Shown here in pieces: positions 1 through 64,000 of a DNA stretch of 64,000 bases (the first letter of the stretch is position 1; each line of letters opens with the position of its first letter). Source of the stretch: Pseudodesulfovibrio sp. GTDB lineage: Bacteria; Desulfobacterota; Desulfovibrionia; Desulfovibrionales; Desulfovibrionaceae. The DNA is taken from assembly GCA_016342345.1 (NCBI GenBank), contig JAEINO010000001.1, forward strand, positions 1-64,000, given 5' to 3'. Below the pieces are notes generated by a model. It worked only from the letters and a program-made list of their open reading frames with translations, did no database searches and was not told the DNA's origin. The translations under genes and the position numbers were made by a program.

Positions 1-78
1 ATGGGTGAAATCAAATCAGCGGGCATCGACAGGCTGGGCATTGTCGCCGAGCAGGCCAAAAACGAGAAAACGAAATAG
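1..78 (+). CDS. tolR: C-terminal fragment of an ExbD/TolR-family protein (truncated by window start)
   Basis: Open frame from base 1 to TAG at 76-78 (…GIDRLGIVAEQAKNEKTK*), directly upstream of tolA/tolB/pal. Confidence 0.6.
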   Translation: MGEIKSAGIDRLGIVAEQAKNEKTK

Positions 79-98
79 TTTTGGTGAGATAACAAAAT

Positions 99-962
99 AT
101 GCGGTTTAGTCTTGGATTTGTCTTTTCGCTCCTGTTTCATGCTGCGCTGGTAGCGTTTGCACTGTTTTGGGTGAATGGGCAGAATGTGCGAATCAACATG
201 GATCGTCCTGTTTATACGGTCGATCTTGTGACATTGGCTCCGCCTTTGCCTGAAATGCCTGTGCCGGTAGTTGAGGCAAAGCCGGAAGTCGATTCCAGCA
301 CCACAGAAGTCCCGGTTGTCGAAGCCAGTCCTGAGACTGTCACGGAAGCGGTCGTGACTCCTGTGGTTGAAGCCAAGGCAAAGCCAGAAGTTGAAAAGAT
401 CAGTCCGAAAAAGGTTGAAAAGAAAATAGTCGTCAAAAAGAAGAAAGAAAAACCCAAACCGAAACCCAAGCCAAAAAAGACCGCCAAACAACTTTTAGCT
501 GAAGGTTTGAACGTAGCTAAGGCCAAGACAAAAAAGGAAGAGCAAAAGAAAGTTCGAGCTCTTGCCAGTGAGCTTGCTGCGCTGAAAAAGCAGGAAGGGG
601 CACAGGTCTACGCCCATGGTGGACAATCTGCCGGTGTCACAGATGGCAGGGAGGGTGGAGTCGCAGGTGGCACTGGTTCGGGACTGTCTGAGGTCTATGC
701 TCTCATTGTAGGTACGGCCATAAAAAAGAATTGGAGATTTCCAACATTTTCAGGCGAGGCCAACTTGTTCGCTTCCGTAGAGATCGTGTTGGAAGATGAC
801 GGCAAAATCATATCCTCGAAGGTCATTGAGTCATCAAACAACCCTGAGTTTGACAGTTCCGCCCTTCGAGCCATCAAGGAAACCGAGTATGTAGAGAAGC
901 CGCGAACTCATCGAGATCGTGTTCTCCGCATCAACTTCAACAGCCAGGAACTTTCAGAGTAA
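99..962 (+). CDS. tolA: TonB/TolA C-terminal domain protein
   Basis: N-terminal TM segment, Lys/Pro/Glu-rich linker (KPKPKPKK), C-terminal TonB-like domain (VEIVLEDDGKIISSKVIESSNNPEFDSSALRAI); followed by tolB and pal. Confidence 0.8.
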   Translation: MRFSLGFVFSLLFHAALVAFALFWVNGQNVRINMDRPVYTVDLVTLAPPLPEMPVPVVEAKPEVDSSTTEVPVVEASPETVTEAVVTPVVEAKAKPEVEKISPKKVEKKIVVKKKKEKPKPKPKPKKTAKQLLAEGLNVAKAKTKKEEQKKVRALASELAALKKQEGAQVYAHGGQSAGVTDGREGGVAGGTGSGLSEVYALIVGTAIKKNWRFPTFSGEANLFASVEIVLEDDGKIISSKVIESSNNPEFDSSALRAIKETEYVEKPRTHRDRVLRINFNSQELSE

Positions 963-967
963 ACGGT

Positions 968-2275
968 ATGAAACGGATTCTTATTTTTCTCATTTGTTGT
1001 GTCTTTATTGTCTCCATGTCCATTGTGGCAATTGCGGGTGGTCCTTTGACTGTGGATATCCATGGACCTGGACAGCGCATGGTCAACATGACGCTTTTGC
1101 CACCTAAGGGCCTGGCGGGTACTCCGGTCCCGCAGGCTGTTGCCAAAGCTTTCGAGGAATTGATTGCCAATGACTTGAGTTATATCCCGTTCCTGAAAAT
1201 AGTACCGGTCACCGAGTTTCTTGGTGGTGATCCCAGCAAGGGGGTCAAGGGTTCTGAAATTGATTTCAAACCTCTTCAGCTTGCTCGTGTGGATATTTGC
1301 ATGACAACAGGATGGAATGGGCAGAATATCGAGGTTCGTGCTTTTGAAACATTCAGCGGACGGAGAATTGTTGGCAAGGCGTACAAGGATGTTGGATCGA
1401 CATTGCCACAAGTTGCCGATCGATTCTGTTCATCCTTTCTTGAGTCCTTGACCGGCAAAAAAGGGTTTTTCGATTCTCCCATTGCCTTTGTCCGGCAGGA
1501 AAAAAATTCCAAGGAAATATTTACGGTACTGCCTCAGGGACGGGGGCTGAAGAGGATCACGAGTCTGGGCGGGTACAATCTTAGTCCTGCCTGGTCCCTG
1601 AATGGCACCAAAATCGCGTTTACGCATATCGGAAAGACCCGGCATGAACTTGGAATCTATGACAGCAAGACGAAGAAAATAACGATGATATCCAAAGGTT
1701 TGGGGCAGACTGTTATTAGTCCTGTGTTTGGTCCGAATGATCGTCTTTCCGTTGCCCTTAATCGAAATGGTGCAACGAATATATATCAGTTGGATGGCAA
1801 CTATAAACCGCAACGGATGTTGGCGAGAAGTCCGTACATTGATGTTTCGCCCAGCTTTGATAATACCGGAGAAAAGATGGTCTTTACTTCCGGGCGAGCT
1901 GGAAACCCCCACGTTTACCTGATGGACATGAAGTCTGGAGATGTTCGTCGTGTGACCTTGACCGGCAAATACAATACACATCCGTGTTTGAGTCCCAACG
2001 GGCGGTATGTTGCCTATACTCATCGCACTTCGAACGGACATCGCATTTATTTGCATGATCTGACTACCGGACGGGAAAAGCAGCTTACCTTCGGCCCTGG
2101 AAATGATGAATATCCGGCTTTTGGGCCTGATGGTTATTTTGTGGCTTTTTCTTCGAGCCGTTCCGGTGAATACAAGCTCTATTTGTCAACGCGTCATGGC
2201 GATAAACCCAGAATTATATCCACAGGCAAGGGACAGGCGTTTGCACCTGCATGGGATACGTCCCTTCAGTGGTGA
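968..2275 (+). CDS. tolB: Tol-Pal system beta-propeller protein TolB
   Basis: Signal peptide and repeated WD40-like propeller motifs (SPAWSLNGTKIAFTHIG, SPNGRYVAYTHR, AFGPDGYFVAFSSSRSG). Confidence 0.92.
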   Translation: MKRILIFLICCVFIVSMSIVAIAGGPLTVDIHGPGQRMVNMTLLPPKGLAGTPVPQAVAKAFEELIANDLSYIPFLKIVPVTEFLGGDPSKGVKGSEIDFKPLQLARVDICMTTGWNGQNIEVRAFETFSGRRIVGKAYKDVGSTLPQVADRFCSSFLESLTGKKGFFDSPIAFVRQEKNSKEIFTVLPQGRGLKRITSLGGYNLSPAWSLNGTKIAFTHIGKTRHELGIYDSKTKKITMISKGLGQTVISPVFGPNDRLSVALNRNGATNIYQLDGNYKPQRMLARSPYIDVSPSFDNTGEKMVFTSGRAGNPHVYLMDMKSGDVRRVTLTGKYNTHPCLSPNGRYVAYTHRTSNGHRIYLHDLTTGREKQLTFGPGNDEYPAFGPDGYFVAFSSSRSGEYKLYLSTRHGDKPRIISTGKGQAFAPAWDTSLQW

Positions 2276-2392
2276 TTTGTAACTTCCAGAGGGTTGATTT
2301 TTATTGGAGAAAGGGTAACACCTATAAAAGGTGAAACCAATTGGCTTGAGAAAGCTCTAAAGATAATGGCCGGGTGACGGTTCTACCAAGGA

Positions 2393-2956
2393 GTGAGCAT
2401 GAAAATGAAATGGTATTTCGGGATTATGGTGCTTCTGGCCCTGACCCTTATTGTGGGCACAGGTTGTGCCAAGAAGAAAACGACCAGCACTCCGCCCGAT
2501 GTGCAGGTTGAGGTCAAAGACGACACCCGGTGGACGCCGCCGCCACCGCCGGAAGAACCCAAGGTGGATGAAGCTGCTCTGGCTGCCGAAGCAGAAGCTC
2601 GTGCCAAGGCTGAAGCTGTTGAAGAATTGTCCAGCGTTACTATTCATTTCGCCTTTGATTCCTATGAATTGAAGGAAGAATCCCGTGCTGTCCTGGCTCT
2701 CAAGGCCAACATCATGCGGCGTTACGAAGAAGTTAATGTTGTCATTGAAGGGCATTGTGACGAACGTGGTACTGAAGAATACAACCTTGCCTTGGGAGAA
2801 CGTCGTGCACGTGCAGCCTATGAGCATCTGGTTATTCTGGGTGTTACGCCAGAACGCATGAGTATCGTCAGTTTCGGAGAAGAGCGTCCGGTAGACCCAG
2901 GCCACAATGAAATTGCCTGGGCCAAGAACCGCCGGGCCGAGTTTGTTGTGCAATAA
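2393..2956 (+). CDS. pal: Peptidoglycan-associated lipoprotein Pal (OmpA domain)
   Basis: Lipobox LIVGTGC; OmpA-like VVIEGHCDERGTEEYNLALGERRARAAYEHL. Confidence 0.93.
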   Translation: MSMKMKWYFGIMVLLALTLIVGTGCAKKKTTSTPPDVQVEVKDDTRWTPPPPPEEPKVDEAALAAEAEARAKAEAVEELSSVTIHFAFDSYELKEESRAVLALKANIMRRYEEVNVVIEGHCDERGTEEYNLALGERRARAAYEHLVILGVTPERMSIVSFGEERPVDPGHNEIAWAKNRRAEFVVQ

Positions 2957-2973
2957 CGCAATATATTGTTACG

Positions 2974-3011
2974 AAAAAACGCCGTTTCCATTTGGAGACG
3001 GCGTTTTTTTT
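2974..3011. terminator. Bidirectional intrinsic terminator between pal and pgpA
   Basis: AAAAAACGCCGTTTCC-ATTT-GGAGACGGCGTTTTTTTT hairpin with A-run and T-run on opposite sides. Confidence 0.85.
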
Positions 3012-3026
3012 GTCAGTTGATTGAGT

Positions 3027-3506
3027 TTAAAGAAAGTAATTAATCAAGTGCAAACTGACCAAGGCGTACAATCCGGCTACAGCATCATCAACCATGACAC
3101 CAAGTCCTCCGGGAAAAGCGTTTTCAGACCATTTGATGGGCCATGGCTTGAAAATATCGAAGATTCTGAAGAGTACGAATGCAAGTCCAAGGTACCAGAG
3201 AGGCATGGCTGAAAAAAAGAGAAGGGTCAGCCACTGGCCGAGCAGTTCGTCGATGATTACGCAGCCAGGATCTTTTTCCCCCAACGTCTTTTCTGCCTGA
3301 GAGCAGGCCCATGTTCCGACGATGAGTACGCCTATCAGTATGGTGACACGGCCCCATAGGGGAAAGGGGAGAAAAATCCATGGTGCGGCGACTACGGCAG
3401 CCAGCGAACCCCAGGTTCCGGGTGCTTTGGGAAAATGTCCGATAGGGCCAAGGGTGGCAAGGGCTGTGGCGAATTTGTTCAAGGGAGTAGGCGTGGTCAT
3501 TGTCAA
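3027..3506 (-). CDS. pgpA: Phosphatidylglycerophosphatase A
   Basis: IGHFPKAPGTWGSLAA… and DPGCVIIDELLGQWLTL motifs; ATGA overlap with upstream maf. Confidence 0.88.
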   Translation of the reverse strand: MTMTTPTPLNKFATALATLGPIGHFPKAPGTWGSLAAVVAAPWIFLPFPLWGRVTILIGVLIVGTWACSQAEKTLGEKDPGCVIIDELLGQWLTLLFFSAMPLWYLGLAFVLFRIFDIFKPWPIKWSENAFPGGLGVMVDDAVAGLYALVSLHLINYFL

Positions 3507-4120
3507 TCCAACCTGGCTGAGATTATTTTTGTTTCCATGAGTGTGTCAAGAATCCGTGCTACAGGTAATCCAACCACATTAGTGTAGGATCCCCGGATTC
3601 CGGTAACAAGAAATGTTCCGATTCCTTGAATGGCATAGGCCCCTGCCTTGTCCATGGGTTCGCCTGTTTCAATGTAGCCTTTGAGTTCCGTTTCGCTGGA
3701 AAGACGCATGTCGACATCTGTGCTGACCGCGTTCAGGATGGTATTTCCATCAGGCAGGACAAGGCAGAATCCGGTGATGACCTGATGGGTCTGGCCTGAG
3801 AGGGCAGAAAGCATTTCCAAGGCGTCCAGTTTGTCGGATGGTTTACCCATTATGCGATTTTTAAGAACAACGATGGTGTCGGCACCGAGTACGGTTTTGC
3901 CTGCATACTGTGCAGCCACGTCCATGGTTTTCATCTTGGCCATTTTCTTGACATATTCCAAAGGAATTTCATTAGGTTGAGGGGGTGGCTCGTCCGCTTC
4001 ACTTGGGTGAATTTCAAAATCCAGACCAAGGTCGGCTAGCAATTCGCGTCTTCTAGGTGAACCGGATGCCAGTATGATGGTGCTGTTCGTTCTGAACGGC
4101 CCTTGGATGTTTCTATTCAT
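3503..4120 (-). CDS. maf: Maf-family nucleotide pyrophosphatase (ORF open to 4189; preferred start MNRNIQGPF…)
   Basis: IILASGSPRRRELLADLGLDFEIHPSEADE and KTVLGADTIVVL motifs. Confidence 0.9.
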   Translation of the reverse strand: MNRNIQGPFRTNSTIILASGSPRRRELLADLGLDFEIHPSEADEPPPQPNEIPLEYVKKMAKMKTMDVAAQYAGKTVLGADTIVVLKNRIMGKPSDKLDALEMLSALSGQTHQVITGFCLVLPDGNTILNAVSTDVDMRLSSETELKGYIETGEPMDKAGAYAIQGIGTFLVTGIRGSYTNVVGLPVARILDTLMETKIISARLD

Positions 4121-4308
4121 AGTTTCCGAGTACTCTCCCAAATTTATATCGGAGTCAATATGCCGCCTTTGGTGGCAGTTTTTTGTCATTTTGAAAATGT
4201 ACGGTTTAGAACTCTATGAATTTATAAAAATATTAACATAATATCAGGTGGTTATTGGTATGGCAAAGTTCTTGCTTGTTATGCGTGCGTGAGACACCAG
4301 GAGTGAAT

Positions 4309-5031
4309 ATGCGGGATATCGAAAAGAGTTTTACCAAAAATTTTTCCTCGTTCGATCAGATCGAGGGGCCGCCTGCTGCGCGGGGCATGCACGATTGGGC
4401 TGTGCCTTGGGCCGACTTGATGATGGTCATGTTCGTGTTGTTTGTGGTGTTGTTTGTTTATGCAAATTCTCATCAGGATGTGAAGATTCTCTTTAGTCAT
4501 CAGAGTGCGGAAAAGGCTCAGGCAGCCAGTTCCCTGGATCCCTTAATCGGTCTTATCGGTCAGATTGCCAGTCGCGCTGACAATGGTGGGGTGCAGGATT
4601 TTGTTCGCATGGCTGATAATCAGGTTTTGTACAGATCTCGGACAAGTGGAATTTCCATTATCAGGGAATCTTTGGGCCGGATACGCATTTCCTTGCGTGG
4701 TAATTTGTTTTTTGAAGAAAAGCTTGGGGAACTCAAGGATAACTCTGAGCTATATCTTCAGGAAATTGCCGAGGTTGTGAAATTGAGTGTTGGTACGGTT
4801 CATGTGATTGGTTATGTGGATAGAAGCGAGTCAGAGGGACTGGAAAGTTTTACTTTATCCTCGGCACGGGCTGCTGATGTGGCTGGTTATCTCATCAATA
4901 AATTTGAAATAGATCCCAAGAGAATCACCATTTCCGGAAGAGGGGCTTATTCTCCAGAATTACCGGAAACATCCCATGCCAATGAGGCAATGAATCGACG
5001 TGTTGAAATTGTTATCATAAATGAAAGTTGA
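4309..5031 (+). CDS. OmpA/MotB-like envelope protein with a single TM helix containing an acidic residue
   Basis: HDWAVPWADLMMVMFVLFVVLFVYA plug/TM plus OmpA-like C-terminus (VIGYVDRSE…LSSARAADVAGYL…RITISGRGAYSPELPE…NRRVEIVI). ATG 4309 preceded by AGGAGTG. Confidence 0.8.
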   Translation: MRDIEKSFTKNFSSFDQIEGPPAARGMHDWAVPWADLMMVMFVLFVVLFVYANSHQDVKILFSHQSAEKAQAASSLDPLIGLIGQIASRADNGGVQDFVRMADNQVLYRSRTSGISIIRESLGRIRISLRGNLFFEEKLGELKDNSELYLQEIAEVVKLSVGTVHVIGYVDRSESEGLESFTLSSARAADVAGYLINKFEIDPKRITISGRGAYSPELPETSHANEAMNRRVEIVIINES

Positions 5032-5048
5032 ATCGGTTGGAGGTCATC

Positions 5049-5924
5049 ATGAACAGGAATAATCTCATTGGCGTAAGTCTTAGTCTCATCATTTTTGTCG
5101 GCAGTTTCATGCTGACCGGTGCTGCTGGAGCTTATTGGAACCTGGCCGCATTTTTGGTGGTTGGTTCAGGTTTGATAGCTGCCATGCTTATCAGTTACCC
5201 CTTCCATCATGTCAAAAATGCCTTCAAAGTTGCGAAAAATGCCTATGCAAATGGGCATGCCACGTCAGAAGAAATTGTGAATATGCTCCTTGATCTGTCG
5301 GTGAAAAGTAAGGTGGATGGAGTACTGTCTCTGGAACGTAATGAGGCCAAAGCTACGAGTTCATTTATGAAAAATGGCTTGATTCTTCTTGTGGACAACT
5401 ACAAGGAAGAGGAAATTCGTGACTGTTTGAATGCCGAGATGGCTTTTTTCAATCTTCGTCGTCAGCAAAGCGAGCGTTTTTTTCAGACCATGGCCCGTAT
5501 GTCTCCGGCATTTGGTGTTGCGGGAAGTGTTATTGGCCTTATTGGCTTACTTATGGGTATCAACGATACCGCAGTTATTCTCAAAAACATTCCGGTGGCA
5601 TTCATTTCGACTTTGTATGGGTTGGTGCTCAGCAATCTGATTTTTTCTCCAATAGCCGAAAACATCAATTTTTCCACTCGTGCCGAGCTGTTGAATCAGA
5701 AGCTGGTTCTTGAAGGTATCGTTGCTATCAGCAAGGAACAGAATTCCTACAAATTGGAACGCAAGCTGGCATCTTTCCTGAGTCCCAGTGAACGCGAAGG
5801 GAAAACCGAAACACTGCGTCGTATTACTCGTAAGTACGTTCAAAAACGCACCCAGCCAGTAGAATCATCCGATCTTCTTGAATCGGATGAAACAATCCTG
5901 ACAGGGGAGACTGAGGCCGCGTAA
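5049..5924 (+). CDS. MotA/TolQ/ExbB-family proton channel protein
   Basis: Four predicted TM segments, MotA-like FFQTMARMSPAFGVAGSVIGLIGLLMGI … IPVAFISTLYGLVLSNLIFSPIAENI. Confidence 0.82.
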   Translation: MNRNNLIGVSLSLIIFVGSFMLTGAAGAYWNLAAFLVVGSGLIAAMLISYPFHHVKNAFKVAKNAYANGHATSEEIVNMLLDLSVKSKVDGVLSLERNEAKATSSFMKNGLILLVDNYKEEEIRDCLNAEMAFFNLRRQQSERFFQTMARMSPAFGVAGSVIGLIGLLMGINDTAVILKNIPVAFISTLYGLVLSNLIFSPIAENINFSTRAELLNQKLVLEGIVAISKEQNSYKLERKLASFLSPSEREGKTETLRRITRKYVQKRTQPVESSDLLESDETILTGETEAA

Positions 5925-5950
5925 GCGCACAACAGATGATATTGATTGGA

Positions 5951-5976
5951 AAGGAGCCTTGAGGCTCCTTTTTTTT
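5951..5976 (+). terminator. Intrinsic terminator after the MotA-like gene
   Basis: AAGGAGCC-TTGA-GGCTCCTT followed by TTTTTT. Confidence 0.8.
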
Positions 5977-6019
5977 GGTGGTTTGTGATAGCCTGCTCGT
6001 CACGAGAGGAAATGAATTC

Positions 6020-6967
6020 ATGGCAAAAATACTGACAGCGGACATAGGCGGGACAAATAGTCGTTTTGCCTTGTTCAATACAGCCAATGGTACACTTGAG
6101 ATGGAGGATTCCATCTGGCTCAAGACTCATGAGGCATCGTCTTTTGCCATGTTGCTCGAACAGTTGTGGGACAGCCGTTTCGCCGCAGTCCCGGGCGTGG
6201 CTGATTCGGTCGTTCTGGCCGTGGCCGGTGCTGTTCTTGGAGGCGTGGAATGCCGCAAACTTCCCAATGTTCCTTGGTCCATAGATATTCGATCAATAGA
6301 TTTCGGGACGAAAAAAGCATGTCTGATCAATGATTTTGCTGCGCAGGCCTATGCCTGTCGTACTCAGGCTGTTGACAAAGCCATAGTCATTCAGGAAGGC
6401 ATCGCCCACGCTCGTGGAGCTCTGGCTGTTGTCGGGGCTGGAACCGGATTGGGGTATTCTGCCCTTGTTCCCACGGAAAAAGGATGGACAGCCATACCAT
6501 CGGAAGGCGGACATATGGCGTTTCCTTTTGTCGGGAAAGAGGAGGCCGAATATGCCGAGTTCAATCGTAATGAAAGTGGTCGTAATTGGGCAGAGGGCGA
6601 TTCTGTTGTCACCGGATTGGGCCTGACGCTCGTGCATAAATTCCTGACCGGTGAAGAACTGACGCCATCAGAAATTTCAGCTAAGATTTCTTCTGATAGT
6701 GAAACTGCGAAGTGGTATGCGCGGTTTTATGGACGCGCATGTCGTAACTGGGCTTTCGCACTCATGGCCTATGGCGGACTCTTTATTGCGGGTGGGATTG
6801 CTGCGAAAAACCAGACGTTTGTCATTGTTCCCGAGTTCATTGAAGAATTTCATAATTCACATATCTATTCCGATTTTTTGCATTCTGTTCCGATCAAACT
6901 CAATACCAATGAGGAAAGCGGTTTGTATGGAGCCGCTTTTTACGGGGTGCAACTGCTGGATGAATAA
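6020..6967 (+). CDS. glk: Glucokinase (ROK/Glk family)
   Basis: MAKILTADIGGTNSRFALF; VVGAGTGLGYSALVP; ALMAYGGLFIAGGIAAKN. Confidence 0.88.
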   Translation: MAKILTADIGGTNSRFALFNTANGTLEMEDSIWLKTHEASSFAMLLEQLWDSRFAAVPGVADSVVLAVAGAVLGGVECRKLPNVPWSIDIRSIDFGTKKACLINDFAAQAYACRTQAVDKAIVIQEGIAHARGALAVVGAGTGLGYSALVPTEKGWTAIPSEGGHMAFPFVGKEEAEYAEFNRNESGRNWAEGDSVVTGLGLTLVHKFLTGEELTPSEISAKISSDSETAKWYARFYGRACRNWAFALMAYGGLFIAGGIAAKNQTFVIVPEFIEEFHNSHIYSDFLHSVPIKLNTNEESGLYGAAFYGVQLLDE

Positions 6968-6981
6968 TGGAGAGCTTAATC

Positions 6982-7677
6982 ATGAATGCGCGTACCGTTA
7001 AGAAATTGATTGTTGTCGGTGTTGTTGCAGGCTTGATTGTCAGTTATTTCATTTTGGATCTTGGGCAATATTTTTCTCTTGAGTACATCAAGGCTTCACA
7101 TGAAGGGTTTCAGGCCTTGTATGCAGAACACGCCACGGCTGTTATCTGCGTATATTTCACAATATATGTGAGCGCTACGGCCTTGGCATTACCTGTGGCG
7201 GCTGTCTTGACGTTGACAGGCGGTGCGTTGTTCGGATTGGTGACCGGTACCATAGTTGTGTCATTTGCGAGCAGCATGGGGGCGGCATTGGCTTTCGTGG
7301 TTGCCAGATATCTATTTCGGGATTTCGTGCAGCAAAGATTTGGCGACAAGTTGCAGAAGATCAACGAGGGTATCGAAAAAGATGGTCCATTTTATTTGTT
7401 TACTCTTCGTCTGATTCCTGTTTTTCCATTTTTCGTCATCAATACAGTTGTCGCACTGACTCCCATGCGAATTTTCACCTATTATTGGGTGTCACAGCTT
7501 GGCATGTTTCCGGCCACTGTCGTTTATGTCAATGCGGGCAATGAGTTGGGACAAATTGAATCTTTTTCAGGGTTGATTTCTCCGAGTCTGATAATTTCAT
7601 TTGCTCTGCTTGGGATATTCCCTCTCGTTATGAAAAAAGGGCTTGGTTGGTATCAGAACAGAAGGGGGCAGGCATGA
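6982..7677 (+). CDS. TVP38/TMEM64 (VTT-domain) membrane protein
   Basis: Multi-TM protein with ALALPVAAVLTLTGGALFGLVTGTIVV…ASSMGAALAFVVARYLFRDFV and LRLIPVFPFFVINTVVALTPM. Confidence 0.87.
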   Translation: MNARTVKKLIVVGVVAGLIVSYFILDLGQYFSLEYIKASHEGFQALYAEHATAVICVYFTIYVSATALALPVAAVLTLTGGALFGLVTGTIVVSFASSMGAALAFVVARYLFRDFVQQRFGDKLQKINEGIEKDGPFYLFTLRLIPVFPFFVINTVVALTPMRIFTYYWVSQLGMFPATVVYVNAGNELGQIESFSGLISPSLIISFALLGIFPLVMKKGLGWYQNRRGQA

Positions 7678-9125
7678 CAAAATATGATTATGACATTGGT
7701 GTGATTGGTGGTGGTGCAGCCGGGTTGACCGTTGCAGCCGGAGCATCGCAATTGGGTGTGAAAACGCTGCTTATTGAAAAGGAACCCAGGCTTGGAGGAG
7801 ATTGCCTTCATTTTGGGTGCGTTCCCAGCAAGTCGCTTATCAAGTCCGCTTCCGTCTTTCATCAGATGCGAAATGCTTCCCGTTATGGATTGCCGAATGT
7901 GAAATTATCCCCTGTTGATATGTCTCAGGTCAACGCACACATTCAGTCGGTTATTGATATTATTCAGGTTCATGATTCCGAAGAACGTTTTTGCCGTTTG
8001 GGTGTGAAAGTCGAGTTTGGTCAAGCAGAATTTGTTGACGAACATGTTGTCGAATACGGAGGCAAGCGTGTTTCGGCCAGAACATGGGTTCTTGCGACCG
8101 GTTCAGCTCCGGTATCCTTACCGATTTCCGGTCTGGAAGAAGTCGGATACATGACAAACGAGGATGTTTTCCGTCTTGATGAATTACCATCATCGCTTAT
8201 TGTTGTGGGAGGAGGACCTATCGGTTGTGAAATGGCTCAATCATTTTCTCGACTTGGTACTGATGTGCGAATTCTTCAGCGCAACTGTCAGGTTCTTGCT
8301 GTCGAAGATGAAGACATGGCCGAGGTTGTGCAGAAAAACCTCATGGCCGAAGGGATAAAATTGGATTTGTGCGCCCATACTCAGGAAGTTCGTAAAGGGG
8401 TTGATGGAGTTGAGGTCGTCTACGAGCGTGATGGCGTGGAACATGTCATCAAGGCAGACAAATTGCTTGTGGCGGCAGGACGTGCACCGCGTATAAAAGG
8501 CCTGAAGCTTGAAAATGCGGGTGTGGAATATGACAAGCATGGCGTCAAGACAGACTTGCGGCTCAGAACTAGCCAAAAACATATTTTTGCAGCCGGAGAT
8601 GTGCTGGGAAAACATCAGTTTACACATGCTGCCGGATATGAGGGTGGTATCGTTATTTCCAATGCCGTGTTTCACTTGCCGCGCAAGGTTGATTACAAGT
8701 GGCTGCCCTGGTGCACCTACACCGAGCCTGAGTTGGCAAGTATCGGGATGAACGAGAAAGCCGCAAACAAGGCCGGGCTTGAATATACGGTTTGGGAAGA
8801 GCACTTTGCCGACAATGATCGAGCTCAAGCTGAATGTGAACCGGATGGCAAGATAAAACTTATTCTCGATAAGAAGGAAAAGCCGCTTGGTGTCCAGATT
8901 GTTGGTGTCCATGCAGGTGAATTGGCGGCTGAATGGGTAGTTGCACTGAATTCCAGGATTGGACTTAGCTCTCTTGCTTCTTCCATGCATCCATATCCAA
9001 CCGTGAGCGAAATCAACAAGAGAGTGGCTGGCAAGGTGCTGTCATCAAAGCTTTTTTCAGAGAAGGTTCGTAAGACTCTTGGTTATATTTTTGATTACAA
9101 AGGACGTGCTTGCACTCTTGATTAA
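7674..9125 (+). CDS. FAD-dependent pyridine nucleotide-disulfide oxidoreductase (MerA/dihydrolipoamide dehydrogenase-like)
   Basis: GVIGGGAAGLTVAAGA; redox pair GGDCLHFGCVPSKSLIKSA; GGGPIGCEMAQSFSRLG; dimerisation domain HPYPTVSEINKRVAG. 4-nt ATGA overlap with the VTT gene. Confidence 0.87.
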   Translation: MTKYDYDIGVIGGGAAGLTVAAGASQLGVKTLLIEKEPRLGGDCLHFGCVPSKSLIKSASVFHQMRNASRYGLPNVKLSPVDMSQVNAHIQSVIDIIQVHDSEERFCRLGVKVEFGQAEFVDEHVVEYGGKRVSARTWVLATGSAPVSLPISGLEEVGYMTNEDVFRLDELPSSLIVVGGGPIGCEMAQSFSRLGTDVRILQRNCQVLAVEDEDMAEVVQKNLMAEGIKLDLCAHTQEVRKGVDGVEVVYERDGVEHVIKADKLLVAAGRAPRIKGLKLENAGVEYDKHGVKTDLRLRTSQKHIFAAGDVLGKHQFTHAAGYEGGIVISNAVFHLPRKVDYKWLPWCTYTEPELASIGMNEKAANKAGLEYTVWEEHFADNDRAQAECEPDGKIKLILDKKEKPLGVQIVGVHAGELAAEWVVALNSRIGLSSLASSMHPYPTVSEINKRVAGKVLSSKLFSEKVRKTLGYIFDYKGRACTLD

Positions 9126-9194
9126 TCATGTGAATATGGGTACTAATCCCTCTCCATTTTGTCTTTGGGGAAAACATGAGGAGAAGAATCATCA

Positions 9195-9680
9195 ATGGGT
9201 GAAAAAGATCGATATAAGAAAATGTTTCCTGTGTCCTGGGAACAATTGCATCGTGATTGCCGGGCACTTTCCTGGCGTCTGATGGAAAAAGGACCATGGA
9301 AAGGCATTCTTGCCATTACGCGTGGTGGTTTGGTTCCTGCGGCTATTATTGCCCGCGAGTTAGACATTCATCTTATCGACACCATCTGTCTGTCGTCCTA
9401 CACGTGGAAAGAACAGGGTGAAGCCAGTATCCTCAAGCAGGTTAAACATGATGGTGAGGGATGGCTTCTGATTGATGATTTGGTGGATACCGGCAAAACG
9501 GCAAAAATAGTTCGTGACATGGTGCCAAAAGCTCATTTTGCAACGGTATATGCCAAACCCGAAGGGCGCACCATGGTCGAGACATTTATCACTGAAGTAA
9601 GCCAAGATACTTGGATATTATTTCCATGGGATGCTGGTACACAGTTTGTTGTACCGATTGCCCATGTTTCCGAAGAATAA
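9195..9680 (+). CDS. gpt: Xanthine phosphoribosyltransferase-like PRTase
   Basis: [16 protein letters not shown]…[25 protein letters not shown] loop [13 protein letters not shown]. Confidence 0.88.
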
Positions 9681-9723
9681 AGAATAAAAAACATGTTCAT
9701 ATATTTCTGTCTATTAGAGACTG

Positions 9724-9758
9724 TCGCGTAGTGAAGGGCCTTGCCCTGAATCGCATGC
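9724..9758 (+). promoter_or_regulatory. Candidate cis-regulatory RNA in the leader of the nucleoside ABC transporter operon
   Basis: GCG-UAGUGA-AGGGC-CUU-GCCCU-GAAU-CGC: terminal hairpin AGGGC/GCCCU, asymmetric internal loop, closing GCG/CGC; 45-70 nt upstream of the BMP ATG. Family assignment unverified. Confidence 0.4.
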
Positions 9759-9802
9759 TGGGATATTGGAAATTAATAAAAATCGCTAACGGAGAGGTCC
9801 CC

Positions 9803-10945
9803 ATGAAAAAGCTGTTGAAACTGTTTACTGTATCGGCTGCCTGCATGGCACTGATGTTTTCTCTTTATGCCTGTGGCGAAGCCCCTCAGGAAAAAAAAGC
9901 GGAAGAGCCTGCCAAAATTGATGAGGCCGTGGCACCCACGGAAGAAGCCAAGACTGTCAAAGCCGGCTTTGTCTATGTTTCCCCAGTTGGTGACGCTGGA
10001 TATTCCTATGCTCATGATCTGGGACGCAAGACTGTTGATGGCCTGGACTTTGTCACCTCTGCCTTTGTCGAATCTGTGCCTGAAGGTGCTGATTCGGAAC
10101 GCGTTATTCGTAACATGGCCCGTAAAGGTTTTGATATCATCTTCACTACCAGCTTCGGCTACATGGACCCGACTATCAAGGTTGCCAAGGAATTTCCCGA
10201 TACCAAATTCATGCATTGCTCCGGTTTTAAAAAGGCCGAGAATGTAAATAATTACTTTGGTCGTATTTATCAATCCCGTTATTTGACCGGTTTGGTTGCC
10301 GGTGCCATGACCAAGAGCAACAAGCTGGGTTATGTGGCAGCTTTCCCGATTCCTGAAGTCATTCGCGGTATCAACGCCTTTGCTGTTGGTGTGCGTCAGA
10401 TGAACCCGGATGCTGAAGTCCGTGTTGTCTGGACCAAGACCTGGTATGATCCTGCTTTGGAAAAAGATGCAGCCAAGAGCCTGCTGGATGCCGGTTGCGA
10501 TGTTATCGCCCAGCATCAGGATTCACCCGCTCCGCAAGAAGCTGCCCAGGAAGCTGGTGCCTATTGCATCGGTTACAATTCCGACATGTCTTCCTTTGCT
10601 CCCAAGGCTCACCTGACTTCCGCCATCTGGAACTGGGGCCCCATGTACACCAAGACCGTTGAAGCTGTTCGTGACGGCTCCTGGGAAGGTAATCAGTCCC
10701 TGTGGTGGTCCATGCAGGACGGTGTTGTCGATATTGCCCCCATGGGTCCGATGGTCCCTGAGGACGTCAAGAATGCCGTTATGGCCAAGAGAGACGAACT
10801 CAGAAATGGTAATGACATCTGTTTCGTCGGTCCGATCAAGGATCAGAATGGCGAAATCAAGATTGCCGCTGGTGAAAAAGCGACCGATGAGCAATTGCAT
10901 GACATGATGTGGTTTGTTGAAGGCGTTGTTGGCACCGTCAACTAG
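9803..10945 (+). CDS. BMP-family ABC transporter substrate-binding lipoprotein (nucleoside-type)
   Basis: Lipobox SLYACG; BMP motifs VKAGFVYVSPVGDAGYSYAHDLGRK, FGRIYQSRYLTGLVAGAMTKSNKLGYVAAFPIPEVIRGINAFAVG. ATG 9803 preferred over the ORF start at 9611. Confidence 0.9.
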   Translation: MKKLLKLFTVSAACMALMFSLYACGEAPQEKKAEEPAKIDEAVAPTEEAKTVKAGFVYVSPVGDAGYSYAHDLGRKTVDGLDFVTSAFVESVPEGADSERVIRNMARKGFDIIFTTSFGYMDPTIKVAKEFPDTKFMHCSGFKKAENVNNYFGRIYQSRYLTGLVAGAMTKSNKLGYVAAFPIPEVIRGINAFAVGVRQMNPDAEVRVVWTKTWYDPALEKDAAKSLLDAGCDVIAQHQDSPAPQEAAQEAGAYCIGYNSDMSSFAPKAHLTSAIWNWGPMYTKTVEAVRDGSWEGNQSLWWSMQDGVVDIAPMGPMVPEDVKNAVMAKRDELRNGNDICFVGPIKDQNGEIKIAAGEKATDEQLHDMMWFVEGVVGTVN

Positions 10946-10956
10946 ATGCCTGGCAT

Positions 10957-12018
10957 ATGCCTTTAACAATTATAAAAAGAGATGAACCCTGGAAGTGGGG
11001 CGCCCTGGTTATTTTCCTGGGCGCCCTGCTCTTTTGCCTTGCTGTCAGTGCTGCACTTCTGGCAGGTCAGGGAAAAGATGCCTTGCATGGTCTCTACGTC
11101 CTTTGGCTTGGCAGCTTTGGCAATTTGTGGGCTTTGGAAGGCGCGTTACTGAAGGCCATCCCCTTATTCCTCTGTTCTCTTGGTGTGGCTGTTGCCTTTC
11201 GTATGCAGATATGGAACATCGGAGCTGAAGGGCAATTCGCTTTAGGTGCTATCGGTGCCACATGGATGTCTCTGCTTTTTCCAGATCTTCCTCGTCTTAT
11301 CTTGTTGCCGCTCATGTTTATGATGGCATTTCTTCTTGGTGGTATTTGGGCTTTCATTCCCGCTTTTCTCAAGCTGAAGTTGCGGGTTAATGAAATCATA
11401 TCCACTCTGATGCTCAATTATATTGCAATACTTCTGCTTGATTTTCTTGTTTTCGGTGTTTGGAAGGACCCGGCGAGTTTCGGTTTTCCAATGACTCCGG
11501 AATTCACTCAAGGTGCAATTATTCCAACCATCGGGGACAGCCGGGTTCATTGGGGACTCCTGTTTTGCCTGATAGTTGGTGTCGGTTTGTGGGCGTTCAT
11601 GCGTTTTACTCGCCTTGGATTCGAGTTGCAGGCCAGTGGAGAAGGGGCACGGGTGGCGAAGTATGCAAAGATTCGCTACGGCATGCTCGTCATGTTCGTC
11701 ATGTTTCTTTCTGGAGGATTGGCTGGTTGGGCCGGGTGTGTTGAGACCTCAGCGATCCTGAATCGGCTTCAACCAAGTCTGATGGTTGGCTATGGCTATA
11801 CAGCCATTGTTGTGGCCTGGCTGGCTCGTCTAGAGCCTCTTAATATAGCCTTTGCATCGTTCCTGTTGGCTGCATTGCGTGTTGGTGTCGAAAACATGCA
11901 GCTTGAATTGCAGATTCCTGCGGCATTCGGTGTGATCATGGAAGGAATAATTCTCCTTACGGTTCTGGCTGGACAGTTCTTCCTTTTGTATAAACTTGAA
12001 CGAAAGCACAGTTCTTAG
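10957..12018 (+). CDS. ABC transporter permease (BMP/nucleoside-type)
   Basis: WNIGAEGQFALGAIGATW and VNEIISTLMLNYIA motifs; between BMP gene and second permease. Confidence 0.9.
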   Translation: MPLTIIKRDEPWKWGALVIFLGALLFCLAVSAALLAGQGKDALHGLYVLWLGSFGNLWALEGALLKAIPLFLCSLGVAVAFRMQIWNIGAEGQFALGAIGATWMSLLFPDLPRLILLPLMFMMAFLLGGIWAFIPAFLKLKLRVNEIISTLMLNYIAILLLDFLVFGVWKDPASFGFPMTPEFTQGAIIPTIGDSRVHWGLLFCLIVGVGLWAFMRFTRLGFELQASGEGARVAKYAKIRYGMLVMFVMFLSGGLAGWAGCVETSAILNRLQPSLMVGYGYTAIVVAWLARLEPLNIAFASFLLAALRVGVENMQLELQIPAAFGVIMEGIILLTVLAGQFFLLYKLERKHSS

Positions 12019-12032
12019 GTGGATTTACGGCT

Positions 12033-12950
12033 ATGTGGGAATTCCTGATACCGCTTTTCGCAGCTACGGTGCAGTCCGGGACTCCGCTCATATATGCTAC
12101 TCTTGGTGAGATCATGACAGAGAGAGGCGGGGTGTTGAACCTCGGCGTCGAGGGCATCATGAGCATTTCTGCCTTGGTCGCTTTCTGGATAAGCTTTACC
12201 ACAGGTTCCCCTTGGTTGGGTTTTCTGGGTGCCGGATTGGCAGGAATGGTGTTTGCCTCCCTGCATGCTTTTGTTTGTATTTCATGTCTTGGAAATCAGG
12301 TTGTATCCGGTCTGGCCTTGACCATTTTTGGTGTCGGTTTGACTCATTACCTCGGTGTTCCCTATGTCGGCTTGCATGCCCCTGGCTTCACCCCTTTTGA
12401 TTTTCCTTTGCTGTCGCAGATTCCAGTTCTTGGTGATGTTTTTTTCAAGCATGACATGCTGGTATATTTGTCATTTGTTGTTCCTTTCCTTTTCTGGTTC
12501 TTTTTCAAGCGCACCAGCCTCGGTCTGCACGTTGTTGCCACTGGAGAAATGCCAGCCGCCGCCGCCGCAGCAGGTCTCAGGCCAATTGCTCTTCGTTATT
12601 TTGCAGTTGTTTCAGGTGGATTTCTGATCGGACTTGGCGGAGCTTACCTTTCGTTGGCTTACACGCATCTATGGACCAACGGGTTATCCGGAGGTCGTGG
12701 CTGGATCGCCGTGGCCCTGGTTATTTTTGCGTTTTGGCGTCCAGGACGAGCTGTAGCCGGGGCATACCTCTTTGGTGGCGTTATGGCTTTTCAACTTCGA
12801 CTTCAGGCCATGGGAACTCATTTGCCATCTTCACTTCTGCTCATGTTACCATATATACTTACTATTCTGGTTCTTATCCTGTCTGCATGTTTCGGTCGTC
12901 GTATTGAAGCACCAGCCGCTCTTGGTACAAATATCGAGCCGGAGGGATGA
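12033..12950 (+). CDS. ABC transporter permease (BMP/nucleoside-type)
   Basis: TPLIYATLGEIMTERGGVLNLGVEGIM; GLSGGRGWIAVALVIFAFWRP. Confidence 0.9.
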   Translation: MWEFLIPLFAATVQSGTPLIYATLGEIMTERGGVLNLGVEGIMSISALVAFWISFTTGSPWLGFLGAGLAGMVFASLHAFVCISCLGNQVVSGLALTIFGVGLTHYLGVPYVGLHAPGFTPFDFPLLSQIPVLGDVFFKHDMLVYLSFVVPFLFWFFFKRTSLGLHVVATGEMPAAAAAAGLRPIALRYFAVVSGGFLIGLGGAYLSLAYTHLWTNGLSGGRGWIAVALVIFAFWRPGRAVAGAYLFGGVMAFQLRLQAMGTHLPSSLLLMLPYILTILVLILSACFGRRIEAPAALGTNIEPEG

Positions 12951-14485
12951 TGTCTGAATTGATGTTCGTTCGTCCTGTCTCTGTGCGGTCTTTGCCGGAA
13001 GGTACGCAGCCTGTGGTCAGCTTGAAGGGTGTAACCAAGCGATTTGGCAAGGTCCTTGCCAACGAATCCATAACCATGGATGTCTATCCGGGTAGAATCA
13101 AGGCTCTGCTTGGTGAAAACGGTGCAGGCAAGTCCACGATGATGAGTATGTTGGCTGGTCGTTATTGTCCGGACGAGGGTCATATCGAAGTGGACGGCAA
13201 ACCCGTACGGTTTACTTCATCAAAGGATGCCATTGCCGCTGGCATAGGCATGGTCTATCAGCATTTCATGTTGGTAGATTGCATGACTGTGGCCGAGAAT
13301 GTCCTTTTGGGACAGGAGGGTACCTTCTTTATTAATCCTAGGGAAATGAAGAAACGTGTCGGAGAACTGGCAGAGGCCTATGGACTCGACATTGATCCCG
13401 CAGCGCGCATATCTGATCTTTCGATGGGTGAACGGCAACTGGTCGAAATTTTGAAGCTTCTTTATCGCGAAAGTCGTATTCTCATTTTTGATGAACCGAC
13501 CGCAGTTTTGACGCCCGAGGAGACCAATAAGCTTTTTGAAGCATTGTGGCGCATGACTGAGCAGGGTAAGTCCATTATCTTCATCAGCCACAAGCTGGAA
13601 GAGGTCATTGCCTTGGCTGACGAGATCGCCATCCTGAGGCGTGGTCGTCTTGAAGGTGAGCTTGATCCCAGTGCCATAACGTCAAAATCAGAATTGGCTT
13701 CGCGCATGGTTGGAAAGGAAGTGATTCTTGAGGTTAATCGAAAGACTGTAGAGATCAGCGAGCCTGTTCTTGAAATCAGGCATCTTACGGGCTTGGGCTT
13801 GACTGATATTAACTTTAGGGTGCGCAAGGGCGAAATAGTTGCGGTTGTTGGTGTAGCTGGTAATGGCCAGAAAGCTTTGGTTGAGGCCGTTACAGGTTTG
13901 TGCAAACCTCCAGCTAATACCGTTTTTATCATGCAGCAGCCATGGCGAAAGTTTTTTGCAGAATCCACCTGGAATCGATCCATGTGTTATATTCCGGAGG
14001 ACAGGCTTGGGTTGGCAACTCTGCGTAACCAGAACATGGTGGACAACCTGCTCCTGACAACTCGAAAGGGTTTTTCTAATGGACCATGGCTGAACAAGAA
14101 ACGTGCAGAAAAGGATACCCTGAAACTTATCAAGAAATTTGATATTCGCCCGGGTAAGATTCACGCGCTGGCTTGGCAACTTTCGGGCGGCAATTTGCAA
14201 AAAGCTGTTCTGGCCCGTGAACTGTATAGGGAGCCGCGTTTTATTGTGGCTGAACAGCCCACTCAGGGACTTGATGTTTCAGCTACCGAGGAGGTTTGGA
14301 ACCGGCTGTTGGATGCTCGTGACATTTCGGGCATATTGCTTGTCACAGGCGACTTGAACGAGGCGTTGCAATTGGCTGACTATATTGCCGTCATGTATCG
14401 TGGCCGTATTCTTGGTATGCTGCCGACGTCCGAAGAAGCAACTTCCGGTAAGATAGGTCCGCTCATGGCCGGTGTCACGGACTAG
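12947..14485 (+). CDS. ABC transporter ATP-binding protein, tandem NBDs (NupO/RbsA-like)
   Basis: GENGAGKSTMMSMLAGRY; LSMGERQLVEILKLLYR; degenerate second Walker A GVAGNGQK; LSGGNLQKAVLARELYR. 4-nt overlap with the permease gene. Confidence 0.92.
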   Translation: MMSELMFVRPVSVRSLPEGTQPVVSLKGVTKRFGKVLANESITMDVYPGRIKALLGENGAGKSTMMSMLAGRYCPDEGHIEVDGKPVRFTSSKDAIAAGIGMVYQHFMLVDCMTVAENVLLGQEGTFFINPREMKKRVGELAEAYGLDIDPAARISDLSMGERQLVEILKLLYRESRILIFDEPTAVLTPEETNKLFEALWRMTEQGKSIIFISHKLEEVIALADEIAILRRGRLEGELDPSAITSKSELASRMVGKEVILEVNRKTVEISEPVLEIRHLTGLGLTDINFRVRKGEIVAVVGVAGNGQKALVEAVTGLCKPPANTVFIMQQPWRKFFAESTWNRSMCYIPEDRLGLATLRNQNMVDNLLLTTRKGFSNGPWLNKKRAEKDTLKLIKKFDIRPGKIHALAWQLSGGNLQKAVLARELYREPRFIVAEQPTQGLDVSATEEVWNRLLDARDISGILLVTGDLNEALQLADYIAVMYRGRILGMLPTSEEATSGKIGPLMAGVTD

Positions 14486-14596
14486 ATCTGTTGATTGTTG
14501 CAATTTGCACATCAACAGGAATTTCTTTCAACCTCTCTTCTTTCTTCATTTCCTTTCAGCTTTTCTATAGGCTCTCCTCAATAAGGGAGAATCAAA

Positions 14597-15871
14597 GTGA
14601 AGAATAACTTTTACAACGATTTTGATACGGAATGGATTGGACGCGGACAATCCAAGAATGACAAGGGGCGCACTCCCTTTGAGCAGGATCGTGATCGGAT
14701 AATCTACTCCCCAGCTTTTCGTCGCTTACAATCCAAGACCCAGGTTTTCTTGTCCGGTGAATTTGATTTTTATCGCACGCGCCTGACTCATTCCATTGAG
14801 GTCTCCCAGATTGGACGATCCATAGTCAATCATTTGAATCGATCATCAGAATTTCTTGAAGACGGCTATTCCATAGATCAAGATTTGGTCGAGTCAATTT
14901 GTCTTGCTCACGACATTGGGCATCCGTCCTTTGGTCATGCCGGTGAACAGGTTCTCAACGAGTTGATGGTTCAATCCGGTGGATTCGAGGGTAATGCCCA
15001 GAATCTTCGAATACTTGTTGATCTTTTCTATCGGAACCAGACTGAATGGAATGGCATGAAGCCCACCCGCGCATTCCTAGATGGTTTGTTGAAATATAAA
15101 ATAATGTTCAGTGCGTCGGAAAAGAAAAAGCATCATTTCATATATGATTTTCAGCAGGACATTCTCGATTTTGTCAGCCCGGAGACGTCCTTTTCAGGAA
15201 TGTTTGATACTGAGAAATCCTTGAATTCATTCAAGTCTCTTGAATGCAGGATAATGGATTGGGCTGATGACATAGCCTATTCGATTCATGATCTGGACGA
15301 TGGTATTCGGGCAGGCTTCATTAATGTAAAGAAAATTCGGAATTGGCTTGATGCCAAGGACATAGAATATACCGGTAAGGATGGGGAATTTCTTGATTCC
15401 CTATGTGAAGCCATAATCACAGATACGTTCAGTTCTTTTCTTGCGAGACTGATCGGTGAATTCATTCATGCAACGACTTTTATTCGTCGTGAGAATGTTC
15501 TTTCGACAACTACCAATCGGTATGCGTTTGATATTGACGTTGAACCTGATGCCAAAAGTCTTTGTTCATTGTTGAAAATGCTCGCAGTAGGATTGGTTTT
15601 TCACACACCGCAAGTGCATCAACTTGAATATAAGGGCGGAGAAATATTACGGAAGCTCTATACGGTCATGGAAACAGAGTATGTTCTGAAGGAAACGCCG
15701 GGATACCAGCTTCTGCCATCTCATTATCACAAGGCCATGCTGAACAGTGACGAACATGGCAAACGACGTATGTTGTGTGATTATATTTCCGGCATGACAG
15801 ATGGTTTTGTGGTTCGCACGTACAAACGTCTCTTTGATCCCGATTTTGGGTCCATTATCGATCTGATCTAA
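14597..15871 (+). CDS. dgt: dGTP triphosphohydrolase-like HD protein (GTG start)
   Basis: DRDRIIYSPAFRRLQSKTQVF; RLTHSIEVSQIGRSI; LAHDIGHPSFGHAGE; DWADDIAYSIHDLDDG. Confidence 0.9.
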   Translation: MKNNFYNDFDTEWIGRGQSKNDKGRTPFEQDRDRIIYSPAFRRLQSKTQVFLSGEFDFYRTRLTHSIEVSQIGRSIVNHLNRSSEFLEDGYSIDQDLVESICLAHDIGHPSFGHAGEQVLNELMVQSGGFEGNAQNLRILVDLFYRNQTEWNGMKPTRAFLDGLLKYKIMFSASEKKKHHFIYDFQQDILDFVSPETSFSGMFDTEKSLNSFKSLECRIMDWADDIAYSIHDLDDGIRAGFINVKKIRNWLDAKDIEYTGKDGEFLDSLCEAIITDTFSSFLARLIGEFIHATTFIRRENVLSTTTNRYAFDIDVEPDAKSLCSLLKMLAVGLVFHTPQVHQLEYKGGEILRKLYTVMETEYVLKETPGYQLLPSHYHKAMLNSDEHGKRRMLCDYISGMTDGFVVRTYKRLFDPDFGSIIDLI

Positions 15872-15878
15872 CTAAAAC

Positions 15879-15910
15879 AAGAAGGCCCCGGTGTTTGTCG
15901 GGGCCTTCTT
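15879..15910. terminator. Terminator hairpin between convergent dgt and ygdR-like genes
   Basis: AAGAAGGCCCC-GGTGTTTGTC-GGGGCCTTCTT. Confidence 0.8.
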
Positions 15911-15920
15911 GAATTCGGGG

Positions 15921-16142
15921 TCATTTTTCTTTTATGACTTCAATTTCTTCCTTGCTGAGAATGACTTCTTTTCCTTCTTCGTCCTTGAACTTGTAGGTTT
16001 CGCTATGCACATCGTAATCAGGCGATCCATTGGCAGTGAAAGTCTGCCCGGATCGAGTGGTTACTTGATATGTCTTGGAACCGCAGGCTGCAAGTGAAAG
16101 GGTCATCAGCAAGGCTGTGATAAGCACGAGTAATCGTTTCAT
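15921..16142 (-). CDS. YgdI/YgdR-family small lipoprotein
   Basis: Lipobox LSLAACGSKTYQVTTRSGQTFTANGSPDYD…YKFKDEEGKEVILSKEEI. Confidence 0.85.
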   Translation of the reverse strand: MKRLLVLITALLMTLSLAACGSKTYQVTTRSGQTFTANGSPDYDVHSETYKFKDEEGKEVILSKEEIEVIKEK

Positions 16143-16236
16143 TCAAAATCCCCCCAGAATTGATTGAAAAAGTGTTCAATTCATACAATCCAAATGATGT
16201 TTTTATCAACTTCTATTTTATGAAACTTGAATCAAA

Positions 16237-17034
16237 TTAGTACGAGTCTGATTCCAGAATGTTGTTGGCTGTGGTGAGAAGTCGTTCAAGTTGAGAGTCA
16301 TTAAGCTTGAGACGCTTCACGAGTTCCCGGATTTCATTGGACGGGTCGAATAAAGGGTAATCGCTGCCAAAAAGAATTCGATCCCATCCAAATGTATTGA
16401 ACAAGCTTTTGAGCAGGGTGTCATCCACAAAATTTGTCATGCTCGATGTGTCCACGAACACGTCGATATTATTTAAATGCTCAAGCGCATATTCCCAGTG
16501 CAGATAACCACCCATGTGAGCCGCAATCATGACTGGTTCAGGAAATGCCTTGCGAAGTGAAGCCATTTTTTTGGGACACGAAGGGTTCTTGTCCGGCGGG
16601 AGCACATCTCCAACATGAAACAGGCAAATAAAACGGTCGCCTATCATTTCCATGAGATCATAAAATGATGGGTCGTCCATCCTGTAACCTTGAAAGTCGG
16701 GATGAAATTTCAGCCCCTTGATCCCATGCTTTTCCAACCGATCTAGTTCAGCTTCATTGCGATCAAAATCTGGATGAAGTGTTCCGAAAGGGATGAGTCT
16801 GGGGTATTGGGTCTTGAGCTGAATTGACCAATTGTTGGCCGGTATGACTTGGTCAGGTGAAGTGGCTGCCGTCAATACAACACTTTTGTCAAGGCCGGCC
16901 TGATCCAATCTTTTTACGAGATCATCGGCATAACCATTCCCTGAAGGTGAGATGTGGTAATGCCCATTAAGTTGTTCCAGCACCTTGTGAGCAATCTTCG
17001 GATGAAATGCATGAGTATGAATATCAATACGCAT
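16237..17034 (-). CDS. Amidohydrolase-2 family metal-dependent hydrolase
   Basis: MRIDIHTHAFHP; IKGLKFHPDFQGYRMDDPSF; MIAAHMGGY; ILFGSDYPLFDPSNEI. Confidence 0.85.
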   Translation of the reverse strand: MRIDIHTHAFHPKIAHKVLEQLNGHYHISPSGNGYADDLVKRLDQAGLDKSVVLTAATSPDQVIPANNWSIQLKTQYPRLIPFGTLHPDFDRNEAELDRLEKHGIKGLKFHPDFQGYRMDDPSFYDLMEMIGDRFICLFHVGDVLPPDKNPSCPKKMASLRKAFPEPVMIAAHMGGYLHWEYALEHLNNIDVFVDTSSMTNFVDDTLLKSLFNTFGWDRILFGSDYPLFDPSNEIRELVKRLKLNDSQLERLLTTANNILESDSY

Positions 17035-17115
17035 GTGTGCGAGATTGCCAGATTGTTTGGGGGATGTAAACAGTTGTTTGAAGTCTGTAATTATCCGTTA
17101 TGGTTGGGATAAAAA

Positions 17116-17535
17116 CTAAACGAAAAGCTCCTTGAACCATTCGGGGACCCGTACCGGTTTGCCGTCTGGGTTGATGGAGGCATGTTCAGTCATGCCGGTG
17201 GCATGCAAAATGGTTTTATCTTTGTTCCAGATTTCATAAATGAATTTCATGGAAACGCGTTTCCATTCCTGAATTCCGACATGTATGAATATCTCGTCAT
17301 CGAATTGGATTGGAGATCGATAACGGCACTGTGCCTCCCTGACAGGCAGGATAATGCCTCTTTTTTCCACTTCGGCGTAGCTCATGCCTCTTTCGCGTAT
17401 GTAGACATTACGGGATCTTTCAAAGATGTGCAGGTATTCAGCATAGTAAAGAACGCCCATGGTGTCTGTTTCGCCATAGGACACAAAGTGATGATACCAA
17501 CTGTTCGAGGTAGGAAAATCAGGGACTTTGACCAT
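17116..17535 (-). CDS. Acyl-CoA thioesterase (4HBT/YbgC-like)
   Basis: YGETDTMGVLYYAEYLHIFERSRNVYIRERGMSY hot-dog thioesterase signature. Confidence 0.86.
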   Translation of the reverse strand: MVKVPDFPTSNSWYHHFVSYGETDTMGVLYYAEYLHIFERSRNVYIRERGMSYAEVEKRGIILPVREAQCRYRSPIQFDDEIFIHVGIQEWKRVSMKFIYEIWNKDKTILHATGMTEHASINPDGKPVRVPEWFKELFV

Positions 17536-18731
17536 TATTTGATTCCGAATTTTTTAAAAGCGTAAGACAGGAGTTCATGACCATTTTCTAATTTCAAGCC
17601 AGTGGAGTCTGCTGTTTGTTCACTGAAAGATTCAATGCCGGACGCATCACAACCCGGACCATTGAGGATGAAGGGGACGGCATCCATGGTGTGAGTGCGT
17701 TCGACAATCGGGGTGAAATGGTCGCAGGTGATGATCCAAGCGACATCTTCGCCTTTGAGAGCCTTGCGCAACGGGGCAACAACCTGTGCGTCAAAACGAC
17801 TGATGGCCTCGACCTTGTCCTGGGCATTTCCACCGTGCCCGCATTCGTCTGGGCCTTCCAAGTGGACAAAGACAAAATCATTATTTTCAAGATATTTGAG
17901 GGCGGCATTAATCTTGCCTTGGTAGTTGGTGTCAAGCAGACCGGTTGCGCCGTCAACATCTATAACATCCATGCCGGAGGCGTAGCCAAGACCCTTGATG
18001 AGATCAACTGCGGAAATGACCGCGCCATTCATGCCTGATGTTTCTTTGAAATTCGGTAGATTAAGAGGACGGCCTTGTCCCCATGGCCAAATGGAGTTGG
18101 AAATGCTCATGTTGATGTCACGATCATTCATCAACTCGTTGGCCTCAAAAAGTAAATCCCAGAGCATCGGGCTTTTGGATATATTGCGGAGATCAGGCTT
18201 GATGGGTTTGTCTGTAATGTCGTGAGGAGGATTGACATACAGATTTGCATCGTCACTGAGCGCACCTTCCTTTTGGACGAGCAGATGGCGATACTGCACC
18301 CCGGGGTAGAAGGTGTACATGTCGTTTCCGAGCTTTTCCTGCAGGGCTTCCACGATTGGCCTGGCCTGTTCGGTGGAAATGTGTCCTGACGAATAATCCC
18401 GCATGTAACCGTCGATGGTCAGTTTGGAGACGGTGACGAGGTTCAACCTCCAGACCAGATCATCAGGGGCAAGTTCAAGCCCTTGGGCTGCGGCTTCTAT
18501 GGGGCCGCGGCCTGTGTGGTACTGGGCAGGATCAAAACCCAGAAGGGACATATTCGCCACGTCGGAACCGGGGGGCATGCCTTCTGGAACGGTTTGTGCC
18601 CGACCAACGACTCCGGTCCTGGCAAGTTCATCCATATTGGGTGTGACAGCGGCTTCCATGGTGGTCTTTCCGCCGAGTTCGTCCATAGGCCAGCCGCCCA
18701 TGCCGTCTGCTATGAGATAGAGTAGTTTCAT
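17535..18731 (-). CDS. ApgM-family protein (cofactor-independent phosphoglycerate mutase-like); candidate homoserine kinase
   Basis: LIADGMGGWPMDELGGKTTMEAA; MPPGSDVANMSLLGFDP; HLEGPDECGHGG; ITCDHFTPIVERTHTMDAVPF. Adjacent to homoserine dehydrogenase. Confidence 0.85.
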   Translation of the reverse strand: MKLLYLIADGMGGWPMDELGGKTTMEAAVTPNMDELARTGVVGRAQTVPEGMPPGSDVANMSLLGFDPAQYHTGRGPIEAAAQGLELAPDDLVWRLNLVTVSKLTIDGYMRDYSSGHISTEQARPIVEALQEKLGNDMYTFYPGVQYRHLLVQKEGALSDDANLYVNPPHDITDKPIKPDLRNISKSPMLWDLLFEANELMNDRDINMSISNSIWPWGQGRPLNLPNFKETSGMNGAVISAVDLIKGLGYASGMDVIDVDGATGLLDTNYQGKINAALKYLENNDFVFVHLEGPDECGHGGNAQDKVEAISRFDAQVVAPLRKALKGEDVAWIITCDHFTPIVERTHTMDAVPFILNGPGCDASGIESFSEQTADSTGLKLENGHELLSYAFKKFGIK

Positions 18732-18743
18732 TCGGGGTCCTGG

Positions 18744-20042
18744 TTAGAGGATTCTGAATTTTACGCAAGGCTCGACCGAGAAGTCCATGGCATCCATTTC
18801 TTCGCTCATGGCATAAACATTCTCGGCTGAGGTCTCATGGGTTATGATGACCAGAGGGACTCCTTCTGCGCCTGCTTCGCCCTTTTGAACCGCTTGGGCA
18901 ATGGAAACCCCATGGTTGGCCATGGAATTGGTGATCGCTGCCATGACGCCGGTGCGGTCGGCAACAGTGAAACGGAAATAGTATTTGGATTCGGATTGTT
19001 CAGGTGGCAGTATGTCGGCTAACATGATGGGCTGGTTGCAAAAGCCGGTATTGTCGGGATGTGTGCAGCCATCATTTATTTTGCGTATCAGGTTCATGAT
19101 GTCGGCAAGCACGGCACTGCCCGTAGGCATGTCGCCAGCACCCTGACCATGGAGCATGATCGGACCGACTGCATTTCCTTCAAGGCGCACGGCGTTATAG
19201 TTCCCGCCGACTCGTGCAATCAGATAGGTGTATGGTACCAGTGCCGGATGCACACCTGCTTCAAGTTTGTCGCCTATCTTCATGACATGGGCGAGTAGTT
19301 TAATGCGGTAACCGAATTCACGGGCGAATTCTATGTCCATCGGGGTTACACTGCTGATCCCCTGAATGGGAATCTCACTGAGCGGGTAATCCACTCCATA
19401 GGCCATCCGAATCAGTACACACAGTTTGTGTGCTGTATCGAATCCCTCAATGTCGAATGTCGGGTCGGCTTCGGCGTACCCAAGGTCCTGTGCATCTGCA
19501 AGGGCGGTCTGAAAATCCATGCCCTTGGTGGTCATTTCGGAAAGTATGTAGTTGGCTGTGCCATTCATGATTCCGAACATCTTGATTATTTCGTCGCCTG
19601 CCAGGCTCTCTTTGAGAGTCTGGACAATGGGAATGCCGCCAGCACAGCTTGATTCGAACATCAGTCCGACCGAGTGTGTTTTTGCTGCTTCAAACAATTC
19701 CAGGCCATGTTCGGCCAGCAGGTGCTTGTTGGCGGTGACAACATGTTTGCCTGCGGCGAAAGCGTTGAGAATCAGGTCTTTTGCTGTATCCAGACCGCCC
19801 ATGAGTTCGACTACTATGTCAATTTCCGGGTCGGTCACAAGAACGGCCGGGTCGTCGGTGAAAGTCACGTCTGGGCCAAGGTCAAAAGCGCGTTTTTTGT
19901 TCAGATCACGAACAAGAACCGACTTGATCTCAATGCGCTTGCCAAGTCTCTTGGCGATGCGCTCGGAGTTCATGTCGAGAATCCTGGCCAAACCGGAACC
20001 GACAGTGCCAAAGCCTCCAAGGCCGAGTTTGATTACATCCAT
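18744..20042 (-). CDS. hom: Homoserine dehydrogenase with C-terminal ACT domain
   Basis: LGLGGFGTVGSGLARIL; VVTANKHLLAEHG; SSCAGGIPIVQTLKESLAGD; LGYAEADPTFDIEGFDTAHKL; ACT-like DRTGVMAAITNSMANHGVSI. Confidence 0.94.
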   Translation of the reverse strand: MDVIKLGLGGFGTVGSGLARILDMNSERIAKRLGKRIEIKSVLVRDLNKKRAFDLGPDVTFTDDPAVLVTDPEIDIVVELMGGLDTAKDLILNAFAAGKHVVTANKHLLAEHGLELFEAAKTHSVGLMFESSCAGGIPIVQTLKESLAGDEIIKMFGIMNGTANYILSEMTTKGMDFQTALADAQDLGYAEADPTFDIEGFDTAHKLCVLIRMAYGVDYPLSEIPIQGISSVTPMDIEFAREFGYRIKLLAHVMKIGDKLEAGVHPALVPYTYLIARVGGNYNAVRLEGNAVGPIMLHGQGAGDMPTGSAVLADIMNLIRKINDGCTHPDNTGFCNQPIMLADILPPEQSESKYYFRFTVADRTGVMAAITNSMANHGVSIAQAVQKGEAGAEGVPLVIITHETSAENVYAMSEEMDAMDFSVEPCVKFRIL

Positions 20043-20044
20043 CG

Positions 20045-21256
20045 TTACCCCTTTGAGAAGAATTTTCTCAAGTTGCGGACAGCCTGATTGGTGCGGTGGC
20101 GGTTTTCCACGAAGCTGAAACGAACATGGTCGTCGCCATATTGACCGAAGCCAAGGCCAGGTGAAACCGCTACTTCAGCTTCCTGCAGGAGCATTTTGGA
20201 GAATTCAACGGAACCCATGTTCTTGAATTCATCCGGGATTGCTGCCCACAGGAACATGGTAGCCTTGGGAGGGGTAACTTCCCAGCCTATTCGGTTCAGT
20301 CCTTCGCATAAGGCATCGCGGCGGTCACCATAGATGGACATGATGTCTTTCACTGCCTGATCCATGTCCTCTGCCGAGAATTTGGGGTCATCGCCCAGAT
20401 CGCCGTTCAGGGCGCAGGCGGCCGCGATCTGGATAGGCTGATAGATTCCATAATCAAGGTAGCTCTTGATGCGGGTCAGAGCGTTGACCATTTCGGGGTT
20501 GCCGACGCAGTAGCCGACACGCATGCCAGCCATGGAATAACTCTTTGTCATGGAAAAGAATTCAACGCCGACATCCTTGGCTCCTTCGGCCTGCATGAAG
20601 CTCGGAGCCTGATAGCCGTCGAAAACGAAATCTGCATAGGCAAGATCATGAATGACAAACAGGTCGTGTTCCTTGGCAAAGTCTACTATGCGTTGGAAAA
20701 AACTCAATTCAACACATTGAGTGGTCGGGTTGTGCGGGAAATTGATGATCAGCAGTTTCGGTTTGGGCCAAGTGTGCCTGACAGCGGTTTCCAGGTTTTC
20801 GAAAAAATCCTGGCCCGGGCCGATGGGCACACGGCGAACATCCGCACCTGCAATGATGGAAGCATAAGGGTGGATGGGGTAGGCCGGATCAGGAGCCAGA
20901 ACGACATCGCCCGGGCTGAGCATGGCGAGAGCAAGATGTGCCAGGCCTTCCTTGGCACCCATTGTGACGCAGACTTCCTGATCGCAATCGAGAGATACAT
21001 CGTAACGACGGTAGTACCAGTCCCGGACGGCTTTTCTCAGGCCCTTGATCCCCTTGGATGCCGAATATTTAGAGTTGCCGGGCTTGTACGCCGCTTCAGT
21101 GATTTTGTCCAAAATGTGTTTGGGTGTCGCAACGTCGGGGTTGCCCATTCCCAGATCGATGATATCCGCGCCCGCATGGCGCATTTTCATCTTAAGTTCG
21201 TTAACCTGGGCAAACACATACGGAGGCAGTCGATCAACTCTCGCAAACTTGGACAT
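20045..21256 (-). CDS. Class I/II pyridoxal-phosphate aminotransferase (AlaC/LL-DAP aminotransferase-like)
   Basis: [75 protein letters not shown]. Confidence 0.9.
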
Positions 21257-21296
21257 GGCAGGAAACTCCTAAAAATAGTATTAGTACAAGCAAAAA

Positions 21297-21325
21297 TTCA
21301 TACTCTCGACGGGGTTCGCTGTCAA
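21297..21325 (-). promoter_or_regulatory. Predicted sigma-70 promoter for the aminotransferase-hom-apgM operon
   Basis: Minus strand reads TTGACA-(17 nt)-TATGAA about 40 nt upstream of the aminotransferase start. Confidence 0.6.
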
Positions 21326-21354
21326 AATGAAAATGGGTATCTTGTCGTAGTGTC

Positions 21355-21383
21355 TTGACCTTGTGAGTGCTTTTTCTTAGTTT
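21355..21383 (+). promoter_or_regulatory. Weak candidate promoter for ilvE
   Basis: TTGACC-(17 nt)-TAGTTT upstream of ilvE; -10 match is poor. Confidence 0.3.
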
Positions 21384-21441
21384 GCTTTTCTATTTATGCC
21401 ATATGAGCGCAATGTATCATTAATATTAAGGAGTGACATTC

Positions 21442-22365
21442 ATGGTCCAGAAATCCGAAACCATCTGGTTTGACGGCAAGCAGGTTCCCTGGGACGAGGC
21501 AAATGTTCACGTCCTGACTCATACCCTGCACTATGGTGCTGGTGTTTTCGAGGGAATTCGGGCGTATGAATGTGCTGATGGTTCCAGCGAGGTTTTTCGT
21601 CTGGAAGAGCACATGGTTCGTCTTGTCAATTCTGCCAAAATTCTTGGCATCAAGGTGCCGTATTCCGCGCAGGAATTGACCGAAGCCGCAGTTGAGACTC
21701 TGAAGCTGAACAAATTGGCCGGAGCCTATGTCCGTCCTTTGGTCTTTATCGGTGACGGCGTCATGGGTGTCCATCCCGGTGATAATCCGATTCGGACGAT
21801 TATTGCCACATGGCCCTGGGGTGCATACTTGGGTGAAGAGGCTCTTGAAAAAGGCATTGCCGTCAAGACCAGTTCCTTCAGTCGTCATCATGTCAACGTC
21901 ATGATGACCAAATCCAAGGCTTGCGGAAATTATGTCAACTCGGTGCTGGCCAAGACCGAAGCGGTCGCAGATGGATACGACGAGGCCATCATGCTTGATA
22001 CCACTGGTCATGTTTCCGAAGGGACAGGCGAGAATATTTTCATGGTTGTTGATGATGTTATCCATACTCCGAATGTTGACGGTGTGCTGGGTGGTCTTAC
22101 CCGGAATTCCATCATTACTTTGGCAAATGATATGGGCTATGAAGTCCGCGAAATTCCGATCACTCGTGATATGCTCTACATTGCTGACGAGGTGTTCTTC
22201 ACTGGAACAGCAGCGGAACTGACACCCATCAGTTCTGTTGATCGACGTGAGATAGGCAATGGCAAGATTGGTCCTGTGGCCAAATTGCTCCAGACCGAGT
22301 ATTTCAAGATCGTCAAGGGTGAGAATCCTGACTATGAGCATTGGTTGCATCGTTATTCAATTTAA
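21442..22365 (+). CDS. ilvE: Branched-chain amino acid aminotransferase
   Basis: VHVLTHTLHYGAGVFEGIRAYE; YVRPLVFIGDGVMGVHP; YDEAIMLDTTGHVSEGTGENIFMV; VLGGLTRNSIITLANDMGYEV. Confidence 0.94.
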   Translation: MVQKSETIWFDGKQVPWDEANVHVLTHTLHYGAGVFEGIRAYECADGSSEVFRLEEHMVRLVNSAKILGIKVPYSAQELTEAAVETLKLNKLAGAYVRPLVFIGDGVMGVHPGDNPIRTIIATWPWGAYLGEEALEKGIAVKTSSFSRHHVNVMMTKSKACGNYVNSVLAKTEAVADGYDEAIMLDTTGHVSEGTGENIFMVVDDVIHTPNVDGVLGGLTRNSIITLANDMGYEVREIPITRDMLYIADEVFFTGTAAELTPISSVDRREIGNGKIGPVAKLLQTEYFKIVKGENPDYEHWLHRYSI

Positions 22366-22480
22366 AAAATCTGGAAGTTAAAAGATTTGTTGATTTTGAC
22401 GCCTTCACGTTTTTTGAAAACTTTGAAGGGCCATTTGGGAAAGCCTTTTGTGGCATATTGAATCATCATCTGGTAAGTAT

Positions 22481-22520
22481 GGGGAAATTCGGCGCGGAAT
22501 GTCGGGTTTCCCCAATTTTA
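22481..22520 (+). terminator. Possible weak terminator between ilvE and dnaX
   Basis: GGGGAAA-(19 nt)-TTTCCCC followed by AATTTTA. Confidence 0.35.
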
Positions 22521-22572
22521 TTGAGTATTTTCAGCGGGGTTCCGTTACCGCGCACAAGCCCCAGGCATATCA

Positions 22573-24432
22573 ATGAGTACATCGAATCTTACAGCAAAGT
22601 ATCGTCCGCAAACATTTGCCGATGTGGCCGGACAGAGCGTGGTCAAGGCTATTCTATCCAGAGCCGCAGCTCAGGACAAAATAGCTCCTGCCTATCTTTT
22701 TTCCGGCACTCGCGGGGTGGGCAAGACCACTATTGCCCGCATTTTCGCCAAAGCTCTCAATTGCGTGAATGCTCCTACGGGTGAGCCTTGCAATGAGTGT
22801 TCAAATTGCAAGCAGATCACCGCAGGTGTCGCTGTGGACGTCATTGAAATCGATGGCGCGTCCAACCGCGGCATTGATGACGCGCGGCGTTTGAAAGAGG
22901 ACATTGGATATGCTCCCGTGGAGTGTCGGTACAAGGTCTTCATCATCGATGAGGCACATATGCTCACAAAGGAGGCATTTAACGCGCTCCTCAAGACTCT
23001 GGAAGAGCCGCCGCCTCGTGCCACGTTTGTTTTGGCGACCACCGAGCATCATAAATTCCCGGCCACGATCATCAGCCGGTGTCAGCACTATACATTCAAG
23101 ATGCTTCTTCAGTCCGAGCTCGTGGATCATCTGGAAAAGATCATGAATCTGGAAGAACTCAAGTTCGAGCCGGGCGCATTGCAAATCATTGCCAAGCGTG
23201 GAGCAGGGAGTGTGCGTGATTCAATGTCCCTTCTCGGACAGTCTCTTGCCATGGGCGAGGAAATACTTACCGAGGAAACTGTCCGCAACTTCCTCGGCCT
23301 AGCTGGTCAGGATGTCTTTTTCGGACTGATGGAAGCCATGCATTCCCGTAATCTCGTGTCTGTCGGGGGAGTGCTCAGGCAAGTCCTTGACCAGGGGCTT
23401 GATCTCGGCTTTTTCCTGCGAGAGTTGACAACTTGCTGGCGTAATATGTTTTTGCTCAGACAGGCTGGTGAAGAAGCTTTGCCTTTGTTGGGATTCTCCG
23501 GTGAAGAGGCAAAAAACTGGATGAATTGGGCTGGTCGTTTTGAACCGGCACATATCCATGCCTGTTGGCAGATGACTCTTGATGGTCAGAGAAAAGTCAT
23601 GACCAGCCTGGAACCGGCTCTTGCGCTGGAGTTGCTGCTTCTCAATCTGACCTGCCTGCCCGATCTTATCAGTCTTGAGTCCATGGCCGCACAGGCTCCG
23701 ACCGGAAATACGCCACCTCAGCGGCCTGCTCCGGGTAATTCTGGCGGTGGACAATTCGGTGGTCAGCAGGGTGGTGGGGCTCCTCGCGGTATGTCTGGAC
23801 AAGGTGGCATGCCTTCCGGTGGTCAACGCTTTTCCCCTCCCAATGCTCCGTCTGCCCCACCGCAAGTGGCTGCTCCCAAGCTGCAGTCACCACCAGTGCA
23901 GAATGCAGATTTATCGTCATCTCCACCTTCTCGTGAGCCGGAACCAGTTGTGGCTTCCGAAATCGCTTCATCTGCTCAATCTTTGAATCGACAGCAAGAG
24001 GTTTCCACGCCTTCGAAAAATTCAATAGAGGAAAAGGTTGTCCTGAATCCCTTGGACCCGTCTCCATCGTCTGGTCCTCGTGATTGGAACGGTTTTCTGC
24101 GCTTTGTCGAAGAAAGGAACGGACAATCAGGTGTCAAGGTGGGGATGTTGCATCTGACTGAAGGAAAACAACAGGGCAACGAGCTTGTCGTGACGTGTAA
24201 ATCCAAGATGTTGTGTGCGCAACTGACTGAAAAACAGACTCTTTCCGCCTTGGATACATTAACAAGAAAATATTTTGGTCCCATGGTTGAAGTTCGTGTG
24301 GAAACAGGCGATATTGCCATCCCGAAGACGGACAAGCAACTGCGTGACGAGGCCGAGAATCATCCTGGTGTCATAAAGATCATGGATTCCTTTAATGCCC
24401 AGATGGTTTCGGTCAGTCCTCGAAAACAGTAA
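22573..24432 (+). CDS. dnaX: DNA polymerase III subunit gamma/tau
   Basis: LTAKYRPQTFADVAGQ; FSGTRGVGKTTIARIFAKALNC; Zn motif C…C..C; IIDEAHMLTKEAFNALLKTLEEPP; Gly/Pro/Gln-rich linker. Confidence 0.96.
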   Translation: MSTSNLTAKYRPQTFADVAGQSVVKAILSRAAAQDKIAPAYLFSGTRGVGKTTIARIFAKALNCVNAPTGEPCNECSNCKQITAGVAVDVIEIDGASNRGIDDARRLKEDIGYAPVECRYKVFIIDEAHMLTKEAFNALLKTLEEPPPRATFVLATTEHHKFPATIISRCQHYTFKMLLQSELVDHLEKIMNLEELKFEPGALQIIAKRGAGSVRDSMSLLGQSLAMGEEILTEETVRNFLGLAGQDVFFGLMEAMHSRNLVSVGGVLRQVLDQGLDLGFFLRELTTCWRNMFLLRQAGEEALPLLGFSGEEAKNWMNWAGRFEPAHIHACWQMTLDGQRKVMTSLEPALALELLLLNLTCLPDLISLESMAAQAPTGNTPPQRPAPGNSGGGQFGGQQGGGAPRGMSGQGGMPSGGQRFSPPNAPSAPPQVAAPKLQSPPVQNADLSSSPPSREPEPVVASEIASSAQSLNRQQEVSTPSKNSIEEKVVLNPLDPSPSSGPRDWNGFLRFVEERNGQSGVKVGMLHLTEGKQQGNELVVTCKSKMLCAQLTEKQTLSALDTLTRKYFGPMVEVRVETGDIAIPKTDKQLRDEAENHPGVIKIMDSFNAQMVSVSPRKQ

Positions 24433-24464
24433 ATCAGAATTAACGACAGAGTAAGGAGAATATA

Positions 24465-24776
24465 ATGAAAGGCATGAATGATATGATTCGCCAAGCCCAG
24501 ATAATGCAACGCAAGATGGGTGAAGCTCAAGAATCTCTCAAGTCCAAGGTTGTTGAGGCATCCAGTGGTGGCGGCATGGTGACCATCAAGGTTACCGGTG
24601 CACAGGAATTTTCCGAAGTCATTATTGAGAAAAGTGTAATGGAGGCCGGTGATGTCGAGATGCTTCAGGATCTTGTTCTGACTGCAGCAAATGAGGCTAT
24701 CAAAAAATCCAAGGATATGATGGAAAATGAGATGAAGGGCATTACCGGCGGTCTTAATATTCCAGGCATGTTCTAG
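24465..24776 (+). CDS. ybaB: YbaB/EbfC nucleoid-associated protein
   Basis: MNDMIRQAQIMQRKMGEAQESL…GMVTIKVTGAQEFSEVII; between dnaX and recR. Confidence 0.93.
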   Translation: MKGMNDMIRQAQIMQRKMGEAQESLKSKVVEASSGGGMVTIKVTGAQEFSEVIIEKSVMEAGDVEMLQDLVLTAANEAIKKSKDMMENEMKGITGGLNIPGMF

Positions 24777-24784
24777 GCGAAGGT

Positions 24785-25390
24785 GTGCAAAACCTCCCTG
24801 CCCCTCTCAAAGAGGTGGTTGAACAGTTTTCCAGTCTTCCAGGAATAGGACCAAAATCAGCTCTGAGGATTGCGCTCACCTTGCTCAAGATGCCCCGGGA
24901 GCGGGCTGGCGGGGTTGGACAGTCCATCCTTGATCTTAGGGATAATTTGTGCATGTGCGATAATTGCGCTTGTTTGGCGGAATCCAGCCCCTGCCCAATC
25001 TGTTCCGATCCGTCTCGGGATGATGACCAACTATGTATTGTGCCTGAATGGGATGCGCTCCTTGCCATGGAAGAGATGGGTGTCTATCGGGGAAAATATC
25101 TTGTCCTTGGCGGGCTCCTGTCGCCTCTGGATGGCATAGGCCCCGGACATCTCGAAATAGATCGTCTTCGTCGTCTTTTGACCAACGGCAATGTCACGGA
25201 GTTGATTTTGGCTCTGGGAGCGACGTTGGATGCCGAAGCCACGACTTCGTATGTCAAGAACCTTGTGGAGGCCAACTTTGCCGAGGTGTCGGTGAGTCGT
25301 CTTGCGCAGGGCATTCCCATGGGGGCGGAAGTCAAGTTCATGGACAAGGAAACGCTGAAACAGTCTCTGGTCCACAGGCAAAAAATATGA
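24785..25390 (+). CDS. recR: Recombination mediator RecR (GTG start)
   Basis: SSLPGIGPKSALRIAL; C4 zinc finger; Toprim YLVLGGLLSPLDGIGPGHL; SRLAQGIPMGAEVKFMD. Confidence 0.94.
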   Translation: MQNLPAPLKEVVEQFSSLPGIGPKSALRIALTLLKMPRERAGGVGQSILDLRDNLCMCDNCACLAESSPCPICSDPSRDDDQLCIVPEWDALLAMEEMGVYRGKYLVLGGLLSPLDGIGPGHLEIDRLRRLLTNGNVTELILALGATLDAEATTSYVKNLVEANFAEVSVSRLAQGIPMGAEVKFMDKETLKQSLVHRQKI

Positions 25391-25406
25391 TTCGGGTTGA
25401 AAATCC

Positions 25407-27617
25407 ATGAAGGACAATCAGCTTTCCACGCTTTCTGATGTGGAAGTCCAGGCCGTTGTCTACCATAACAAGGAAAATGGGTATACCATTGCCCGCGTTC
25501 GAGCCAAGGATGAACCTGGGACGATCTCCATTGTTGGCACCATGGGAGATTTGTCCGCAGGGGCGACACTCGATTTGAATGGGGTTTGGAAGGTTCACCC
25601 GAAGTTTGGGCGACAGTTCGAGGTCAAGACTTTTGAACAGGCTCGGCCAGCCACCGAGAATGGCGTCATCAAGTTTCTTCAGTCTTCCATCAAGGGTGTT
25701 GGCGAAAAGACTGCTACGCGATTAGTGGAAAGTTTCGGCATCGAAGTCCTGGATATTCTGGATGATGATCCTGACAAACTCTTGAAAATAAAGGGTATTT
25801 CAAAGAAGAAGCTGGTTGATATCATTGAGTCCTGGGGGCGTCAGCGGGAAATCAAAAATCTTCTGGTCTTTCTCCAGACGCACAATGTTCCGACAACTTT
25901 TGCCGGGAAGATATTTCATCTCTATGGTGCCCAGGCCGAACGCAAGCTCAGGGATAATCCCTATGATCTTGCTTACGAGATTCGGGGTGTGGGTTTTCGT
26001 ACCGCAGATCAGATGGCCCTGAATCTTGGATTTGCTCCGGATTGCGCACAGCGACTTGAAGCTGCCATTGCCTATACCATGCTCACCACGTGCGAGCGTG
26101 GCGGTCATATGTTTCTGACAAAGGATAAATTGCTGGCTGACGTGTCGCGGATGCTTGATACCAGTGATTTCGACAAGCTGGAACTTGCCCTGTACTCATT
26201 GGAAGAAAAAAAACGTATTCGTATCGAGGATCTGCCGGAACAGGATATTTCCGATGCCGTTTATCTCATGTATTTCTTTCATCATGAAAACGAGATTACC
26301 CAACGCTTGTTTCAGTTGGTGAGCCATCCGATGCCGGTCAGTCGCAAAAAGGTCGAGAAGACTTTGCCGAAGGTCGAGAAGACTCTCGGCTTTACCTTGT
26401 CTGACGAACAGCGTGATGCCGTGTTCGAGGCATGCAGCAATAAGGTGTTTATCATCACGGGCGGTCCTGGAACAGGAAAGACCACCATCACCAAGGCGAT
26501 CATGCTCACGCTCAAGGAACTTGGGCTGAAGATCAAGCAGGCCGCGCCGACAGGTCGGGCAGCCAAACGCATGTCCGAAGCTACCGAATATCCTGCACAT
26601 ACTGTGCATCGTCTGTTGCAGTATCGGCCGGACGGCGGATTCCATTATTGCGAGGATCAGAAGCTGAAGACCGATGTACTGGTTGTGGATGAGGCGAGTA
26701 TGGTGGATGCCCACTTGTTCGTATCCATTCTGCGTTCTCTGCCTCATACGTGTCGTTTGATTCTGGTCGGCGATGTCAATCAGCTTCCCAGCGTTGGCCC
26801 GGGAAATGTCCTTGGCGATCTGATAAATTCACACCGCATCCCTTGTTCTGTGTTGACTCATATCTTCAGACAGGCGCAGGAAAGTTTCATTGTCGTGAAT
26901 GCCCATCGAATCAACAACGGAAAATTTCCACGCCAACATCCGTGTCAGGCCCCCGAGGCGGACTTCTACTGGATTCCTCAGGATGATTCGCTCAAGGTGC
27001 AAAAACTTATTCTCGACAGCGTCTGCGAACGCATTCCCCAGCGGTACGGGCTTGATCCCTTGCGGGATATTCAGGTGCTGACTCCGATGCACAAGGGTGA
27101 TGTTGGAACCCAGGCTCTCAATGTGGCGTTACAACAGCGACTCAATCCGCCCGGTGTGAACGTCAAGGAAGTCAAACGCAAATTTTCCACATTCCGGGTG
27201 GGTGATCGTGTCATTCAGCTCAAGAACAACTATGACAAGGAAGTCTTTAATGGCGATCTTGGCTGGATCGTTGATATCGATACGACAGGCCATGAGTTGT
27301 TTATTGAGTTTGATGGTAATCATGTTCATATGGAATCGAGTGAGCTGGATGAACTTGGTCTTGCCTATGCCGTGAGTGTTCACAAATCGCAGGGAAGTGA
27401 GTATCCGGCTGTTGTTATGCCTATAGTCACCCAGCATTTCATGCTTTTGCAACGGAATCTTCTCTATACCGGTTTGACCCGAGCCCGAGAGCTAGCTGTA
27501 CTCATAGGGAGTGAAAGAGCCTTTCAGATCGGCCTTAACAATGCCACAGCCGAAAAACGGAGTACGCATTTGGCTCATCGGTTGGAAAGAATTTTTGCCG
27601 AGAATCGCCTGCTTTGA
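25407..27617 (+). CDS. recD2: RecD2-type (RecD-like) ATP-dependent DNA helicase
   Basis: VQAVVYHNKENGYTIARV; HhH repeats; ITGGPGTGKTTITKAIM; VVDEASMVDAHLF; YAVSVHKSQGSEYPAVVMP; LYTGLTRARE. Confidence 0.95.
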   Translation: MKDNQLSTLSDVEVQAVVYHNKENGYTIARVRAKDEPGTISIVGTMGDLSAGATLDLNGVWKVHPKFGRQFEVKTFEQARPATENGVIKFLQSSIKGVGEKTATRLVESFGIEVLDILDDDPDKLLKIKGISKKKLVDIIESWGRQREIKNLLVFLQTHNVPTTFAGKIFHLYGAQAERKLRDNPYDLAYEIRGVGFRTADQMALNLGFAPDCAQRLEAAIAYTMLTTCERGGHMFLTKDKLLADVSRMLDTSDFDKLELALYSLEEKKRIRIEDLPEQDISDAVYLMYFFHHENEITQRLFQLVSHPMPVSRKKVEKTLPKVEKTLGFTLSDEQRDAVFEACSNKVFIITGGPGTGKTTITKAIMLTLKELGLKIKQAAPTGRAAKRMSEATEYPAHTVHRLLQYRPDGGFHYCEDQKLKTDVLVVDEASMVDAHLFVSILRSLPHTCRLILVGDVNQLPSVGPGNVLGDLINSHRIPCSVLTHIFRQAQESFIVVNAHRINNGKFPRQHPCQAPEADFYWIPQDDSLKVQKLILDSVCERIPQRYGLDPLRDIQVLTPMHKGDVGTQALNVALQQRLNPPGVNVKEVKRKFSTFRVGDRVIQLKNNYDKEVFNGDLGWIVDIDTTGHELFIEFDGNHVHMESSELDELGLAYAVSVHKSQGSEYPAVVMPIVTQHFMLLQRNLLYTGLTRARELAVLIGSERAFQIGLNNATAEKRSTHLAHRLERIFAENRLL

Positions 27618-27642
27618 GATTGGGTTTGTCAGAATCAGCTTC

Positions 27643-27676
27643 AAACCGTGTTCTTTGCCAAAGAGGGCGGTTTTTT
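27643..27676 (+). terminator. Possible imperfect terminator after recD2
   Basis: AAACCG…CTTTGCCAAAG…CGGTTTTTT imperfect hairpin followed by T-run. Confidence 0.45.
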
Positions 27677-27864
27677 CATGGCAGTGGAGGGTTTGCAAGA
27701 GCCATCATCAGAACATTGCAATCATAACTAAAAATGTTGCATTGATGTCCAGTCAGGCCGTCATGCAATTGATTTCAGGTTATCTCTGCATTGCTGGTTG
27801 CCGGGTGCCAGTTGGTGATTATATTGTACGGACAAACGTAAAATAGTATCAGGAGATTGAAGTC

Positions 27865-28371
27865 ATGCTTAGCGAAAAAATGCAGGATGCGTTGAATGCA
27901 CAAATGAATTGGGAAATTTTCTCGGCTCATATTTATCTTTCCATGTCGTCCCATTTCTCACAGATTGGCCTTCCCGGCATTGCCCAGTGGATGAATGCCC
28001 AGTATCAGGAAGAAATGTTTCATGCCATGAAGTTTTTTGCATATATTAATGAAGCCGGTGGTCATGCCAGGCTTGGTACCATTGACACTCCTCCATATGA
28101 ATGGAAAACGCCGCTGGCAGCTTTTGAAGATGCGTTGGCACATGAGCAGGGTGTTACGGCACGAATCAATGAACTTGCCAATCTGGCAATTGAAGAGAAG
28201 AATCATGCGGTTGGCATTTTCCTGCAATGGTTTATTTCCGAACAGGTTGAGGAAGAGGATACTGTTGGTGGTATTGTCGGCAAGTTGAAACTGGTCGGAG
28301 ATGGCGGTGGACTTTTCATGCTTGACCGAGATCTTGGCACCAGGGTGTTTACCCCTCCGGTCAAGGCTTAA
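27865..28371 (+). CDS. ftnA: Ferritin
   Basis: MNWEIFSAHIYLSMSSHFSQIGLPGIAQWMNAQYQEEMFHAMKFFAYINEAGG ferroxidase motifs. Confidence 0.93.
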   Translation: MLSEKMQDALNAQMNWEIFSAHIYLSMSSHFSQIGLPGIAQWMNAQYQEEMFHAMKFFAYINEAGGHARLGTIDTPPYEWKTPLAAFEDALAHEQGVTARINELANLAIEEKNHAVGIFLQWFISEQVEEEDTVGGIVGKLKLVGDGGGLFMLDRDLGTRVFTPPVKA

Positions 28372-28381
28372 AAAAAAGAGT

Positions 28382-28413
28382 ATGGCCGGACAAATCCTCC
28401 GGCCATTTTTTTT
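28382..28413 (+). terminator. Intrinsic terminator after ferritin gene
   Basis: ATGGCCGG-(9 nt)-CCGGCCAT followed by T-run. Confidence 0.8.
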
Positions 28414-28539
28414 ATAATTCAAAAGAAAAAGAATCTTCGCAAGGGCTGGTACTCTTGATTCGGTTTTTTACCACTTTACAAAGCAACGCATCTTTGCAAA
28501 AGCTTCTGCACATTAAAAAAAGCATTTCACGAGGTGAAA

Positions 28540-30222
28540 ATGAGCAACGAATCAGATAAGATTATCTACTCGATGTACAAAGTGACCAAGCGTCACGGTC
28601 AGCGGGAAGTCCTGAAAGATATTTCTCTTTCCTATTTTTACGGGGCCAAGATTGGCGTTCTTGGTCTTAATGGTTCAGGCAAAAGCTCGCTCTTGAAGAT
28701 CCTGGCTGGTGTGGACAAGAACTTCGAAGGTGAAATACAGGTTCAGGACGGCTTTACCATTGGCTATCTGGAACAGGAACCTTTGTTGAATGATGAACGC
28801 ACTGTCCGTGAAGTTGTTGAAGAAGGTGTGAGCGAAATCATGAAGATTATTCGCGATTACAACGGAATCAACGAAAAGTTCGCCGAGCCCATGGAGCCTG
28901 ACGAAATGGACGCCTTGATCGAGCGTCAGGGGAAAGTGCAGGAACTCATGGATTCCAAGGGGGCATGGGATATTGATTCAAAGCTTGAGATGGCAATGGA
29001 ATCCCTGCGTTGCCCTCCAGCTGATACTTCTGTTTCCGTTATTTCTGGTGGAGAAAGGCGTCGTGTGGCTCTATGCCGTTTGCTGCTTCAGTCTCCTGAC
29101 ATTCTGTTGCTTGACGAGCCCACCAACCATCTTGATGCTGATTCGGTAGCCTGGCTTGAACGATTTCTTTCCGGTTTCCCTGGTACTGTCATTGCCGTAA
29201 CTCATGATCGATATTTTCTCGACAATGTGGCGGGCTGGATTCTGGAACTGGACCGTGGCCGTGGTATTCCCTGGAAAGGAAACTACTCCTGCTGGTTGGA
29301 ACAAAAGCAAAATCGTCTTTCTCAGGAAGGCAAAGCTGAAGCTGAACGTCAGAAGACTCTACAGCGTGAATTGGAATGGATTCGCATGTCGCCCAAAGGG
29401 CGTAGAGCCAAGGGCAAAGCGCGAATCAACGCCTATGAATCCATGGTCAGTCATGAAAGTGAGCGTTTGGCGGATGATCTGCAAATTTACATTCCGCCGG
29501 GACCTCATCTTGGCAAGCAGGTCATCATCGCTGAAGGCGTGTCAAAATCCATGGGTGACAAGTTGCTTATGGAAAACATGAGTTTCATCCTGCCTCCCAA
29601 TGCCATTGTCGGTATCATCGGTCCCAACGGAGCTGGTAAATCCACACTCTGCAAGATGATTGTCGGTGAGGAGAAGCCTGATTCCGGTGAAATGATTGTC
29701 GGAAAGACGGTCGAACTTGCCTACGCAGACCAGAATCGCAATTCTCTGGTGCCGGGCAAGACCGTGTACGAGATCATCAGTGGTGGAGACGAGTTCATCA
29801 AACTTGGTGAACGCGAAATCAACGCCCGTGCCTACTGTTCCCGTTTCAATTTTGCAGGGCAGGATCAACAGAAGCCGGTTGAAGTTCTTTCTGGTGGCGA
29901 GCGAAATCGTGTACACATGGCGCAGATGCTGAAATCCGGTGCCAACGTTTTGCTTCTTGATGAACCTACCAATGATCTGGATGTGAACACCATGCGTGCC
30001 CTCGAAGATGGTTTGGACAACTTCGCAGGATGCGTACTCGTCATCAGCCATGATCGTTGGTTCCTCGATAGAATCGCTACCCATATAATCGCCTTTGAAG
30101 GTGATTCAAAAGTCGTGTTTATCGAAGGCAACTACAGCTATTATGACAAAGATAGAAAAAGTCGTCTTGGTGCGGATGCGGATCAACCCCATCGTATCAA
30201 GTTCCGCAAATTGACCCGTTAA
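28540..30222 (+). CDS. ettA: ABC-F family ATPase (EttA-like energy-dependent translational throttle)
   Basis: Two NBDs without TM: GLNGSGKSSLLKILAG, VISGGERRRVALCRLLL, GPNGAGKSTLCKMIVG, VLSGGERNRVHMAQML; EttA-like length and linker. Confidence 0.9.
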   Translation: MSNESDKIIYSMYKVTKRHGQREVLKDISLSYFYGAKIGVLGLNGSGKSSLLKILAGVDKNFEGEIQVQDGFTIGYLEQEPLLNDERTVREVVEEGVSEIMKIIRDYNGINEKFAEPMEPDEMDALIERQGKVQELMDSKGAWDIDSKLEMAMESLRCPPADTSVSVISGGERRRVALCRLLLQSPDILLLDEPTNHLDADSVAWLERFLSGFPGTVIAVTHDRYFLDNVAGWILELDRGRGIPWKGNYSCWLEQKQNRLSQEGKAEAERQKTLQRELEWIRMSPKGRRAKGKARINAYESMVSHESERLADDLQIYIPPGPHLGKQVIIAEGVSKSMGDKLLMENMSFILPPNAIVGIIGPNGAGKSTLCKMIVGEEKPDSGEMIVGKTVELAYADQNRNSLVPGKTVYEIISGGDEFIKLGEREINARAYCSRFNFAGQDQQKPVEVLSGGERNRVHMAQMLKSGANVLLLDEPTNDLDVNTMRALEDGLDNFAGCVLVISHDRWFLDRIATHIIAFEGDSKVVFIEGNYSYYDKDRKSRLGADADQPHRIKFRKLTR

Positions 30223-30239
30223 CGAGCTTGATTTTAATA

Positions 30240-30277
30240 AAAAAGGCCTTCCTTCTGTATTGAAGGAAGGCCTTTTT
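30240..30277. terminator. Strong bidirectional terminator between ettA and the EAL/GGDEF gene
   Basis: AAAAAGGCCTTCCTTC-TGTATT-GAAGGAAGGCCTTTTT (16-bp perfect stem). Confidence 0.88.
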
Positions 30278-30293
30278 CATGCGGTTTGAATGG

Positions 30294-32510
30294 CTATTTT
30301 TGCCCCAAGGGAAGCCTGCGATCAACTGCGACAGAATTGCCGGGTATGGATTTTGCGAATTTCTTGATATGAGCGGCTCTTTCCCCAATTTCCACAAGGG
30401 AACAGTATCCGTTTATTTCAATGACACCCAGTGAAATGGAAACCAACGAAAAATCACGCTCCTTTCCGTCTCGGCCTTTTGCCTTGATCCAACCTCGATC
30501 CTGATCTTCTGCGCAATAACAATTTTTCACCAGTCGACCGAAACAACGGGTGACGGATGTGCAGATTCGGTCAATGGATTCATGGTTTGTGATGAGTACA
30601 AAATCGTCGCCACCGATGTGGCAGAGATTTGCATCTTGTGGAGCATGTTTTTTGGTTGCCCAAGTCAATATATCTGCTGCCAGCTTGATGACCCTGTCGC
30701 CATTCTTGAATCCGTATGTGTCGTTGTATACCTTGAAGTGATCAAGATCGCCGTAGATGATGCTGAACTTTCTATTTTGAGCAATCCGATTTTCAACCTC
30801 CTGCTCAAGGGCGACATTCCCCGGTAGGCCGGTAAGCGGATTGGTGCCTTTGGCCATTTCCACCTGGATTTTGGCAAGGGTGCTGAGGATGTTCTGTACT
30901 GTTACAATCCCGTAGAGTTTGCCTTTGCGAGTTATGATGAGATCATCGTAAGCTTTCAGCGGTTCACGTTTCATGGCCTGACGAGCTGCCTGTTCAACAG
31001 GTATACCAATATCGACTATCAGCGGACTTGAGTCCATGACCGTGTCGATGGATCGTTTGTGGTAGAGAGCTATGCCGTATTGTGAAGAGAGTTGTCGGTT
31101 GAGGTGATATTCCATGACCAGTCCCTTTGGCATGGCGTTTTCTACAACAACTATGCTGGAAAGTTTGCTGTTTTCATTGAAAAAATCCTGTGCCATGGAA
31201 ACAAGAGTTTTCGAGACAACAGCGTGGGGTGGCTGAGCGATCTTTCCGATGGGAAGTGAGCAGGTAATACTCTGATTGGCGATGTCGCCAACAGATTGAA
31301 GACTGATGCATTCGTTTGTCAAATCAGGCTTCGGGGTGGCCGGCTTGGCTATGAAATATCCCTGTCCGTAATGAACTCCGATATTCTTCAGGCAGATTGC
31401 CTGCGCTTTGGTTTCAATGCCTTCGGCGATAATCTGTGAACCAATTTTGTCGGCAAAGGTTACAGTTGTTTCAACGAGTGCCCGTTTGACAGGGTCTTTG
31501 TGAACATCATCAATGAGTAATTTGTCGAGTTTTATGTATTCCGGTTGGAGTTCGGCGATCATTGTTAATCCGGCATATCCGGCTCCTGCATCATCAACGG
31601 CAATTTGGAACCCCTGACTGCGATAATGGTCAAGCGTTCGATAGAACAGGTCGAATTCCTGTACGCTGTGTCGTTCAGTGATTTCAAAAACAATGTTTTT
31701 GGGAGACAGTCCTGCCTCCTGCATCAGTTCGAGTGTTTTTCCCGGAGTGAAATGCGGGTCAGCCATGGTTTTCGGATGGATATTGAGAAAAAGTTTCTGA
31801 CCTTTCTGGAGTGTTCCGATATTTTTTATTGCGACCTCTCGACAGAGTTTTTCCAGAGCAAACAGACGACCAAGTTGTTCAGCTGTTTCAAACAGGAAAA
31901 TCGGATGTCTGAAAGAGGATTCTTTAGGGCCACGAGCAAGGGATTCCCAGCCCAGTATGGAACCGGTTTTAAAGTCCATGATTGGCTGGTAGTGAGCGTT
32001 TACCAACCCCTGGGAAAGGATGGAGTTAAAATGGCCTGCAATGGAAAGTTCTTTCATGTTCAGCTGTGTGCGTGTTTTGCGACGTGCTTCTATTAAGGCA
32101 TGGTGAAAATGAATGTTGTTCATGTTGTTTGGTCCACTTTCCACCTTGGCGTAGCCCATTCCGAGTTCTATACCCATACCTGTCTGGCGTAACATGGTTC
32201 GTTTCAAGTCCAATTGTGCCTGGAGTTTGTACTCATATGCAATATCCGCAGGTGCACTTCTTTGCTGGACAAGAAAGGCCGACTCGCCGCGATTAATGGC
32301 AAAGAATTGTATATGCTGGCTGTCGTTGTTTTTATGAGCTGTGTCAGCCAGTGTTGCTTTGAGTTCCTTTTCGAGCAGATTGATGAAATCCTGACCATAC
32401 ATTTCCTTGAGTATTGAGTAATCCCTGATTGTGATGAGTATCAAAATGTTTGGAATAGCTAGGTTGAGCCGTGCGTCATTCGAGACGTGTATTGGTAATT
32501 CCATGTGCAT
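30294..32510 (-). CDS. EAL-CBS-GGDEF domain protein (c-di-GMP signalling); preferred start MHMELPIHVS…
   Basis: EAL: ILGWESLARGP, VFEITERHSVQEFD, AVDDAGAGYAGL, IIAEGIET; CBS-like middle (YDDLIITRKGKLYGIVTVQNILS); GGDEF-like FSIIYGDLDHFKVYNDTYGFKNGDRVIK…HIGGDDFVLIT. Confidence 0.85.
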   Translation of the reverse strand: MHMELPIHVSNDARLNLAIPNILILITIRDYSILKEMYGQDFINLLEKELKATLADTAHKNNDSQHIQFFAINRGESAFLVQQRSAPADIAYEYKLQAQLDLKRTMLRQTGMGIELGMGYAKVESGPNNMNNIHFHHALIEARRKTRTQLNMKELSIAGHFNSILSQGLVNAHYQPIMDFKTGSILGWESLARGPKESSFRHPIFLFETAEQLGRLFALEKLCREVAIKNIGTLQKGQKLFLNIHPKTMADPHFTPGKTLELMQEAGLSPKNIVFEITERHSVQEFDLFYRTLDHYRSQGFQIAVDDAGAGYAGLTMIAELQPEYIKLDKLLIDDVHKDPVKRALVETTVTFADKIGSQIIAEGIETKAQAICLKNIGVHYGQGYFIAKPATPKPDLTNECISLQSVGDIANQSITCSLPIGKIAQPPHAVVSKTLVSMAQDFFNENSKLSSIVVVENAMPKGLVMEYHLNRQLSSQYGIALYHKRSIDTVMDSSPLIVDIGIPVEQAARQAMKREPLKAYDDLIITRKGKLYGIVTVQNILSTLAKIQVEMAKGTNPLTGLPGNVALEQEVENRIAQNRKFSIIYGDLDHFKVYNDTYGFKNGDRVIKLAADILTWATKKHAPQDANLCHIGGDDFVLITNHESIDRICTSVTRCFGRLVKNCYCAEDQDRGWIKAKGRDGKERDFSLVSISLGVIEINGYCSLVEIGERAAHIKKFAKSIPGNSVAVDRRLPLGQK

Positions 32511-32717
32511 GGTACTCTCTTGATCTTTTTGTGTTTTTGGCGCCAATAAAACGAGAAAATCTGAAGTTGTCATTGTGACAAATCTTAAACCGTAATGTTT
32601 GGAATTGGTTGTCGATAGCAGCTTCCGAGTCCCTGACTGTCGCCAAGAGTTTACACGGATCATAAGAGTGATTGTTACAATGTGATGGCGATTTGAAGGT
32701 GTTTTGGTTTCATGAAT

Positions 32718-32753
32718 GAAAAAAGCGGCAACCATTGAAATGGTCACCGCTTT
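32718..32753 (-). terminator. Intrinsic terminator downstream of the fused acc gene (minus strand)
   Basis: AAAGCGGCAACCATT-GAA-ATGGTCACCGCTTT; minus-strand T-run. Confidence 0.75.
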
Positions 32754-32777
32754 AGGTGTGAATTGTACGATTACTGA

Positions 32778-35024
32778 CTATCGATAGTAGAGGTTTCGTC
32801 CACCAATGGTCAAAAATGCCTGGTGCAGGTTCTTGCGAATGTCCTTGCGGCTCCAGACACCTTGAATATGGCCTCTGGACAGGGCCTTGTAACAATTGTG
32901 ATAGTTGGGCGGGATTTCTATCCCGGTGGTCTCCTTGATGACGCCTGGGCCCGCAAACCCGAGTCTGGATGAGCGTACCGCGTATTGATAGGGCGAACAA
33001 CCCAGGAATGACGCTACGGGGCCAGCATATGAATTGGTGTCGTACAGGACAATGTAAAGGCCACCTTCTTCGATATATTTGCGAACGGCCATGGTGCAGC
33101 GAGGCATCTGAATGAGACCGTTGACGCCTTCCTGAATGCGAATTCCAGCTGTGCCATGGACATAGGCGAGGAATGGTTGGTGTTTAGTCTGGGCAAGCTC
33201 AAGGGCTCGAATGAATTTTTCGCCTTCAGCAGCTCCGACGGAGCCACCACGGAAGTTGGCTACAAGTGTTGCGCAGGTAAGTCGAATACCTTCAAGGCTG
33301 GCATTGAATGTCATGCAACTGCTTTGCAAACCGGTTTTTTCCTTGGCGATATTGAGACGTTTTTCAAAATTGGGAAATCCTGTGGGATTGCCAGAAGCTA
33401 TGTCTCGATTGAACTCGCGGATGGAATCCTTGTCGAATATGTTGTGGTGATACCACTGGTATTCCATGGGGAAGTTGTATCCGCAGTGCGGGCAGACTCC
33501 AGCAAAATCGGTGAACAGGTCGCGAGCCCAGATGTCCAGACATCCGCGTTTCTCCGCATGGGGACATGTGAGTTCACGATCTTGCATAGCCTGGGGACTG
33601 ATATAGCCTGTGTCGCTTTCAATTGTAACTCGAGCTGGCATTGACTTGGAAAGGCCGGTCAATTCCATTTCCTTCTGACGATCATTGTTGGATTGAATGC
33701 CAACTTTTTTGAGAATGTTGCAGGCCAAAGTGTTGATTTTGGCAGTAACCACATGGATGTCATCAGTGGCTTCTTCAATGACGCGGCTGATGCGTTGCTT
33801 GAAGGGTTTGATAAGGCCGTACTGAATGGCGGATGTGGTGGACGATACAATCCCTGTGCGGGTTGCATTGAGTTTTTCCAGAAGTGAACGATTATCCTGA
33901 TAAGCCTGTTGAGCCAGCTTGCGGTATTTCTTGTAACGTCTGGCGACAATACGTTCGCGGGCTTTTTCATTAAGCGTCCAGCGAACAATGATGTTGGTAT
34001 TTTTGCGGAAAAGGCGCATGGCCACAGCCCTGAACAGACGCATGCCTCGTACATTCAATGTTACTTCGTCGGTAGCACGGATGACCTGCTCTCGGACCTG
34101 TTTGTAGAAATCGAAATGATCAGCACGAACACCAAGAAGTGGCTCTTCGATAATTTCGTCAATATAGCCGTTCTTCAGGTTGTCCTGGGCTGTGATCTGC
34201 TGTGAGATTGCACAGGATTCGATGAGTTCGACTGGAGCACGTTCTGACCCGCGTATGCGACCTTCAATGGCTGCCGCTCCTTCCGGCGAGATAACGGAGT
34301 AGTAGCCATGGGAGAGCATAAGCCGCTTGTCAGCCATACCGATGGCCTCGGCTCCGCCGGAGCCGCCTTCGGAAAAGATGGCAATGATCGGAACGGGTAA
34401 GCCTGCCATTTCATAAATATTTTCGGCAATTTGCTGGGCAGCCCCAGGATAATCTTCGACGGGATAAGAGCCGGGCGTATTCACATAGGCATGGATGGGA
34501 ATTTGTTCCCTGGCCGCAACCTTCATGTATTTGAGTGCCTTGCTGTTGCCCCATGGCTTGATGGAACCACCATTGCGGAATTCCTGACCATGTCCTTTTT
34601 CCTGACCGACAACCATTACCGGCTGGTTGATGACCTTTTTGCCCTTGTGGCGGGTGATGTAGGCCCTGGCGATGAGCATGCCTGGATCAATGGAGTGTGC
34701 GTCCATCCCGCCAATTTCTGTGTAGTTGTCATAGACATTTTCCAGGATATCTTTGAGGCAGGCTCGTTGCGGGTGGCGAACGATACGCACCTTGTCCATG
34801 GCTGTTAGTTGAGTATCAATGGCCGATTCAGCTGTTGTGAGTCGGTTGTCCAAGGCCTCAACGGCATGGGCAGTCTGATTTTCTGATCTGTCTTTGTTGT
34901 TTTCAAGGAACTCATTTATTTCCTTGGAAAAAGCATCCAATTCAGGCCGTATGTGGCTACCGAGGATGTCACGGGTGTAATTTACCCGTTCCATAAGTTC
35001 TTGTAATTTTTTTTCTATATTCAT
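32778..35024 (-). CDS. accDA: Fused acetyl-CoA carboxylase carboxyltransferase, AccA-like N-terminus and AccD-like C-terminus
   Basis: N-half: INQPVMVVGQEKGHGQEFRNGGSIKPWGNSKALKYM, PIHAYVNTPGSYPVEDYPGAAQQIAENIYEMAGLPVPIIAIFSEGGSGGAEAIGMAD (alpha-like). C-half: TCPHAEKRGC…CPHCGYNFPMEYQWYHHNIFDKDSIREFN, GSVGAAEGEKFIRALELA (beta-like). Confidence 0.85.
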   Translation of the reverse strand: MNIEKKLQELMERVNYTRDILGSHIRPELDAFSKEINEFLENNKDRSENQTAHAVEALDNRLTTAESAIDTQLTAMDKVRIVRHPQRACLKDILENVYDNYTEIGGMDAHSIDPGMLIARAYITRHKGKKVINQPVMVVGQEKGHGQEFRNGGSIKPWGNSKALKYMKVAAREQIPIHAYVNTPGSYPVEDYPGAAQQIAENIYEMAGLPVPIIAIFSEGGSGGAEAIGMADKRLMLSHGYYSVISPEGAAAIEGRIRGSERAPVELIESCAISQQITAQDNLKNGYIDEIIEEPLLGVRADHFDFYKQVREQVIRATDEVTLNVRGMRLFRAVAMRLFRKNTNIIVRWTLNEKARERIVARRYKKYRKLAQQAYQDNRSLLEKLNATRTGIVSSTTSAIQYGLIKPFKQRISRVIEEATDDIHVVTAKINTLACNILKKVGIQSNNDRQKEMELTGLSKSMPARVTIESDTGYISPQAMQDRELTCPHAEKRGCLDIWARDLFTDFAGVCPHCGYNFPMEYQWYHHNIFDKDSIREFNRDIASGNPTGFPNFEKRLNIAKEKTGLQSSCMTFNASLEGIRLTCATLVANFRGGSVGAAEGEKFIRALELAQTKHQPFLAYVHGTAGIRIQEGVNGLIQMPRCTMAVRKYIEEGGLYIVLYDTNSYAGPVASFLGCSPYQYAVRSSRLGFAGPGVIKETTGIEIPPNYHNCYKALSRGHIQGVWSRKDIRKNLHQAFLTIGGRNLYYR

Positions 35025-35034
35025 GGCGTACTTG

Positions 35035-36453
35035 TTAAAATTCGAGCAGGTTTTCAGTCTTTTCGACAAGGAAAGGGAGGTTGGACTTCATGCCCGATCC
35101 ACTGGAATCGGAACCGGTAAGCTTGAGTGTATTCAAAAACTCAATGCCGCGTTTCTTGGCTTCTTCCAGATCCTTGCCCCATATGATGGCCAGAGCCAAG
35201 TTGGGATCGTACTCGGTCGGGATCTGGTAGGGACGATCAAGAGGAACATGGGTATGGATGTTCAACCAGTCGCATTCTGACCAGTTTAGTCTATTGATCT
35301 TGCCGACCCATGGAGTGAATCCGTTAATCGTATCTTCGGCTATCAGGCGGTATTCGATGCCTACGCCGTCAAAAGTGACGTCAGACTGAGTGTAGCCAAG
35401 GTCTTCCCCCAGGCCGATACGAATTTGTTCGCGAACCAGATTGACGTTCTTGTCACCTTTGACTGAAGCGATGCAGGCAGAAACACCATTTTCCACCTGT
35501 ATGCGGGTGTTGACTTCCATGAGGAACGGCTTTCCATCGGGAGTGACAATCCATTCCCAAGTGCCAACGTTGTCGTATTTGATCTCGCGGGCAATGGAGA
35601 GAGAGTATTCGGTAATGTCATTCAATACCTTTTGTCCGTCAAACCCGTAAGACAATTCCGTTGGGCAAAATCCGGGAGCAACCTCAATGCGTTTCTGGAG
35701 GCCAGGACTCTGGACCGAGCAGTTTCGTGTGCCAAAGTGAACCGGGTTGGTACCGGACCGATCAGATGCTATTTGCACTTCAAGGTGATTGAAATTAAAT
35801 ACTCGTTGTTCAATGAGCACACCTTCATCGTTGAAGGTACGCAAGGAATAGTTGCGGATGCGGCGATAGGTTTGCCTGAATCTGGCCATATCTTCGACTT
35901 CGTCAATTCCCATTCCGCCGCCGCCTGCAGAAGCCTTGACCAGGACTACCGGGCGATTCACACCCATCTTGACCTGAAATTCAAATAGGCTTTCGGCAAT
36001 GGTTTCGGCTTCAAGCTCGTCATAGATGGCTCTGTCCGAACCGGGAATGGTCGGAATTTCGAGTTTGCGGGCGAGTCTTTTGGTGTTGATCTTGTCTCCA
36101 AGATCACGAATGACTTTCCACGAAGGGCCTATGAAGGTCATCGGGCGATCTCGTTCCGTGACGCGTCTGGCAAATCGGTAGTTTTCCGAGAAAAAACCGT
36201 AACCGGGATGAACGGCGGTTGCTCCAGATTCATCTGCTACTGAAAGGATATCACCGGCGTCCAGATAATTGTGGATGCGGTACAGCGACTGGTCGCCGCC
36301 GAGCTTCCTGGCAACATCCACATGACCGGATTGATCATCTTCCTTAGTATATACCGCGACAAAGGGAAGGCCCAATTCTGTGCAAGCCTGCATAATCCTT
36401 ACGGCTATCTCGCCTCTGTTCGCTATCAGTATTTTGTTTCCGTTAATGCTCAC
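35035..36453 (-). CDS. accC: Biotin carboxylase-like protein (ACC subunit)
   Basis: KILIANRGEIAVRIMQACTELG; AVHPGYGFFSENYRFA; VLVKASAGGGGMGI; MEVNTRIQVENGVSA. Confidence 0.88.
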   Translation of the reverse strand: MSINGNKILIANRGEIAVRIMQACTELGLPFVAVYTKEDDQSGHVDVARKLGGDQSLYRIHNYLDAGDILSVADESGATAVHPGYGFFSENYRFARRVTERDRPMTFIGPSWKVIRDLGDKINTKRLARKLEIPTIPGSDRAIYDELEAETIAESLFEFQVKMGVNRPVVLVKASAGGGGMGIDEVEDMARFRQTYRRIRNYSLRTFNDEGVLIEQRVFNFNHLEVQIASDRSGTNPVHFGTRNCSVQSPGLQKRIEVAPGFCPTELSYGFDGQKVLNDITEYSLSIAREIKYDNVGTWEWIVTPDGKPFLMEVNTRIQVENGVSACIASVKGDKNVNLVREQIRIGLGEDLGYTQSDVTFDGVGIEYRLIAEDTINGFTPWVGKINRLNWSECDWLNIHTHVPLDRPYQIPTEYDPNLALAIIWGKDLEEAKKRGIEFLNTLKLTGSDSSGSGMKSNLPFLVEKTENLLEF

Positions 36454-36568
36454 GGTGTATCATTATCTCCTGAAAAAACTTTTTGAAGGTGCTTTAAATA
36501 GCTGTTCTTTTGGGTTCTTGCAAATCCTTTGATATTAAGTTTTTTTTAATAATCTCATAATGTTGTAA

Positions 36569-36584
36569 TAAAACACGTGTTTTA
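36569..36584. promoter_or_regulatory. Perfect palindrome, candidate operator between divergent accC and oxidoreductase genes
   Basis: TAAAACACGTGTTTTA, 16-bp perfect inverted repeat in an AT-rich 250-bp divergent intergenic region. Confidence 0.4.
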
Positions 36585-36702
36585 ATTTTTTGGCATGGAT
36601 TTTTTACAAAAAAATGGTTAGACAGGCTGTTGTTTAGCTCTAAAATTAGTATATTTATCATTATTGGCAATTATTAATATGATTGTAGGGGGATGAACTT
36701 GT

Positions 36703-37965
36703 ATGGATTACGTAATTGTTGGAAATGGTGTGTCGGCCATAGGGGCGATTGAGGGAATTCGGCTGCATGACAAGGCAGGAAAAATCATGGTTATCAGTGA
36801 CGAAGAAGTGCCGACGTATGGTCGTCCGCTGATATCTTACTATCTTTCAGATAAAATCAAATTTGAAACGCTGCCATATCGACCTGAAGAATTTTATAAG
36901 AAGAACAATGTCGAAATGAAACTTGGGTCTCGAGTTCTGTCCGTTGATGCCAAGCACAAACAGTTGGTGCTGGACAATGGTGAAACCATGTCATTTGGCA
37001 AGCTTTTGCTTGCAACAGGCGGAACTCCGGTTAAGCCTGATTTGCTTGGCATAGAAGGGCCAGGAATCTATAATTTTACCACAGTTGCCCATGCCGAAGC
37101 ACTCAGAGAGCTTGTCGATAAGGTCAGGAAGGTAGTTGTCATCGGCGCAGGTCTCATCGCGCTCAAGGCAGCCGAAGGATTTGCGGAAAAGGGTGTCGAC
37201 GTCACCATCGTGGTACGTTCTCGTATCATGCGGACGTATTTTGATGAAACTGCAGGCCGACTGATTGTTGAACATCTCGAAAAGAATGGTATAACATTCA
37301 TGCAGGGAACCGGTACCAAGGAGATCGTTCGATATAGCGATGGTTCAATCAAAGGTGTCGAGACTAATAAAGGTTTTGTCGAGGCCGATGTTGTTATTGT
37401 GGCCGCTGGCGTTCGTCCGAATATGGGATTGGCAGCTCGGGCTGGATTGACGACTCAACAGGGTATTCGTGTCGATGATTACATGACTACAAGCGATTGT
37501 CATATCTTTGCTGCTGGGGATGTGGCCGAAGCCAAGGACTTTCTGACTGGTGAATATACTGTACGTCCTATCTGGCCCAATGCCTATACTCAGGGACGTT
37601 ATGCCGGTTTGAACATGGCTGGAGCAGACAAGCCATACACCGGTGGAATGGCAATGAATTCTATAACCTATTATGGATTGCCAACAATTTCAGTGGGCGA
37701 AACCAATCCTGCTGAAGAAAATGGATATGAAGTTACTGTCTATCTGAATGAGGAAAAGAGCATATACCGCAAGCTCATCTTCAAGGGCGACATTCTGGCT
37801 GGTTGCATTTTGATCGGTGAAATCGATGGGGCTGGCTTTTATACCAGTTTTATCAAGAATGGTTTCAAGCTGGATGATGAGGCAAAAAAACAGTTGGTGG
37901 AAGGTAATCCATCTCCTGCATTGTGGCCTGATACATTTATTGAAGCAATGCACAATAATCCTTAA
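36703..37965 (+). CDS. FAD/NAD(P)-dependent oxidoreductase (NADH:rubredoxin/nitrite-reductase-like)
   Basis: MDYVIVGNGVSAIGAIEGIRLHD; GRPLISYYLSDK; VVVIGAGLIALKAAEGFAEKGVDV; HIFAAGDVAEAKDFLTGEY. Confidence 0.87.
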   Translation: MDYVIVGNGVSAIGAIEGIRLHDKAGKIMVISDEEVPTYGRPLISYYLSDKIKFETLPYRPEEFYKKNNVEMKLGSRVLSVDAKHKQLVLDNGETMSFGKLLLATGGTPVKPDLLGIEGPGIYNFTTVAHAEALRELVDKVRKVVVIGAGLIALKAAEGFAEKGVDVTIVVRSRIMRTYFDETAGRLIVEHLEKNGITFMQGTGTKEIVRYSDGSIKGVETNKGFVEADVVIVAAGVRPNMGLAARAGLTTQQGIRVDDYMTTSDCHIFAAGDVAEAKDFLTGEYTVRPIWPNAYTQGRYAGLNMAGADKPYTGGMAMNSITYYGLPTISVGETNPAEENGYEVTVYLNEEKSIYRKLIFKGDILAGCILIGEIDGAGFYTSFIKNGFKLDDEAKKQLVEGNPSPALWPDTFIEAMHNNP

Positions 37966-37995
37966 GCCGAATTTGATCATGTGTTGATGAAAAGT

Positions 37996-38019
37996 GGGGC
38001 CGCACCAATGTGCAGCCCC
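37996..38019. terminator. Hairpin between convergent oxidoreductase and cyclase genes
   Basis: GGGGCCGCAC-CAAT-GTGCAGCCCC; flanking T-run weak. Confidence 0.45.
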
Positions 38020-38023
38020 GTTC

Positions 38024-40252
38024 TTATTTGGTTTTGTGTGTGAAGACACCATCCCAGTCACCTTCTGGGGGTTCTTCTTGCAGATGTTCACACCGATCGA
38101 TGTACATGTCGTACAAGACAGGCTCTCCATGTTTATCACGAAGCTGCTGAAAGGCTTTCCTGGCTTGTTCAAAATCCATATTCAGATAGAGATCGTGAGC
38201 TTTATCGTAAAGCTGAAGTTCTTCATCCCGCAGTTTTGCCTGTTCAATTGTATAGGCCGTGAAAATGGTTACCGGTTCCACTTTACCTTTGACACGAACA
38301 CTATCCAGAATACGGAAAACATAGCGGTCTCCACAGGCGTCAACAATACTTTGGCTGACAACTATTTTTTGACCATAATATTTTGTAAGTCCTTCGAGTC
38401 GAGAGGCAAGGTTCACGTTGTCACCAATAAGGGTGTAATCAAAAAGATCTGCTGAGCCCATGTTGCCGACTCGCACGCGGCCAGAGTGAACTCCAATACC
38501 GACAGCAATGGTAAATCCATATTTTTCGATAAAAAGTTCATTGAGCTCATCGAGTTTGTCGAGTTGCGCCAAGGCTCCTTCCAAAGCCTTGAATTGGTGG
38601 TCTTCGATATCAAGCGGCGCGTTCCAGAAAGCCATGACAGCGTCACCGATGAACTTGTCCAATGTACCTTCATGTTCGGTTATTATTCTGGTCATTGGAG
38701 TCAGATAATCATGCAACAAATTGGTTACTTGGGTCGGTGTCAGTTTTTCTGAAAGAGATGTGAAGCTGCGGATATCAGAGAATTCGATAGTTATTTCCTT
38801 TTCCTGTCCTTCAAGGGAAAGGGAATCCGGGTCGTCCATGATCTGAGAAATGACAGAAGGAGCGAGATAATGGGCAAAGGCACCGTGGATGAATTTTTTA
38901 GCATGTTCTTCGCGCCAGAATTTGATGACTGTCAGCAGGGTGAACGTCAGGGCAAGGTTAAGGAATGAGTACATGGGCGATATATAAAATCGTTGCTCTA
39001 CATACATATGTACTGATCCGTACCACATGGCAAACCCAAGACCTAGCAATGGAACAATCAGCCATGCAGCACGTGCCCACATAAGGAGCAGTGTGGTGAT
39101 AATGCCAGCACTTATCATCATGGCAAACTCAAGCCCTTTTGCCCAATCAGGGATGTTCAGGAACTGTTTTGATATAATATTATCAATGACTGTGGCGTGT
39201 GCTTCAACTCCGGGATACCCCGGATCAAGAGGTGTCGAACGGATATCCTTGAGTCCTGCTGCCGATGTCCCGATAAAGGCTATTTTGCCTTGAAGTGCTC
39301 CTGCGGGGAGTTTCTTGTTCAGTATGTCAACCGCACTTATGTATTCGAATGTCTTCATTTTCCCACGATAATTAAGGAGCATTCGTCCTTTTTCATCGGT
39401 GGGGATGACTGTTTTTCCAAAACGTATGGATTCAACACCAATAGTCGACATTTTCAAGACCATTGATTTAATGCCGGTTGCCTGCATGAGGGCGGCCATC
39501 GCAAGACTCGGATATAGTTGTTCGTTCCAACTGAAAAGCAAGGGGACTCGCCGGTAGACGCTGTCCGGGTCTGGAGCAATTGTTATAAAACCAGTTTGTC
39601 GCGCGGCCTTGGCGAGGATTGGCAATGGGCAGATGGCTCCTTCCGCTTTGAACAGGACGTCATGAGGAGAAGGTGCCCCCGGAGGAGCAAGGATTGCCAC
39701 CTTGGCTGGTTTGATAAAACAATTCTCGGTTGTTTTGATACTGCCATCTTCGTTTACCGGGGCCTTGATCAGAAAGTCAAAACCAAGGACAAAAGGGCCG
39801 GTCTTGATGTTGTTAGCGAGGAGTAGGTCGTTGTCGGCAAGGGCTAGAGGGAGTCCCTGGATTTTTATATCCAGTTTCATTTCCTTTTTTAGTTGTTTTT
39901 GAAGAACAACCGGGGAGGTTCTGTCCGGTTCGGCGAAAATTATATCAGTAGCCACAGAAGCTGCACCATAGGCCTGAAGGTGTTTGAGCAGTATGGCAAT
40001 TCGGTATCTCGGCCAAGGGAATTGGCCCAGTTCAGCAAGGCTTTTTTCATCAATATCAATGATTACAGGAATGCTGGTAGCATTTGATGTATGATATTGC
40101 TTTAGGTAAAGATCATAAATTTTATAATCGAGAAAACGCAAAAAAGGCGGATGGGTGATAAAGAGAGAAGCCATTACAATAGAAGCTGCTATTCCGACTC
40201 CAAGAAGAATCAGTTGATCTTTTTTGAAAGCTCTTTTTAGAAAGTGGAGCAT
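38024..40252 (-). CDS. CHASE2-domain class III adenylate/guanylate cyclase
   Basis: Extracytoplasmic CHASE2-like region (VIIDIDEKSLAELGQFPWPR, IAFIGTSAAGLKDIRSTPLDPGYPGVEAHATVIDNII), 3 TM, cyclase FSDIRSFTSLSEKLTPTQV, KFIGDAVMAFWNAP, GVHSGRVRVGNMGS. Confidence 0.92.
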   Translation of the reverse strand: MLHFLKRAFKKDQLILLGVGIAASIVMASLFITHPPFLRFLDYKIYDLYLKQYHTSNATSIPVIIDIDEKSLAELGQFPWPRYRIAILLKHLQAYGAASVATDIIFAEPDRTSPVVLQKQLKKEMKLDIKIQGLPLALADNDLLLANNIKTGPFVLGFDFLIKAPVNEDGSIKTTENCFIKPAKVAILAPPGAPSPHDVLFKAEGAICPLPILAKAARQTGFITIAPDPDSVYRRVPLLFSWNEQLYPSLAMAALMQATGIKSMVLKMSTIGVESIRFGKTVIPTDEKGRMLLNYRGKMKTFEYISAVDILNKKLPAGALQGKIAFIGTSAAGLKDIRSTPLDPGYPGVEAHATVIDNIISKQFLNIPDWAKGLEFAMMISAGIITTLLLMWARAAWLIVPLLGLGFAMWYGSVHMYVEQRFYISPMYSFLNLALTFTLLTVIKFWREEHAKKFIHGAFAHYLAPSVISQIMDDPDSLSLEGQEKEITIEFSDIRSFTSLSEKLTPTQVTNLLHDYLTPMTRIITEHEGTLDKFIGDAVMAFWNAPLDIEDHQFKALEGALAQLDKLDELNELFIEKYGFTIAVGIGVHSGRVRVGNMGSADLFDYTLIGDNVNLASRLEGLTKYYGQKIVVSQSIVDACGDRYVFRILDSVRVKGKVEPVTIFTAYTIEQAKLRDEELQLYDKAHDLYLNMDFEQARKAFQQLRDKHGEPVLYDMYIDRCEHLQEEPPEGDWDGVFTHKTK

Positions 40253-40461
40253 GTATCAAATCCTGTTGGTTTGTTTTATGCATACATGTTGGTGATAATG
40301 AGCCAGTATCTCTAGCAAAAATGTCATTAGTAATTGCTTTTTTTTTAGAGTTTTTATATCATGTTTAGTAATTGAAAAGAAATTAATTCTAATTAGTTGA
40401 TATTGATATTAAATTTGATGTATTTGGCCTTCATGTACATATATACACGTGGGAGAGCATT

Positions 40462-41784
40462 TTGAAAAGGTCGTCTATCAAATTCGTTTTGTTAACCATG
40501 GTCATCTTGATGGCTATCGGATTCGGATCATTGGCTAGCGCCCAGGAATCCAGGAATCTGAATCTCGATAGTTTGCTTGAGGATTTGGTCCAAACACATG
40601 ACCGAATCAAGTCTTCCGAGGCTCAATTGGAGTCTATTAAGCATCAGTACGAAAGTGCCAAGGGTGGATGGTATCCCCAAGTCGATGCGACAGTTGAGGG
40701 CGGGCGAGAACAAATGACCAAGCCCAGACGAACCTCTACTAATATGAATCGAAATGAGCAGACACTGACAGCAAAGCAGCTGATTTATGATTTTGGTGGT
40801 GTCTCCGGAACCGTTGATTCGGCTGCCGGAACTGTTGATAAATATGGTGCGCTTTTATCTCAGTCCAAGCAGGAAGTCATCGCGCTTGGAATCACAGCAT
40901 ATTTACAAGTTATTCGTTCTCGTGAGCTTCTCAAGTACGCCCGCAGGTCAGAAGAGAGCATGAAAGAACTTTCCGGTATGCAGGAAATCCTTGTTGAACG
41001 TGGAGCCGGGTATTCATACGAAGAGCTTCAGGTCAAGGGACAACTTGCAGGAGCCCAATCTTATCGTGTTACTCAGGAGCGCCAACTGCATAGCTCTATC
41101 AACAACTTCAAATCTGTTTTCGGTTTTGCTCCCACCATTGAAGAAGTTGGACAAATGGCAACAGTATCGGTTCCTCGAAAACATTTGCCTAGTTCTGTTG
41201 AAGAAGCTGTAGTTATAGCTTTTGAAAGCAACCCCATGTTGCTTGAAACGAAATATGCCATCGAAAGTCTTCAGGGAGATTTGAAAAACCAGGAATCCAA
41301 TTATCTTCCGAGATTTGATGCTGTCCTTGAAGGAGAGCGCAAGGAGAATGATCAGGCCAACCCCGGTGTCAGAACTGAAAATCGTGCCACAATTCAAATG
41401 ACATACAACCTCTTTTCCGGTTTTCAGGATTCTGAGAATATTCAATCTGTCAAATCCGAAATGACCAGTTCCCGTCGGGTACTCCTGGACCGTCGCCGGA
41501 CTGTTGAGGAAAATGTTCGTAATTCCTGGTTGGAATTGACGACATTGCGTCTGAACTCTGATCTTTACGAAAATCAGGCCAATATTACATGGGAGTTCCT
41601 TGGGCTTGTCAAAAAGAAAAAGGCCACTGGCGAAGAAGTGCGCCTTCTTGATATTCTGGTTGGCGAAAGAGACTACATTTCTGCCATCAGCGCAAAAGTT
41701 GCAACTGATATAGACATTATTATTTCAGGTTACACTTTGCTTTATGAAATGGGTCTCATAACCAAAGATATCACCGAAATTTAA
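40462..41784 (+). CDS. TolC-family outer membrane efflux protein (TTG start)
   Basis: Signal peptide; coiled-coil OEP repeats (LTAKQLIYDFGGVSGTVDSA, IQMTYNLFSGFQDSENIQSVKSEM, GEEVRLLDILVGERDYISA). Confidence 0.88.
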   Translation: MKRSSIKFVLLTMVILMAIGFGSLASAQESRNLNLDSLLEDLVQTHDRIKSSEAQLESIKHQYESAKGGWYPQVDATVEGGREQMTKPRRTSTNMNRNEQTLTAKQLIYDFGGVSGTVDSAAGTVDKYGALLSQSKQEVIALGITAYLQVIRSRELLKYARRSEESMKELSGMQEILVERGAGYSYEELQVKGQLAGAQSYRVTQERQLHSSINNFKSVFGFAPTIEEVGQMATVSVPRKHLPSSVEEAVVIAFESNPMLLETKYAIESLQGDLKNQESNYLPRFDAVLEGERKENDQANPGVRTENRATIQMTYNLFSGFQDSENIQSVKSEMTSSRRVLLDRRRTVEENVRNSWLELTTLRLNSDLYENQANITWEFLGLVKKKKATGEEVRLLDILVGERDYISAISAKVATDIDIIISGYTLLYEMGLITKDITEI

Positions 41785-41842
41785 TCAAAACACGGCATTT
41801 TCGATAATTAATCCTGATAATAGTAATTTGTAAGGGGCTGGT

Positions 41843-43534
41843 ATGAACGAGCTTATAAGACGGCTGTTCCAATCCAGGCCACTTGCTGTAGAAATTATTG
41901 TAGCATCCTTTTTTGTTAATATCCTGTTTTTAGCATCACCTATTTTTGTTATTCAGATTTTGAGTCGATACATCGCCTATGGATTTGATGGTACTTTGTA
42001 CACGCTGACTGTTGGCATGCTGATAGCTTTGGCTTTGGGCGTTGCATTCAGTGTTGTTCGTACTCGCATGTGCTCAGCCATCAGCACAGAGCCAGATCAT
42101 AAACTCCAGTCAATCGTGCTAGAATCCTTATCGCAAGTTAAGGCGGCTGCTCTTGAGCGAATCCCCCAAGCCAAGGTTCAGGAAGTCATGGCAGGCCCGA
42201 TGGTTGTTCAGTCTGCCTATGAAGCTTCCAAAATTGCTTCCGTTCTGGATATGCCATTCTTCATTCTGTTTATTCTGGCCATTTTCATGCTCAGTCCGAC
42301 CCTGGCAATCATTACGCTCCTTGCTGTGGGAACTACAGTCGTAGTTGGTAAGATGAATATGAATAGTGCTCGCCAGTCTGATAATGTTTTTCGAGAGGAA
42401 ATGGTCAGACATCGGGGTGGGGTCAATTCGGCCATACACGGCGCTGAGACCGTTCGTGCTTTCCACGGGGGGGGATTTCTGCACAGGATGTGGGATGAAC
42501 AAATCTCAAGAGTCATGGACCTCAAAGAGAAAATCGTTCAGCAGAAAAGTTGGTCGCTTGCCGTGATGCAAGGTTTGAATTCTCTTTTGAAAGTGGCCGT
42601 ATATGCGGTGGGCGCCAAGCAGGTGGTTATGGGGGATTTGACAGTTGGAGCCTTGATTGGTGCCAGTATCCTGTCGGCTAAGTCTTTACAGATATCAAGC
42701 AGCTTCATGCAGACTGTCCTGCTTATGGGAAAGGCTGAAGATGCCATGCGCATGATCAATGAATTTGTTGGGTTGCCTCGAGAAGCTTCCAGTGGAACCG
42801 CTATGAAACGGTTTTCTGGTCGTTTGAAGTTCATGGATGTTGCCATTGCTTTTCCTGGAGCTACAGGTCCTCTCTTCGAGTCACTTACTTATGTAGTAGA
42901 ACCGGGAAGTGTCATTGGAATAGTTGGTTCAAATGGAGCTGGTAAAACCACTTTGTGCAAATTGGTTGTTGGGTTGTTTGAGCCAGGCAGAGGGCAAATC
43001 CTTGCTGATAGTGTTGACTTACGGCAACTTGCACCAGAATGGTGGCGCAAGCAAATCATGTATCTGCCACAGGAACCGACTTTTCTGAATGGAACGTATC
43101 GTGACAATATAACGTTGCTGAATCCTGACATTGATGATGTGCGGCTTAATGAAATAGTTCGTGTAGCTGATTTGAGACGTTTTATGGACAGTAGTGCAAC
43201 TGGTATGGATACCCCCATTAAGGATGGGGGTAGAAGTCTGTCACTTGGCATTCGCAAACGTCTGGCCCTTGCCAGAGCCATGGTGGGTCAAGGACAAATT
43301 GCTGTATTTGATGAGCCTACAGAAGGACTCGATGTGGAAGGCTGTGAGGCTATTTTTCAGATTATGAATATGCTGGCCAAGCAGAATATTACATTGATAA
43401 TTGTTTCCAAAGATCCAAACATTGTCAAGGGATTCAGTGCAATCATTGATCTCAATGTCAAACCGGTTCCCAATATTGGTATTGTAAAGAAGAAAATTCA
43501 AGATTCTGCCCCTGATGCGGTCTTGAAGTCATAG
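41843..43534 (+). CDS. Type I secretion-type ABC transporter (permease-ATPase fusion, no C39-like domain)
   Basis: N-terminal TM domain; GIVGSNGAGKTTLCKLVVGLFEPGRG; GQIAVFDEPTEGLD; signature region GGRSLSLGIRKRLALARAM. Confidence 0.87.
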   Translation: MNELIRRLFQSRPLAVEIIVASFFVNILFLASPIFVIQILSRYIAYGFDGTLYTLTVGMLIALALGVAFSVVRTRMCSAISTEPDHKLQSIVLESLSQVKAAALERIPQAKVQEVMAGPMVVQSAYEASKIASVLDMPFFILFILAIFMLSPTLAIITLLAVGTTVVVGKMNMNSARQSDNVFREEMVRHRGGVNSAIHGAETVRAFHGGGFLHRMWDEQISRVMDLKEKIVQQKSWSLAVMQGLNSLLKVAVYAVGAKQVVMGDLTVGALIGASILSAKSLQISSSFMQTVLLMGKAEDAMRMINEFVGLPREASSGTAMKRFSGRLKFMDVAIAFPGATGPLFESLTYVVEPGSVIGIVGSNGAGKTTLCKLVVGLFEPGRGQILADSVDLRQLAPEWWRKQIMYLPQEPTFLNGTYRDNITLLNPDIDDVRLNEIVRVADLRRFMDSSATGMDTPIKDGGRSLSLGIRKRLALARAMVGQGQIAVFDEPTEGLDVEGCEAIFQIMNMLAKQNITLIIVSKDPNIVKGFSAIIDLNVKPVPNIGIVKKKIQDSAPDAVLKS

Positions 43535-43542
43535 GTGTAAAA

Positions 43543-44907
43543 ATGGAAAAGCAGGGCAGTAAATATGGTATAGACAAGACGACCAAAGTCTTTTTTTACC
43601 TCTGTACAACTTTTTGCATCAGTTTTTTTTTATGGGCATCAGTCAGTCCACTAGATATTGTCAGCGATGCGATCGGTGAAGTAATACCGAGCAGTAGGGT
43701 TAAGAGAATTCAGCATCTTGAAGGCGGAATTGTCCGTGAAATAAAGGTGCGTGAAGGAGATTCTGTCAAGATTGACCAGCCTCTTGTCGAGTTGGAAACA
43801 ACGGCTAGTCAATCATCCGTGGAAGAATTGAATGTTCGTGTCGCTTCCCTCAAGACAGAAATTGAACGGCTTGAAGCAGAGGCTCGCTGGTTTGATGACC
43901 CTAAAGCTGCAACAGACACCAATGGAACGGGAAAGGCTTTGCCAGTTGCATTGTATTTGGACCCTTATTCGGTCGAATTGATCTTTCCACAGGATGTTAT
44001 TGCTGATTCTCCTGATTTAGTGACTCAGGCTCTGGGATTGTATGAGACGCGTCGGGACAGACTTGTCAATGATCTTAATACACAACTGGAAAAAATTAAG
44101 CAGCGAGAACAGGATGTCGCAGAAATATCTGCACGGATCAGAAATCAGCGAAAGAATTTGGTGTATGTCCAAGAGCAAATTTCCATCAGCGAAGAACTTC
44201 TCAAAGACAAATTGACTTCTCGCTATAAGCATCTTGGATTTTTGAAAGAAGAGTCTACGCTTGTAAGCAAGATCGAGGAAGACCGGGCTGCGCTTGCGCG
44301 TTCACAATCAGCCATGGCTGGCGCCAAGGAACATTTGGATCAAATTTATAATTCATTTAATGAGGAAGTGCAGGAACTATTAAGAAAATCTCGAAGAGAG
44401 CTTCTTGAGTTTTCACAACGGCTTCGAAAAACATCGGACAGTCTTGACAGAACGGTTATAAGATCCCCAGCCAATGGTATAATCAAATCCATTTATATCA
44501 TGGGAGAAGGTGAAGTCGTTCAACCGGGCATGACTGTTCTTGATATAGTTCCAGCAGGTGACAAACTCGTTATTGAAGCTCATCTGGCTTTGGGTGATAT
44601 AGGATATGTACAAGCAGGACAGCCTGCGACGGTCAAGCTCGCAACCGGTGATGCAAGAATGTTTGGTAATATTGACGGAATCGTAAAACACATCAGTCCT
44701 GACGCCATTACAAAGCCGGAAGAGGGGACCTTCTACAAGGTTTTGGTGGAAACAGAAAATGATCGATTTGAGAAAGATGGTCGACGTTATCAACTGTATC
44801 CGGGCATGCGTGTATTAGTCGGGATAAAAACAGGCGAGCGTACTGTTATCGAATATTTGCTTTATCCATATTTTGACAAATTATATCAAGGTCTTCACGA
44901 ACGATAG
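43543..44907 (+). CDS. HlyD-family type I secretion periplasmic adaptor
   Basis: Single N-terminal TM; VKRIQHLEGGIVREIKVREGDSVKIDQPLVELE; coiled coil; TVIRSPANGIIKSIYIMGEGEVVQPGMTVLDIVP. Confidence 0.92.
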   Translation: MEKQGSKYGIDKTTKVFFYLCTTFCISFFLWASVSPLDIVSDAIGEVIPSSRVKRIQHLEGGIVREIKVREGDSVKIDQPLVELETTASQSSVEELNVRVASLKTEIERLEAEARWFDDPKAATDTNGTGKALPVALYLDPYSVELIFPQDVIADSPDLVTQALGLYETRRDRLVNDLNTQLEKIKQREQDVAEISARIRNQRKNLVYVQEQISISEELLKDKLTSRYKHLGFLKEESTLVSKIEEDRAALARSQSAMAGAKEHLDQIYNSFNEEVQELLRKSRRELLEFSQRLRKTSDSLDRTVIRSPANGIIKSIYIMGEGEVVQPGMTVLDIVPAGDKLVIEAHLALGDIGYVQAGQPATVKLATGDARMFGNIDGIVKHISPDAITKPEEGTFYKVLVETENDRFEKDGRRYQLYPGMRVLVGIKTGERTVIEYLLYPYFDKLYQGLHER

Positions 44908-44927
44908 ATGCCTGCATTTCGGTTCAT

Positions 44928-45653
44928 TTAAAAAATGTTTCTATACAGCAACATGCATCCCAAAAAAAATACGATAATCAAGGCAAGCCTTTTGTATCCC
45001 CGGTCTGAAATACGGGTATACGCGAGTGTTCCTAAGAAAATTCCTATGGCCAACGTTGGCAAAGAAATAAGAAATAGGTGCCTGACTTGCTGCGTAATAA
45101 GGCCGGTATAGGCATGCGTTATTGAGATAATCATACCGGAAATGCTAAAATAGAATGCGAGGGTCGCTTTTGTCTGGTCTTTGGACCATGGCTGCAGGGT
45201 TGAATAGACTATTACGGGTGGCCCACCTGCACCGATACTGCCACCAAGAATTCCAGAGGACAAACCAGCCAAAATAGTAGAAGAAAGTCCAAGTAGTCTT
45301 GGTGCTGGTTTTGTCAATAGTTGGTATGTAGTAAAGACAATCATCAATACACCCAAGCCAATAGCCAATGTTTCAGCAGGAATTTGTTTAAGAGTATACA
45401 CTCCCAAAGGAATTCCAGGCACGGTTGCAGCTATGAGTATATAAATATCTTTCAGTTTGATGGCTTTTCTAAACTGAAAGGTCTGTATCAGGCTGATACA
45501 CAATGCCAGCATGACCACAAGAGGGATAATGGTCTTGATGTCGAAGAACAAACCTAACAACGGTAATGTAATGAGGCCAAAACCAAATCCCGTCAATCCC
45601 TGAAGAAAACCAGCGATAGTAACGATTATGGCAAGAGATGTTGTTTCAAGCAT
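44928..45653 (-). CDS. TauE/SafE-family sulfite/anion exporter-like membrane protein
   Basis: AGFLQGLTGFGFGLITLPLLGLFFDIKTIIPLVVMLAL; LSSGILGGSIGAGGPPVIVYSTLQPWSKDQTKATLAFYF. Confidence 0.88.
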   Translation of the reverse strand: MLETTSLAIIVTIAGFLQGLTGFGFGLITLPLLGLFFDIKTIIPLVVMLALCISLIQTFQFRKAIKLKDIYILIAATVPGIPLGVYTLKQIPAETLAIGLGVLMIVFTTYQLLTKPAPRLLGLSSTILAGLSSGILGGSIGAGGPPVIVYSTLQPWSKDQTKATLAFYFSISGMIISITHAYTGLITQQVRHLFLISLPTLAIGIFLGTLAYTRISDRGYKRLALIIVFFLGCMLLYRNIF

Positions 45654-45774
45654 TGGCGTGGCTTACTTTAAATCACTATTGTCGCCAACCTTTCTTTTTA
45701 GGGTTATAATGTAATTAAGAGAAAAAGGGTTGCCACCAAAAAGGCACAAAGTGTATAAGATGTTCAGAAATTGA

Positions 45775-45993
<219 letters not shown>

Positions 45994-46010
45994 TTTTTTT
46001 AAGCTTTTTG

Positions 46011-46050
46011 AAACAGAAACGATCGCATTCAAATGCGATCGTTTCTGTTT
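46011..46050. terminator. Long bidirectional hairpin between convergent ferredoxin and hemerythrin genes
   Basis: AAACAGAAACGATCGCATT-CA-AATGCGATCGTTTCTGTTT, 19-bp perfect arms. Confidence 0.85.
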
Positions 46051-46055
46051 TTGTA

Positions 46056-46517
46056 TTACATCCGCTTGCTTTTTGTTTTTTTGATGAACTCTGCATACAC
46101 TGTATCCACTTGCAAAATGTGCGTTCCCCACCAGTTGGCGATGTATTCGCTCATGGTAATCAGAAAGAGCTTCATATCTTCTTCAATGTTTTCTTTATTA
46201 TTCATCCTGGTAAGTAACTGTTTGAAATCTTGTTCAAATGTCATCATTTTTTGGAGATAGATGTTGTGAATTTCTGTATGATTAAGATATTCGGGAAAAC
46301 CATACTTCAACATTAACTCTTCTTCTGTCTTGAAGTGAATAAAAGCATAGGCTCGCATGGCACCAAGCAGTCGAATGGTCGTTTTAAAACTAGTATCAGT
46401 GGTCAATTCCTGTTCTGCATGTTGAGCGATTATTCTACATAACTCGAAGAATTTCTTGTGTTGCTCGTCAATTGTATCCAAATTGAGAAGGTAATCAGGC
46501 TTCCAAAGATTTTGCAT
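46056..46517 (-). CDS. Bacteriohemerythrin
   Basis: TIDEQHKKFFELC; AFIHFKTEEELMLKYGFPEYLNHTEIHN; WWGTHILQVD: H/E/D di-iron ligand pattern. Confidence 0.92.
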   Translation of the reverse strand: MQNLWKPDYLLNLDTIDEQHKKFFELCRIIAQHAEQELTTDTSFKTTIRLLGAMRAYAFIHFKTEEELMLKYGFPEYLNHTEIHNIYLQKMMTFEQDFKQLLTRMNNKENIEEDMKLFLITMSEYIANWWGTHILQVDTVYAEFIKKTKSKRM

Positions 46518-46680
46518 GGCTCTTCCTTTTATGAGTTTGGATTAATTGCATAAAACAATGATTAATGAATTTTTGAATTCAAATATGTTGTTTTGCTCTT
46601 ACTGATATGAACGTAATAATACTGGCTCTTGATTGAAATACCTGAGTATACTACCAGGAAAGTAAAAAGGTCTGTACATT

Positions 46681-48804
46681 ATGACATATGTCCGTAAAAA
46701 CACACAATGGTATTCTTGGGGGATCAAGCTGGTGCTTCTTGGGGGAGCAGCTTTAGCTGTTTTCGGTTTTTTTGTTTTACGGGAAGCTGAAAGATTAGAT
46801 GTTCGTTCCGTATTCATGCGAGAAATGGACAATCGCTATGCATCGCTGGAAAGGGAACTTGATCTGCATAAGGAATTTCTACTCGGTCTCAAGGGCTTTT
46901 TTGATGCATCCGAATATGTTTCCCGCCATGAATTCAATGAATATGTCAATCCAGCACTACCTCGTATAGAAGGACTCCAGGCCGTTGAATGGATACCCTA
47001 TGTCTCAAAAAGAGAACGATTGGCATTTGAAAAAAAGGCTCAGGCTAGCGGTTTCCCGGATTTTATTTTTACCCAGAGAACAGAACAAAATCGGATGGTT
47101 CCAGTTGAAGAACGAGATGCTTATTATCCCGTTTACTATGTTGTTCCGTTAAAAGGGAATGAGACGGCGTTGGGTTTTGACCTTGGATCAAGTCCAACCA
47201 GATTACAAACTCTCAAGCAGGCTAGAGATTTGGCAACTTCAGTTGTGTCTCCACGAATTCTTTTGATTCAAAAAGGTAACCAGGCTGGCGTGTTGCAGCT
47301 TGTAGCTGTTTATGAAGGAGAGCCAACAACAGTTGATGAACGAAGAAAGGCTTTGAAGGGATTTGTCCTAGGTGTGCATCGTATTGGTGATATTGTTGAC
47401 TATTCCTTAATGAAAATAAATATAGAGGACATTGGAATTGATTTTTGTCTTGTTGATCGAACAGCTCCTGAAGGCGAAGGGGTTCTTTACGAAAGCAAAT
47501 CATGGGCAGGAATTCCACAATCAAAGGATTTTTATTTTGAAAAGGAATTGAAATTTGGTGGTCGAAAATGGATGTATATAGCAACCCCAACTCAAGAGTT
47601 CCTTCGTTATCATAAATCGTTCAAATCTTATGGAGTTCTTGCTAGCGGACTTATTATTACCTTGCTCTTGACCTTGTATATTCGTCAAGGATCAAGTGAT
47701 TTGCGAGATACGCAGGGGACAACCCAGGCAATTGTTGCTTCATCTCTTCACTGTATTCTCATGATTGATTCAGTAGGAAAAGTTTTGTTGTTCAATCCGG
47801 CAGCAGAAAAAGTTTTTGGCTATTCTAGTAAAGAGGTTGTGGGCAACAATGTGACGATGCTCATGCCTGATCCATACCGATCAAATCATCCTCAATTTCT
47901 GAAGAATTATCTTGGGACAGGATTAAAAAAAATCATCGGTATTGGGCGCGAAGTCAGGGCATTGAAAAAGGACAATACGGAATTCCCAATTTTCTTGTCG
48001 GTTAGTGAAATTGCTGGAGCACAGGGAGGGCGGCGTTTTGTTGGCATGATTGTCGATATTACCAAGCGCAAGCAGGATGAAGAGATGCTTATCAAGGCCA
48101 AAGATGAGGCTGAGAGTGCCAATCGTACCAAGTCCGAATTTCTTAATGTCATGAGTCACGAACTCAGGACGCCTCTTACTGTCATTCTCGGATATCTGCC
48201 CATTCTTATGAATAAAGATAAAATACCTGAAGCTCAAATGGTTGCGCAGATAGCTTCAGAAATGGATCATTCCGGTCATCACCTTCTCACTTTAATTAAT
48301 GATTTGCTTGATATTTCCAAGATTGAGGCTGGTGCACTCGATCTCGATTGTCAATCTTTGTCCATTTCAGACAGTGTGGAGGATGTTGCTGATATGTTCA
48401 GAAACAAGATTGAAGAAAAAGGTCTTGAAATTGAATGCCGAACGATTGATGCGTTGGTTTTTGCTGATCAGATTCGTATTCGTCAGGTCCTTATCAACCT
48501 CTTGGGAAATGCCGTTAAATTTACTGATAAGGGGAAAATTACGATTGAAGTCGAGTTGGGCGGTCGCACGGTTCTTGTTAGCGTTACGGATACCGGCGCA
48601 GGCATTGGGGAAGAGGACTTGATGCAGGTATTTGAAATGTTCAGACAGGCAGATAGCACAGCCAGCAGGTCAGCCGAAGGAACCGGTTTGGGGTTGGCCA
48701 TTACACGCCGTTTGGTAGAAATGCATGGTGGCGAAATATATGTTGATAGCATATTGGGTGAAGGCTCAACGTTTACCTTCTCTTTACCTGTTTACAATGG
48801 ATAA
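46681..48804 (+). CDS. CHASE-PAS sensor histidine kinase
   Basis: CHASE-like periplasmic domain (IEGLQAVEWIPYVSKRERLAFEKKAQASGFPDF); PAS FNPAAEKVFGYSSKEVVGNN; HisKA FLNVMSHELRTPLTVILGYLP; HATPase GTGLGLAITRRLVEMHGG. Confidence 0.94.
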   Translation: MTYVRKNTQWYSWGIKLVLLGGAALAVFGFFVLREAERLDVRSVFMREMDNRYASLERELDLHKEFLLGLKGFFDASEYVSRHEFNEYVNPALPRIEGLQAVEWIPYVSKRERLAFEKKAQASGFPDFIFTQRTEQNRMVPVEERDAYYPVYYVVPLKGNETALGFDLGSSPTRLQTLKQARDLATSVVSPRILLIQKGNQAGVLQLVAVYEGEPTTVDERRKALKGFVLGVHRIGDIVDYSLMKINIEDIGIDFCLVDRTAPEGEGVLYESKSWAGIPQSKDFYFEKELKFGGRKWMYIATPTQEFLRYHKSFKSYGVLASGLIITLLLTLYIRQGSSDLRDTQGTTQAIVASSLHCILMIDSVGKVLLFNPAAEKVFGYSSKEVVGNNVTMLMPDPYRSNHPQFLKNYLGTGLKKIIGIGREVRALKKDNTEFPIFLSVSEIAGAQGGRRFVGMIVDITKRKQDEEMLIKAKDEAESANRTKSEFLNVMSHELRTPLTVILGYLPILMNKDKIPEAQMVAQIASEMDHSGHHLLTLINDLLDISKIEAGALDLDCQSLSISDSVEDVADMFRNKIEEKGLEIECRTIDALVFADQIRIRQVLINLLGNAVKFTDKGKITIEVELGGRTVLVSVTDTGAGIGEEDLMQVFEMFRQADSTASRSAEGTGLGLAITRRLVEMHGGEIYVDSILGEGSTFTFSLPVYNG

Positions 48805-48861
48805 TTCGTTTTATGTGAATGAAAACTTGCGGATATACATGATGATACAATTGGAGCAATC

Positions 48862-49737
48862 ATGAGCATCAAGGTTCTTATTGTGGATGACAATGCTGGA
48901 GTCAGGCGCATGATCAGGACCCATCTTGATATCGCCGGTGGTTATGAAGCCCATGAAGCTGAGAACGGTGAGCATTGCCTGAAAGTGGCTGCTGAAGTCA
49001 GGCCGGATGTGATTCTGCTTGATATAATGATGCCTATTATGGATGGGATGGAGGCTTGCCGTAGGCTTCGTGATGATCCATTTACCGCCTCTATTTACAT
49101 AATAATGCTTACTGCCAAGGCAAAGGTCGAGGATCGCGTGGAGGGCCTGGACACCGGAGCGGACGACTACCTGGCCAAGCCCTTTGCCCCGGATGAACTT
49201 CTGGCTCGAATTAGGCGGGGAAACAAGATCGTGGATGATCGGCGCATAGCTCTTTTCGATCAGTTGACAGGTCTATACAATCGCCGCAGTTTTGATAGTT
49301 TTTTTGAAAAAGAATTGGCCCGTTCGAATCGGTACGACAGTCATCTTTCCGTTATCCTTGTGGATATTGATCATTTCAAGAACGTCAATGACACCTATGG
49401 ACATCCGGTCGGTGATGAAGTCCTCAAGGTCTTGGCTCAAATTCTTCAGGACAGCATTCGATCCAGTGACTTTGCCTGCCGGTGGGGCGGAGAGGAATTT
49501 GTGATTCTCATGCCTGAGACCAATTTGGAAGCGGCCAAAAAGAAAGCGGAATTAGTGCGGCAGGTTGTTGCGGATTTTTCATTCCCGAAAGTAGGGCATT
49601 TGACCGTAAGTTTTGGCGTCTCGTATCCGGGCAAGGATGAATTTGCAAAAGATTTTTTTGAAAGGGTGGACCGTGCTCTTTACAAGGCCAAGGATGAAGG
49701 GCGCAACCGTGTTGTTGCTCTTTTGCCAGGGGAATAA
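48862..49737 (+). CDS. Response regulator with GGDEF output domain (diguanylate cyclase)
   Basis: REC VLIVDDNAGVRRMI…VILLDIMMPIMDGMEACRRL; GGDEF DIDHFKNVNDTYGHPVGDEVLK, RSSDFACRWGGEEF (RxxD I-site 5 residues before the GGEEF active site). Confidence 0.95.
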   Translation: MSIKVLIVDDNAGVRRMIRTHLDIAGGYEAHEAENGEHCLKVAAEVRPDVILLDIMMPIMDGMEACRRLRDDPFTASIYIIMLTAKAKVEDRVEGLDTGADDYLAKPFAPDELLARIRRGNKIVDDRRIALFDQLTGLYNRRSFDSFFEKELARSNRYDSHLSVILVDIDHFKNVNDTYGHPVGDEVLKVLAQILQDSIRSSDFACRWGGEEFVILMPETNLEAAKKKAELVRQVVADFSFPKVGHLTVSFGVSYPGKDEFAKDFFERVDRALYKAKDEGRNRVVALLPGE

Positions 49738-49741
49738 ACGA

Positions 49742-50197
49742 TTACTTGGTGCCTGTGAGAAGTTTTCTTAATTCTTCTACCCGTTTACGGTTGGCACCCA
49801 AGTCTGAATATCCTATCCGTGATGCTGACCGTATTTGGATGAGAGCTTTTTCAATATCGTAATAGCATTCCAGATCATCGATAAAACGCATGATTCTGCT
49901 CGTGTATTCCGCATAAAGATACGGCCCTTTTACCTCAATGACCTTTCCTCCAAACATCGATTCAATCGTATTTGCCAAGTCCACCATGACTTTGTCTTCA
50001 CTCCCATTCATGACAATGGGAGCGACTTTGTGCTTATCGTCAGTTGCTTCGGAAGATACGCAGTTTGGTGAATCCGGACAGAGTGCGAAATGACCGTCCT
50101 GCATCCCTAGATTGTCGGGAGCCTTGGATGAGCAGGCTGTCAGAACAAGCACGGTTGAAACTGTGATTACCATGAATGAGAAGATATTATATTTCAT
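49742..50197 (-). CDS. DUF1499-family lipoprotein
   Basis: Lipobox VLTACSSK; LGMQDGHFALCPDSPNCVSSEA signature. Confidence 0.85.
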   Translation of the reverse strand: MKYNIFSFMVITVSTVLVLTACSSKAPDNLGMQDGHFALCPDSPNCVSSEATDDKHKVAPIVMNGSEDKVMVDLANTIESMFGGKVIEVKGPYLYAEYTSRIMRFIDDLECYYDIEKALIQIRSASRIGYSDLGANRKRVEELRKLLTGTK

Positions 50198-50511
50198 ATA
50201 TGCATACTATTTCAAATAATGATTCGTATGCAAGCTTTTTGGCAATGACGATTGAAAAATAGATATTCTTGCTGTGCCTTCGTACTGAGTAAACCGGAAG
50301 AAAAGTCAATCGATTACCAAGGCTTTATTTTGTTGTTATTTTAATTGAATACAACATGTTGTGTTTAATTGATTAATCCGTGGAAATCCTATTTCCCACT
50401 GGCAAGGTGTGGTTCTTGCCAAGAAATCCCCAGCAGTTTAAAAACCTTACATGCATCAGTTGTATTTTGACTGTTGCCATTGTCAAAAATCATATATTCT
50501 GGAGAATTGAA

Positions 50512-50796
50512 ATGTCCGAACGTATAATTGAAGAACTGGAAAAAAAACTTGAGGATCTTCTTGGTTCAGAGCTTCCTGCCCATCCGGCGCAAAATATCAA
50601 CGCGGCCTTGCAAGTGGCTGAACTTTTGGAGTCCAGAGGCTTTTCCTTTCAATTGAAGGATCTTTGTCCCAGCAGCATGAATGAAACCAAATGGAGTGCT
50701 ACTTTTATCAAGAGTGGTACCGAATTTGTTGCCGAGGATGCTCAAACTGCAGTCGCCGTATGCAGTGCTGCTGTTTCGGCCCTGGACAGGAGCTGA
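50512..50796 (+). CDS. Small protein resembling the phage ABA sandwich domain
   Basis: ORF start trimmed to ATG 50512. NINAALQVAELLESRGFSFQLK…TKWSATFIKSGTEFVAEDAQTAVAVCSAAVSAL resembles the D/N-x-AAwxVvE…W…A-eA-TaaxAICxAAL pattern. Confidence 0.55.
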   Translation: MSERIIEELEKKLEDLLGSELPAHPAQNINAALQVAELLESRGFSFQLKDLCPSSMNETKWSATFIKSGTEFVAEDAQTAVAVCSAAVSALDRS

Positions 50797-50850
50797 CGTT
50801 TCCATTTGAGCTTCCAGAATTTACATTAGCTCACTGATTCTTGAAATAAA

Positions 50851-50896
50851 AGAACACCTTGCTGATTAATTGGATTCAATTGGCAAGGTGTTCTTG
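50851..50896. terminator. Bidirectional hairpin between convergent small genes
   Basis: AAGAACACCTTGC … GCAAGGTGTTCTT, 13-bp perfect arms. Confidence 0.7.
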
Positions 50897-50923
50897 TTCT
50901 TTTGGCAGTTTGAAATAAAACGA

Positions 50924-51286
50924 TTACCCGCCGAACCAGCCTGGAGAAATGACTTCCATTGCTTTTGTGTAATGAACGCGAAGATCTCCAAGTTTTCCAG
51001 AGATAATTTTTTCCTGATCGCCAAGGCTACTGGGGCAGACATTCTGCATTTCACCAACAACTGTATCCAGCTCCTTCATGGTAGATTTGAGCAAATTGAT
51101 TTCATCCTGAAGTCCGGCAGGGCTTTCGTATGACAACACTTCGTAAAGCCTAGCTTTCCATGAATTTAGTTCCATTTCAAGGCCCTTGCAATAATGGGTG
51201 ACCGCTTCCTTTTTAGCCTCTTCAGTTCCACAGCCATCTATTCCCATACAGCTTGGGCATGGTCCTGGATAATCCATATTGGGCAT
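50924..51286 (-). CDS. Conserved-looking hypothetical protein with N-terminal Cys motif
   Basis: MPNMDYPGPCPSCMGIDGCGTEEAKKEAVTHYCKGLEMELNSWKARLYEVL…; 120 aa, distinct RBS (GAGAAAAG) and terminator. Confidence 0.7.
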   Translation of the reverse strand: MPNMDYPGPCPSCMGIDGCGTEEAKKEAVTHYCKGLEMELNSWKARLYEVLSYESPAGLQDEINLLKSTMKELDTVVGEMQNVCPSSLGDQEKIISGKLGDLRVHYTKAMEVISPGWFGG

Positions 51287-51492
51287 AACTTTTCTCCATG
51301 TGGTTAAATGTTAATACTGTTGAAACTATACACCATGCCCGGAGTAATTGTAGCGGATTGAATAAAAAATAATGAAAGCAGTTAACCCGCTAAAATTCTG
51401 TTCTTTGTATGCATAGAAAATTTGGATTTGCGAATAGGGCTGGTATTTCATTTTATATGGATTTGGTGACATCATCTCTGTCTTAATTATCA

Positions 51493-51525
51493 AAAAGCCT
51501 TTGAGTTTTCGACTCAAAGGCTTTT
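51493..51525 (-). terminator. Terminator of tRNA-Ser
   Basis: AAAAGCCTTTGAGT-…-ACTCAAAGGCTTTT hairpin just downstream of the tRNA on the minus strand. Confidence 0.8.
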
Positions 51526-51535
51526 ATTGTTGGCA

Positions 51536-51630
51536 TGGCGGAGAGGGTGGGATTCGAACCCACGTACGGGGATGAACCCGTAACTCGATTTCGAGTCGAG
51601 CGCGTTACGGCCGGACTTCGCTACCTCTCC
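51536..51630 (-). tRNA. tRNA-Ser (anticodon CGA)
   Basis: Minus strand GGAGAGGTAGCGAAGTCCGGCCGTAACGCGCTCGACTCGAAATCGAGTTACGGGTTCATCCCCGTACGTGGGTTCGAATCCCACCCTCTCCGCCA: 7-bp acceptor, anticodon loop CTCGAAA, long variable arm, GGTTCGAAT T-loop, encoded CCA. Confidence 0.96.
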
Positions 51631-51775
51631 GCATTTTTTTTGCGGCATGTTTGGCTAATGCCGATGTGGTGTGCGGTTATAAACGGACTCGACGGGACTG
51701 GCAAGAAGTTTTGCTTGTTACGTTGAGTCGTTAAGTCAGATTGTTGTTTGCCAGCAGGGCGAGCGGATTATTTTG

Positions 51776-52273
51776 TTATTCTTTCCGCTTTCTTCTTTCG
51801 AGAAAGAATCGTTTGAGAATCGAACTGCATTCGTCTTCCATGACGCCCTCGATAAGCCACATCTTGTGATTGGTAAACGGGAGTGCATAGCCGTTGAGAT
51901 TGGAGACAAGTGCCCCGGTTCTGGGGTCGCGTGCGCCAAAGATAACGCCTGCAACACGGGCGTGAATAATTGCACCGGTACACATCAGGCACGGTTCCAG
52001 AGTTACGGCGAGGATAGTGTTTGGCAGTCGGTAGTTGCCAAGTGTTTTGGCTGCTTTTCGCAGACAGAGAATCTCGGCATGGCCGGTGGGATCATTCGAA
52101 ATGATCGGTTGATTATGAGCCTTGGCAATGAGCGTGCCTGAAGACGAAAACAAGGCTGCGCCAATGGGAGCCTCGTCAACTTTGGCCGCGTTGCATGCTT
52201 CTTGGAACGCGACTTCCATGAAATCCCGCCAGTTTGTTCCTGCGGGCGCATCTGGCGGTGTCGGGACGGTCAT
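51776..52273 (-). CDS. tadA: tRNA-specific adenosine deaminase
   Basis: DEAPIGAALFSSSGTLIAKAHNQPI; GHAEILCLRKAAK; VTLEPCLMCTGAIIHARVAGVIFGARDPRTGA. Confidence 0.93.
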   Translation of the reverse strand: MTVPTPPDAPAGTNWRDFMEVAFQEACNAAKVDEAPIGAALFSSSGTLIAKAHNQPIISNDPTGHAEILCLRKAAKTLGNYRLPNTILAVTLEPCLMCTGAIIHARVAGVIFGARDPRTGALVSNLNGYALPFTNHKMWLIEGVMEDECSSILKRFFLERRKRKE

Positions 52274-52290
52274 GATACTATCAAGTTTGC

Positions 52291-53106
52291 CTATTGGTTT
52301 TTGAGGTATTTGACGCCTGCTTCAAGCATGGCAATACCAAGAGGAATGTTTGGATCGGTACCACGAGTCCAGGACGGATGATTTGTCGGATGGTTATATG
52401 CCTCTGGATGTGGCATCAGGCCGAGAATGCGTCCGGTCGGGTCGGTGAGTCCGGCAAGTCCCAGAGGTGAGCCATTCGGATTATATGGATATTCCTGGGT
52501 CGGTTCTTTTGTTTCCGGGTCAACATATTGGACTGCAATGAGATTGTTGTCCTTAATGGCTTGAAAGGTTTCATCATCCATGGGGATAATCTTGCCTTCA
52601 CCATGACGGATTGGAGCGTCGAGGTACTCCAGGCCCTTTGTAAAGACACATGGTGAATTCGGGTTGGCCTTGAGGCGAACCCAACGACTTTCAAATCTGC
52701 CGGAATCATTGTATGAGAGTGAAACTTGGCGTTCAAAATATTTTCCGCCAACGGCAGGGAGCAGACCGAGCTTGCACAGAAGCTGGAATCCGTTGCAAAT
52801 GCCGAGGATGATGCCGCCATTGTCGAAAAAGGACTTGAGCTGATCAAGTACCGGGCTGCCATCGGCTGTGGTGGACCAACGCCAGCGAAGGGCGGCAGCC
52901 TGGGCTGCACCAAGGTCGTCACCATCGAGGAACCCACCCGGGCACAGGAGGTAATTGTACTTGTCCAAACGAACATGACCAGCAGCGAGGTCAGAAAAAT
53001 AAACTATATCGACATTGTCCGCACCGGCTTCTTTCAAAGCATAGGCGGACTCATTTTCACAGTTGGTGCCGTATCCGGTGATGACAAGGGCGTTGACGCG
53101 GGCCAT
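52291..53106 (-). CDS. purQ: Phosphoribosylformylglycinamidine synthase, glutaminase subunit
   Basis: VNALVITGYGTNCENESAYALKEAGAD; LCPGGFLDGDDLGA; ILGICNGFQLLCKLGLLP; RILGLMPHPEAYNH. Confidence 0.92.
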   Translation of the reverse strand: MARVNALVITGYGTNCENESAYALKEAGADNVDIVYFSDLAAGHVRLDKYNYLLCPGGFLDGDDLGAAQAAALRWRWSTTADGSPVLDQLKSFFDNGGIILGICNGFQLLCKLGLLPAVGGKYFERQVSLSYNDSGRFESRWVRLKANPNSPCVFTKGLEYLDAPIRHGEGKIIPMDDETFQAIKDNNLIAVQYVDPETKEPTQEYPYNPNGSPLGLAGLTDPTGRILGLMPHPEAYNHPTNHPSWTRGTDPNIPLGIAMLEAGVKYLKNQ

Positions 53107-53246
53107 GAAAATCTCCTCTTCGTATTGACTTTGTCGCGGTACCCTGCAAAATTCGCAAAGCAGCGTTTTTCAGGGCAGGAACATACGTGTCCGGCGCATG
53201 ACAGTCAACATGGATGGTACATGAGGTTGCTCATGATATATCTTAA

Positions 53247-54926
<1,680 letters not shown>

Positions 54927-54929
54927 ACA

Positions 54930-55733
54930 ATGGGAGATTTTTACAACTCCAGTCGGTCCGGCCCATTCATTTTGGCCGGTCCGTGTGTCATTGAAAACAG
55001 GGAAATAACCTTTCAGGCTGCCGAGACATTGGCTGCGCTTGCTGAAAAACTTGATTTGCCCCTTGTTTTCAAGAGTTCCTTTGACAAGGCCAACAGGACT
55101 TCCGTGACGAGTTTTCGCGGTCCAGGACTGGATGTCGGGCTTGAAATTCTGGCAGAAGTCAAGAAGGCCACTGGGTTGCCCATTGTTACGGATATTCATC
55201 ACCCTGAACAGGCTGCCCGAGTAGCAGAAGTTGCTGATGTCATACAGATTCCGGCATTTCTTTGTCGGCAGACTGATTTGCTGGTGGCAGCAGCCAAGAC
55301 CGGCAAAATCATCAATATCAAAAAAGGACAATTTCTGGCTCCATGGGACATGAAAAATGCAGTCGAAAAAGTCCGTGCTTCCGGCAATGATCAAATTTGG
55401 CTCACCGAACGCGGTTCCACCTATGGATACAACAATCTTGTTGTGGACATGCGGTCCATCCCGGAGATGAGTAAATTCGATGTCCCGGTTGTTTTTGATG
55501 CAACTCACTCCGTACAATTGCCTGGAGGTCTGGGTTGCGCTTCTGGCGGACAGCGTGAATACGTTTCCGTGTTGGCTTCGGCAGCAGTTGCGGCCGGGGC
55601 CAATGGAGTTTTCATGGAAGTTCATCCTGATCCTGACAAGGCCTTGTGCGATGGCCCGAACAGTCTTTCGTTTGATCAAGCTGAAAAACTTCTTATCAGG
55701 CTCAAGGCCCTTTGGGAGTTGAATAATGGCTGA
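54930..55733 (+). CDS. kdsA: 3-deoxy-8-phosphooctulonate synthase
   Basis: [71 protein letters not shown]. Confidence 0.96.
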
Positions 55734-56253
55734 CAGTGCCAAGGAACTCGCGAAAAATATCAAACTGCTTGTTCTTGATGTTGATGGTGTTCTCACTGAT
55801 GGCGGATTGTATTATGGTGATGAGGGCATCGTCATGAAGCGTTTTAACGTTCAGGATGGTTTCGGCATCAAGCTGGCGCAGGCTGTAGGCCTTGAAATAG
55901 GCGTAATTACGGGATTGGACCAGAAACCTGTTGCAGCTCGGGTGAAAGAGCTGGGAATAACACACTATTATCCTGGTAAACATAAAAAACTCCCCTTGTT
56001 TGAAGAGATTTGCGAAAAAACCGGTATAAGTCCTTCCGAGGCAGCATTCATGGGAGATGATTGGATCGACTTGACTGTCATGCGGCGGGCTGGTCTGGCA
56101 TTAAGTGTCCCGAACGCGATGCCTGAAGTCATCAAGGAAGCTGATTGGGTCTCCACTCGAATGGGCGGCCATGGTGCGGTTCGAGAGGCTATCTCTTTTA
56201 TTCTCGAAGCACGTGGATTCAAGGACGATGCCTGGAAAGAGTGGGCAGGGTAG
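55726..56253 (+). CDS. kdsC: KDO-8-phosphate phosphatase (HAD-IIIA)
   Basis: [73 protein letters not shown]; 8-nt overlap with kdsA. Confidence 0.94.
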
Positions 56254-56865
56254 ATGAAAGGGCGTCCAGGTCTGACTGTTCTTGTTATTTTTGCCATTGG
56301 GCTTGCTGCTGGTGTCGCCATTAATGCGATTTTTTTTTCAGATCCCATTATTGAAAAAGTCTCAGTCGAAACTGAAACGGAAAAGTCGCACGAACGTTTG
56401 TTTGATGATGCAAATGTGACAGCCGAAGACATTGAGTTGGTCCAAGGGAAACATGGTAGCATGACATGGAAGTTACTTGCAAAAAGTGCGAAGTATGATC
56501 AGGAAAGACACTTGGTTGGTGTTGAACGTCCTCAGTTGACTGCGTATTTTGGCGTTGATCGGCAGGAGGTGTATGTCAAATCTGATAGAGGTGAGATTGA
56601 TCAAGGCAATGACAATTTGACATTATATGATGGAGTAACCGGTCGTTTCGGTGATATTGCACTTGATGCTCAACATCTTGATTATGTTGGTGCCATTGGT
56701 AAAGTTTATCTCAAGGGCGGAGTCCTATTGCGTCATCCAGACATGACAATAAAGGCCGTTGCTGTGGAAATTGATCTTGTTACTCACAAACTTGTTGCTG
56801 CCGGTGGAGTCGAAGCCTTGCTTGCGCCCAAAGGCATCGAACAGAATCTATTATATGAACAATAG
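56254..56865 (+). CDS. lptC: LPS export protein LptC
   Basis: N-terminal TM then VTAEDIELVQGKHGSMTWKLLAKSAKYDQ…GRFGDIALDAQHLDYVGAIGKVYLKGGVLLRHPDMTIKA; between kdsC and lptA. Confidence 0.88.
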   Translation: MKGRPGLTVLVIFAIGLAAGVAINAIFFSDPIIEKVSVETETEKSHERLFDDANVTAEDIELVQGKHGSMTWKLLAKSAKYDQERHLVGVERPQLTAYFGVDRQEVYVKSDRGEIDQGNDNLTLYDGVTGRFGDIALDAQHLDYVGAIGKVYLKGGVLLRHPDMTIKAVAVEIDLVTHKLVAAGGVEALLAPKGIEQNLLYEQ

Positions 56866-56883
56866 TGAAGGAGTCATGCTCCG

Positions 56884-57738
56884 ATGAAAAACGTATACAT
56901 GTTTTTGATTGCATTGTTGCTAACCATTTCTTTTTTGTCAGGGTTGGCTTGTGCCGAGGATTGGGGCGAAATTCGAGAGGCCACTCTTAATCTCAATATT
57001 CGAGAAAAGAGAACACCTAAAAGCGAGCATGTTGTCACACTCGCCACAGGACAACGGGTCAAGGTTGATTTTTTGAGGGATGGCTGGTTTGCCGTGTTCA
57101 ATCTCAACGAATCCAAACGTGATGAAACTCGTGCCATAGGCTTTGCCAATTCCAAGTATTTGATTGCGGTTCCTGTCGAACAACAAGTTCAGACCTTATC
57201 TGTTGTTACCAAGGAGACTGTACCTGTTGACAAAATCAGTGAGGGCGGAGTCAAGGTTAAGGTTGGAACAGCCCCTCCCTCAGATCCGATCATGGTTGGT
57301 ATTGATCCGAGTCGTATTCCGGTTAAAATTACATCCGATCGAATGACTTATGATGAAACTGGAAAAGTCGTTTCCTTTGTCGGCAATGTGGTTGCCGAAC
57401 ATGGTCAATTGACCTTGTGGGCCGACAAGATTTCAGCATATTTTTCTTCGAAAAACGGTAAAGGATTTGGAGCCGACAGCGTGGAACGAATCATTGCGGA
57501 TGGCAATGTTCGCGCCAAGAAAGAAAAGACTGAAGGGAAATGTGGAAAATTGACGTATTGGGTTGAAAAGCAGTTGTTGAAAATGGAACAGAATCCATTA
57601 TTGCAAGATGGCCCCAACAGACTGACTGGCGAGGTAATCAATTTTCATATCCGAGAAAATCGAAGTGAAGTGATTGGAGGAAAGAACCAAAGAGTCAAGG
57701 CCGTTTTCATGACTCCCGAAAAAATGAAGGTGCAGTAG
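56884..57738 (+). CDS. lptA: LptA/OstA-domain protein with N-terminal SH3b-like domain
   Basis: SH3-like ATLNLNIREKRTPKSEHVVTLATGQRVKVDFLRDGWFAVF; OstA-like PVKITSDRMTYDETGKVVSFVGNVVAEHGQLTLWADKISAYFSS. Confidence 0.88.
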   Translation: MKNVYMFLIALLLTISFLSGLACAEDWGEIREATLNLNIREKRTPKSEHVVTLATGQRVKVDFLRDGWFAVFNLNESKRDETRAIGFANSKYLIAVPVEQQVQTLSVVTKETVPVDKISEGGVKVKVGTAPPSDPIMVGIDPSRIPVKITSDRMTYDETGKVVSFVGNVVAEHGQLTLWADKISAYFSSKNGKGFGADSVERIIADGNVRAKKEKTEGKCGKLTYWVEKQLLKMEQNPLLQDGPNRLTGEVINFHIRENRSEVIGGKNQRVKAVFMTPEKMKVQ

Positions 57739-58464
57739 ATGTCTGACGGATTGAGGGCCACCAATCTTTTAAAAAGATATGGCCAGAAAGAAGTTGTGCA
57801 TGGCATCAGCCTTGAACTAAACCCCAAGGAAGTCGTTGGATTGCTTGGGCCGAATGGTGCGGGCAAAACAACAACTTTTTATATGCTCGTCGGCATCGTC
57901 AAGCCGAACGCAGGTCAAGTCACACTCAATGGGAAATTGTTGACAGACAAGCCGCTCCATGAGCGCGCTCGACTTGGGGTAAGTTACTTGCCTCAGGAAA
58001 ATTCCATTTTCAAGAAACTGACTGTTCGCCAAAATCTTGAGATCATACTTGAACAAACTTCACTGAATTCGGCTGCACGTAAAAAACGTGCTGATGAGTT
58101 GATGGAAATGTTCACTATCACAAAACTATCCGATCAAGTTGCCATGTATTTATCCGGCGGTGAACGACGAAGGCTTGAAATTGCCCGCGCTTTGATTCTT
58201 GATCCGCAATTCATTTTGCTTGATGAGCCTTTTGCCGGAATTGATCCCATAGCGGTTATTGATATTCAGGAAATCATTTCCGTTTTGAAAAGCATGGGGA
58301 TCGGAATTCTCATATCAGATCATAACGTTAGAGAAACATTGAATATTTGTGATCGAGCTTATCTTGTCTACGAAGGGGCCATTATCCTTGAAGGTTCCCC
58401 TGAAGAGATAGTTCAGAGCAGTCGTGCCCGCCAAATTTATCTGGGTGACGATTTCAAATTGTAA
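57739..58464 (+). CDS. lptB: LPS export ABC transporter ATP-binding protein
   Basis: LLGPNGAGKTTTFYMLVGIVKPNAGQV; YLSGGERRRLEIARALILDPQFILLDEPFAGIDPIAV. Confidence 0.96.
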   Translation: MSDGLRATNLLKRYGQKEVVHGISLELNPKEVVGLLGPNGAGKTTTFYMLVGIVKPNAGQVTLNGKLLTDKPLHERARLGVSYLPQENSIFKKLTVRQNLEIILEQTSLNSAARKKRADELMEMFTITKLSDQVAMYLSGGERRRLEIARALILDPQFILLDEPFAGIDPIAVIDIQEIISVLKSMGIGILISDHNVRETLNICDRAYLVYEGAIILEGSPEEIVQSSRARQIYLGDDFKL

Positions 58465-58701
58465 TCATCCCTTTTTTGCCTGTTTTTTGTATTGACGATT
58501 TACACTATGCTGAATCGTTGGTACACTTTTTTCATGTCCCATTATCCAAATTTTTAATCCAACAGTAACGGGATGTTATAAGTATTGTGTTGCTTCCTTT
58601 TTGGGGATGTGGCATGATCAAATCAAGATTTAATGATTCTGATGGAAAAAATGGATAGTACGTTACGGAACATGTTTGTTTAGCCTTTGAGGCCTGAAAA
58701 T

Positions 58702-60111
58702 ATGGGTTTGGAACTTAGACAACAACTCAAGCTTTCTCAGCAACTGGTTATGACGCCGCAGTTACAGCAAGCTATCAAGCTTCTGCAACTTTCACGTCTT
58801 GAACTGCTTGAAACCGTTCAGCAGGAACTTATGGAGAATCCTTTTCTCGATGAGCCAGAAACTGAAGCGGATGTGTCTGAATCTACAGAGAAAATAACCG
58901 AATCGCAGGCTGAGGAAGAGCTTGTTCGTAACGCTGATTGGGAAAATTATCTGGGTGAATTCTCAAGCACATCAAAACAATCGAATTCTCGTGATTCCGA
59001 AATCCCCGAAGAAGGTCTTTCCTTTGAAGCTAGGCTTGCATCCAAGCCAACTCTTGAAGGACACGTCAATTGGCAAATGCGCCTTTCCAATTTTACTGAT
59101 AACGAAATTGCCATTGGCGAAATAGTCCTCGGTAATATCGACGTTAATGGCTATCTTCAGGCTTCTGCCGAAGAAATAATAAGCATGGTCCAAGCTACAG
59201 AAGCAGAAGTGGAATCCGTTATTAAGCGGATACAGCGTCTGGATCCTGTTGGTATTGCTGCTCGTACCCCACAAGAATGTTTGCTTATTCAAATGGATGT
59301 TCTTGGGTATGACGATCCCATTCTGGTTTCACTTGTCCGTGATCATTTGGAAGATCTTGAAAAGAATCGCTATAAGCCCCTTGCTCGAAAATTTAAAATT
59401 TCCATGGACGAACTTAAGGGATATCTTGATCTATTACAGACTCTTGATCCTTTGCCTGGGACTAATTTTTCCAGCTCTGAGCCGCATTACGTCAGTCCTG
59501 ATGTTCATGTGTATAAATATGACGATGAATTTGTAGTCATTCTCAATGAAGATGGTCTGCCTCGAATCCAAATGAACGAATTTTATATGGAGTCCATGAA
59601 AGGGTCGGCTGGCAAGGAAAAAGAATATTTTCAGGAAAAGATGCGATCTGCAGCATGGCTTATGAAAAGCCTGTACCAGCGACAGAGAACATTGTATAAA
59701 GTTGTAGAGAGCATTGTCCGATTTCAGCGTGGTTTCTTTGAAAATGGAGTGACAAAGCTCAACCCATTGATTCTCAAGGAGGTCGCCGAGGATATCGAAA
59801 TGCACGAATCTACCGTAAGCCGTATCACCACGAGTAAATATGTTTCTACTCCACATGGTATTTTTGAGTTGAAATTCTTTTTCAATAGTGCGTTGGATAT
59901 AAACGATGGTTCTCAGGTTGGTTCGGAGAGCGTCAAGGCTCTCATCAAGAAGATGATTGCAGAGGAAGATACGAAGAAGCCGCTTAGCGACGAACTGATT
60001 GGCGAAATACTTAAGAAAAATCTTGATGTAAATATTGCAAGACGAACTGTCGCCAAATACCGTTCCGCATTGAACATTCCTTCTTCTTCCAAACGCAAGC
60101 AATACTTCTAG
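58702..60111 (+). CDS. rpoN: RNA polymerase sigma-54 factor (preferred ATG start 58702)
   Basis: MGLELRQQLKLSQQLVMTPQLQQAIKLLQLSRLELLETVQQEL; HTH and RpoN box ARRTVAKYRSALNIPSSSKRK. Confidence 0.97.
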   Translation: MGLELRQQLKLSQQLVMTPQLQQAIKLLQLSRLELLETVQQELMENPFLDEPETEADVSESTEKITESQAEEELVRNADWENYLGEFSSTSKQSNSRDSEIPEEGLSFEARLASKPTLEGHVNWQMRLSNFTDNEIAIGEIVLGNIDVNGYLQASAEEIISMVQATEAEVESVIKRIQRLDPVGIAARTPQECLLIQMDVLGYDDPILVSLVRDHLEDLEKNRYKPLARKFKISMDELKGYLDLLQTLDPLPGTNFSSSEPHYVSPDVHVYKYDDEFVVILNEDGLPRIQMNEFYMESMKGSAGKEKEYFQEKMRSAAWLMKSLYQRQRTLYKVVESIVRFQRGFFENGVTKLNPLILKEVAEDIEMHESTVSRITTSKYVSTPHGIFELKFFFNSALDINDGSQVGSESVKALIKKMIAEEDTKKPLSDELIGEILKKNLDVNIARRTVAKYRSALNIPSSSKRKQYF

Positions 60112-60146
60112 TCTGCTTGTCAGTACTTTCAACCAGGAGGTAGCGT

Positions 60147-60689
60147 ATGAACATCAGTTTCACTTTCAAGAACTTTGAGCCGTCTGATCATCTCAAAGGC
60201 TACGCGAAAAAGCGTTTTGGAAAAGTGGCTAAATACGTTTCCGATTCGGAAGCTGATCTTCAGGTGAATTTGCTGGTCGACAAATTCCGCCACAAGGCAG
60301 ATGTGATATTGAATGCGGATAATATTCATATATTAGCCGACGAAGCCTCGGAAGACATGTATTCCACTATTGATTTAGTGCTGGAAAAGTTGAAGACGCA
60401 ACTTCGTAAGATGCGTGAAAAGGTTAAGAGTCGTAGTAAGATGGGGCGTGGAAACAAGTTGGTACAATTGAATGTGCTTTCATTCGAAGAGTTGCCGACT
60501 GATTCTGGCCCTACCATTATCGGTACCGATGAATACGAACCAAAACCAATGTCCGTTGATGAAGCAGCTATGCAACTGGATTCTCTCGATAATGATTTCC
60601 TCGTATTTCGTAATGCCGAAACCGAAGGAGTCAATGTAATCTATAAGCGAAAAAATGGCGATTACGGCCTGATCGATCCTGGATATTAA
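60147..60689 (+). CDS. hpf: Ribosome hibernation-promoting factor, long form
   Basis: MNISFTFKNFEPSDHLKGYAKKRFGKVAKY; C-terminal KPMSVDEAAMQLDSLDNDFLVFRNAETEGVNVIYKRKNGDYGLIDP. Confidence 0.95.
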   Translation: MNISFTFKNFEPSDHLKGYAKKRFGKVAKYVSDSEADLQVNLLVDKFRHKADVILNADNIHILADEASEDMYSTIDLVLEKLKTQLRKMREKVKSRSKMGRGNKLVQLNVLSFEELPTDSGPTIIGTDEYEPKPMSVDEAAMQLDSLDNDFLVFRNAETEGVNVIYKRKNGDYGLIDPGY

Positions 60690-60691
60690 AT

Positions 60692-61141
60692 ATGAAATTT
60701 GGTGAGTACCTGGACAAGGATCTTGTCCTTCCCAATTTAACTTCCGGCTTTAAGTCGGAGGTTCTTAAAGAACTTATCGCCCCTTTGGGTGACAAATATC
60801 CCGAGATGGACACGGACCAGGCGGTCCGTGTCCTTCTTGAACGAGAAAAACTTGGAACAACGGGAATTGGCAATGGTATAGCTATTCCTCACGGCAAGCT
60901 TGATGACCTGGAAAAAATGATAGTGGTGGTGGGCAGGAGTGAAGGGGGAATCGAATTTGAGGCTCTTGATCTCAAGCCATGCACCATTTTTTTTCTCGTC
61001 CTTGCCCCGGAGCAGGCGGCAGGCATGCATCTGCGTATTTTGGCGCGAATATCCCGTCTGTTGAAAGATGAAACTTTTCGCCAGGAATTCAACGGAACCG
61101 AAGGGCATGACGCTTTGTGGCAACTTCTTCAAAGTGTATAG
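60692..61141 (+). CDS. ptsN: PTS IIA (nitrogen-type) domain protein
   Basis: VLLEREKLGTTGIGNGIAIPHGKLDDLEKMIVVVGRSEGGIEFEALD. Confidence 0.93.
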   Translation: MKFGEYLDKDLVLPNLTSGFKSEVLKELIAPLGDKYPEMDTDQAVRVLLEREKLGTTGIGNGIAIPHGKLDDLEKMIVVVGRSEGGIEFEALDLKPCTIFFLVLAPEQAAGMHLRILARISRLLKDETFRQEFNGTEGHDALWQLLQSV

Positions 61142-61159
61142 ATTTACGGGTGTTATCCT

Positions 61160-62041
61160 GTGAGTCATAACAATCCGTTTCCTGTTATTATTGTGACCGG
61201 AATATCCGGGTCAGGCAAGAGCACGGCTTTGAAGGTTTTCGAAGACTTGGGTTTTTTCTGCATTGACGGTTTACCATCACGAATGGCTTCAAAACTCGCC
61301 GAACTTATTCTCAAACAAGACTCCGCATATCGGGGACTTGCCCTTGGTATGGATATGCGTCAGCCTGAATTTCTAGATGGATGGGATGAAGCTCTGAGTA
61401 CTCTTTTTGAAATGGGTATTACGCCTCAAGTCCTATTCCTTGAAGCCAGAAGGAATGTACTTGTGCGTCGCTATGCCACGACTCGCAGGCCCCATCCTCT
61501 TGAGAGTCAGAAGTTGGGCTTGGAACAGGCATTGGAGCAGGAAAAAGATCTGCTTGATCCAATTCGCAGGAATGCAGAGATAGTTCTGGATACTTCGGAA
61601 TACTCAGTCCATGATTTAAGGCGTGTCATTCAGACCAAATGGTCGGCAATTGAAGAGCTTGGCCGTGGGATGCGGGTGCATCTCATTACTTTTGGTTTCA
61701 AATATGGTGTTCCCGCTGAGGCTGATTTGGTTTTTGATTTGCGCTTCTTGCCGAATCCATATTTTGAAAAGGAACTCAGACCGTTATCCGGGTTGGATCA
61801 AGCCATATCTGAATATATTCTTGAAAGCGAAGTCGGTTCTGAGTTCAACAAACGATTCTTGGATTTCATATCATACATGTTGCCACTCTATGCCGATGAG
61901 GGACGTTATAGAATAACGTTGGCTATCGGTTGTACTGGTGGGCGACATCGGTCTGTCGCCGTGGCCGAGTCTGTACTGGCGACCCTCAAGAAAAAAGGGT
62001 ATGCAAGCTCAATTGAACATAGACATATGGAATTAGGATAA
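61160..62041 (+). CDS. rapZ: RNase adapter RapZ / nucleotide-binding protein (GTG start)
   Basis: IIVTGISGSGKSTALKVFEDLGFFCIDGLP; LITFGFKYGVPAEADLVFDLRFLPNPYF; RITLAIGCTGGRHRSVAVAE. Confidence 0.96.
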   Translation: MSHNNPFPVIIVTGISGSGKSTALKVFEDLGFFCIDGLPSRMASKLAELILKQDSAYRGLALGMDMRQPEFLDGWDEALSTLFEMGITPQVLFLEARRNVLVRRYATTRRPHPLESQKLGLEQALEQEKDLLDPIRRNAEIVLDTSEYSVHDLRRVIQTKWSAIEELGRGMRVHLITFGFKYGVPAEADLVFDLRFLPNPYFEKELRPLSGLDQAISEYILESEVGSEFNKRFLDFISYMLPLYADEGRYRITLAIGCTGGRHRSVAVAESVLATLKKKGYASSIEHRHMELG

Positions 62042-62044
62042 ATA

Positions 62045-62485
62045 ATGGCTGCAAAATGTGAAAGTCGAGATAAAACATTTGTTGGTGTCGTTCTCGTTAC
62101 TCATGGAGCCTTCGGGGAAACCCTTTTGGCTGCAGCAAAGACAGTGCTTGGCCCTCAGGATAATTGTCAGGCCATAGGCGTGGATGTAAACATCGGTGTG
62201 GACGAAACCATGGAAGCAATTCGTTCGGCCATTCGTTCCGTCGAGAATGGAAAAGGTGTTCTGGCTTTGACTGATCTCTTTGGCGGATCACCAACCACCA
62301 TGAGTCTTTCGCTCATGAAATCGGAGAATCTTGAAGTCATTACAGGTGTCAATCTCCCTATGGTTGTCGCCACGCTTCAGGCACGCCTTTTACCTTTGAA
62401 TGAATTGGCTGAAAAAGCCAAGGACGCCGGACAGCAGGGCATCAAGGTGGCTGGCGCCATGTTACGCAAAAAAACCAAGAAATAG
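62045..62485 (+). CDS. PTS mannose-family EIIA component
   Basis: VVLVTHGAFGETLLAAAKTVLG; VLALTDLFGGSPTTMSLSLM. Confidence 0.93.
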   Translation: MAAKCESRDKTFVGVVLVTHGAFGETLLAAAKTVLGPQDNCQAIGVDVNIGVDETMEAIRSAIRSVENGKGVLALTDLFGGSPTTMSLSLMKSENLEVITGVNLPMVVATLQARLLPLNELAEKAKDAGQQGIKVAGAMLRKKTKK

Positions 62486-62495
62486 GTGTAGCTCC

Positions 62496-62960
62496 GTGAT
62501 TCTTGTTCGTATAGATAATCGTTTGATTCACGGTCAAATAATCGAGACGTGGCTTCCTTTTACCGGGGCGAATCATGTCATTGTTGCCAATGACGGATTG
62601 GCAAATGACGTACTACAACAGGAAATCATGTCGCTTGCCATACCCCAGACAATCGAGAGTTATTTTATCAATGTTGATCGTTTGTCAGAAAAAATTGAAC
62701 AGATTCAATTCATTAATGATGCGCAGGGTATAGTTGTCCTGTTTTCAAGTTGTCCTGATGCCAAACGAGCTTTTGACTCGGGTTTTGCATTTGATAACCT
62801 TAATATTGGAAATGTTCATTACAGCCCTGGCAAGAAACAAGTGTCCCCAAGTGTTGCACTTTCAGATGAAGATGAAAGATGTCTCAGGCAATTGACCAGA
62901 AAAGGGGTTGAACTCGATTTTCGTTGTGTTCCCAATGATCCCGTTCAGGTGAGGTTCTAG
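62496..62960 (+). CDS. PTS mannose-family EIIB component (GTG start)
   Basis: MILVRIDNRLIHGQIIETWLPFTGANHVIVANDGLANDVLQQEIMSLA with active-site His; C-terminal LNIGNVHYSPGKK. Confidence 0.92.
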   Translation: MILVRIDNRLIHGQIIETWLPFTGANHVIVANDGLANDVLQQEIMSLAIPQTIESYFINVDRLSEKIEQIQFINDAQGIVVLFSSCPDAKRAFDSGFAFDNLNIGNVHYSPGKKQVSPSVALSDEDERCLRQLTRKGVELDFRCVPNDPVQVRF

Positions 62961-62963
62961 ATT

Positions 62964-63661
62964 ATGCAAATGAACGATCCATTCATGTGGTTTGCTTTGG
63001 TCGCTTTTTTTTTGCCTTGTTTTCCCTTTTTAGAAATTCGGTCAGTGTAGGGCTTCTTGAACGTCCTCTAGTCGTAGGACTGTTTTGGGGAGCTTTTACG
63101 GGCGAATATACTACAAGTTTGTATATTTCCATTTTTTTTGAGCTGTTTTGGCTTGATTTGATTCCTGTTGGTACCTTTATTCCCCCACATTTGACTGCTG
63201 CGACTTTTTCGGCTCTTTCGCTGACAACCTATTTGGGATTGGATCATCCTGCTCGAATAATGGGTGTACTTTTTGCCAGTATGCCATTTGCATGGCTCGG
63301 CACAAAAGTTGAAGAATTGCTTCGTGAACAGGAGCGGGGGAGTTATAACAAACTTCTTAGATGGGCTCGAAATCCTGAATCCCCGAATCTTCCAGGCACT
63401 CTCGTTTTACGTTCCCTGTTACGAACACTTGTCCTGTCTTGGGTGACATTCTATGTTTCCATTCTTTTACTGAAATATATTTTTCAGATGATATTTTCTT
63501 TGTATCCCGGTTTCTTGACATCAATCGACATTACATGGTCGCATCTATGGGTAGCTGCAACACTTGGTGGCCTGATGGCTCTTCGGCTTAAACGCGTCTA
63601 TGCCGTTCTCGCAACAGGGATTTGTATTTTTGTGCTTTTCTCTATTTGGGGCCGCTTTTAG
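62964..63661 (+). pseudogene. PTS mannose-family EIIC-like membrane protein with an apparent frameshift at a T9 tract (63005-63013); the annotated ORF resumes at 62987
   Basis: ATG 62964 (RBS GGTGAGG) reads MQMNDPFMWFALVAFFLPCF… and stops; the -1 frame after T9 reads FFALFSLFRNSVSVGLLERPLVVGLFWGAFTGEY… to 63661. May be a true gene with sequencing error, slippage or programmed frameshift. Confidence 0.75.
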
Positions 63662-63755
63662 CTTGGCAGCAGATAAAGGTTGTGATATTCCTCACATTCT
63701 ATTTCCAAAGGCACATTTCCTTTATGAAGGGTACATTTAATTAGGAGGACTTGAT

Positions 63756-64000
63756 ATGGCTATTCTGGTTGTTGGACACAAAAACCCTGATACTGATACC
63801 ATCGCTTCTGCGATTGCTGCTGCTGATCTGTACACCAAACGTGGTATGGATGCTAAAGCTATCTCCCAGGGTGAAATTGCTCCCGAGACTGCTTTTGTTC
63901 TTGGAAAATTTGGTTTTTCCGCTCCCGAGATCGTGACCGATGCTACAGACAAGCAGATCATTCTGGTTGATCACACTGATATTTCCCAGACCATCGACAA
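63756..64000 (+). CDS. ppaC: Manganese-dependent inorganic pyrophosphatase, N-terminal part (truncated by window end)
   Basis: MAILVVGHKNPDTDTIASAIAAADLYTKRGMDAKAISQGEIAPETAFVLGKFG…IILVDHTDISQTID: DHH-family motifs GHKNPDTD and DHTD; RBS TTAGGAGG. Confidence 0.95.
   Translation, partial: MAILVVGHKNPDTDTIASAIAAADLYTKRGMDAKAISQGEIAPETAFVLGKFGFSAPEIVTDATDKQIILVDHTDISQTID

Follow-up and report, generated by a model that had tools for sequence, protein, structure and literature searches.

A conserved T9 tract at the frame junction of a PTS EIIC gene in the Desulfovibrionales, a probable site of programmed slippage

How can a gene whose start codon and coding body lie in different frames give a full-length membrane protein? 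This question is raised by a mannose/sorbose-type PTS EIIC gene found in the window, the 64,000-nucleotide stretch of Pseudodesulfovibrio sp. DNA analysed here (contig JAEINO010000001.1, positions 1 to 64,000). The first-pass annotation of this DNA had placed the start at ATG 62964, had seen the frame lost within a run of nine Ts, and had offered assembly error, phase variation, transcriptional slippage and programmed -1 frameshifting as explanations. When checked on the sequence, its coordinates and translations proved exact for the EIIB stop, GGTGAGG, ATG 62964 and the T9 tract at 63005-63013. The features of the locus are as follows.

62045..62485, + strand: mannose/fructose-type EIIA, the gene that opens the EIIA-EIIB-EIIC block (86 bits against Pfam PF03610, EIIA-man)
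62496..62960, + strand: EIIB of the mannose/sorbose type, with a GTG start and a TAG stop at 62958-62960 just 5' of the EIIC ATG (Pfam PF03830, PTSIIB_sorb, 156.6 bits)
62948..62954, + strand: Shine-Dalgarno sequence GGTGAGG serving the frame-0 EIIC start (from the sequence)
62964..63050, + strand: frame-0 ORF, taken as the true EIIC N-terminus, from ATG 62964 through T9 to TAG 63048-63050, a 28-aa peptide if unslipped (from the sequence; codon-position GC and hydropathy fit coding)
63005..63013, + strand: T9 tract, the putative slippage site, read in frame 0 as GCT TTT TTT TTG, where the frames can be joined by a -1 shift or by one added U (each of the nine columns is T in 38/38 genera)
63005..63661, + strand: EIIC body in the -1 frame (FFFALFSLFR...), EII-Sor family (Pfam PF03609, 39.8 bits)

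ATG 62964, nine bases 3' of GGTGAGG and shortly after the end of EIIB, was confirmed as the start on the sequence, and its frame-0 translation is MQMNDPFMWFALVAFFLPCFPFLEIRSV followed by the stop. The GTG ORF at 62987-63661 lies in the -1 frame relative to this ATG. Start and body do meet within the T9 tract in different frames, and insertion of one T reproduced the proposed read-through product, an EIIC of 232 aa in total, for which the expected tryptic peptide across the joint is MQMNDPFMWFALVAFFFALFSLFR. The body alone matches PF03609 from profile position 10 with 39.8 bits, and the read-through product from position 2 with 42.8 bits, both above the family cut-off of 26.3 bits. The earlier beginning of the read-through match suggests that the N-terminus belonging to the family is encoded in frame 0, and GTG 62987 is probably not the real EIIC start.

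In gene order, the block comprises a PTS_EIIA_2 gene, then RapZ and then EIIA-man, EIIB and EIIC, and the gene 3' of EIIC is read, by similarity, as a manganese-dependent pyrophosphatase. The EIIA, EIIB and EIID partners are all present in the genome, EIIA and EIIB adjoining EIIC and EIID standing apart on a separate contig (G000:C139:17539-18036, L224), so that the genes of the transporter occupy two loci; the genes behind EIID look like HPr and EI. T9 tracts as such are common, with 72 in this genome. Others stand within intact ORFs in the window, as had been pointed out, in lptC (56330-56338) and in an HlyD-type gene (43623-43631). A scan of 30 of the 72 tracts for further split genes left four after the frame filter, all of which look intergenic or antisense on inspection.

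EIIC homologues were found in 145 of the 199 genomes of the family and in 227 of the 297 genomes of the order, with one genome per species, and 192 distinct homologues from across the order were read together with their flanks. The alignment of EIIC N-termini and T tracts in relatives, which the first-pass annotation had proposed as a check, gave T9 with the same -1 offset in 176 of these 192. In 175 of them the register is identical, the two coding frames being joined in the same register and the same direction in every case (175/175), and these genes span at least 38 genera and five families and include 26 single-contig assemblies. The named GTDB genomes, which overlap the main set, gave T9 in 54 of 59 readable loci; Humidesulfovibrio, Halodesulfovibrio, Fundidesulfovibrio, Nitratidesulfovibrio, Desulfonatronospira, Desulfomicrobium and Desulfohalobiaceae are among the genomes with readable loci. 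Outside the order, elsewhere in the phylum, neither the shift nor a T run was seen in the 15 readable EIIC genes (16 were fetched, one locus being too short). A pattern combining GGTGAGGTT with GTCGCT9GCC was too strict, and matched in congeners only. It is the conservation of T9 together with the frame offset, not T9 itself, that exceeds chance.

Tract lengths among the 192 homologues were T9 in 178, T8 in five and T10 in two, with no tract in seven. All 15 exceptions to the offset are in frame from the upstream start: two with T10 (L193 and L175), one with an A in front of T9 (L055), five with T8 and seven without a tract. One further homologue (L163) is cut by the contig end. By parsimony, the tract state changed at least 11 times on the tree. 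The T10 gene of Salidesulfovibrio brasiliensis JCM 12178 (L242, tract near 1473; the same gene as L193) encodes an intact 231-aa EIIC, and its T10 is either a natural reversion or a sequencing error. The other T10 homologue (L175, from the single-contig assembly G293) has a second break in the body, at about 2005-2030 near a run of seven Gs; this may reflect a decaying gene or homopolymer errors, and the sequence may be of poor quality. The L116 homologue (G180, body match at 990) carries the one T9 that is displaced by one base relative to the codons; a frame-0 TAG follows one codon after the tract, and the same -1 shift is needed.

Which frame is translated upstream of the tract can be judged from several properties of the 175 genes in identical register. 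The frame-0 start is ATG in 166 of them, mostly 41-56 bases 5' of the tract, and it is accompanied by an SD-like sequence in 132 of the 133 T9 homologues of the family. In the body frame, by contrast, 121 of the 175 genes lack any ATG, GTG or TTG 5' of the tract. GC content at the three codon positions of frame 0 upstream (0.585/0.421/0.650) matches that of the body downstream (0.628/0.425/0.641), and over the ten codons preceding the tract frame 0 alone is hydrophobic (hydropathy 1.32, vs -0.69 in the body frame). On these measures both sides of the tract look coding, each in its own frame. The unslipped frame-0 peptide has 28 aa here and a median of 27 across the set.

The structural comparison pointed in the same direction. 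An AlphaFold model of a natural T10 homologue had a mean pLDDT of 89, and its first helix (residues 5-25) spans the joint; an EIIC started after the joint would, according to this model, be without half of that helix. The best matches of the model among known structures were Man-PTS chains (probability 1.00, E 0.004-0.02, TM 0.49-0.67). A search of the Protein Data Bank led to ManY with a profile and to a chance match only with the single sequence, and the score against the AgaW equivalog NF040757 was 27 bits, against a cut-off of 300.

We then considered the bases of the tract in relation to the codons. T1 occupies the third position of a frame-0 codon (GCT, GGT, AGT or TGT), and the T9 base that of the last Phe codon. 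Both are synonymous positions and could therefore vary without any change in the protein, but they never do. Where the codon holding T1 encodes Ala it is GCT in 101/101 genes, as compared with 13% elsewhere in the same genes, and the third Phe codon is TTT in 175/175, as compared with 51% elsewhere in the same genes; at the level of genera, all nine columns hold T in 38/38. The probability of this codon choice has a log10 of -58, a value that is too strong since it treats related genomes as independent, and it is the genus-level comparison and two controls, rather than the formal probability, that carry the argument for constraint. In the first control, the Phe-Phe pair within the xFFEL motif of these genes, all four codon pairs occur and T runs vary from 2 to 8. 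The second control was the in-frame lptC tract 6.7 kb upstream (56330-56338): T9 was present in one of 29 congeners, the window's own copy only, and is probably incidental. Taken at the level of sequence, these comparisons show a tract whose nucleotides themselves appear to be held at nine Ts, beyond the constraint of the protein.

Three explanations, assembly error, phase variation and an internal start, were tested against the homologue survey, the tract lengths and the start codons, and none of them held. Homopolymers are error-prone, and a true T10 misread in the window would give an intact 232-aa ORF; however, T9 recurs at this point in 175 genomes, each of a separate species and 26 of them single-contig, whereas Phe codons elsewhere in these genes are free to vary, and the probability left for such an error is negligible. 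A toggling of T9 (off) and T10 (on) within populations by replication slippage is suggested by the position of the homopolymer, close to where the coding sequence of a membrane protein begins, and by the T10 and T8 forms of a few species, but the length is nine in 178 of 192 homologues, which is not the spread of a contingency locus, and random capture would often find the on state, which T10 represents in two of 192. We regard phase variation as very unlikely. It is less likely still that no recoding takes place and that the body is read from an internal start of its own (GTG 62987 here), the frame-0 ORF being a leader peptide for translation coupling. The GTG opens the longest ORF, and short ORFs can couple translation. 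The first-pass annotation had added that homologues starting at the equivalent of this GTG would make a frameshift unnecessary; the GTG turned out to be unconserved, and in most homologues (121/175) the body frame offers no start codon upstream of the tract. The GTG product, moreover, would have half a first helix, containing an Arg, the in-frame homologues carry the frame-0 segment fused to the body, and a leader peptide needs no T at synonymous positions. Two of the four explanations offered at the outset thus fell, assembly error on the presence of T9 in 175 species genomes and phase variation on the fixed length of nine, and slippage or frameshifting received strong support, with the transcriptional form favoured.

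The ribosome could also make the shift, by programmed -1 frameshifting on T TTT TTT (frame 0 GCT TTT TTT TTG) in a uniform U9 mRNA, and an X XXY YYZ heptamer in the correct phase is indeed present in 175/175 genes. Such a shift needs T1-T7 only, yet the T8 and T9 bases, which lie outside the heptamer, are equally invariant, and the synonymous T9 base is never C, even in GC-rich genomes. No recurrent RNA structure was found around the tract in 38 genera, the mean z being -0.03 downstream and +0.46 upstream, and there is no recurrent internal Shine-Dalgarno, an SD-like core occurring in 5/175 only. The L116 homologue also retains T9, in a register shifted by one base, and we consider frameshifting by the ribosome unlikely. 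The constraint on the T8 and T9 bases, the absence of RNA structure and the rarity of an internal SD-like sequence favour slippage of RNA polymerase, with T9 read as U10. Bacterial RNA polymerase slips efficiently in vivo on nine A or T (PMC5009743), at least seven Ts in a run being required (PMC6260861), and selection against such runs appears at length nine in many genomes (PMC1088944).

The expression of full-length EIIC, as far as it can be judged from the DNA, very probably depends on a programmed slip of one base at T9. RNA polymerase would slip on the tract and produce a mixed pool of transcripts, among which those with U10 (or U7 or U13) would encode the 232-aa EIIC with its first transmembrane helix intact and those with U9 the 28-aa peptide, so that full-length EIIC would come from slipped transcripts only. 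We think it unlikely that T9 acts as a regulated gate, in which slippage would follow the UTP level or the elongation speed, the share of full-length EIIC would reflect the growth or energy state of the cell, and the membrane peptide of 28 residues would have a role of its own. Slippage might make this PTS switchable, as had been suggested, but a fixed fraction of full-length product is the simpler reading.

Single-base insertions are frequent in homopolymers. T10 was nevertheless found in only two of 192 homologues, although the insertion of one T mends the frame, and this suggests a cost to full EIIC expression. Slippage might hold the amount of EIIC under that of EIIA and EIIB, its partners in the operon, an excess of the membrane subunit perhaps being costly, and we infer that such a limitation of EIIC is the likeliest reason for the retention of the tract. 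The tract could also be a neutral trap, in which an ancient indel was tolerated through rescue by slippage and T9 was then kept only since breaking it would kill the gene. This possible reason for retention is compatible with slippage of the polymerase, and such frameshifts do persist in Blochmannia and Buchnera (PMC3017870). A single T insertion would, however, release the gene from the trap, and mutations of this kind are frequent, yet T9 is found throughout the order; Desulfovibrionales genomes, in addition, are not AT-rich reduced ones, and a purely neutral retention seems rather improbable.

These results would make EIIC a core, non-mobile bacterial gene that apparently depends on slippage across a whole order, in which selection for slippage becomes testable. 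They also imply that EIIC is probably mis-annotated, with a wrong start or as a pseudogene, in most Desulfovibrionales genomes, and that cultured sulfate reducers could offer a natural system for the measurement of RNA-polymerase slippage. No earlier report of EIIC slippage, or of slippage or PTS recoding in Desulfovibrio, was found in the main texts of the papers searched, the supplements of the GeneTack survey (PMC3711429) being outside this scope.

The EIIC site would be a new and unusually deeply conserved case of a known kind of slippage. By sequence profile and fold, the protein belongs to the same family as E. coli ManY and the lactococcal and listerial Man-PTS EIIC. The genes of these proteins are read in one frame. 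Unlike in ManY-type systems, EIID here lies apart, beside the genes read as HPr and EI. As in IS elements and Shigella mxiE/spa, where two ORFs are joined by slippage (PMC1088944, PMC5009743), a run of about nine A or T lies between two ORFs; those are mobile elements or a secretion system and are not known order-wide, whereas EIIC is a core sugar-transport gene. Similar to the poly-A/T tracts of Blochmannia and Buchnera, where transcriptional slippage rescues the genes (PMC3017870), the out-of-frame tract of EIIC is conserved between species. Those symbionts, however, have AT-rich reduced genomes with several such genes, whereas EIIC presents one site of one exact length in a mostly free-living order that includes GC-rich genomes. 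Thermus thermophilus dnaX, in which transcriptional slippage takes place on a run of nine As (PMC1088944, PMC5009743), resembles EIIC in having a nine-base A/T homopolymer within a cellular, non-mobile gene, where mixed transcripts would give two protein lengths. The outcome differs: in dnaX the unslipped transcript gives the long product, whereas in EIIC the functional protein would require a slipped transcript, the short product having about 28 residues.
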